A stretch of 35,337 bases of DNA from the NCBI GenBank assembly GCA_031281195.1, contig JAITFS010000179.1:1-35337 (forward strand), read 5' to 3'. Shown piece after piece: positions 1 to 35,337 of this stretch. The first letter of the stretch is position 1; each line of letters begins with the position of its first letter. The notes below the pieces were generated by a model that ran no database searches, was not told the DNA's origin, and worked only from the letters and a program-made list of their open reading frames with translations. The position numbers and the translations under genes are program-made. Origin of the DNA: Oscillospiraceae bacterium (GTDB lineage: Bacteria > Bacillota > Clostridia > Oscillospirales > Oscillospiraceae).

Positions 1-290
1 ATTATTGAACGCTTTAGATGTGCATCAGCGTTGTCCTCGTAACCATTGTGGTCATATTGCTCATGCGGTTTTTCAGGTGCAAGCTTTTCAAGCCATCGTT
101 CAAAATCCCGATGTAAACCGCTCTCATTATCATTGATGAACACACTTGCCGTTATGTTCATTGCATTAACGAGGCACAACCCTTCTCGTATTCCACTCTC
201 AGCAAGAGCGGCATCAACACTAGGTGTGATGTTTAAGTATGCTCTGCGTGTTTTTGTGCAAAATGTGAGTTCTTTTCTATATGTTTTCAT
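1..290 (-). CDS. yjbQ: YjbQ/UPF0047 family protein, C-terminus cut off by the window edge
   Basis: Reading the minus strand from ATG at 290 gives [20 protein letters not shown], followed by [20 protein letters not shown] and [11 protein letters not shown]. This is the hallmark of the YjbQ (UPF0047) family: a central [15 protein letters not shown]-type strand, then a [13 protein letters not shown] segment with metal-binding-type histidines. Members are small (about 130-140 aa) proteins annotated as secondary thiamine-phosphate synthase because E. coli YjbQ can complement thiE; their physiological role is uncertain. About 96 residues are present and the rest lies left of the window. A Shine-Dalgarno sequence (GAAAGGAA) lies upstream of the ATG. 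It starts 40 nt after the pepT-like stop, so the two are probably co-transcribed. The ORF track shows only the antisense shadow 46-294. Family identity is confident; function is known only from the family. Confidence 0.9.
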
Positions 291-330
291 GTAAAAACAA
301 TTCCTTTCAGTGATTGGAGTATATACATCC

Positions 331-1638
331 TTATGATGCTCTTGCTAGTTCTACTACTACTTCGACTGCTTTAACCATTGTTTCCAGTGTTATAAACTCA
401 TACAAGCCGTGATAATTGTGCATACCGGTAAAAATATTCGGAGTAGGCAAACCCATAAATGAGAGCCTGGCGCCGTCTGTGCCACCGCGTGTTTGTGCAG
501 TAACCGGCTCGACTCCGGCTGCGATAAACGCGGCTTTGGCATATTCGATAAGCCAATCGTCTATCTTTTCACTCATATTGTAGTATTGATCATTTAAATC
601 CAGAACTATTGTACCTGCACCATATTTAACGTTAAAATCATCAACCAATTTTTCGATAAATTGTTTGCGTTCTGCAAAATCATCAGTATCAAAGCTTCGA
701 ATTATCACTGACATTGTTGTCTTTTCAACATTGCCTGCAAGTGATAATAAATGATAATACCCCTCATATCCGCTCGTATTTTCAGGTGATTCATCACGAG
801 GAAGTGCAGATGCGAACTCTGCTGCTATTATAGCTGAGTTGACTAGGATTCCCTTTGCATATCCGGGGTGAATAGCTTTGCCGTTTACTTCAATAGAAGC
901 GGCGGCAGCGTTAAATGTTTCGTAAGTAAGATTACCAAGCGGACCGCTGTCTACGGTGAAAGCAAAATCTGCACCAAACGCTTCAACGTCAAAGTTTACT
1001 GTACCGCGTCCAATTTCCTCATCCGGTGTGAATGCAATTCTTATTTTTCCGTGTGGAATGTCCGGATTTTGAATTAAATATTCCATTGCTGTGAGTATTA
1101 TGGCAACTCCTGCTTTGTCATCTGCACCCAGTAATGTATCACCACTTGCTGTTATGATTGTTTGTCCAATGTAGTTTTCCATAACCGGGAACTCATTTGG
1201 AGATATAACAGTCCCGAAGTCTAATACAATATCTTCACCATCATAGTTTTCATGAATACGCGGGACAACACCACTACCGGATGCATCCGGTGCTGTATCT
1301 ATATGTGCTATGAAACCAATAACCGGAACTTCAACATTAATGTTCGCGGGCAGGGTTGCCATGATAATACCGTTATCGCAGAGAGTCACTTCTGTAAGTC
1401 CTATTGCTCTGCACTCAGCGGCAAGTATCTTCGCAAACTCTATTTGCGTATCTGTACTAGGTGATGTATCTGATGATGAGTCAGATTGTGTGTCATGAAT
1501 TACATAAGATAAAAAGCGTTCAAGAACACCGCTTTTTATATCGGTGTATGTCGTAAATTCGGTTTCTGCAGATTTAGCACATGATATACACATTAATATA
1601 AGTGCTGTCACCAGGAATGATGCTGTTATTCTTTTCAT
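331..1638 (-). CDS. pepT: PepT-like M20B peptidase with an export/lipoprotein signal
   Basis: M20 family metallopeptidase closest to peptidase T, the tripeptide aminopeptidase. Visible motifs in order are the first metal site [11 protein letters not shown], the bridging Asp in GADDKAGVA, the catalytic Glu pair in PDEEIGRG, and the C-terminal GGTDGARL and GMHNYHG segments that carry ligands in PepT. At about 435 aa it is slightly longer than cytosolic PepT (about 410) because of an N-terminal signal: [20 protein letters not shown], with a probable lipidated Cys20. The -3 residue is Cys rather than Leu, so the lipobox is imperfect. A Ser/Thr/Asp-rich segment follows. I chose ATG 1638 because AGAGGAA sits about 6 nt upstream; the ORF-track start at 1659 is a TTG lying before that ribosome binding site. 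It lies between tRNA-Leu and yjbQ. An extracytoplasmic PepT is unusual because the family is normally cytosolic. Confidence 0.85.
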
Positions 1639-1682
1639 TTTCATTTCCTCTCTTACCAATGGCTCGTGTTGTTAGAAGATTG

Positions 1683-1724
1683 GAGAACACTCTGTGTTCT
1701 CTTAGAGCTTTGCTACGCAAAGCT
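1683..1724. repeat. Two tandem 19-nt perfect hairpins after the tRNA
   Basis: Two perfect palindromes, each an 8-bp stem with a 3-nt loop, sit 4 nt apart: GAGAACAC-TCT-GTGTTCTC (1683-1701) and AGCTTTGC-TAC-GCAAAGCT (1706-1724). The second ends one base from the tRNA CCA end. In the tRNA direction there is no U-tract, so they do not look like an ordinary intrinsic terminator. They could form an RNA processing or stabilising structure between tRNA and pepT, or belong to a palindromic intergenic repeat class. Confidence 0.7.
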
Positions 1725-1725
1725 T

Positions 1726-1811
1726 TGGTACCGGTGGTCGGACTCGAACCGACACGGGATTGCTCCCAATGGATTTTGAATCCATCACGTCTACCATTCC
1801 ATCACACCGGC
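1726..1811 (-). tRNA. tRNA-Leu, anticodon CAA, with encoded CCA
   Basis: On the minus strand the sequence folds as a class II tRNA. The acceptor stem pairs GCCGGTG with CACCGGT (one G-T at the end), followed by discriminator A and an encoded CCA. The anticodon loop is TTCAAAA, giving anticodon CAA (reads UUG, Leu). A long variable arm (TGGGAGCAATCCCG), typical of Leu, precedes the T arm GTCGG-TTCGAGT-CCGAC. Length is 86 nt including CCA. A sigma-A promoter lies just upstream. Confidence 0.96.
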
Positions 1812-1824
1812 ATTTTCCTTTTGT

Positions 1825-1853
1825 AGTATAGTACAGTTTCTAAAATATATCAA
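1825..1853 (-). promoter_or_regulatory. Sigma-A promoter for tRNA-Leu
   Basis: On the minus strand TTGATA, a 17-nt spacer and TATACT are followed by the tRNA 5' end about 14 nt downstream. Spacing is ideal. A perfect 10-bp inverted repeat (1853-1875) abuts the -35 box. Confidence 0.75.
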
Positions 1854-1930
1854 CAATGTCAATTTTTGACATTGTGCCAATTTTTAGCATTGTGCTAATT
1901 TTTTTGTATAATGCCAATTTTCAGCATTTT
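1853..1930. repeat. 10-bp palindrome plus imperfect 18-nt tandem repeats
   Basis: ACAATGTCAA-TTT-TTGACATTGT (1853-1875) is a perfect 10-bp inverted repeat. Overlapping it are about four imperfect direct units of 18-19 nt: CAATTTTTGACATTGTGC (1860), CAATTTTTAGCATTGTGC (1878), TAATTTTTTTGTATAATGC (1896) and CAATTTTCAGCATTTT (1915). They lie between the tRNA-Leu promoter and the divergent kinase, where regulatory sites would be expected. Confidence 0.6.
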
Positions 1931-2004
1931 TTTAACAATTTTTTACACTTTTTTAAGTATCATTTACGACATTTTTTAAGTACCATAAAATGCCGATTTT
2001 TTTA

Positions 2005-2033
2005 TTGACAAATGCTAATAATTATGCGAGAAT
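2005..2033 (+). promoter_or_regulatory. Candidate promoter for the hybrid kinase
   Basis: A perfect TTGACA (2005-2010), a 17-nt spacer and GAGAAT (4 of 6 to TATAAT). The weak -10 makes this tentative. It would give a leader of about 75 nt. Confidence 0.4.
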
Positions 2034-2113
2034 GTCGTATTATGTGCTCGTCGCAAATACTTTGCTATTATCAAGTTTATTGTTAAGTAACTGTATGACG
2101 GCTGAGGAAAGGG

Positions 2114-4750
2114 TTGATTGTTATTGTGAACAAGAGAATGCAGCGGCTTTTAATCACATTGGTTGTAAGTCTGTTGTTCATAGTGCTGACAGTCAGTGTT
2201 ACTCTAACATTGATTAATAATCGCGACCACAGAATTATTCTTGAAGAAAGTGTGGAATCGAAGCTTATATCAATCTCTATAGCTGCACGAAATGTAATTG
2301 ATGTTGAAAGATTTGCAACCTACAACACTGAAGCGGATGTACGAGGTGATATTAACGCATATATAAGAACACTTGGTGAGCTGCGTAACCTGCAAAGAAT
2401 GGTTGGTGCTACTAACATTCGGGTATTAAGATATATTAATGGCAATTATTATATGGTATTTGACACTGATCCTTTTCCTCATCCCAATGATCCAACAAGG
2501 GATGACACTATTTTTGATGAGTTTGTAAATATTTCACAAGTACATCTTGATGCGTTTGACGGTAAAGCCTCAGCAGAAATCATGTACTTTGCAGACGATG
2601 AAAGATACTATAATATCGGAACTGTTCCGATTATGCTTGGCGGACAAGTTATTGGTATCATCGTAACTGACATTGAGGATAATTATATACAACAAAGCCA
2701 GCAAGCAGCTATCATCAATATTATTGTCCTTATAGCAATACTTACTCTTATAATGGGTGTCAACATCGTTATAATTCGCCGTATCGTTATAAATCCAATC
2801 AGCCGGCTCACTGAAAGTGTTGCAAAAGCCAATATTGATATTCACACAATATACGGAAGCGACAGAAGTGACGAAATCGGCGACCTTGCACGAAAAATAA
2901 AAGAATCGCTTGATGATGCTCAGGTTGCCAACAGAGCAAAGAGCGACTTCCTTGCGACAATGAGCCACGAGATCAGAACACCAATGAACGCAATTCTGGG
3001 AATAACAGAAATGCAGCTTCACAAAAAAGATCTTGATGAAGAGATTAGAAATGGATTCAAAAAAATATACACTTCCGGCGATATGTTGCTCGGTATCATT
3101 AATGATATACTCGATCTTTCCAAAATTGAAGCAGGTAAATTGGATTTAATTATAGAGGACTATGAAGTAGCAAGTCTTATCAGTAACATCGCACAGCTAA
3201 ATGTTATGCGTATCGGAAAAAAACCTATCGAGTTTGAGCTTTATGTTGATGAGGATCTGCCCACCAACCTTATAGGTGATGAGCTTCGTGTAAAACAGAT
3301 TCTTAATAATGTATTGTCCAATGCATTTAAGTATACAGATGAAGGTACTGTAACGTTTAGGGTTTCAGCAGAACCTATTGAGGGTAGCAACAATACAATA
3401 AACATACTATTCAGTGTTACCGATACAGGGCAAGGTATGAGTAAAGAGCAAGTGGATAAATTGTTCGAGGAATATTCGCAATTTAACACTGAAGCAAATC
3501 GCGAAACTGAGGGTACCGGTCTTGGTATGAGTATCACTCGCAACCTGGTGCAGCTAATAGGTGGTGGCATTGAGGTTGAGAGTGAACCCGGAGTTGGCTC
3601 AACATTTATCGTTCGACTGCCACAAGGTAAAGGTAGTGATGAAATATTAGGTAAAGAAATGGCTGATAATCTCCACAATTTCCGCACAAACAATCAGTTA
3701 TTAATGAAGCATACGCAAATAAAACACGAATATATGCCTTATGGTAATGTTTTGGTGGTGGATGATGTCGAGACAAATATTTTTGTTGCAACCGGTCTTA
3801 TGGCACCTTATGAGCTTAATGTTGACTCCGCAGATAGTGGATTCTTAGCGATAGAAAAAGTTGAAAGTGGCATAGTGTACGACATCATCTTCATGGATCA
3901 CATGATGCCGAAAATGGATGGTATGGAGACAACTAAACGTCTCCGCGATATGGGGTACAATGAACCTATTGTTGCGTTAACTGCAAACGCAGTTGCAGGG
4001 CAAGCAGAGGTTTTCCTAAAGAATGGTTTTGACGACTTTTTATCTAAACCAATAGATATACGCCGTCTTAATACAGTGCTGAACAAGCTTGTACGCGATA
4101 AGCAACCGCCGGAAGTCCTTGAAGCCGCCAGAAAACAAGCCGAAGAATGGGAAAAAGAAGAACAACAATCAGGAGAATCAAGTGATGTCGCTTCAAAACC
4201 GGCAATAGACCCACGTTTCGTTGAGATTTTCGTTCGAGATGCCGGTAAATCCCTTACAGCACTCATTGAGGTAGCAGGTGAAGGTGTACCAACCGGTGAA
4301 GAAGATATGCAAACCTACATGATTCATACACATGGTTTAAAAAGTGCATTAGCGAATTTTGGTAACAAAGAACTATCCGCTGTTGCAGGTAACTTGGAGC
4401 AAGCATGTCGCGATAATAACATTGATAAAATCGCAAGCGATACTCCTGCTTTTCTCTCTGATTTGCGTACCTTTATTGATACACTTGCACCACAGAAGGA
4501 AGAAGTAACTGTGGTTGTTGTCGATTTATCAGATGAGGATATACTATCACTCAAAGAAAAACTCACTTTAGTGAAAACCGCATGTGAGGAGTATGATGAA
4601 TCTGCTGCCGAAGAAGTATTAGAAGAATTAAGAGCCTCTCAATGGCCTGCTAATATAAAAGATTTACTCGATGAAACATCTAAAAAATTGCTCCACAGTG
4701 ATTTTATCGATGCAGCTACTGAAATAGATAATTTCTTACAAAATAATTAA
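2114..4750 (+). CDS. Membrane hybrid histidine kinase (HAMP-HisKA-HATPase-REC-Hpt)
   Basis: A sensor kinase of 878 aa. In order: transmembrane helix about 10-33; an extracytoplasmic sensor domain about 34-195 that I do not recognise by motif; a second helix about 197-221; HAMP about 222-272; HisKA with SHEIRTP (phosphorylated H285); HATPase_c with N-box Asn403, DTGQGM (437-442) and GTGLGM (467-472); a receiver domain with DD550-551, phospho-acceptor D595 and K645; and a C-terminal Hpt domain with HGLKS (H740). This supports an internal His-Asp-His relay that must end on a separate regulator; none is encoded nearby. The start is TTG 2114 with GAGGA 5 nt upstream, or possibly GTG 2126. The gene is followed, after 311 nt and a separate promoter, by a sugar-binding lipoprotein that is a candidate input partner. 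Domain calls are confident; the signal is unknown. Confidence 0.93.
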   Translation: MIVIVNKRMQRLLITLVVSLLFIVLTVSVTLTLINNRDHRIILEESVESKLISISIAARNVIDVERFATYNTEADVRGDINAYIRTLGELRNLQRMVGATNIRVLRYINGNYYMVFDTDPFPHPNDPTRDDTIFDEFVNISQVHLDAFDGKASAEIMYFADDERYYNIGTVPIMLGGQVIGIIVTDIEDNYIQQSQQAAIINIIVLIAILTLIMGVNIVIIRRIVINPISRLTESVAKANIDIHTIYGSDRSDEIGDLARKIKESLDDAQVANRAKSDFLATMSHEIRTPMNAILGITEMQLHKKDLDEEIRNGFKKIYTSGDMLLGIINDILDLSKIEAGKLDLIIEDYEVASLISNIAQLNVMRIGKKPIEFELYVDEDLPTNLIGDELRVKQILNNVLSNAFKYTDEGTVTFRVSAEPIEGSNNTINILFSVTDTGQGMSKEQVDKLFEEYSQFNTEANRETEGTGLGMSITRNLVQLIGGGIEVESEPGVGSTFIVRLPQGKGSDEILGKEMADNLHNFRTNNQLLMKHTQIKHEYMPYGNVLVVDDVETNIFVATGLMAPYELNVDSADSGFLAIEKVESGIVYDIIFMDHMMPKMDGMETTKRLRDMGYNEPIVALTANAVAGQAEVFLKNGFDDFLSKPIDIRRLNTVLNKLVRDKQPPEVLEAARKQAEEWEKEEQQSGESSDVASKPAIDPRFVEIFVRDAGKSLTALIEVAGEGVPTGEEDMQTYMIHTHGLKSALANFGNKELSAVAGNLEQACRDNNIDKIASDTPAFLSDLRTFIDTLAPQKEEVTVVVVDLSDEDILSLKEKLTLVKTACEEYDESAAEEVLEELRASQWPANIKDLLDETSKKLLHSDFIDAATEIDNFLQNN

Positions 4751-4922
4751 AAGCAATATTTTACTAATAAGCCGATTGTAAGGTGTTTTAAATGATTTTT
4801 TGACTAAATCTTTCAGACCTGGAAGAAAATCTGTCTGCGGACAGGGAGTGGCAAAAAATCAGAGAAAATAGCTTACATGAGGCGATTTTTTCTGCATAGA
4901 ATCATTATAATGCATAAATACA

Positions 4923-4951
4923 TTGACAATATGCTCAAGATATGCTATAAA
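4923..4951 (+). promoter_or_regulatory. Strong sigma-A promoter for the sugar-binding lipoprotein
   Basis: TTGACA, an exact 17-nt spacer, then TATAAA. It predicts a transcript start near 4958 and a leader of about 100 nt containing a long hairpin. Confidence 0.8.
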
Positions 4952-4962
4952 TGAAATGTTGA

Positions 4963-5017
4963 AGTCAGTCATGTAATTACTTATATCGTTCGTAATTAAG
5001 AGTTTTTATGACTGATT
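4963..5017 (+). promoter_or_regulatory. Structured 5' leader hairpin
   Basis: AGTCAGTCAT pairs with ATGACTGATT (10 bp with one G-U). Inside it TAATTAC pairs with GTAATTA. The nested stem lies between the predicted transcript start and the AGGAGG ribosome binding site. It matches no riboswitch consensus I know; it may affect mRNA stability or translation. Confidence 0.5.
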
Positions 5018-5061
5018 AAGAAAAATATTAAATTAACGGATGTATACCAGGAGGTAACAAA

Positions 5062-6138
5062 ATGAAGAAAACCCTTGCGATTTTAGTCACACTAACAATG
5101 GTATTGCTGCTACTTGCTGCATGTAACGGCGATTCCAAAGACGATGGTCCCCAGCTTGTAGGCATATCAATGCCCACGCAAACGAGCGAACGTTGGATTA
5201 TGGATGGAAATGCACTAAAAGACATACTTGTTGATAAAGGTTTTGAGGTGGATTTACAATTTGCCGGAGATGTCATCTCTACTCAACAGCAACAAATCAC
5301 TGATATGCTTGAAAGAGGTGCTCGAGTTCTCGTTATCGCAGCAGTTGACGGCTCGCGTCTTTCCAGTGTTTTGGAGCAAGCTGCAAGGGATGGAGTATAT
5401 ATCATTTCTTATGACCGCTTACTTGTTGATACCGAAGCTGTTTCATACTATGCAACCTTTGACAACGTTAAAGTCGGTGAACTCCAGGCACAATCACTCA
5501 TAGACGGTCTTAATGCCAAAAGAGGTGCTCCACCTTGGAATATCGAACTATTCGCAGGTTCACCGGATGATACTAACTCATTCTTCTTCTTTAGCGGTGC
5601 TATGAACATACTTCAACCATACATTGATAGAGGTGATATCGTCATTCCATCAGGATTAACTGATCAAAACGATGTTGGTACTCTACGTTGGGATGGAGAC
5701 CTTGCTAAAGCCCGTATGGAAAAAGAGCTTGCAGAGTTTTATAATGACGGTAAAGCATTGCATGGTGTGCTATCACCGTATGATGGACTTTCACGCGGAA
5801 TTATCACTGCTCTTAAAAACTTCGGTTTTGAACCCGGTACTGACAATTGGCCTGTTGTTACAGGGCAAGATGCCGAGTCTGAATCAATTGCACTCATAAG
5901 ATCCGGTGAACAATTTTCAACAATTCTTAAAGATACACGTGACCTTGCTGCAGTTGCTGCAAACATGGTTGTAGCAGTTCTACAAGGATTAGAGTTGGAA
6001 ATTAACGACACCACCACATACCACAATAACATCAAGTTTGTACCTTCGTATCTGCTTGTTCCTTATTCAGTTGATGCCAGCAACTATCGCCAACTGGTAA
6101 TAGAATCAGGTTATTTGTCAGAGGACGACATCGGATAG
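5062..6138 (+). CDS. Sugar ABC-transporter substrate-binding lipoprotein, ChvE/XylF-like
   Basis: Periplasmic-binding-protein type 1 fold. The protein of 358 aa starts with a lipoprotein signal MKKTLAILVTLTMVLLLLAAC (Cys21) and continues with the GISMPTQTSERWIMDG, GARVLVIAAVDGSRL and DGVYIISYDRLL segments characteristic of the ChvE/xylose-binding branch; FAGSPDDTNSFFFFSGAM and the later VVTGQDAES fit the same family. A perfect AGGAGGT ribosome binding site sits 7 nt before the ATG. Family members bind monosaccharides outside the membrane and feed ABC importers, and ChvE itself also signals to the kinase VirA. Here no ATPase or permease gene follows: the next gene is addA on the other strand. 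That orphan setting, next to a hybrid kinase, favours either a sensory role or use of a permease encoded elsewhere. The ligand cannot be told from the sequence. Confidence 0.92.
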   Translation: MKKTLAILVTLTMVLLLLAACNGDSKDDGPQLVGISMPTQTSERWIMDGNALKDILVDKGFEVDLQFAGDVISTQQQQITDMLERGARVLVIAAVDGSRLSSVLEQAARDGVYIISYDRLLVDTEAVSYYATFDNVKVGELQAQSLIDGLNAKRGAPPWNIELFAGSPDDTNSFFFFSGAMNILQPYIDRGDIVIPSGLTDQNDVGTLRWDGDLAKARMEKELAEFYNDGKALHGVLSPYDGLSRGIITALKNFGFEPGTDNWPVVTGQDAESESIALIRSGEQFSTILKDTRDLAAVAANMVVAVLQGLELEINDTTTYHNNIKFVPSYLLVPYSVDASNYRQLVIESGYLSEDDIG

Positions 6139-6160
6139 AATCACAAGCTATATAAGCATA

Positions 6161-6193
6161 AAACCCCTGCGATATTGATTCGCAGGGGTTTTT
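6161..6193. terminator. Bidirectional rho-independent terminator
   Basis: AAACCCCTGCGA pairs with TCGCAGGGGTTT around a 7-nt loop and is followed by TTTTT on the plus strand; the minus strand also runs into a T stretch. It separates the convergent sugar-binding-protein and addA genes and probably serves both. Confidence 0.92.
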
Positions 6194-6219
6194 CGTTATT
6201 CACCTAAAACGATATATAC

Positions 6220-9200
6220 CTATACAGAAACACTATTTCCATTATCAAGGAAATATATTACCTTTTCTTTTATCTCTCTACCGGTTATACGCTCCAGTGC
6301 TTTTGCATACATTGTTAGTTGTGGTGTGTATTGCTCTATCTTACTATGCATATTATTATTGATTTTATCAGATTTGAAGTCAACTAAAACCAGCTTATTA
6401 TCTTCCTCAAAGAAGCAGTCGATTATACCTTGTACTAATATTTTGTCTTTTACACCATTTTGATAGATTTCATTAGCAGGTGTTAAAATAGAAAACTTAA
6501 ACTCTCTATTTAGTGTTTTTGCAGCGGTCATACGAACACCTATCTGTGATTTAACAAAATTAACTATTTGCTTTATATCAATTATGTCTATGTCTACTTC
6601 ATTTAATATATTCATTTTGACTAGTTGTTGCAACTCTTTCCACGTTTCACTTTCTGATGAACACATTTTATAGTCTATATGCTGTAACACAAGATGCAAA
6701 AGTGTACCTTTCTTTGCACCTGATAGTATTTCTTTACCTGATATGAAGCGCGGTGGTTCGTTTATTGCTTTATTTGCCATATAATTATTTACCCAATCTG
6801 CTGTAGCTGTGTCTTCATCATTTAATTTTGTTATAGCTGTGATAGTTAATTTCGACGGCAAATCTATCGAATTTTTATGTTTATAGACAAAATCAAAATC
6901 CGGGATTTTACTTGCCGTTATATTTGAAACATTAGTTAATGCATCTTCACCGCACTCCATGCTTGTAGAGTGCATTTGCGGGTGTTTTAAAGCTCTATTC
7001 TCTGCATTTTCAATGCTTTGAGCTGATAAGGTGTTAACAATCAGATTATCGTTAGATTCATTCCTAATAGCAGCTAAAATCCACTCTCCGTGTGTTTGTA
7101 AGCTGCTGAGCAGTTCCGGTTGAGTACCGCAGATGTCAAATATAGCTAGTTTTTCCATAGTTTTTGCTATATCTCTGCTTGTAAAGGAAATAATAAGCTT
7201 TTCCTTAGCGCGTGTCATAGCAACATAGAGTATACGTAACTCCTCCGAGAGCGATTCTAATTTTATTCTGTCTTTAATAGCTTCTCTTGCTAGAGTTGAA
7301 TACTTAACTCTTCTATCTCTATCTATCAGAAATGCTCCTATTCCTAAGTCTTTGTGGAATACTAACGATTCCCTTAAATCTGCGAGATTATGCCTTTTTG
7401 CAGTGTTTACTAAAAATACTATAGGAAACTCAAGACCCTTTGACTTGTGTACAGTCATAATCTTTATTGACTTATCGGAACTCGTAATGCTTGTCTCTAC
7501 ACCATCAGTTGGGTCTTCACCACGCTCGATTGATGCTTGTACAAAGTTTAGAAATTCAAATAAACCTTTGTAGCCATTTTGCTCGCACATTCTTGCATAC
7601 TCGACTAGAAATAACAGGTTATTCCGTCTTATATCTCCATTCTTCATAGCTCCGTATATAGCCGGTAAACTAGTCTTGTTATACACATACCAGATGAACC
7701 TGTCTGATGTCATATCAGTTACAATAGATCGGTATAACTTAATGTCATTTAAGAATGTCCTGCATTTACTGTATGTTTCATCAGTCACTATTTCATGTTC
7801 TACAGACTGTTTCATTGCATCATAGAAATTATGCTCCTGAGTTACACATCTGATTTCAGCTAATGTGTCAGGAGAAAATCGATACAGCGGCCCTGTTAAT
7901 GTTGCTACTAGGGGAATATCCTGAATCGGGTTATCTATTACCTGCAAAAGTGAGAGAATATACGATATTTCGACTGTTTCATAAAACGAAACGCCACCCG
8001 GATAGTCAGCTTGAATACCTACATTACTAAGTGCATTAGCAAATCTCCATGAAACTCCCTTAACAGATCTTGATAATATTGCTATATCTGAACATTCAAT
8101 TGGTCTTTTACCGAGCTTTTCGTCAGGAATCATGTATGGAGCTTCAAGTAACTCTTTAATTCTTTGTGCTACATGTTTAGCTTCTATCTCTATAGCTTTT
8201 GGGTTTTCCTCATCTGGAATGTCCTCAAACGTAGCCATATCTATCAAATCTACTTCAACAGGCTTGTATAATTTGACTAACGTGTTTTCTTCATTATCTG
8301 CATTTGCCTCATTTTGGTAAGGTTTTCCTCGTTTTCCTTGTTTGCATTGTATTTCAACTCTTCCCGGTACAAGCTTTTCTGAATCTGTGTATTCAATCTC
8401 ACCTAGAGACTTTGACATAATGCTATCGAATACTAGATTGACTATATCTAATATGCCTGATTTTGAACGAAAGTTTTTAGAAAGGTGTATTTTTGTACCT
8501 ATTTCCAAATTACTGCTAACTTTACTATTACTTTGCTTCTTACTGTCATTTACATTGATATTACTAGCTTTATGTTGCTTATATGGCTTATATTTACTAT
8601 GTTTATTTAAGAATATTGTTGGGTCTGCAAGTCTAAAACGATAAATAGACTGCTTTACATCTCCAACCATAAATATGTTATTACCGTCAGCAGATAAAGC
8701 TGTAAATATACTCTCCTGCACCTCATTTACGTCTTGATACTCATCAATCATTATTTCTTTAAATCTTTTACCAAGATTCCTTGCAATTGCAGTCTTTTCG
8801 CTGGTGTTTTTAATGTAAAGCAGAGGTATTGTTAAATGCTCTAAATCTGAGAAATCAACAGCTCCCCTGCTTTTCTTCTCTGCTGAATACTCTTTGTCGA
8901 AATTGACGACAAGTTGTAACAATGTTTCGATTGTTAAAGATAGTTCTTTTGCGTCTTTTATGTGTTCTTGCGAACTCGTTTCCAGTTCTACAGCATTTTT
9001 TCGCAATTCATCTCTGCACCAGATGCGAATGTTCTTAAGTTCATCATAACCCGATATGCCTCCTGGGCGTGGGAACTCTATATTTCGGTGTTGATGAGCA
9101 TTATCCCAACCTATTTTTAATGATGTGAGGAGTATGTCAGTTTCTGCGATTGAGATGTCTATACTGCTCAAATACTTCTGTTCGAACTCAGGATAGGTTC

Positions 9201-9915
9201 GCATTACTTTTCTTAGATTTATCAGTGTATTGTAGCAGCAAGTAACTTTATTAATTAACCTATTTAAGTAATATTTACCATATTCTGTGTCAGTTATATT
9301 CTTAACATCAGTTAGATTAGAACTCTTGATATGGTCATCAATCCATGAATGTGGATCTTTGACACTCTGTAATTTGTCATAAATAGTGATAATCATCTCT
9401 GAAAGTCTTTTATCATCACGTCCATCAATGATATTATCTATGAGTTTTTTTAATTCTTTTTCATTCTGTACTTCTTCATAAAATGTATTTAATACTTTAT
9501 CTATAATTTCTAGCTTTATCATATTACTTTCGCTATCATCTAAGACACGAAAATCTGTTGGTAATCCTACTAAATGAGCATTTTCTCGCAATATAGTTGT
9601 ACAAAATGCGTGTATTGTATCTATGTACGAGCCTCTACAGAGCATAGACTGTCGTCTTATGCGTAAATTGCCGGGATTTTCTGCCAGACGCTCCTGAAAA
9701 GCTTCATAGATACGTTCACGTAGCTCATAAGCAGAAGCGCGGGTATATGTTATTACTAAAAACTCATCAATATTGTAGCCTTCATCTATGTAAGCGAGCA
9801 ATCGTTCTACCAGAACTTTTGTTTTACCTGATCCTGCAGCAGCAGAAACAAGTAAAGCTCCGTCTCTGTGTCTTATTGCGGCTTCTTGTTCAGGTGTGAA
9901 GTTAGTTTCTTTCAT
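6220..9915 (-). CDS. addA: AddA, helicase-nuclease subunit of AddAB
   Basis: UvrD-like superfamily 1 helicase with a C-terminal RecB-type nuclease, the AddA subunit of the AddAB enzyme that processes double-strand DNA ends for recombination. Walker A is AAAGSGKT (K31), motif II is IMIDEYQDVNE, motif III is VGDVKQSIYRFR, motif V is MTVHKSKGLEFPIVF and motif VI is LYVAMTRAKEKL. The C-terminus has GTLLHLVLQHID and the nuclease motif LVDFKSDK (D1179, K1181). Length of 1231 aa is usual for Firmicutes AddA. The start ATG overlaps the addB stop by 4 nt (ATGA), so the two are translationally coupled. A short T-rich inter-gene stretch leads to the shared terminator. Nothing is missing from the catalytic motifs. 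Confidence 0.98.
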   Translation of the reverse strand: MKETNFTPEQEAAIRHRDGALLVSAAAGSGKTKVLVERLLAYIDEGYNIDEFLVITYTRASAYELRERIYEAFQERLAENPGNLRIRRQSMLCRGSYIDTIHAFCTTILRENAHLVGLPTDFRVLDDSESNMIKLEIIDKVLNTFYEEVQNEKELKKLIDNIIDGRDDKRLSEMIITIYDKLQSVKDPHSWIDDHIKSSNLTDVKNITDTEYGKYYLNRLINKVTCCYNTLINLRKVMRTYPEFEQKYLSSIDISIAETDILLTSLKIGWDNAHQHRNIEFPRPGGISGYDELKNIRIWCRDELRKNAVELETSSQEHIKDAKELSLTIETLLQLVVNFDKEYSAEKKSRGAVDFSDLEHLTIPLLYIKNTSEKTAIARNLGKRFKEIMIDEYQDVNEVQESIFTALSADGNNIFMVGDVKQSIYRFRLADPTIFLNKHSKYKPYKQHKASNINVNDSKKQSNSKVSSNLEIGTKIHLSKNFRSKSGILDIVNLVFDSIMSKSLGEIEYTDSEKLVPGRVEIQCKQGKRGKPYQNEANADNEENTLVKLYKPVEVDLIDMATFEDIPDEENPKAIEIEAKHVAQRIKELLEAPYMIPDEKLGKRPIECSDIAILSRSVKGVSWRFANALSNVGIQADYPGGVSFYETVEISYILSLLQVIDNPIQDIPLVATLTGPLYRFSPDTLAEIRCVTQEHNFYDAMKQSVEHEIVTDETYSKCRTFLNDIKLYRSIVTDMTSDRFIWYVYNKTSLPAIYGAMKNGDIRRNNLLFLVEYARMCEQNGYKGLFEFLNFVQASIERGEDPTDGVETSITSSDKSIKIMTVHKSKGLEFPIVFLVNTAKRHNLADLRESLVFHKDLGIGAFLIDRDRRVKYSTLAREAIKDRIKLESLSEELRILYVAMTRAKEKLIISFTSRDIAKTMEKLAIFDICGTQPELLSSLQTHGEWILAAIRNESNDNLIVNTLSAQSIENAENRALKHPQMHSTSMECGEDALTNVSNITASKIPDFDFVYKHKNSIDLPSKLTITAITKLNDEDTATADWVNNYMANKAINEPPRFISGKEILSGAKKGTLLHLVLQHIDYKMCSSESETWKELQQLVKMNILNEVDIDIIDIKQIVNFVKSQIGVRMTAAKTLNREFKFSILTPANEIYQNGVKDKILVQGIIDCFFEEDNKLVLVDFKSDKINNNMHSKIEQYTPQLTMYAKALERITGREIKEKVIYFLDNGNSVSV

Positions 9916-12900
9916 AATATAATTTCACCCCACACTTCATCAGGTTTTTTCTTACTTACATACTTACGTCTATCGCCTAATTCTTCATCAAATGCACAAA
10001 TAGCGTGGTATTCGCAGTAAATACAAGCATTATTAGTCTCACTTCTATAGTACGGTTTGCAAGTATTATTACCATATAAAATATTTGTTTTTGCATTGTT
10101 TAACATCTTGTCAACATATATTTCCAATGCTTCTATCTGAGTTTTATTAACCAGACTATTTCCTGCATATATGCCGTCCTTATTAGTTTTAATTGGAAGA
10201 TATTTCTTGTTTTCTCCGTCTTCCATTGCATCAATAATCTGCACATCATCCAGCACTAAACCACTGCGCTGCATGTTTTTAGTGCGTATTTTGTCGACTT
10301 CTTCTTCTGTTGCATTGCGATCAATTGTTAATACATTGTCTCTTGCAGGCATGTATAATACAGCAGCAGGCTCAACACCCATGCTAAATTGTGCTTTTCC
10401 ATGCTTCTGCAGAGCAAATATGTATATGAGCATTTGCATATCCCTACCTGCAAGAATGTCTGATAAATCAAAGGTATACGCTGTTTTAGACGTTTTATAG
10501 TCAATAACACGTGTATAAAGCTTGTTCTCCTTAATAAATCCATCAACTCTGTCTATTGAACCTTGTAAATCGCTTGAAATCTTGGAAAGATTCATTTCAA
10601 ATGCCATTGGTTCAAACTGAGAGGATTTTAATTCTTCTACTATATCTTGCACAATATATGTAATATCATTTTTCAAACGGTTAAACAGGTAGATAAATCT
10701 TGAGTTTTTCCCTTGAAAATCATAGAGTTTTGCTCGTTTATAGTCTTCAACATAAAGATTTATGATATTCTCACACTCTGCTTCGGTTATATTTCTAATT
10801 CCTGCTCCACCTTTTATTGCATCGAAAACATTTGCGAGTATAAAATGCATAAAACTACCCGAGGAAGATGCATCAAACACTGCCGGTGTTCGTCGTTTAA
10901 GTCGCAAACCACTCTGAATGTAGTGTTTAAACGGACATGAGTAGTAAGTATCAACTCTTGATGCCGATAGTGTCATGCTTGTTCCATATAATTCAATAGC
11001 TGCTTTTTCTGAAAGCTTTTTACGGCTTGGTTGTATCAAATCCTTATCAAAACGTTTCATATACTCGTTATAAGGCTTTTCCGCTGCACTTACAAAGTCA
11101 AGAATATCAAGGGTTATAGGGGTAAGGTCAAACATCGACTCCAGTTTTTTTATGATAAATGACGGACGATTTCCACCGCTTGTTGTATACATCAACACTA
11201 ATTCTTCTGATGGTAGTGTAAGAGTTGAATATATCATGTTCATCTCACGGTATAATCGCTCCTCAAGTCCGGCTGGAATATTAACCTTTAGTTTTGATAG
11301 AGTCACACGCTCATTATCAGACAGTATACCTGTCTGTGAGCTTAAGCTTGGTATGCTTTTATCTGTTATTCCAAGCAATATCAAGGCTTTTAAATCTCTG
11401 CGGCGGCTCATTGTCATACTACCAAGAGCAATTCTATCAAGTGATATTGGTATAACTCCAACATCATTTTGCGAGAGAACTAACATAATTAACCTATAGA
11501 ACTCTTTAGCAGAGACTTCATTAGTAGCAATTATGTTATACATCTGATCCATAGCATTATATATTATATCTATAAGTTGTATGTACTCATCAGCTAATCT
11601 AAGATTACCATTTTCTCTAAGCTTTTCTGATTTGCTTACTAGGTTTTCCGCCATTCTTACATCAGTAAGGAATTCATAGAGAGCAAAAAGCTTAACTTCT
11701 GTTGTTGAGTCTCCTCTTATGTTCTTTTGTAATTTTTGTAAAGGAGTTATAATCTTAATTCGTATTTTATTGATTTTTTCGAGCAATTCTGTATCACCTT
11801 TTTGTGCATCTCTGTATCCTGATGGAGGCATCTTCCACTCGTTTAACCACATAGTACCTTTTATGTCCCACACCAGTACATAGTTCTCAATTACAGCGAT
11901 TTCTTCTGCTAATATATGAATTAGTCCGGTCTTTAAGTACCTAAACACTGACCTATAGTCGAACCCTGAAGCAGCTATGTTCAAGGCTGCATCTATTAGA
12001 GCCATAGGTGGCTTGCTAAGTATGTCTACCTTACCACTTGAGAAGTAAGGAATGTCATACTTTTCAAAAACGTTCTCACAGATTGATTCATACTCAGTCC
12101 AATCGCGAGACATAACCCCTATGTTTTGCCATCTGTAGCCGGCACGTATTAGCTCCCATATTTTCGCTGCGGCATACTCACATTCTGTGTATATACTTGG
12201 TGCAGCATAGATAGAAATCGCATCTGATTTTTTACTATATTTTATTATTTTGTCATCAAAAAGATATTTTTCTAAATGTTCAAGTTCTTTATTCTCTTTT
12301 TGTTTAACAATTAAATCAGATATGTTTGTCAAAATAACAGCACTATTATTTTCTTTTGCTAAACTCTCTAACTGTCTGATTGTTCTTTGCGGTATTTCAA
12401 ATATTTCAGTTTTATTATTATCATCACTTGTTAAACAAACTGTGATAGATGAATCCTTTGCTAAAAGTTTTTCTATTATACTTATTTCCTGAACTGTAAA
12501 GTCGTTAAAACCGTCGATATATATATGTCCTTTGTCACCAACTGAACTTTCGCTAATTTTTTCTGCAAGAAGGTTTAATCTGGATGACGTACTGTCTCCA
12601 TAAGTCTGTAACAGAGCTTTATATGAATCATAAATAAGAGCAATGTCAAAAAGCTTGTCACTTAATGGATTTGCTGTACTATCAACCATACCCATTAATT
12701 CTTCCGGTGTGATTTTTAATGTTTCAAACTCTGTAATTGCTTTTAATATATTTTCTAAAACTTCAGTTCTCGTTTTTTTAATACCAAACACTTTTAGATT
12801 ATGCGCTACAGACTCAATTGCACTGTACAGCAGCAATATTTGACCGCCTTTTTCAAGAAAACCTCGTGTTGCTCCGCCGGTTTCTGCAAAAACATGGTCG

Positions 12901-13106
12901 CATAAACGTGTAAAGCTGATAACCTCTGCGTGTAGAGAAAGTGCATCACCGCAAACTGTACACAGTGTACGCTCTGCGTCGTGTGAGTATTGCTCAGGTA
13001 CAATAAGCAGCATGTTGGTTTCACCTACGTCCATCCTGCGTTTTATCTCATTCATAATGTATTGAGTTTTTCCGCTGCCTGCCCGCCCTGTGATAATGTT
13101 TAACAA
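9912..13106 (-). CDS. addB: AddB, nuclease/iron-sulfur subunit of AddAB
   Basis: AddB partner of AddA. It starts with an inactive-helicase-type Walker A, IITGRAGSGKT, and ends with a RecB-type nuclease motif VIDYKTSK (about D869). Four cysteines expected to hold the AddB 4Fe-4S cluster are present: one in SCPFKHYIQ before the nuclease motif and three in the C-terminal C-x2-C-x5-C (about 1028, 1031, 1037). I set the start at TTG 13106 because AGGAG lies 7 nt upstream and the protein then begins MLNIITGRAGSGKT as in other AddB proteins; the ORF-track start (13163) overlaps the divergent promoter. Length is about 1064 aa. It is first in the addB-addA operon, and its 5' end lies only 60 nt from the divergent deacetylase gene. 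Confidence 0.96.
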   Translation of the reverse strand: MLNIITGRAGSGKTQYIMNEIKRRMDVGETNMLLIVPEQYSHDAERTLCTVCGDALSLHAEVISFTRLCDHVFAETGGATRGFLEKGGQILLLYSAIESVAHNLKVFGIKKTRTEVLENILKAITEFETLKITPEELMGMVDSTANPLSDKLFDIALIYDSYKALLQTYGDSTSSRLNLLAEKISESSVGDKGHIYIDGFNDFTVQEISIIEKLLAKDSSITVCLTSDDNNKTEIFEIPQRTIRQLESLAKENNSAVILTNISDLIVKQKENKELEHLEKYLFDDKIIKYSKKSDAISIYAAPSIYTECEYAAAKIWELIRAGYRWQNIGVMSRDWTEYESICENVFEKYDIPYFSSGKVDILSKPPMALIDAALNIAASGFDYRSVFRYLKTGLIHILAEEIAVIENYVLVWDIKGTMWLNEWKMPPSGYRDAQKGDTELLEKINKIRIKIITPLQKLQKNIRGDSTTEVKLFALYEFLTDVRMAENLVSKSEKLRENGNLRLADEYIQLIDIIYNAMDQMYNIIATNEVSAKEFYRLIMLVLSQNDVGVIPISLDRIALGSMTMSRRRDLKALILLGITDKSIPSLSSQTGILSDNERVTLSKLKVNIPAGLEERLYREMNMIYSTLTLPSEELVLMYTTSGGNRPSFIIKKLESMFDLTPITLDILDFVSAAEKPYNEYMKRFDKDLIQPSRKKLSEKAAIELYGTSMTLSASRVDTYYSCPFKHYIQSGLRLKRRTPAVFDASSSGSFMHFILANVFDAIKGGAGIRNITEAECENIINLYVEDYKRAKLYDFQGKNSRFIYLFNRLKNDITYIVQDIVEELKSSQFEPMAFEMNLSKISSDLQGSIDRVDGFIKENKLYTRVIDYKTSKTAYTFDLSDILAGRDMQMLIYIFALQKHGKAQFSMGVEPAAVLYMPARDNVLTIDRNATEEEVDKIRTKNMQRSGLVLDDVQIIDAMEDGENKKYLPIKTNKDGIYAGNSLVNKTQIEALEIYVDKMLNNAKTNILYGNNTCKPYYRSETNNACIYCEYHAICAFDEELGDRRKYVSKKKPDEVWGEIIL

Positions 13107-13128
13107 AATGTTTCTCCTATTAAAGTGC

Positions 13129-13157
13129 TTGATATTACTGGTTATATATGGTATAAT
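13129..13157 (+). promoter_or_regulatory. Promoter of the deacetylase lipoprotein, near-leaderless
   Basis: TTGATA, a 17-nt spacer and TATAAT preceded by TGG (extended -10). Transcription should start near 13164, only about 3 nt before the ATG at 13167, and no Shine-Dalgarno sequence is present. A 7-bp inverted repeat GATATTA ... TAATATC (13131-13160) overlaps both promoter boxes and could be an operator. Confidence 0.75.
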
Positions 13158-13166
13158 ATCCAAGTT

Positions 13167-14423
13167 ATGAGAACTATTATAAAGAAATATAGTAAAATTG
13201 TATATATATTATCAGCAATTATTGTATGTGTTTTTCTAACTATTACATTCACAGCTTGTAGTAGTGCGGCTGACGAGCCTGACCCGTCACCCTCTGTCGA
13301 GCCGTCAACACCTACTCCTACTCCATCAACACCTACACCTACCCCGGTTCCACTTGAGCTTGTGCCTTGGAGTGGGCCGGTTGAGCATCTTTTTACACAT
13401 GAGGTTATTGCATGGCCTGAGCTTGCGTTTAACGGCAGAACACGTCAAGGTGGTTTTGATGCTGAGTTTATCACAGCTAATGAGTTTCGTGCAATACTTC
13501 AAAGCTTGTATGATAATAACTATATTTTAATTGACTTAAATGATGTTTGGTCAGAGTTTACTAATGAGTCTGATCAGCTAAGAATGATGCGTAATACTTT
13601 GATGATTCCCGAAGGAAAAAAACCTTTGGTTATTTCTTTTGATGATATGAACTTTTATGCGATTGATATTCCTTATGGTTTAATGTCAAAGTATATTATT
13701 GGGAGTGACGGGCAAATTTGGGCGGAAGGTTTCGACCCGACCGGTAACTATGTTGTTTCTCAGGATTTAGCAGCGGTGACAATTCTTGATAAGTTTGTCA
13801 GAGAAAACCCCGGGTTTTCGCATAATGGTGCAAAGGGTTGCATTGCTCTTACAGGCTTCGAAGGGATTTTAGGCTACCGGACACAAAATGACCCTAGTGA
13901 CACATCTCAAGCTTTTCGTTTAAATCGAATGGCTGAAACCGCTCGTGTAAAACCTGTTGTTGACAGATTAAAAGCTACAGGTTGGTATTTTGCTTCACAT
14001 AGCTACGGGCATATCGGTATAGCCAGTGCATCACTTGCACGAGTTCAAGCAGATGGTGAACGTTGGCTTGATGAGGTTGGTTCAATTGTTGGCGATACTA
14101 AGATTTTTATATATCCGTTTGGACAAAGGCTTGATGGTGCTGACCAAAATGTTCCGGGACCGGCATTAAGGTTTTATGCAGAAGAATTGGGTTTCCGTTT
14201 ATTTGCTTCTGTTGGACGTGAGCCATATACACAGATAAAAGATTCTATTCCGGCTGTAATTATGGATAGAATGTTAGTTGGTGGCAGAACACTTAGAAAC
14301 TCACGCGAAAGATACTTAAGATTCTTTGATGCAGCAGATGTTTTTGAAACCGCTGTACGTCCCGATGAGTATGGAACTGATTGGGGTAACAATGATGATA
14401 ATTACGGTGGCGATGACGATTAG
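13167..14423 (+). CDS. NodB-like polysaccharide deacetylase lipoprotein
   Basis: A carbohydrate esterase family 4-like protein of about 418 aa. An N-terminal lipoprotein signal ends at TFTAC (Cys31), followed by a Pro/Thr/Ser linker (about 38-62) that spaces the enzyme from the membrane. The catalytic domain carries SFDD (157-160, matching the NodB TFDD motif) and HSYGH (278-282, matching HSxxH), so catalytic Asp and metal ligands look present. Such enzymes remove acetyl groups from peptidoglycan or other surface glycans; the substrate here is not evident. The tail is Asn/Asp/Gly-rich. I took ATG 13167 because it gives a normal signal peptide (MRTIIKKYSK...) and sits just after the -10 box; the track start at 13125 is a GTG without a ribosome binding site. 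It is monocistronic and converges on the UPF0316 operon. Confidence 0.88.
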   Translation: MRTIIKKYSKIVYILSAIIVCVFLTITFTACSSAADEPDPSPSVEPSTPTPTPSTPTPTPVPLELVPWSGPVEHLFTHEVIAWPELAFNGRTRQGGFDAEFITANEFRAILQSLYDNNYILIDLNDVWSEFTNESDQLRMMRNTLMIPEGKKPLVISFDDMNFYAIDIPYGLMSKYIIGSDGQIWAEGFDPTGNYVVSQDLAAVTILDKFVRENPGFSHNGAKGCIALTGFEGILGYRTQNDPSDTSQAFRLNRMAETARVKPVVDRLKATGWYFASHSYGHIGIASASLARVQADGERWLDEVGSIVGDTKIFIYPFGQRLDGADQNVPGPALRFYAEELGFRLFASVGREPYTQIKDSIPAVIMDRMLVGGRTLRNSRERYLRFFDAADVFETAVRPDEYGTDWGNNDDNYGGDDD

Positions 14424-14468
14424 CCACTAACTATGTATGTTTGCAACTAAAAATTATGATAGCTACAG

Positions 14469-15002
14469 CTAATCATTCATCTTTAGTTCTCTTCTTTTTA
14501 TGTTACCAATTGATAATTTTCTAATATCGGTGACAGTCACAAATAAATGTTCGAATTCTCTTAGGATTTGTAATGTAACCGGTATGTCTTTTCTATGAAT
14601 TTTTAAGTTTATAGTTATTTTTTTGCCTTCTTTTCCTTCACATTCATAAGTTGTTACACCATATCCTAAGTTTCTTAATTTTGCTACAATAATGTTTGCT
14701 TCATCAACATCAGCAATGCAATCAATCTGCGATAATCCCAGTGCAAGCTTGTCTTCGATTAGTATACCAAAATATATACCTAATACAAATGCGAGACCAA
14801 ATGCAACAGCTCTAAATGGATCCTCGCTAAGCCCGAGCAGCACCGTACTGGTTACAATTATCCAAATTGTAATCTCAACGGCTGCCAATAAACTAGCTGC
14901 TATTCTGTTTCCTCTTGCTGTAAGAACGAGACGTACAGTTGCGATTGCAACCTCCAGAAGTTTTGCCAGGAAAATAACAACGTAAATAAGCATGTATGGC
15001 AT
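14469..15002 (-). CDS. UPF0316 family membrane protein (DUF5698-DUF2179)
   Basis: A protein of 177 aa with three hydrophobic helices in the first 90 residues (MPYMLIYVVIFLAKLLEVAI, a second near IWIIVTSTVLLGL, a third near VAFGLAFVLGIYFGI) and a soluble C-terminal domain with YGVTTYECEGKEGKK and VTVTDIRKLS. This layout matches UPF0316 proteins, whose C-terminal DUF2179 fold also ends YitT proteins; one of those is also in this window. Function is not established. AGGAGG lies 8 nt before the ATG. It is the last gene of the four-gene minus-strand operon, 12 nt after ispE. Confidence 0.88.
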   Translation of the reverse strand: MPYMLIYVVIFLAKLLEVAIATVRLVLTARGNRIAASLLAAVEITIWIIVTSTVLLGLSEDPFRAVAFGLAFVLGIYFGILIEDKLALGLSQIDCIADVDEANIIVAKLRNLGYGVTTYECEGKEGKKITINLKIHRKDIPVTLQILREFEHLFVTVTDIRKLSIGNIKRRELKMND

Positions 15003-15014
15003 AATGTCAACCTC

Positions 15015-15869
15015 CTAAATAGTTTCTGTTAAAAAACACTCCTTATAGCTTCCTCTAAGATGTGAATAAGCGTTTTGTGCTTTGTTTATTTCATCAAATA
15101 TCCCATAAACTGTAGGGCCTGACCCTGTCATTAACGCACTTAATGCACCATTATCGAGAAGTGTACCTTTTATTGTCTCAATTTCAATTTTCCCGCGAGT
15201 GATTATATCTTCAAAAACGTTATACATTCGTCTAGCTATACTTTTTAATTCACCTAGTTCTAATGCCTTTAAAATTCCATCTGTATCAGGCTTCATGCGG
15301 ATTTTTTTTACATCAACCTTGGAAAATACTTCCGGTGTAGATAAAGAAAACGGTGGTTTGCATACTACTACATAACAATGAGGTGTTGATGGTAAATCTG
15401 TAAGAATCTCTCCTCTACCTTCGGAGAGCTTTGTACCTCCACTTACACAAAAAGGTACATCAGAACCAACGCTTGCACCAATATCTTCTAATGTTTTTGT
15501 ACTTAGCTCTGTTTTGTGTAATATGTTTAAAATTCTCAAAACACAAGCTGCATCTGCACTTCCTCCACCAAGTCCTGCACATATAGGAATGTTTTTGCTT
15601 ATTTTTATATTGGTATGATAACCTGTAATTCCTGTATATTCATAAAATGCTTTTGTTGTTTTAACTGCAATATTTCTTTCATCATCAGGAATGTAAGGAA
15701 CATCTGTGTTAATTTTGATTCCTGCACCTTTTGTACATTTAATAGTTATATCATCATAAAGGTTTATCGATTGCATAATAGTTTTTAAGCTATGGTATCC
15801 ATTACTCATTTTTTCAATAATATCAAGTGATATGTTAATTTTTGCATAAGCCTTGTCCGAAAGAATCAT
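15015..15869 (-). CDS. ispE: IspE, 4-diphosphocytidyl-2-C-methyl-D-erythritol kinase
   Basis: GHMP-family kinase of the non-mevalonate (MEP) isoprenoid pathway, phosphorylating CDP-methylerythritol with ATP in the cytoplasm. Motif 1 is AYAKINISLDI (catalytic Lys10), the ATP-binding motif 2 is PICAGLGGGSADAA, the catalytic Asp lies in GSDVPFCVSGG (about 137), and motif 3 is LMTGSGPTVYGIF. At about 284 aa it has the usual length. I prefer ATG 15869 (MILSDKAYAK) because GGAG lies 6 nt upstream; the track start 15881 has only a poor ribosome binding site. It follows the phosphoglycerate mutase by 27 nt in the same operon. Confidence 0.96.
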   Translation of the reverse strand: MILSDKAYAKINISLDIIEKMSNGYHSLKTIMQSINLYDDITIKCTKGAGIKINTDVPYIPDDERNIAVKTTKAFYEYTGITGYHTNIKISKNIPICAGLGGGSADAACVLRILNILHKTELSTKTLEDIGASVGSDVPFCVSGGTKLSEGRGEILTDLPSTPHCYVVVCKPPFSLSTPEVFSKVDVKKIRMKPDTDGILKALELGELKSIARRMYNVFEDIITRGKIEIETIKGTLLDNGALSALMTGSGPTVYGIFDEINKAQNAYSHLRGSYKECFLTETI

Positions 15870-15896
15870 GACAAACTCCATTATTTTAGCTTCTTC

Positions 15897-17135
15897 TTAT
15901 TTATCAAACAATTTGTTTAATAGTTTTGTGCCATCTTTTATATACTCACCGTTACTAGCATCATGTTCATTAAAATGTAAGCCTGTGTTTAACTCTTTAC
16001 TACTGTCATATATTGTATAAGGTACTGCTCCGTTTGCATGGCTTCTTGTAGAAATTAATGTTCTATGGTCAGTCATCAGCAGGATTTTAAAATCTGTATC
16101 AGCGCTACTTAGTTTATCATATATTGGTGCAACAATGCGAGAGTCTATCCACTCAATTGCCTGTATTTTTCCTTTTAGATCTCCATTGTGTGTACATTCG
16201 TCCGGTGCTTCGACATGAACTGCTACAAAGTCGTGTGTTTTCAAGGCTTCGATGGCTGCTTCTACTTTTCCTTCATAGTTAGTATTTAGCTCTCCTGTTG
16301 CTCCTTTTACTATGATTTTTTCAAGACCGATAAGCACACCGATACCTTGACATAGTGGCACAGCGGAGATAACTGCTCCGGTTTTGTTATATTTGTCAGA
16401 AAACCTTGGTAATTCTTTTGCTTCACCCTCTGCCCAAAACCATATTCCGTTTGCAGGTAGTTTTCCTTTAGCTTTTCGTTCTATGTTTATTGGGTGTTTG
16501 TCGAGTATCTCATGCGCTTTTAGCATAAGTGTTCTTAGCATTTTAGCATTTTCTGTATTTTCTGTTGGTAACAGGTTTATATAAGGCTTGAACAAATTGT
16601 CGTGAGGTGGTGTAAGCTTTGTAAGGACTTGTTTTGTTTCTGTAGATGCTTCTCCTGTTTTTCCTGCACCTTGTATAGCTATATGTCTAAATGAATTCCC
16701 CGGATATATTTTTATTGATGCTTTTTCTGCGATTTCCTTTATTTCTGCATTATTAAATAGTTCTGTAATTAGGGAATCTGATATATCGCCTTCAATTGAG
16801 TCTGCAGAGTGTGAGATTATCCTGCCATCTTCGAATGTTACCATATTACAACGGTAAGCAATGTCGCCTTTACTCATTTTTATTCCCATTGCTGCGGCTT
16901 CCAGTGCTGCTCGTCCGCCATAACTGTCTTTTGGGTCATAGCCAAAAATAGATAATATTGCAGTGTCGCTCCCTGCTGTTAAATCATTTGGCACTGTCAG
17001 CACATTTCCAAAAACACCTAAACTTGCGAGCTTGTCCATAGTTGGTGTTTTTGCGTATTGTAAAGGTGTTTTGTTTTTAAGCTCCGAAACGAGGTCATCC
17101 GCCATTCCATCACCTATAATAAGTACATATTTCAT
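15897..17135 (-). CDS. apgM: Archaeal-type cofactor-independent phosphoglycerate mutase (ApgM family)
   Basis: Alkaline-phosphatase-superfamily enzyme of 412 aa. The metal-site motifs are visible: GDGMAD at the start, the phosphorylated Ser56 in LTAGSDTAIL, YDPKDSYGGRAALEA, the EAPDECTHNGD segment, LMTDHRT and SHANGAVPY. These match the short archaeal-type iPGM, not the longer bacterial GpmI. It should interconvert 3- and 2-phosphoglycerate in glycolysis. Some bacterial members of the family have instead been proposed as homoserine kinases, so the substrate is not certain; no threonine-pathway gene is near. The ATG overlaps the stop of the upstream ATPase gene (ATGA), implying translational coupling, and ispE follows. 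Confidence 0.9.
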   Translation of the reverse strand: MKYVLIIGDGMADDLVSELKNKTPLQYAKTPTMDKLASLGVFGNVLTVPNDLTAGSDTAILSIFGYDPKDSYGGRAALEAAAMGIKMSKGDIAYRCNMVTFEDGRIISHSADSIEGDISDSLITELFNNAEIKEIAEKASIKIYPGNSFRHIAIQGAGKTGEASTETKQVLTKLTPPHDNLFKPYINLLPTENTENAKMLRTLMLKAHEILDKHPINIERKAKGKLPANGIWFWAEGEAKELPRFSDKYNKTGAVISAVPLCQGIGVLIGLEKIIVKGATGELNTNYEGKVEAAIEALKTHDFVAVHVEAPDECTHNGDLKGKIQAIEWIDSRIVAPIYDKLSSADTDFKILLMTDHRTLISTRSHANGAVPYTIYDSSKELNTGLHFNEHDASNGEYIKDGTKLLNKLFDK

Positions 17136-18670
17136 GATTGTAGCACCTCTTTTAGCATGGTGCGATATTCGTTGGCGATGGTGATTTCATTTATAACAAT
17201 GCATTGTTGAATTCCTGCTGTTACTTCTGTTTCTAATTTTGTTTTGTTTCCTGTTCTTTCAAATTGCATTATTGCAATGTTTATCATTGCACTTGCGATT
17301 CTAACCGGGTCATTGCTTTTTTTGATTTGTTCAAGCCATAGTTCTTTACTTATTTCTGGTTTATCCATAAACTCATTGCATATTGCCAGAGAATTTGTTG
17401 CTCCGTCCCATACTTTATTGTTTTTTGATTTTTCTGCCAATTCTCTTGCAGCCAGTAGCTTTTCGTATGCTATTAAAAAGCTTCCAATTTGTAAAAACAT
17501 ATATCCTTCTTCATATAACAAGCTTGCTCTAAAGCTTTCATCATCTTTTTTGCAAATTTTTTCGGCTTGTTTTATTTTTTCGCTAAAAATTGTGATTTCA
17601 TTTAATTCTGATAATAATAATAAGTATCTTAATATGTGGCTTTTATATAAATCATAGTTTTTTTCACGGTTTTCAGGAATACAGAAAAAACCTTCTGTAA
17701 GCATAATATATTCGCGCATTTTTTCGTAATTGTGAGTTTTCGAGTAACAGTCTGCTAAAAAAGAGGCTACATTCGCTCTAATATAAGGTTTATCCATTGT
17801 CATTGCCAGAGCATGTACTGTGTTGAAGTACTCGATTGCATTTTTCATTTTATCATCATACATCGAGTATTCACCAAGCTTTGTTATTATATTTAGTTCT
17901 GAAACCATGTCATCAATTCTACATGCTACATCGAGTGCTTCAATAAGCTCTTCGACTGCTTTTGCGTAATTCATTTGTTGTGCGTATTCACTAGCTGTAG
18001 TCAAATAATGTTTTACCAGTTGTTTTTCATTACCGGGTTTTTTAAGTATGAGTTTTGCTTCATCCTTTAGTGTATTTATAGGTTCAGGTAGTTTATTTTC
18101 GCTTTTTTCAATGCTTTTCTTAGCTTGTATATTTGGCTTTTCCATTCCAATTCCCAAGGTTTTTTTTGCTAAATGTTTAATAACTTGTGTAAGCTTTTCA
18201 TTTTCGTTATCGTAACAACATGTAAATACCATGTATAAATCAATATTTACATCAAATAAACGCTCAAACAATCCAATAGTAAAATCGTCTGCCTTGTCTA
18301 TGTCATCAATAATAATTATTGCCGGATTTTTATATAAACATTCATATACTGTTTTTGCAAGGTTTTGTTTAGTATATTCCTCATCCTTGTTTAGTTCTTT
18401 GTTTATATATCTTGTGATAAAATCGATTAGTTTTGGGTTAAAGTTCTCCTTGTATGTGTTAATAAATTGCTCCAGTATTTCTCTGAGTGCATCACTTTTA
18501 GGGTTTATTGAGTAATATACATCGACGTTTTGGAGCTTATCCTTTAGTTCTTTTAGTAATGCTGTTTTGCCGGAGTTACGCTCTCCGTGTATGCAAACAC
18601 AGCGTTTGTCAGAAGCTCCACTTTGTACATCGCTATAATTATCAAGTATCTGCTGTAAAATAACACTCAC
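17132..18670 (-). CDS. AAA/STAND-like ATPase with helical (TPR-like) C-terminus
   Basis: A protein of 512 aa that I cannot assign to a named family. Walker A is GERNSGKT (29-36) in an N-terminal P-loop domain and Walker B is AIIIIDDIDKAD (118-129), the pattern of AAA_16/STAND ATPases. From about residue 215 the protein is all helical with repeated alanine/tyrosine-rich helices (YAQQMNYAKAVEELIEAL, IEYFNTVHALAM), typical of TPR-like arrays as in MalT-type regulators. No DNA-binding or catalytic effector domain and no signal peptide is visible. The GTG at 18670 is chosen because no better start precedes it; GAGGTGAG overlaps it, so the exact start is uncertain. It is first in the operon with apgM (4-nt overlap), ispE and a UPF0316 gene. 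Confidence 0.75.
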   Translation of the reverse strand: MSVILQQILDNYSDVQSGASDKRCVCIHGERNSGKTALLKELKDKLQNVDVYYSINPKSDALREILEQFINTYKENFNPKLIDFITRYINKELNKDEEYTKQNLAKTVYECLYKNPAIIIIDDIDKADDFTIGLFERLFDVNIDLYMVFTCCYDNENEKLTQVIKHLAKKTLGIGMEKPNIQAKKSIEKSENKLPEPINTLKDEAKLILKKPGNEKQLVKHYLTTASEYAQQMNYAKAVEELIEALDVACRIDDMVSELNIITKLGEYSMYDDKMKNAIEYFNTVHALAMTMDKPYIRANVASFLADCYSKTHNYEKMREYIMLTEGFFCIPENREKNYDLYKSHILRYLLLLSELNEITIFSEKIKQAEKICKKDDESFRASLLYEEGYMFLQIGSFLIAYEKLLAARELAEKSKNNKVWDGATNSLAICNEFMDKPEISKELWLEQIKKSNDPVRIASAMINIAIMQFERTGNKTKLETEVTAGIQQCIVINEITIANEYRTMLKEVLQS

Positions 18671-18680
18671 CTCATGTTTA

Positions 18681-18709
18681 ATATTAGCAATTGTAGATAC
18701 AACAGTAAG
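18681..18709 (-). promoter_or_regulatory. Candidate extended -10 promoter for the ATPase operon
   Basis: On the minus strand TGCTAATAT (extended -10) lies just before the GTG start, with a poor -35 (CTTACT, 17-nt spacer) that falls inside the 36-bp inverted repeat. It predicts a leader of only a few nucleotides. Confidence 0.35.
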
Positions 18710-18783
18710 TTATTTTTAATTTGTCTCAAAGCAGCAAGCTAGCGAAATGAGACAAACAAAAAATAACCCACTGTCGCATCTAC
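18693..18783. repeat. 36-bp near-perfect inverted repeat between divergent genes
   Basis: The left arm 18693-18728 (GTAGATACAACAGT...TTTGTCTCA) and the right arm 18748-18783 are inverted copies matching at 30 of 36 positions around a 19-nt loop. Five of the six differences are A versus G, so a minus-strand RNA would pair them as G-U and form an almost continuous 36-bp stem. It lies between the ATPase operon and the MBOAT operon. It may be a non-autonomous MITE-like element or a regulatory hairpin. No target-site duplication is obvious. Confidence 0.8.
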
Positions 18784-18817
18784 TGTTTCATTCATACTAT
18801 ATTATAACACACAATTA

Positions 18818-18826
18818 TGTTAATAT
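18818..18826 (+). promoter_or_regulatory. Candidate extended -10 for the MBOAT operon, leaderless
   Basis: TGTTAATAT ends 7 nt before the ATG at 18834, so transcription would start at or next to the start codon. There is no convincing -35 box and no Shine-Dalgarno sequence. Confidence 0.4.
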
Positions 18827-18833
18827 ATATATT

Positions 18834-20447
18834 ATGCTTTTTACTTCATTTAACTTTTTAATTTTTCTTGCTGTTTTAGTTGCTTTATATGCAATTACAC
18901 CGCAGAGATTTCGTTGGTTTGTTTTGCTTGTAGGGTCAATGACTTTTTATGGTTTTGCCGGACTTCATTTTCTTATTTATATAAATGCAACTATTGTAAT
19001 TACTTATTTTTGTACAATAAAAATCAGACATCTTCGATTAATTCGTGATGTTGAGATTGAAAAATTTAATGATTTAGGATTATCACAAGAGAATATTAAA
19101 GAAGCAAGGCGGAGCTTACGAGATAAAACTAAGCGTAAAGCTAAAGGGTGGACAGCTTTGTGTTTAGTTTTGATTATTGGTATTCTCGCTGCGGTGAAGT
19201 ACACTGATTTTGCTATCGAAAACTTTAATACAATCCTTCGGCTTTTTAACGATTCACAGCAGTTTAGTCTGATAGGAATTGCTGTACCACTCGGAATATC
19301 TTTTTATACTTTTCAAACTGTTGGATATGTGATTGATGTTTATCGAGAGAAAGCTGAAATTGTAAGAAACCCATTAAAATTAGCTTTGTTTACATCTTTT
19401 TTCCCACAGGTAATTCAAGGCCCGATAAGCCGTTTTGAAAATCTTTCAAAAACTCTTTATAGTGGTTCACAGATTAACAGACATGGTTTAGCACGTGGTT
19501 CACAACGTATTCTTTGGGGGTTTTTCAAAAAGCTGGTTATAGCTGACAGGCTTTGGCCTGCTCTTGCTTTTCTCGCAATACATCCGGAGGAATATCAAGG
19601 AATCTATTACCTCTTTGCTATCGCATTGTATGCTATTGTTTTATATTGTGATTTTTCCGGTGGAATTGATATTGCAATAGGTGCTGCGGAGCTTTTTGGG
19701 GTTCGTTTACCCGAAAACTTTAACCGCCCATTTTATTCACGTTCGATACAGGAGTATTGGCAACGCTGGCATATTACAATGTATAGCTGGTTTCGTGATT
19801 ATGTGTTTTATCCGATGGCGGCAAGTAAAAGAATGTTACGTTTTTCTAAGGCTTCACGACGTGTAGTTGGCAATAATCTTGCAAAAAGATTACCTGTTCA
19901 TATATCGCTTATTTTCGTATGGTTTTTAACCGGTTTGTGGCATGGTGCAACTTGGAACTTTATAATGTGGGGTATGACAAATGGTATTGTTTTAATGATT
20001 TCATTGGAGCTAACTCCTTTGTATGAGCGGTTTAACAAACATTTCCCTACACTAACGGATAAATGGTTTTATCGTTCAATTCAGATTTTCCGTACTTTTT
20101 GGCTAATGAACTTTATACGTTCGTTTGATATTTATGACGGAGTAAGAAATACATTCCGTATGATGTGGAGTGTTGTAGCAAACTTTAGTTTTAATGAATT
20201 TCTTACTTCCGGTTTAAGTGAGCTTAAATTATCAACTGAGGAATATTTTAGTGCTTTAGCCGGTTTATTAATAGTCTTTTTTATCAGCTTTTTGGGTCGT
20301 GGAAATATTGATTTTAGAGATAGATTAGGCGGGGTAAAATGGCCACTTCGTTATACTTTAACAGGTGTAGTTTTGTTTATGACACTGGTATTAGGAGCTT
20401 ATGGACATGGGTTTGACGCGCGGCAGTTTATTTACAATATATTTTAA
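18834..20447 (+). CDS. MBOAT O-acyltransferase, AlgI/DltB-like
   Basis: A multi-pass membrane protein of 537 aa. It begins MLFTSFNFLIFLAVL and contains the MBOAT signatures: GISFYTFQTVGYVIDVYR, FFPQVIQGPISRF, EYWQRWHITMYSWFRDYV, and the catalytic-His region GLWHGATWNF (H370). Family members (AlgI, PatA, DltB) move an acyl group from a cytoplasmic donor to an extracellular polysaccharide or teichoic acid. In AlgI/PatA operons the donor is acetyl; in DltB it is D-alanyl on the carrier DltC. Here the same operon encodes an adenylation enzyme and a carrier protein, which favours the DltB-like mode. The start is ATG 18834, which matches family N-termini; the longer track start (18747) translates the inverted repeat. 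The last 41 nt overlap the next gene. Confidence 0.93.
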   Translation: MLFTSFNFLIFLAVLVALYAITPQRFRWFVLLVGSMTFYGFAGLHFLIYINATIVITYFCTIKIRHLRLIRDVEIEKFNDLGLSQENIKEARRSLRDKTKRKAKGWTALCLVLIIGILAAVKYTDFAIENFNTILRLFNDSQQFSLIGIAVPLGISFYTFQTVGYVIDVYREKAEIVRNPLKLALFTSFFPQVIQGPISRFENLSKTLYSGSQINRHGLARGSQRILWGFFKKLVIADRLWPALAFLAIHPEEYQGIYYLFAIALYAIVLYCDFSGGIDIAIGAAELFGVRLPENFNRPFYSRSIQEYWQRWHITMYSWFRDYVFYPMAASKRMLRFSKASRRVVGNNLAKRLPVHISLIFVWFLTGLWHGATWNFIMWGMTNGIVLMISLELTPLYERFNKHFPTLTDKWFYRSIQIFRTFWLMNFIRSFDIYDGVRNTFRMMWSVVANFSFNEFLTSGLSELKLSTEEYFSALAGLLIVFFISFLGRGNIDFRDRLGGVKWPLRYTLTGVVLFMTLVLGAYGHGFDARQFIYNIF

Positions 20448-21510
20448 GATTATTGTTGCAGTAATCGCTTTTGTTGTAGTGTTTTTCACATTACAACGAT
20501 TGCTTGTGCCAAAGTATGCTTCTACTGCAATTGAAGGTGGTCTTATACGTGAGTATTACAATAGTCCAATGAATCATGATGTGATTTTTCTTGGAGATTG
20601 TGAGGTTTATGCTAATTTTTCACCTATCACTCTTTGGGAGGAATATGGAATAACCTCATATATTCGCGGCAGCCCTCAGCAGCTTATATGGCATTCGTAT
20701 TATTTACTTGAGGATACCTTACGTTTTGCTGTAGAAAAGCCAAAAGTGGTTGTGCTTAGTGTTATGGCTATGCAATATGATGAACCTTTATATGAACCGT
20801 ACAACCGTTTAACAATTGATGGTATGCGGTTATCACCAACTAAGCTCCGTGCAATTCGTTCATCTCGTACAGAGGGTGAAGATTATTTATCATATATACT
20901 TCCGTTTTTCAGATTTAAAGACAACTGGCGAGATTTTAGCAGTGAGGATTTTCGCTATTTCTTTCAAAACCCTCAAGTTTCTATAAGTGGTTTTATGGTG
21001 CGTAGTGATGTGTTTCCTGTGGAGTTTATTCCTGACCCAATAAGGTTGCCGAATTATGAATTTGGCGAAAAGCCTATGTATTATTTAAACAAAATCACAA
21101 CTTTAGCAAAGGAAAATGATATAGAGCTTGTTTTAGTAAAAGCACCTGTTTTGTGGCCTTATTGGTTTGAGCAGTGGGCTATGCAGATTGATACTTTTGC
21201 TTATAATAATGGTTTAAAAAATGTGGATTTCACCATTGGTTTAAATAATGAAGGCTTGGACTATGTTGGATTGGATTTTTCTAAACATACTTTTAACGCA
21301 GGTTTACATTTAAATGTTTTTGGTGCTGAGCTATTATCAAGTTATTTTGGCGGTATTTTAAAAGAATTTTATGACCTGCCTGACAGGCGAAATGACCCTG
21401 TTACCGTTGAATATTGGGCAGAGCTGTCTAAGCAGTACAACCGTCTAATAGCAACACAACTCGAAGAAATAAGAGAAACCGGTCATATTCATACTTTCTT
21501 AATAAAATGA
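20407..21510 (+). CDS. SGNH-like membrane-anchored partner of MBOAT (DltD position)
   Basis: A protein of 367 aa with one N-terminal membrane helix (about 10-33) and an extracytoplasmic domain. DVIFLGDCEVYANFSP (Cys65) occupies the place of the GDS/GSSE nucleophile block of SGNH hydrolases and DltD, but with Asp-Cys instead of Ser-Ser. The C-terminal GLHLNVFGAE (H301) resembles the DxxHLNxxG block but lacks the expected Asp three residues earlier. So the fold looks SGNH-like while the classical triad is altered. ATG 20407 is chosen because AGGAG lies 9 nt upstream; ATG 20401 would leave only 3 nt. It overlaps the MBOAT gene by 41 nt, the arrangement expected of an MBOAT/SGNH pair that acylates a surface polymer. 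Exact chemistry is unknown. Confidence 0.82.
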   Translation: MGLTRGSLFTIYFKIIVAVIAFVVVFFTLQRLLVPKYASTAIEGGLIREYYNSPMNHDVIFLGDCEVYANFSPITLWEEYGITSYIRGSPQQLIWHSYYLLEDTLRFAVEKPKVVVLSVMAMQYDEPLYEPYNRLTIDGMRLSPTKLRAIRSSRTEGEDYLSYILPFFRFKDNWRDFSSEDFRYFFQNPQVSISGFMVRSDVFPVEFIPDPIRLPNYEFGEKPMYYLNKITTLAKENDIELVLVKAPVLWPYWFEQWAMQIDTFAYNNGLKNVDFTIGLNNEGLDYVGLDFSKHTFNAGLHLNVFGAELLSSYFGGILKEFYDLPDRRNDPVTVEYWAELSKQYNRLIATQLEEIRETGHIHTFLIK

Positions 21511-21519
21511 TGGTATAAT
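21511..21519 (+). promoter_or_regulatory. Candidate internal extended -10 promoter
   Basis: TGG-TATAAT just after the SGNH stop, ending 7 nt before ATG 21527. It would give a leaderless transcript for the small lipoprotein and downstream genes. No clear -35 box. A GGAG also lies 3 nt before the ATG, so read-through translation remains possible. Confidence 0.45.
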
Positions 21520-21526
21520 GGAGATA

Positions 21527-22126
21527 ATGAAAAGATTTTTAATATTATCATGCATATTGATTTTACCGGTACTCGTTGCTTGTAATGATTCTGATGATTC
21601 TACTTCTGATGTTTCACCTACACCTGTTGTTACTGATGGTACTAATGGTAACAATGATTCAAATACTGATAATCCAAACAATGGGGACATTAACAACACC
21701 GATGACCCTAATGTTGATGATACACCGCTCTTTTCGCTTGCGGTTGGTGACTTTGTTATTGAAATGAATATGAATGTTGAGTATGCACTTGCTGCTTTAG
21801 GTGAACCTTTAGGAGTTTTTGAAGCTCCCAGTTGTGCTTTTGATGGAGTCGATCGAATATTTCAATATCAAAATTTTCAACTTTTAACATATCCTGTTGG
21901 GGACGATGATTTTATACATACGATTAGTTTTCGTAATGATTTGATTCGTACAACAGAGGGTATTCGTATAGGTAACAGCCTAAATGATATGCTGGAAGCG
22001 TATGGTGACGATTATGAATATGATCTTAGTTTATATAGATTTGTTCGGGAAAGAACATTTATAGAGTTTTTAATTGAGAATGATATTGTAGTTCAGATAA
22101 TTTATGGTTATACTATTAATAATTGA
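21527..22126 (+). CDS. Small lipoprotein of unknown function
   Basis: About 199 aa. The signal MKRFLILSCILILPVLVAC gives lipidated Cys19. An Asp/Asn/Thr-rich low-complexity linker follows (about 20-65). The remaining ~130 residues form a compact domain that seems to contain two related halves: a helix of the type NVEYALAALGEP, or NSLNDMLEAYGDD, followed by beta strands such as FQYQNFQLLTY or YRFVRERTFIEFLI. This resembles small beta-rich surface lipoprotein folds (SmpA/BamE or BLIP-like), but I cannot assign a family. Starting at M4 of the track ORF gives a standard signal peptide. It sits 16 nt after the SGNH gene, inside the Dlt-like operon, and would act on the outer face of the membrane. 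Confidence 0.75.
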   Translation: MKRFLILSCILILPVLVACNDSDDSTSDVSPTPVVTDGTNGNNDSNTDNPNNGDINNTDDPNVDDTPLFSLAVGDFVIEMNMNVEYALAALGEPLGVFEAPSCAFDGVDRIFQYQNFQLLTYPVGDDDFIHTISFRNDLIRTTEGIRIGNSLNDMLEAYGDDYEYDLSLYRFVRERTFIEFLIENDIVVQIIYGYTINN

Positions 22127-22152
22127 TTGTAACACAGGAGTAACACTGATAA

Positions 22153-24135
22153 ATGAAACTTTTTAGCAAACAAGGTAAACGCAGCATATCTTCAACAAAA
22201 CCACAGAAAACAAGAATAGTTAAAGATGTACCATCCTCTGATGTAACTACTTTAAACGAGAATATTGCAGTTGCTGTTTCATTAGAGCCTGAATTAAAGT
22301 CTGTTGAACCTGTACCTGTTATAACGCAACAAGTTGAGGTTGTAGTTTCTGAAGCAGTTGAACCTGTTGTAGTTGAACAACCTGCTGTTGCTGTGCCGCA
22401 AAATATTGTTCAACCTGTAGAATCTCAGAGTAAATACATTGTAAATTATCCTGATGTAGAGTTATCTGAAGCATCAAAGCGTGCAATTGAAACTGTTATA
22501 CACAAAGAGAATATTCTTGACGACAATCTTTATATTACGCAAGAGATTGTGCTAGACAGCACTTTTGAACACCTTGCTCCACCAAAGAAATCACCATTAA
22601 AGATTATTGGAATAATCCTTTTATGTATGATAGCCCTTGGTGCTATTAGTGCCGGCGGTTGGTATTATTGGATGGTTAGCCATGCTGCTTTTGATTTTAC
22701 ATTACAACCAATAGTTATTTTAAATGGAGAATCAATATTAGCTAGCGATTTTCTGTTAGATTCTGAGGATTTATCATCAACATCAGTTAGATTTTTAGAC
22801 CCTGATTATTACCCTGTCGAAGGACGCCATGAAGTGCCGATAATACTTTCAATGGGTTTACGTTCTGTTGAAACATGGGGAATTGTATATGTACTAAAGC
22901 CTATAAGTGGTATAACAGCCGAGTTCAGAGATGATCTATCCGGCTTGGTTGCTTCTGATTTTCTTGCAAATGCAAGCATTGCCAGAGGTGTTGAGTTTGA
23001 TGTCCGTTTTATTGAAGAGCCTTTACCTCTGGCTGAATATGATGTTGGTGAGTATATTTTGCACTTGTCATTAAATGGTGCTCCTTTTAGTGTGACATTA
23101 ACCATTGAAGACACAACACCTCCAACTGCAACACCTATAAGTGTACACAATCATATAATTGGTGAACCTATCACACCTGATGCTTTTCTGGTTGGAGTGT
23201 ATGACCCTTCGGGTGTTGTTTCCATTGAATTTGTAACAGAACCTGATGTTTTTGATAGAGAAGGACGTAATCAAATCGTTGAGATTATTGTGACTGATAC
23301 ATGGGGTAATAGTGAGGTTTTTCGCTCGGATTTAACAATATTAATGAATGAAACACCTCCGGTTCTTGAAGGTCCGACTCTCATTGAGAGTAAGGTCGGA
23401 AATCCTGTAATGTTTTTAAATGGTGTAACAGCGTTTGATAGCTTTGGAAGAGAGTTAGAGCTTGTTGTTGATTTATTAGGCTTCGACCAGGATATTGTTG
23501 GTGAATACAGCATTTTTATTTCTACCATTGACTTGACCGGGAATATTTCAAATATTGAAGTAATTATACGCATTATAGAGGTTGATCCTGATGAAGTTTA
23601 TGAGCTTGTAGATGCTGCACTTGAGAATGCTTATAGGGAGTTTTTACGTGGTGGTGGAGCTATGTCGCAAGAAGCACTAGATGCAGCAGTTGCAAATATG
23701 ACTCAAGTAGAACAAGCTCGTGCGATAATCATTGAGATAAGGCGACTTATAAGATATGCTGATACTCGTGGCGGTCCTCAGTCTATATATGAAGCTGCAT
23801 ACTCAGGTTTACGTGAGCGTAGTGGAAATTGTTTTAACTATTACGCACTTGGTGAACTTATGTTGACAAGAGCAGGTATTCCCAATATGATGATTGAACG
23901 CAGACGTGATATTGGTCATGGTACAAACCACAGATGGAGCTTAATAAACCCTGATAATGCCGGTTGGCATCACTTCGATTCTGTGCCTACAAGATACCTT
24001 GATTTAAACACTATTATGCATGCGATGACACAATCGCAAACAAAATTAATTGAAAATGCTCCTGTTATTTTTGAAAACCACGGTGGTTTGTTCTACGCTT
24101 TTGACCCATCGTTATACCCGGATATAGTACCGTAA
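22153..24135 (+). CDS. Membrane-anchored transglutaminase-like protein with Ig-like domains
   Basis: A protein of 660 aa with type II topology: a cytoplasmic Val/Pro/Glu-rich N-terminus (about 1-148), a single membrane helix (149-172), then an extracellular part. Residues about 318-475 contain two Ig-like repeats of the DUF5011 type, with the DTTPPTATPISVHNHIIGEP and NETPPVLEGPTLI starts. The C-terminal ~100 residues form a transglutaminase-like domain with a full Cys-His-Asp set: SGNCFNYYALG (C560), TNHRWSL (H593) and WHHFDS (D609). Such domains can be proteases, peptide ligases or amidases, so the activity is not defined. AGGAG lies 12 nt before the ATG. It sits inside the Dlt-like operon and would face the cell wall, so it may act on the same surface polymer or on proteins there. 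Confidence 0.88.
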   Translation: MKLFSKQGKRSISSTKPQKTRIVKDVPSSDVTTLNENIAVAVSLEPELKSVEPVPVITQQVEVVVSEAVEPVVVEQPAVAVPQNIVQPVESQSKYIVNYPDVELSEASKRAIETVIHKENILDDNLYITQEIVLDSTFEHLAPPKKSPLKIIGIILLCMIALGAISAGGWYYWMVSHAAFDFTLQPIVILNGESILASDFLLDSEDLSSTSVRFLDPDYYPVEGRHEVPIILSMGLRSVETWGIVYVLKPISGITAEFRDDLSGLVASDFLANASIARGVEFDVRFIEEPLPLAEYDVGEYILHLSLNGAPFSVTLTIEDTTPPTATPISVHNHIIGEPITPDAFLVGVYDPSGVVSIEFVTEPDVFDREGRNQIVEIIVTDTWGNSEVFRSDLTILMNETPPVLEGPTLIESKVGNPVMFLNGVTAFDSFGRELELVVDLLGFDQDIVGEYSIFISTIDLTGNISNIEVIIRIIEVDPDEVYELVDAALENAYREFLRGGGAMSQEALDAAVANMTQVEQARAIIIEIRRLIRYADTRGGPQSIYEAAYSGLRERSGNCFNYYALGELMLTRAGIPNMMIERRRDIGHGTNHRWSLINPDNAGWHHFDSVPTRYLDLNTIMHAMTQSQTKLIENAPVIFENHGGLFYAFDPSLYPDIVP

Positions 24136-24152
24136 TACAGTGAGGTGTATTT

Positions 24153-24875
24153 ATGAAGGATGTGCTTAATAATGACCCTGCGTTTCTCACATTAATACGT
24201 CAAGAGGATGGTTATTCCAGTTCCTTGCTTGGTGTAATTGGTGGTATGGGAACAAGAGCTACTACATATTTCCACGATAAGCTTCATAGCCTGCAAGAGA
24301 TTTCAAAGGAACAGGATTTCACGGATGTCCTTATCTATAGTGTGCCAACTACACCTGACCGTACTGCTTATATAACCGGAAAAAGTAAAAACAGTCCTTT
24401 ACCAAAACTGCTTGATGCTGCAAAAACTCTGGAAATAGCAGGTGCTACCAAGCTTGCTATGCTGTGTATTACCTCTCATTACTTTTATGATAAAATTGTT
24501 GAAACTGTAAATATACCATTCTTAAACATGCCCGATGAAGTAGCACGTTATGCTGCTGAGTGCAGATATACAAAGGTTGGTTTACTTGCTACATCCGGTA
24601 CTATTGATGGTAAGTTTTTCCATACAGCATTTAAAAACTTCGGCATAAATGTCCTTACTTTATCACCGGAGTTACAAGATGATTTAATGAAGCTCATATA
24701 TGATGTAAAGCTTGGTATTGATATTATGCCTTGTGCTTTAATCCCAATGGTTGCAGAGCTTGATGATAGAGGTGTAGATGCTGTAATTCTAGGTTGTACA
24801 GAGCTTTGCGTTATAGGTGACATAAACACAAATTGTATTAACTCTTTGGATGTTTTAGCAGGAGCTTGTATTTAA
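24153..24875 (+). CDS. Aspartate/glutamate racemase family protein
   Basis: A protein of 240 aa with the Asp/Glu/hydantoin racemase fold. The start segment LLGVIGGMGTRATTYF matches the family GGMGP.AT loop, and TTPDRTAYI matches the PDRT substrate loop of aspartate racemases. The two catalytic cysteines are present: C105 in MLCITSHYFYD (usual CNTAHYFYD, here Asn is Ile) and C215 in ILGCTELC. The expected reaction is PLP-independent interconversion of L- and D-aspartate, glutamate or a related amino acid in the cytoplasm; the Asn-to-Ile change in the first loop could shift specificity. GAGGTG precedes the ATG. It sits directly upstream of the adenylation gene (4-nt gap), suggesting it supplies the amino acid that enzyme activates. 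Confidence 0.88.
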   Translation: MKDVLNNDPAFLTLIRQEDGYSSSLLGVIGGMGTRATTYFHDKLHSLQEISKEQDFTDVLIYSVPTTPDRTAYITGKSKNSPLPKLLDAAKTLEIAGATKLAMLCITSHYFYDKIVETVNIPFLNMPDEVARYAAECRYTKVGLLATSGTIDGKFFHTAFKNFGINVLTLSPELQDDLMKLIYDVKLGIDIMPCALIPMVAELDDRGVDAVILGCTELCVIGDINTNCINSLDVLAGACI

Positions 24876-24879
24876 TATT

Positions 24880-26451
24880 ATGATTAATGTTTTAGATTAT
24901 TTGGAAAATACAATAAAAACTATGAGCAACCCCGATAAACCTGCATTTATCGGGGAAAAATCATCTCTATCTTTTAATGAGCTATATATGAGAAGTCTCT
25001 CTTGTGGTAGTTATATTGCTTCAAAAGAGTTACAAAAACAACCGATTGTTGTATTCATGCAAAAAACACCTGCTATAATTGCTGCTTTCCTTGGTGTTGT
25101 TTATAGTGGTAACTATTACGTACCAATAGATTCAGAGATTACAACACTTCGTATTCGAATGATTTTGGAAGAGGTAAAATCTCCGCTTATTATATGTGAT
25201 GAGGTAACATCGAAGCTCCTTGATAAATGGAGTTCTGAGCGTGATTTGGATTGGGATTATGACTATAGTACCGTGTTGTTTAGCGATGCCGGCAGTTTTC
25301 TGATTGATTATAACAAGCTTACAGCTATTCGTAAAAGCACCATTGATGTTGACCCGTTGTATGTGGTATTTACTTCCGGTTCAACCGGTACTCCAAAAGG
25401 TGTAATAGCAACGCACCGCTCCGTCATTGACTATATAGAGAATCTGTCCGAGGTTTTGGCATTAGATTCTGATACTGTTTTTGGAAATCAATCCCCACTT
25501 TATCTTGATGCTTGTTTGAAGGAGGTTTTCCCCACATTAAAGTTTGGTGCTACTACTTATCTTATACCACCTTCACTTTTTATGTTTCCTGTAAAACTAA
25601 TAGAATATATAAATGAGCATAAAATCAACACAATTTGCTGGGTAGCTTCTGCTCTAAGTATGGTTGCAGGTCTTGGTGCTTTTTCCGTTGCAACTCCAAA
25701 ATCACTTAAAACCATCGCATTTGGCAGTGAGATTTTCCCGGTAAGACATTTTAATTTATGGAGAGATGTTTTACCAGATACTCGTTTTATACACCTTTAT
25801 GGGCCTACAGAGGCAACCGGTATGTCGTGTTTTTATGAAGTTTCAAATTCTTATGATTATAGTGGTTCAATTCCGATTGGTTCTGCATTTCCAAACACTG
25901 AGATAATTTTGCTTGATGACAATAATAATTTACCTCCGGATGGAAAGCCCGGTGAAATCTGTATTCGTGGCGCAGGGCTTAGTCTTGGTTATTTTGGTGA
26001 TAATGAGAAAACGAACTCTGCTTTTGTGCAAAATCCGCTCTCGATTTTCCCTGATATTATTTATAGAACCGGTGATATGGGTTACTATGGTTCAATTGAT
26101 TTAGAGCAGGGTGATTCCAATGATGTTCAGAGGGTTCTTTTCTATAAGGGTCGTAGAGATCATCAAATTAAGCACATGGGTTATAGGATTGAGCTTGCTG
26201 AGATAGAGCTTATGGCTGCTAGTTTTGACGGGGTGGGGCTTGCATGTGCGGTTTTTGATAATGAAAATAGTAGGATAATTCTTTATTATATGAGTGATAG
26301 TGTTGATAAATCTGATGTTAAGGCTTTTCTTAAGGCTAATCTTCCTCGTTATATGCTACCTCAAACAATTATTCATTGCGATAATATGCCTAAAACCGCA
26401 GGTGGCAAAATCGACAGAGTAAAGCTACTGGAGTTAGGAAGCAGAAAGTAA
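24880..26451 (+). CDS. Stand-alone amino-acid adenylation enzyme, DltA-like
   Basis: AMP-binding enzyme of 523 aa, the size of DltA. Core motifs are A3 VFTSGSTGTPKG (163-174), A5 HLYGPTEATG (305-314), A7 YRTGDMG (395-401), A8 GRRDHQIKHMGYRIE (424-438) and A10 PKTAGGKIDR with Lys510. It should activate an amino acid as aminoacyl-AMP and load it on the carrier encoded next. Aligning by eye to GrsA, the first pocket positions are Asp210, Ala211 and Lys214. Asp210 fits an alpha-amino acid, and D-A-K is the start of a known glutamate code, but the remaining positions do not match that code. DltA's FCGE cysteine is absent (AFGSE here), so plain D-alanine is not assured. No condensation or thioesterase domain. 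It starts 4 nt after the racemase stop. Confidence 0.9.
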   Translation: MINVLDYLENTIKTMSNPDKPAFIGEKSSLSFNELYMRSLSCGSYIASKELQKQPIVVFMQKTPAIIAAFLGVVYSGNYYVPIDSEITTLRIRMILEEVKSPLIICDEVTSKLLDKWSSERDLDWDYDYSTVLFSDAGSFLIDYNKLTAIRKSTIDVDPLYVVFTSGSTGTPKGVIATHRSVIDYIENLSEVLALDSDTVFGNQSPLYLDACLKEVFPTLKFGATTYLIPPSLFMFPVKLIEYINEHKINTICWVASALSMVAGLGAFSVATPKSLKTIAFGSEIFPVRHFNLWRDVLPDTRFIHLYGPTEATGMSCFYEVSNSYDYSGSIPIGSAFPNTEIILLDDNNNLPPDGKPGEICIRGAGLSLGYFGDNEKTNSAFVQNPLSIFPDIIYRTGDMGYYGSIDLEQGDSNDVQRVLFYKGRRDHQIKHMGYRIELAEIELMAASFDGVGLACAVFDNENSRIILYYMSDSVDKSDVKAFLKANLPRYMLPQTIIHCDNMPKTAGGKIDRVKLLELGSRK

Positions 26452-26457
26452 AGAGCT

Positions 26458-26685
26458 ATGGAAAAACTATTAGAGATTTTACAGGAAATGCATGAGGATA
26501 TAGATTTTTCTACTCATGTTTCGCTTATTGATGATAAAGTCATCGATTCTTTTGATATTATCACTCTTATTGCAGAGATTGATGATAGAATTGGTGTAAC
26601 AATTCCTCCTGAAGAGCTTATTCCTAAAAACTTCAACTCATTCTCCGCAATGGTGAATCTTATAAATAAACTTGAGAATGAGTAA
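26458..26685 (+). CDS. Acyl/aminoacyl carrier protein, DltC-like
   Basis: A 75-residue, acidic, all-helical carrier protein. The phosphopantetheine-attachment serine lies in KVIDSFDIITLIAEID (Ser31), matching the D-S-[FL]-[DE] motif of DltC and ACP. Six nucleotides separate it from the adenylation gene, so it is almost surely the partner loaded by that enzyme and would present the aminoacyl thioester to the MBOAT protein. It is the last gene of the operon; a palindromic repeat follows directly. Confidence 0.9.
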   Translation: MEKLLEILQEMHEDIDFSTHVSLIDDKVIDSFDIITLIAEIDDRIGVTIPPEELIPKNFNSFSAMVNLINKLENE

Positions 26686-26690
26686 CTACT

Positions 26691-26751
26691 TGACAAATCA
26701 CCCTAAGTCAACTTTGTTGACTTTATCCTCATTTACTAAAGAGGGCATGGA
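26691..26751. repeat. Palindromic intergenic repeat, copy A
   Basis: Starts TGACAAATCACCC and ends CTAAAGAGGGCATGGA, the same ends and orientation as copy B near 27650. It contains a perfect hairpin AAGTCAAC-TTT-GTTGACTT (26705-26723). It separates the convergent carrier-protein and YitT genes and may act as a transcription barrier, though there is no U-tract. Confidence 0.75.
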
Positions 26752-26753
26752 AT

Positions 26754-27590
26754 CTACACACTGCCGCTGTCGTAGGTGAAGCCTTGTCCGTGGACGTCTG
26801 CAACTGTGTCTGTTATCATAAATGCTTTTTTATCGTGATTGTCTACTACTGTGAGTAAGTCGCGATAATTTTTTGTGTCGAGTGTTACCATTATCATCTC
26901 GCGTGCTTCTCGCTGATAACCGCCAAGTACCGGTATCAGTGTAACTCCCCTGCCAATTTTATTCATAATATCATCAGTGATTTCCTGACTTTTGTTGCTA
27001 ATTATATAAACATTTTTACGTTTTCGCAGTCCGGTTTCTATGTAGGACATAATAATTGATATTATTATTACCGAAACTATTGCGTAGAAAAATGAATCAA
27101 CATTAAAGACAAATAATGTAAGGATTATTACTATTCCATCAGATAATAATAATCCGATTGATGGGCTGAGTTTAAAATATTTCTTTAGTATGAGCGGTGG
27201 TAAGCTTGTTCCTCCGCTTGATGCGTTATTTGCGTATAATGTCGATGCTGCAACTGCCATAAACATACAACCTACAAGCATTGAGAGCATCGGGTCTTCA
27301 ACGATTTCCATTTGTGGTATTAATCTTATTGCAACCGGCAGTAAAGCTGCTCCTAAAACTGTGTTAAAAAATGCTTCTTTTCCCAAAAATACTAGAGCAC
27401 ATGCAAGTATTATCAAGTTTGCGACAAATACTGTTATAGCTCTGTCAAATCCAAACCATGTTTCAAACACAATCGCAAGTCCTGTGATTCCTCCTGCTGC
27501 AATAGAGTGCGGTCCAAAAAAAAGGTTGACAGCTACAGCTATCAAACATATTGCGATGACAATAATTACAATCTTTTTTACATGCTTCAT
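26754..27590 (-). CDS. YitT family membrane protein (DUF161-DUF2179)
   Basis: A protein of about 278 aa with five or six hydrophobic helices up to about residue 185 and a soluble C-terminal DUF2179 domain (NVYIISNKSQEITDDIMNKI, GVTLIPVLGGYQ, MIMVTLDTKNY). GPHSIAAGGITGLAIV and ANNASSGGTSLPPLI are typical loops of the YitT family. The family is common in Firmicutes and its transport role is not established. I take ATG 27590, with GGAGG about 5 nt upstream, over the track's TTG at 27602. The upstream region has TATAAT (27608-27613) and TTGACA (27626-27631) on this strand, but only 12 nt apart, so the promoter is unclear. The gene is bracketed by directly repeated palindromic elements. Confidence 0.88.
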   Translation of the reverse strand: MKHVKKIVIIVIAICLIAVAVNLFFGPHSIAAGGITGLAIVFETWFGFDRAITVFVANLIILACALVFLGKEAFFNTVLGAALLPVAIRLIPQMEIVEDPMLSMLVGCMFMAVAASTLYANNASSGGTSLPPLILKKYFKLSPSIGLLLSDGIVIILTLFVFNVDSFFYAIVSVIIISIIMSYIETGLRKRKNVYIISNKSQEITDDIMNKIGRGVTLIPVLGGYQREAREMIMVTLDTKNYRDLLTVVDNHDKKAFMITDTVADVHGQGFTYDSGSV

Positions 27591-27649
27591 ATATACCTCC
27601 AATATCTATTATAACTTTATTAATCTGTCAATGAAGTACTTTTGTCCTA

Positions 27650-27738
27650 TGACAAATCACCCGCCCTCTCGCAAATTGTCGAGATTCAAATCACCCGCCC
27701 TCTGCGGAGGGCACCCTCTTTGCTAAAGAGGGCATGGA
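27650..27738. repeat. Palindromic intergenic repeat, copy B
   Basis: Begins TGACAAATCACCC and ends CTAAAGAGGGCATGGA like copy A. Inside are two direct copies of AAATCACCCGCCCTCT (27654 and 27688, 34 nt apart) and two hairpins: GCCCTC-TGCG-GAGGGC (27697-27712) and CCCTCTTT-GCT-AAAGAGGG (27714-27732). From memory, similar palindromic units are scattered between genes in gut Clostridia. Confidence 0.8.
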
Positions 27739-27752
27739 CGTTCTACTATCCA

Positions 27753-27791
27753 TTCCCTATTCCCTATTCCCTAGTCCCTATTCCCTAGTCC
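27753..27791. repeat. Heptanucleotide tandem repeat (TTCCCTA)n
   Basis: Five units of 7 nt: TTCCCTA three times, GTCCCTA, TTCCCTA, then a partial GTCC. On the minus strand this reads TAGGGAA. The array overlaps the 3' end of the TIM-barrel gene and supplies its last codons and stop. Confidence 0.9.
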
Positions 27792-28452
27792 TGTATTTTT
27801 CCATCATGGTTTTGAAGATTTCTGCTGTTGTTGGGGGTGTCCATGTTATTGCGTTTGCTCCTGCGTTTATTGTGTCCTCTATTGATTGATCACTTGGTCC
27901 TCCTGTTGCGATTATTGCTGCATTTGGAAACTCTTTTCTGATTTTTTCAACTACTTTTGGCGTGTTTACTGCTGCTGATACATTTAATATTGCTGCACCT
28001 GCTTCTATTCGACCTAAAATATCCTCGTTTTCACTTCCAACAGTAACGATAATTGGTATATCAATTACATCACGAACTTGTTTGATGGTGCTGTTTGGTG
28101 TTGGTGAGTTTAATACAATTCCAAATGCTCCTTGAAACTCTGCGTCTGTTGCTAGCTGGACTACACGTTTTCCCGTTGTAGTTCCACCACCAACTCCGCT
28201 TAGTACAGGTATGTCTGATGCTGTAATAATCGCATGTGTAATAATCGGCTGTGGTGTAAACGGGTAGACGGCAATAACAGCATCAGCATTGATGTTTCGG
28301 ATTATTGCTATATCGGTGCTGAATACGAGTGATTTTATTCGTCTGCCGAATATTCGTATTCCTCCACATTTACTGATTGATCTTGGTACTTCAATCATGT
28401 GGCTTCTAAGCACTCCGCTGTATTCAGGTATTATACGTTCTGTGTTTTCCAA
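27778..28452 (-). CDS. TIM-barrel protein of unknown function (clostridial 'hydrolase')
   Basis: A beta/alpha-barrel protein of 224 aa. Conserved blocks include YSGVLRSHMIEVPRSI, IRIFGRRIKSLVFSTDIAII, NADAVIAVYPFTPQP, GVGGGTTTGKRVV, AGAAILNVSAA and the phosphate-binding-like IIATGGPSDQSI with AGANAITWTPP. I recall closely similar Firmicutes proteins annotated only as hydrolase; no activity is established. The start is a TTG with a weak ribosome binding site, kept because the N-terminal PGVLRSH block belongs to the family. The final residues (TRE) and stop codon fall inside the heptanucleotide repeat, so the natural C-terminus may have been trimmed or extended by repeat growth. It probably has its own promoter and lies 91 nt after darA. 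Confidence 0.75.
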   Translation of the reverse strand: MENTERIIPEYSGVLRSHMIEVPRSISKCGGIRIFGRRIKSLVFSTDIAIIRNINADAVIAVYPFTPQPIITHAIITASDIPVLSGVGGGTTTGKRVVQLATDAEFQGAFGIVLNSPTPNSTIKQVRDVIDIPIIVTVGSENEDILGRIEAGAAILNVSAAVNTPKVVEKIRKEFPNAAIIATGGPSDQSIEDTINAGANAITWTPPTTAEIFKTMMEKYRTRE

Positions 28453-28475
28453 TAGATTTTACCGTTTTTCTCATA

Positions 28476-28503
28476 ATTATATTTTGTCCGTGCTTTTTTA
28501 CAA
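28476..28503 (-). promoter_or_regulatory. Promoter for the TIM-barrel gene
   Basis: On the minus strand TTGTAA, a 16-nt spacer and TATAAT. The predicted start near 28469 gives a leader of about 17 nt. Confidence 0.55.
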
Positions 28504-28543
28504 GATGGACATTATTCCTGTGATTAAATACTAATTTGCTTTA

Positions 28544-28870
28544 TTAGATTTTTATAAACTGGTCTATCGGCAGGACAAATACTGTTGCGCCACCGACTGT
28601 GACTTCAACAAGAGGTGCATTTATAAAGCCGCCAATAGCCGAGTTTGTAATTGATGGCATAGGCTGGCTGCGGCTTTTTGATTTATCACGAATGATGTCA
28701 ATGGCTTCATTGACTCTGTCATCGTCAACGCCAGTGATGATGGTGACGTTACCCGACATTAAAAATCCACCTGTTGTTGCAAGCTTTGTGATTGAGAATC
28801 CTGCTTGTGTCATGCTGCGTATGACTGACTGCGCGTCTTCACTGCTAACTATTGCCAGTACAAGCTTCAT
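28544..28870 (-). CDS. darA: Cyclic-di-AMP receptor, DarA/PstA family
   Basis: A PII-like protein of 108 aa (DUF970). The sequence matches DarA/PstA closely: MKLVLAIVSSEDAQSVI, the TTGGFLMSGNVTIITGVDDD block that forms the ligand pocket, and GGATVFVLPIDQF at the end. Family members are cytoplasmic trimers that bind c-di-AMP; their output target is not settled. A strong AGAGGAGG lies before the ATG. It follows the MATE gene by 43 nt on the same strand, so the two may be co-transcribed. Confidence 0.95.
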   Translation of the reverse strand: MKLVLAIVSSEDAQSVIRSMTQAGFSITKLATTGGFLMSGNVTIITGVDDDRVNEAIDIIRDKSKSRSQPMPSITNSAIGGFINAPLVEVTVGGATVFVLPIDQFIKI

Positions 28871-28913
28871 GTTGGAATCCTCCTCTTTTTCTATGTAATA
28901 AAGTTTATCATAG

Positions 28914-30665
28914 TTAAGTTTTCAATGCAACTACCAAACTGTTTATACCAAATGTCTCTTTATAATATACTTTTTTTGCTGATTCTGTTATATATTTTAT
29001 GCCTAAAACTTCAACGCTTTCGTCTATGTTTTCTGCTGTTTCCAGGCGTTGCTTGTAGTATTCGATTGGGTTAAAGCGTTTTCCTGAATTACGCAATCTT
29101 AATACAATATTCTCCTCAAACAAAGCAAGACGAACAGATACATCTCCTCCCTGTTCGTTGTTTTTTGTTATAAGAATAATCATTTCTTCTATAGCGAGAG
29201 CCAAGAGTAGTGTTTTCTTTTTATCCATTTTTTGTTGATTACAAAAAGTCTCCACAGCGGCTGATGCTTTACCTGCTTCATTTGAATCCCGGGCAACTGA
29301 AAATGAAAGAACTGCATCTTTTGTTTCGGTTGTATCAAGTAATAATGGAAATGACAGGTTTTTATTCTTTTTTCGTACAAACATTAGTATTAAAGGTAGA
29401 ATGATTAAAATTAAAGCCATTCCAATCGGCATGTATAACCAAAATACATCAACAAATAAAATAGCAAATATTGTCACTGATATAAGTGGAAGAATTAAAT
29501 CCTGACATAATACAAGTATGTTTGCGAGTTTTATAAAACGAAATGCTGTGTACCATGAGATAAAAAGTGAGCTGATAACATATATAAACGAGTAAATACA
29601 AAAGCATACTAATGCAAATAAAATACTGTCGGTAACTCCAAAAATACCTGCTACAAATCTATTAAAAACTAATAGTAATATTGTTGCAATTATCATAAAA
29701 ATACTACAAAAACGAAACATTTCCCGTGAGAGCTGACGTAGACTAATAATGTCTCGTTCTTCGTGTAAAATACTTGAAATTGGTATCTGTACTCCTGAAA
29801 TCCCGTTTGCAAGAGCAATAACAAAACGTTGTAACATGTTCAAAATGCTAAATATTGCAATTGCAGCTACTCCAACAAAGTTTAGCAATATTATGTTAAT
29901 AACAAACATTGCTGCAAAACGAAATAGTCTTACAAATGCCGGAGGGCTGCCTATTGATAAAACAGGTAATAAATCTTTACCAAAATTACGTGGAATACGC
30001 AATTTCATGCGATTTTTTGTGGTGTGAATCATAATAAAACCTAAAATTGTTGAAACCACCGCAGAGATTAACTGAGAAATAGCAAGTGCAATAATACCCA
30101 TGTTTAACACATATATAAATAACAGGACTAATACTACACTCATAATTGATTGAATAGTATTAAATATCAAAACAACCGGTGTTCTTCCTATTAACCTTGC
30201 CCAATACATAGGTACATATATTGTTATTATAATGCAGTTTGCAAGTATTATAGGTAAAAATAATAGTGAAGCATACCTGTATAACTCACCACTTCCGGCT
30301 ATCACTGACAATATCGTTTCTCTGAAAATCATACTCAAGATAAAAAGAGTTGTTGCACACAGTGTAGTTAAGATAATTGATAAAGTGTAGAGCTCATAAA
30401 CACGATTGTCATCATCTGCCGCTATATATTTTGCAGCAGTTGATGCTGCACCACTTGCTATTACCGTGCCAAAAAAACCTGTTAAAAAGAAAAATGGTGC
30501 AAATATACCAACAACTGCCAGACCAACCTCACCTAACACTAAACCGGCTACAGCTCCGCATACAATCGGTGCAACATGCGCAACAGATAATGCTGATACA
30601 CTGTAGACAGCATTTTTAAGAAAAACTTTTTTTACTAGCCCGCTATTATCTTCGTATAAATTCAT
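28914..30665 (-). CDS. MATE-family transporter fused to an RsbW-like ATPase domain
   Basis: A protein of about 583 aa. Residues about 1-450 form a MATE/polysaccharide-flippase type transporter with about 12 hydrophobic helices in two halves (start KNAVYSVSALSVAHVAPIVCG). A further ~130 residues follow, facing the cytoplasm: TLLLALAIEEMIILITKNN takes the place of the RsbW-type N-box helix, VLRLRNSGKRFNPIEYY resembles the G1 box, and GIKYITESAKKVYYKETFG resembles the C-terminal part of anti-sigma-factor kinases. The N-box Asn and G1 glycine pattern are degenerate, so ATP binding is uncertain. The start is ATG 30665; the longer track ORF (30803) runs through an inverted repeat. It lies upstream of darA. 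The cargo is unknown. Confidence 0.85.
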   Translation of the reverse strand: MNLYEDNSGLVKKVFLKNAVYSVSALSVAHVAPIVCGAVAGLVLGEVGLAVVGIFAPFFFLTGFFGTVIASGAASTAAKYIAADDDNRVYELYTLSIILTTLCATTLFILSMIFRETILSVIAGSGELYRYASLLFLPIILANCIIITIYVPMYWARLIGRTPVVLIFNTIQSIMSVVLVLLFIYVLNMGIIALAISQLISAVVSTILGFIMIHTTKNRMKLRIPRNFGKDLLPVLSIGSPPAFVRLFRFAAMFVINIILLNFVGVAAIAIFSILNMLQRFVIALANGISGVQIPISSILHEERDIISLRQLSREMFRFCSIFMIIATILLLVFNRFVAGIFGVTDSILFALVCFCIYSFIYVISSLFISWYTAFRFIKLANILVLCQDLILPLISVTIFAILFVDVFWLYMPIGMALILIILPLILMFVRKKNKNLSFPLLLDTTETKDAVLSFSVARDSNEAGKASAAVETFCNQQKMDKKKTLLLALAIEEMIILITKNNEQGGDVSVRLALFEENIVLRLRNSGKRFNPIEYYKQRLETAENIDESVEVLGIKYITESAKKVYYKETFGINSLVVALKT

Positions 30666-30705
30666 TAAGATGTACCACTTCTTACTTACTCTATTTGTTT
30701 TAATT

Positions 30706-30733
30706 AGTATATCATATAAACATATATTAGTAA
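30706..30733 (-). promoter_or_regulatory. Candidate promoter for the MATE-darA genes
   Basis: On the minus strand TTACTA, a 16-nt spacer and TATACT, about 41 nt before the ATG. The -35 is imperfect. Confidence 0.45.
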
Positions 30734-30734
30734 T

Positions 30735-30840
30735 AATATTTCTATAATAGTCTCTTTTCCGAAACGCTGAGCCTCCATGCTCAGAGTTTCGGCGCTCCGC
30801 CATCCTTGGCTTCGCTTTCCGAGACCATTATAAGAATATT
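30735..30840. repeat. 106-bp inverted-repeat element between divergent genes
   Basis: Outer arms of 20 nt (AATATTTCTATAATAGTCTC, and its inverted copy at 30821-30840) match at 17 positions. Inside lies a strong hairpin CCGAAAC-G-CTGAGC-CTCCAT-GCTCAG-A-GTTTCGG (30759-30792). No coding potential. It is placed between the MATE and VanY promoters and looks like a small non-autonomous palindromic element. Confidence 0.75.
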
Positions 30841-30864
30841 AATACATGAGACATTGGGATATGC

Positions 30865-30893
30865 TTGACTAAAAGAAACTTAGGTATTAGAAT
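30865..30893 (+). promoter_or_regulatory. Promoter of the VanY-like gene, predicted leaderless
   Basis: TTGACT, a 17-nt spacer and TAGAAT. The -10 ends 6 nt before ATG 30900, so the predicted transcript start coincides with the start codon. No Shine-Dalgarno sequence. Confidence 0.7.
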
Positions 30894-30899
30894 GGTTTT

Positions 30900-32153
30900 A
30901 TGTTGAAAAAACCAGTGATTTCTATATTTATAGCTTTTATCGTTCTTAGTACGGTTGTTAGTGTAACTATTGCAAGTGCAATTGATCCGGATGAGAATGA
31001 TGTTTATCCGCTATGTGTTTATGATGTTTTAAGCGAGTTAGAGATTGATTTCGCTGAGTATGTTGCATTACTAAAACCTCTTTCACACACAGGCGAGTAT
31101 CAGCATTTTTTAAGTGAAAACAAAACAAGATATGAGGCTTTTCAAAATGAAAATCCTGAAATGCCAAGAGATGTTGTGCTTGCGTATGTTAATGCAAATA
31201 TTGATTTGGAGTTTTTTAGAGATATTGTTGAAATACAAAACCCGGACAGTTTGTATGTTCTTGTTAATAAGAATCATATTCTTCCGAGAAACTGGTCACC
31301 TGATGATTTGTTTTTGATTGATTCATGGCGAAGAGTACGCAAGGAAGCTGCTTTTAATTTTCTTATGATGCAGGTTGAAATGGAAAATCATGATTTATCA
31401 ATAAATACTGTAAGTGCATATCGCTCTTTTGGGTCTCAAGCTATGTCACACGCTAATGCCTCTGAACTACAAGGATTAACGATAACAGACTCTGCAATTG
31501 CAAGACCCGGTCATTCTGAGCACCAGACAGGACTTGCTATCGATTTATTAAGCAGATCATCACGAGGTTCTTTAAGTGGTTCGCATTTTCAAGATTCTTA
31601 CGAGTTTGAATGGTTGTCACAAAATGCACATAAATACGGGTTTATACTCCGTTATCCGGAGGAGTATTCTGATGTACACGGTTATATTTTTGAGCCTTGG
31701 CACTGGCGTTATATCGGGGTTGAGATTGCAACTGTGATGTTTGATGAGGGTATCTCTTTATTTGAAGAGTTTTATGGAAGATATTTGGTGCTTGGTGTGT
31801 TGGAAAATGCAGTTGTTGCTATAAATACGATAAGAGAGCTTGAATTGCTTGCGATTTTTGAAGCGGAGGAAATTGCAAGACTTGAGGCAGAAGCGGAGGC
31901 AGAAGCCGAAGCACAAAGACTAGCTGAAGAAGCTCTGGCAAAGCTTGAAGCAGAGGAAGCGGAAAGACTTGGCGCTATGGAAATGCTAAAAAGCTCGGAA
32001 ATGGGAATAGAGGAGCAAGATAGTATAAACACAACCGAGATTGTTGATGAAACAAATCTCAGTGTGTTTACAGTTGTTATTTTACCTTTTTTATCATTAG
32101 GGTTTTGTGCTGTAGCTATTAAGGTTGCTACAGTAATAGTTAGCCGGAAGTAA
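30900..32153 (+). CDS. VanY-like D-Ala-D-Ala carboxypeptidase with C-terminal anchor
   Basis: M15B metallopeptidase of 417 aa. A signal peptide or membrane helix (about 4-27) is followed by an N-terminal region and the VanY domain (about 117-275). SAYRSFGSQ, ARPGHSEHQTGLAIDL (zinc ligands H208 and D215) and the EPWHWRYIG block (Glu265, H268) are all intact. These enzymes trim the terminal D-Ala from peptidoglycan stems outside the membrane. Unusually, residues about 315-360 form a Glu/Ala-rich, coiled-coil-like helix (EAEEIARLEAEAEAEAEAQR), followed by a C-terminal membrane helix (389-413) and a basic end. The catalytic domain would then be tethered at both ends. The last 14 nt overlap the convergent GH5 gene. 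No vanR/vanS or other resistance genes are near, so it is probably a housekeeping cell-wall enzyme. Confidence 0.93.
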   Translation: MLKKPVISIFIAFIVLSTVVSVTIASAIDPDENDVYPLCVYDVLSELEIDFAEYVALLKPLSHTGEYQHFLSENKTRYEAFQNENPEMPRDVVLAYVNANIDLEFFRDIVEIQNPDSLYVLVNKNHILPRNWSPDDLFLIDSWRRVRKEAAFNFLMMQVEMENHDLSINTVSAYRSFGSQAMSHANASELQGLTITDSAIARPGHSEHQTGLAIDLLSRSSRGSLSGSHFQDSYEFEWLSQNAHKYGFILRYPEEYSDVHGYIFEPWHWRYIGVEIATVMFDEGISLFEEFYGRYLVLGVLENAVVAINTIRELELLAIFEAEEIARLEAEAEAEAEAQRLAEEALAKLEAEEAERLGAMEMLKSSEMGIEEQDSINTTEIVDETNLSVFTVVILPFLSLGFCAVAIKVATVIVSRK

Positions 32154-33141
32154 GCTTTGGCGGTAAGAGCAGCTCCATTAATTCTCTATCGACTTTAAAT
32201 CCATCTATAAGCTCATATTTTGTACCGGGTCTTCCGTGATTTACTATGCCAAAAGCTCCCGCAAAGTTCCATAAAGCAAAGCCCCATTTATACTCATTAT
32301 AAAGATTAATCAAGTCCTTAAACCAACGCATAGCTACGTCATTTGGTGTTTTATCATAACAGCCAAACTCTCCGATATGAACCTCAACACCCATGTCTTC
32401 AACCTCACGCCAAGGTCTATAATATTCTACCAGAGCTGATTTATCCCACATTTCATCTTCCATCACACCGGGATATACCGGTTTTATCCATTTATAACCA
32501 TCCTCAAGTGGTGCCCAGCTTGCTTTGTAGTGGGTCAATTGATATGGTGCATATCCCCGTCCACTGTGAATAACATCAGCATCAGCCAGTTCAGGAATTG
32601 CAATTCCACCACCTTCAATACCGTTTAACACAATCAAACGGCTTGGGTCAATGTCTCTGATAGCTTGTATTGTACGTCGCATAACCTTCTCGTGAATTTT
32701 GCGTGTAAAACCGTATTGTCCAATATCGGGCGGTTCATTAAGCAGGTCAAAGCTTAGATCTTTTGAAGATATACCTTTATATCTTTTGGCAAATGTTTCC
32801 CATAAAAATACATAAGCATCTTGTGCAATTTTGTCTTTCCAAAGGTTGTGCTTCTCAATATTATTGTTGTTAATGCAATATCCCGGAGCACGGTGCATGT
32901 TTAAGCTCATGTGCAAACCACGCTCTTGACATGCTTTTATATACGAGTCGATTTTTTCAAAAACTTTTTCATTTGGGTTTAAATAATCAAACTCGTTTGT
33001 CCAAAATCGGTAATCCATTGGTACACGAATGAAGTTAAACCCATGTTTTGCGATAAAATCCAATTGCTTTTTATCCGGTTTTTTTGCTTCTTTTCCATAA
33101 TATGAAAACATCCATATCATATTAAATCCATATTTTTTCAT
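32140..33141 (-). CDS. Glycoside hydrolase family 5-like enzyme, no signal peptide
   Basis: A TIM-barrel glycosidase of 333 aa. Motifs in GH5 order are HGFNFIRVPMDYRFW, HMSLNMHRAPGYC, FDLLNEPPDIG (acid/base Glu136) and VEVHIGEFGCYDKT (nucleophile Glu258), then KWGFALWNFAGAFG. GH5 enzymes cleave beta-glucan, mannan or related beta-linkages; the substrate is not clear here. No signal peptide is visible, so it probably acts inside the cell on imported oligosaccharides. ATG 33141 is chosen with GGAG 7 nt upstream; the track start 33159 is a TTG ahead of it. It lies 23 nt after the MFS transporter stop, forming a transport-plus-hydrolysis pair. Its 3' end overlaps the VanY gene. Confidence 0.92.
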   Translation of the reverse strand: MKKYGFNMIWMFSYYGKEAKKPDKKQLDFIAKHGFNFIRVPMDYRFWTNEFDYLNPNEKVFEKIDSYIKACQERGLHMSLNMHRAPGYCINNNNIEKHNLWKDKIAQDAYVFLWETFAKRYKGISSKDLSFDLLNEPPDIGQYGFTRKIHEKVMRRTIQAIRDIDPSRLIVLNGIEGGGIAIPELADADVIHSGRGYAPYQLTHYKASWAPLEDGYKWIKPVYPGVMEDEMWDKSALVEYYRPWREVEDMGVEVHIGEFGCYDKTPNDVAMRWFKDLINLYNEYKWGFALWNFAGAFGIVNHGRPGTKYELIDGFKVDRELMELLLPPKLTSG

Positions 33142-33164
33142 AAATAAACTCCATTCCAATGATT

Positions 33165-34457
33165 TTATGTACTGCTCTCCATCATAACGTCTTTGTCATG
33201 CGGAACAAACTTGAAGATAATTGCTGCTGCTACAAACAACACAACAATACCTGCAATACCAAGATGTGGATGCCCTGTTAATACTGATATAATTCCAAAT
33301 AAAGTAGTACCCATGATTGAGGCTAATCGACCAAATATATTATAGAAGCCGAAGAACTCATTTGATTTATCCTTTGGTACAATTTTTCCGAAATATGCAC
33401 GGCTGAGTGCTTGTATTCCTCCTTGTGCTGTTCCAACGAGCATTGCAAGCCCCCAGAACAAAGCGGTCAAGAACTTAATATCACGCTCGGGACTCATTAA
33501 TAATGCTATCATACAAATCACTACATACGTACAAATACCGACATAAATCATGGTTTTTGTACCAAACTTATCCGCTAGTCTGCCATAGATGATTGCACAC
33601 GGACCTGCGACAAACTGTGTTGCCAGTAGTACAAGCAGCAGGTCAACTTGTCCGATACCAATTTCCATTCCGTATATTGTTGCCATGCTGATAATTGAGC
33701 TTACACCATCATAATATAAGAAAAACGCAAGTAGGAAGAGTAAAACCGATCTATGCTTGCATATTTCTTTAATCGTGAGCCAAACAGTTACGAAGCTTTT
33801 ACGCACATATTTTTCTTCGATCGGCTGACCATATTTTTGATTCACATTACGCCACATTGGAATCGTAAACAATAACCACCAAACAGCAGTTATTAAGAAA
33901 GCAATACGGTATGCTGTTACAAAAGATATGTTTATTATACCGAGTTCAATAAGTAAAATTGGTGCAATACTTGCAATAAATGGAGGAATACACCCAAGAT
34001 AACCCACTCCAAAAGCCAGTGTTGAAATCCTGTTCATACGGTCATTTGAGGTTACATCAACCAAAAATGCATTATATACTTTATTTGCACCCGAATACCC
34101 TATCATTGAGATAACATATACTATCAAAAGCATATACCACATTTTTTCCGGTACAATAGCAAGAGCAATTGTTGATGCAGCACCTATACCGACGAATATA
34201 TTAAATACAAATTTCTTTTTCCCAAGGTAACCTGTTAATGCTCCGATTATCGGTGCCAATGCACCGGTAAATAGCATAGAGGCAGCAGTAGCAAATGCCC
34301 AATAAGGACTTACTATATCACCATCTCCTAATGCTTCATTTGCTGACCAGAAAAAATACATTCCCATAATTGTTGCCATAACTGTAATTGTGTATGGCGA
34401 CTCTGCCAAATCGTATAATACCCACGCTCTTTCTTGTTTATTCAGCTTTTTAAACAT
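33165..34457 (-). CDS. MFS transporter, UMF1/Atg22-like
   Basis: A membrane protein of about 430 aa with 12 hydrophobic helices. The start MFKKLNKQERAWVLYDLAESPYTITV matches the WxLYDWANS.F..TV opening of the UMF1/Atg22-like branch of the major facilitator superfamily, and ALSRAYFGKIVPKDKSNEFFGFYNIFGR is the matching C-terminal signature. The substrate is unknown in most members. GGAG lies 6 nt before ATG 34457. Pairing with an intracellular GH5 gene suggests uptake of a glycan fragment, which is inference. Confidence 0.9.
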   Translation of the reverse strand: MFKKLNKQERAWVLYDLAESPYTITVMATIMGMYFFWSANEALGDGDIVSPYWAFATAASMLFTGALAPIIGALTGYLGKKKFVFNIFVGIGAASTIALAIVPEKMWYMLLIVYVISMIGYSGANKVYNAFLVDVTSNDRMNRISTLAFGVGYLGCIPPFIASIAPILLIELGIINISFVTAYRIAFLITAVWWLLFTIPMWRNVNQKYGQPIEEKYVRKSFVTVWLTIKEICKHRSVLLFLLAFFLYYDGVSSIISMATIYGMEIGIGQVDLLLVLLATQFVAGPCAIIYGRLADKFGTKTMIYVGICTYVVICMIALLMSPERDIKFLTALFWGLAMLVGTAQGGIQALSRAYFGKIVPKDKSNEFFGFYNIFGRLASIMGTTLFGIISVLTGHPHLGIAGIVVLFVAAAIIFKFVPHDKDVMMESST

Positions 34458-34524
34458 ATCAAACTCCATTTCAATTAAATAAATCTTACGGTGTTATTTG
34501 CACTTTTTCTGTAAGTTTTTCATC

Positions 34525-34552
34525 ATTATATAGGATATTTGAGAAAATGCAA
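34525..34552 (-). promoter_or_regulatory. Candidate promoter for the MFS-GH5 pair
   Basis: On the minus strand TTGCAT, a 16-nt spacer and TATAAT, giving a leader of about 60 nt. It overlaps the divergent promoter of the next gene. Confidence 0.5.
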
Positions 34553-34567
34553 TTGTATTATTATTAT
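34539..34567 (+). promoter_or_regulatory. Candidate promoter for the GH-like gene
   Basis: TTGAGA, a 17-nt spacer and TATTAT. The spacer contains a near-perfect 14-bp palindrome AATGCAATTGTATT (34546-34559), a possible operator shared with the divergent MFS promoter. Confidence 0.5.
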
Positions 34568-34588
34568 GACTTGTGATATGGTAAATAC

Positions 34589-35337
34589 ATGGAGTATACT
34601 TATCAATTTTTTAGCGGTGGATATGAAGCAGGGGTTAAGGATTGTGCTGCTGATGTAGTTCTTGATAAGCTTTATCAAAAGTTTGGTTTTGGTGATGTTA
34701 TTATCGGGTGGAATACACAAGATAAATGTTATCAAAGAATTATTGAAGTTGCTCATAAAGCCGGGAAAAAGGTGTGGCTTTGGATGCCCGTTTTTTCAGA
34801 GTTACCTTCTTATGCAAAAGCTGACCCTGTGATTGATTACCAAAATAAACTACAGCAAGGTCTTGGTGTTTTGCCCGATGAGGATTTCCGTTTTGTTTGT
34901 CCTTCATCGCAAAATAATATTGATATTATTTTCAATTTATATCAAAAACACTTCGCTGATTTACCTTTTGACGGAGTTTTCTTAGATAAAATACGTCATT
35001 CTTCTTATGCTAATGGATTATCAGGTGGAATGGGTTGTTTTTGTAAAAATTGTACGAAAATATATCAAGAAGAAGGTGTAAACACACAAGAGGTGATTAA
35101 CAAAATAAACAAATCTCCTGCTAAACTTTTACCTTTATCACAAATTAATGGTAAATATATTTTTAAGGATCCACTTGTTGATAATTTTTATCAGGCAAAA
35201 GCGGATATTATAACTGAAAGTATTTTAAAGCTGGTTATAAGATTTGAAAATAGCGGATTATCTGTTGCTTTAGATCTATTTGCTCCTGTTTTAGCATATT
35301 TGGTAGGACAGGACATACCGGAGTTAAGCAAAAATGT
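34589..35337 (+). CDS. TIM-barrel glycosidase-like protein, cut off by the window edge
   Basis: The frame is open from ATG 34589 to the right edge (about 249 residues) and is absent from the ORF track for that reason. The protein starts MEYTYQFFSGGYEAGVKD and has no signal peptide. Alternating strand-helix segments such as FGDVIIGWNTQ, KAGKKVWLWMPVF and LPFDGVFLDKIRHSSYANG, with a following CFCKNCTKIYQEEG, resemble bacterial putative glycosyl-hydrolase TIM barrels in which an LDxIR strand carries a catalytic-type Asp and the Cys cluster may bind metal. I cannot name the exact family or substrate. It is transcribed divergently from the MFS-GH5 pair and likely shares its regulation. No clear Shine-Dalgarno sequence precedes the ATG. 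Confidence 0.7.
   Translation, partial: MEYTYQFFSGGYEAGVKDCAADVVLDKLYQKFGFGDVIIGWNTQDKCYQRIIEVAHKAGKKVWLWMPVFSELPSYAKADPVIDYQNKLQQGLGVLPDEDFRFVCPSSQNNIDIIFNLYQKHFADLPFDGVFLDKIRHSSYANGLSGGMGCFCKNCTKIYQEEGVNTQEVINKINKSPAKLLPLSQINGKYIFKDPLVDNFYQAKADIITESILKLVIRFENSGLSVALDLFAPVLAYLVGQDIPELSKN

Follow-up and report, generated by a model that had tools for sequence, protein, structure and literature searches.

What does a fold best known from the control of sigma factors do at the end of a membrane transporter? The question is raised by a gene on the minus strand of a 35,337-nucleotide stretch of DNA from an Oscillospiraceae bacterium (contig JAITFS010000179.1 of assembly GCA_031281195.1; the whole stretch is referred to here as the window). 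The gene product joins a MATE-type transporter to a C-terminal domain resembling RsbW and SpoIIAB, and darA, which encodes a c-di-AMP receptor, follows it on the same strand. A preliminary description of the locus had suggested that the added domain could regulate transport by a nucleotide or a partner protein, or couple the membrane to a partner-switching module, and had drawn attention to darA. We compared the protein, its relatives and their gene neighbourhoods (Table 1).

Table 1 Features of the fusion gene and its surroundings in the window
Feature	Residues	Position	Strand	Basis or remark
MATE-HATPase fusion gene		28914..30665	-	583 aa
MATE transporter part	8-438	29352..30644	-	Pfam MatE, AlphaFold model, MATE structures in PDB
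C-terminal RsbW/SpoIIAB-fold domain	450-583 (fold about 452-582)	28917..29318	-	Profiles, AlphaFold, Foldseek
Degenerate N-box, EEMIIL	493-498	29172..29189	-	Glu pair kept, Asn replaced by Leu498
Degenerate G1 box, RLRNSG	523-528	29082..29099	-	Asp replaced by Asn526
Degenerate G2 box	553-555	29001..29009	-	VLG in place of GLG
darA, c-di-AMP receptor gene		28544..28870	-	CdAMP_rec, 119.6 bits
Palindromic MITE-like repeat		30730-30843	-	Just 5' of the fusion gene; 24 full or partial genome copies

The transporter and its C-terminal domain

The open frame extends from 30803 to 28914, and the ATG at 30665 is the likely start because a sibling protein (L052) has the same start, MNL-EDNSG. The Pfam MatE profile matches residues 34-179 with 46 bits, above its cut-off of 24.9, and a PDB sequence search with the window protein retrieves MATE structures; the score against TIGR00797 is 60.4 bits, below the cut-off of 147.4. 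Judged by these comparisons, the transporter is a divergent member of the MATE family, and cation-coupled substrate export is predicted from that membership. The AlphaFold model of the full-length protein (pLDDT 88.9) shows transmembrane helices followed by a domain with the RsbW/SpoIIAB fold, so the fusion claimed earlier is borne out by both the MatE match and the predicted structure.

Sequence profiles recognise the C-terminal domain less readily. The full-length protein gives a weak, sub-threshold match to HATPase_c_2 (E 0.0026, residues 463-546), and the tail alone scores 22.4 bits, short of the 27.4-bit cut-off; the expected profile match is present, then, but stays below the level at which Pfam would assign the family. 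Because of this low score, automatic annotation would probably label the gene a plain MATE transporter. An iterated profile seeded by the RsbW-like kinase of a relative matches the window protein with an E-value of 1.3e-32, the profile having absorbed other transporter tails during iteration, and PF13581 was matched by each of 16 MATE C-terminal domains scanned singly (best E 6.8e-14). When the PDB was searched with a profile built solely from transporter tails, the matches were weak (RsbW E 0.0046, SpoIIAB 0.02), and the assignment therefore rests on Pfam, the kinase-seeded profile and structure. For the C-terminal 140 residues, supplied together with 21 relatives, AlphaFold gave a pLDDT of 91.6 and the order beta-alpha-alpha-beta-beta-alpha-alpha-alpha-beta-beta. 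When this model was compared with the PDB by Foldseek, SpoIIAB was the top match (1TIL, E 1.2e-7, TM 0.71), followed by UsfX and RsbW, and many of the matched structures are complexes with a STAS or sigma partner. The predicted RsbW/SpoIIAB fold of the tail is secure, despite the weak Pfam score. We rejected the possibility of a chance or decaying tail on the basis of the fold, the wide conservation described below and the comparison with the sibling protein, in which identity is higher across the C-terminal domain (53%) than across the transporter part (45%).

In SpoIIAB, the N-box Asn and the G1 Asp hold Mg and adenine. Neither residue is present in the window tail, nor is the GLG of the G2 box (Table 1), confirming the degeneracy of the ATP-binding motifs noted previously; the tail is therefore not classed as a kinase of the RsbW/SpoIIAB type. 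The N-box Asn is missing in all 12 tails of the window's clade and the G1 Asp in 11 of them, L052 being its sole keeper, and for this reason regulation by a bound nucleotide, one of the earlier suggestions, is unlikely for the window copy. The Glu before the N-box is retained in 53 of 54 fusion tails. Asn, Asp and GLG are all kept in 16/16 separate or SpoIIE-fused kinase domains at the fusion loci.

Distribution and gene neighbourhoods of the fusion

Among 201 same-family genomes, whole-length matches to the protein occur frequently, and 43 proteins matched in this way, the window protein included, formed the first alignment. The fusion is found in at least nine other genomes among 399 surveyed across the phylum, and the final analysis set comprised 54 fusions from about 40 genomes. 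When named genomes were scanned with a tight subgroup, 198 places were confirmed; the 80 retained are mostly from rumen and gut Clostridia MAGs (labelled Oscillospiraceae, Ruminococcaceae and Lachnospiraceae), and they include an isolate, Ruminococcus sp. FC2018, which carries the fusion L185. A scan of genome contigs with a single protein as query gave no match, nor did a search of plasmids. In a tree of the MATE part, one branch separates all 54 fusions from 20 plain MATE proteins (90/84 support), so that the fusions may have a single origin, and the window protein falls in a clade of 12 fusions in four families (100/99 support). The fusion is thus a large, conserved family and not a one-off of this genome, as the preliminary description had left to be checked. 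Judged by the open literature, the fusion is undescribed: searches of open-licence papers for it or for its domain pair retrieved no account.

The relatives of the window gene are accompanied by partner-switching genes. In the sibling genome G008, genes that touch or are closely spaced encode, in order, a STAS protein, an RsbW-like kinase, the MATE-tail fusion, a GNAT protein and a dCache-HAMP-SpoIIE phosphatase. Within 6 kb, a SpoIIE gene lies near 28 of the 54 fusions, compared with 2.5% expected from 135 SpoIIE matches in 84 Mb (binomial p about 1e-30, a value that overstates the certainty, the loci being related). STAS genes lie within the same distance of 25/54 fusions and intact kinase domains of 21/54; SpoIIE or STAS is found near 34/54, and about 20/54 have no partner gene in this range, some on short contigs. 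A SpoIIE or STAS gene also lies near each of the 11 fusions from outside the family, and 43 of 80 further named loci have partner-switch genes nearby. Within the window's clade, SpoIIE lies within 6 kb in 11/11 other members, with STAS and kinase beside most; by Pfam, the 64 clade neighbours include 11 SpoIIE, 9 dCache, 9 HAMP, 9 HATPase_c_2, 8 STAS, 3 Acetyltransf_1 and 2 GH3 domains. The SpoIIE phosphatase beside the relatives usually carries a dCache-HAMP sensor part, and the SSAG phospho-serine motif is present in 27 of 28 neighbouring STAS proteins. No sigma factor occurs among the 25 Pfam families matched by at least two of the 64 clade neighbours (40 single-member families aside). The operon context of the relatives thus supports the suggested coupling of the membrane protein to a partner-switching module.

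The position of darA tells a different story. As first described, the gene begins 43 nt after the stop codon of the fusion, and it encodes a genuine CdAMP_rec protein. The spacing, the shared strand and the lack of a terminator-like site between the two genes on that strand would fit a fusion that works with DarA in c-di-AMP signalling. However, the adjacency was seen in the window genome only: darA is absent from 40 same-family fusion neighbourhoods checked, lies away from the fusion in G008 and G050, and in the same-genus genome G177 (74% identical darA) adjoins homologues of window genes at a place with no transporter. The proposed c-di-AMP link is therefore not supported, and we regard joint function with DarA as extremely improbable; darA is an incidental neighbour, placed by chance outside the conserved system.

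In the window itself, no partner gene adjoins the fusion. Elsewhere in the same assembly, which is 76% complete in 250 contigs, genes for an intact kinase (C127), for a dCache-HAMP-SpoIIE phosphatase (C165) and for STAS proteins (C120, C49) each stand alone, with phosphatase, STAS and kinase on separate contigs. Searched against G008, the kinase and the phosphatase have their best matches in the G008 cassette, and of the STAS proteins compared, that of G008 gives the C120 STAS protein its highest score; a kinase in G177, the other genome of the genus in which the kinase has a match, is equally close (52%). The cassette GNAT gene was not found in this 76% complete assembly. Because the close partner matches lie on separate contigs, the operon appears to have been broken up and dispersed in the window species. 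The repeat upstream of the fusion has inverted ends of about 24 bp and a predicted hairpin of -46.7 kcal/mol (z -7.6). An upstream riboswitch was considered for this hairpin and rejected, as it has no Rfam match and belongs to the repeat. Copies of the repeat adjoin the C49 STAS gene and also lie within 1 kb of the C120 STAS gene and a HATPase gene on C168; given these positions near fusion, STAS and HATPase genes, recombination between copies could have scattered the cassette.

A candidate partner switch acting on an exporter

We consider it moderately probable, from gene content and motif conservation, that the window protein is acted on by a partner-switching module that controls transport instead of transcription. 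A separate, intact kinase would maintain phosphate on the conserved serine of the STAS protein. On binding of an extracellular ligand, the sensor phosphatase would become active and dephosphorylate the STAS protein, which would then leave the intact kinase and bind the kinase-dead tail of the exporter, a putative STAS-docking domain. Docking is predicted to change the activity or assembly of the exporter, opening or blocking export, and the sensor phosphatase would thus gate the exporter post-translationally. In the window species, where the operon seems to have been split up, the switch would act in trans. The kinase-dead tail beside an intact kinase would represent a clear and testable division of labour. 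Weighing against this reading are the scattering of the partner genes over separate contigs in the window genome, the GNAT gene missing from its 76% complete assembly, and the roughly 20 of 54 fusions that lack a partner gene within 6 kb.

Other roles for the tail can be weighed against the same data. RsbW and SpoIIAB act as dimers, and the tail might accordingly serve as a dimerisation anchor that pairs with the intact RsbW-like kinase and recruits it to the membrane, leaving the transporter as scaffold or sensor and the output elsewhere, for example at an unlinked sigma factor. The intact kinase domains near 21 of the fusions are consistent with such pairing, but many fusions lack a separate kinase nearby and no sigma factor recurs among the neighbour families, which makes the anchor rather unlikely. 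The direction of signalling could also be reversed, with transport or substrate occupancy altering the tail, which would titrate STAS and report flux to the switch. The gene association is the same in this case, and a STAS-binding fold on a membrane protein could signal either way; the cassettes, however, already hold a dedicated dCache-HAMP sensor phosphatase, and we judge a sensing transporter to be unlikely.

A role as an active serine kinase, or as a nucleotide sensor adjusting transport to the ATP/ADP level, draws on the 22 of 54 fusions, all in clades other than the window's, that keep both the N-box Asn and the G1 Asp. The loss of the Asn throughout the window's clade and the small number of fusions with an intact GLG box render this role very unlikely. 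Motif loss had no significant link with proximity to STAS or SpoIIE (Asn kept in 11/34 fusions near these genes and 11/20 of the others, p 0.15). The motif is kept in 4/21 fusions with an intact kinase within 6 kb as against 18/33 without (p 0.012, the related loci not being independent), a suggestive link between motif loss and a nearby intact kinase.

Known systems and the wider pattern

The closest known counterparts of the module are the RsbU-RsbV-RsbW (sigma B) and SpoIIE-SpoIIAA-SpoIIAB (sigma F) switches of Bacillus, which share the SpoIIE-type phosphatase, the phospho-serine STAS protein, the RsbW-fold kinase and the fold of the tail. The fusion cassettes differ from these in that the kinase fold is duplicated, with one copy placed on an exporter and lacking the ATP-binding residues, and in that no sigma factor recurs. 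The transporter part resembles exporters of the NorM/DinF type (PDB 3VVN, 4LZ6), to which the fusion adds about 140 cytoplasmic residues with a regulatory fold, its TIGR00797 score remaining below the cut-off. SypE-SypA of Vibrio fischeri and BtrU-BtrV-BtrW of Bordetella have outputs other than a classical sigma factor, and neither is known to have a transporter-fused RsbW fold as its target. STAS phosphorylation cycles with such outputs are described for SypA and BtrV (PMC8256260). Precedents for the action of a STAS fold on a transporter are MlaB-MlaF, in which a STAS protein is bound to an ABC transporter (PMC7367683), and the SLC26/SulP transporters, in which the STAS domain is part of the transporter (PMC8256260); MlaB binds the ABC ATPase and the SLC26/SulP domain is fused, and neither system includes an RsbW-like tail or a SpoIIE phosphatase. 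The fusion system is thus likely to be partner switching that is known in its parts, with the transporter as a new target.

Further gene arrangements were observed at the fusion loci. Beside some fusions, STAS is joined to an NRPS-type Condensation domain (L126, 5787-7391; L129, 9541-11145; L124, 2355-3947), and L124 also encodes an A-PCP-C (NRPS) protein. STAS-APH-HATPase and STAS-APH proteins, in which an APH-type phosphotransferase is framed by partner-switch domains, lie near others (L062, 6590-8137; L040, 12347-13900; L064, 14094-15278), and some loci contain GH3 enzymes, a formyltransferase or a lysyl-PG-synthase-like protein. As STAS fusions, NRPS, GH3 and related genes lie at the fusion loci, this content hints that the exporter may release small molecules synthesised next to it. 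Also seen were symporters of the SDF (sodium:dicarboxylate) type that carry about 130 additional N-terminal residues (L046, 11673-13265; L068, 6623-8218), and this extension in the L046 protein weakly matches an RsbW-like profile (E 2e-4); these symporters are perhaps a second transporter family given an RsbW-like domain. In the window, a plus-strand gene row at 22153-26685 encodes a transglutaminase-like membrane protein, an Asp/Glu racemase, a DltA/NRPS-like adenylation enzyme and a 75-aa carrier-like protein, and may make a small activated amino-acid product.

A broader proposal, which we put forward as doubtful, is that gut Clostridia use partner-switching parts as reversible docking domains, controlled by phosphorylation, to assemble a unit for synthesis and export. 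While the membrane sensor phosphatase is active, the STAS protein, which at some loci is part of a fusion with an NRPS-type condensation enzyme or with an APH-type phosphotransferase, would dock on the exporter's RsbW-like tail, and a small molecule would be made and exported on demand at the membrane, with no sigma factor involved. If transport is indeed the output of the switch, partner switching, the textbook mode of sigma-factor control, would also provide direct, fast and post-translational control of transport, and the neighbouring acyltransferases, GH3 enzymes and NRPS parts suggest that rumen and gut Clostridia may use it for the regulated export of small molecules.
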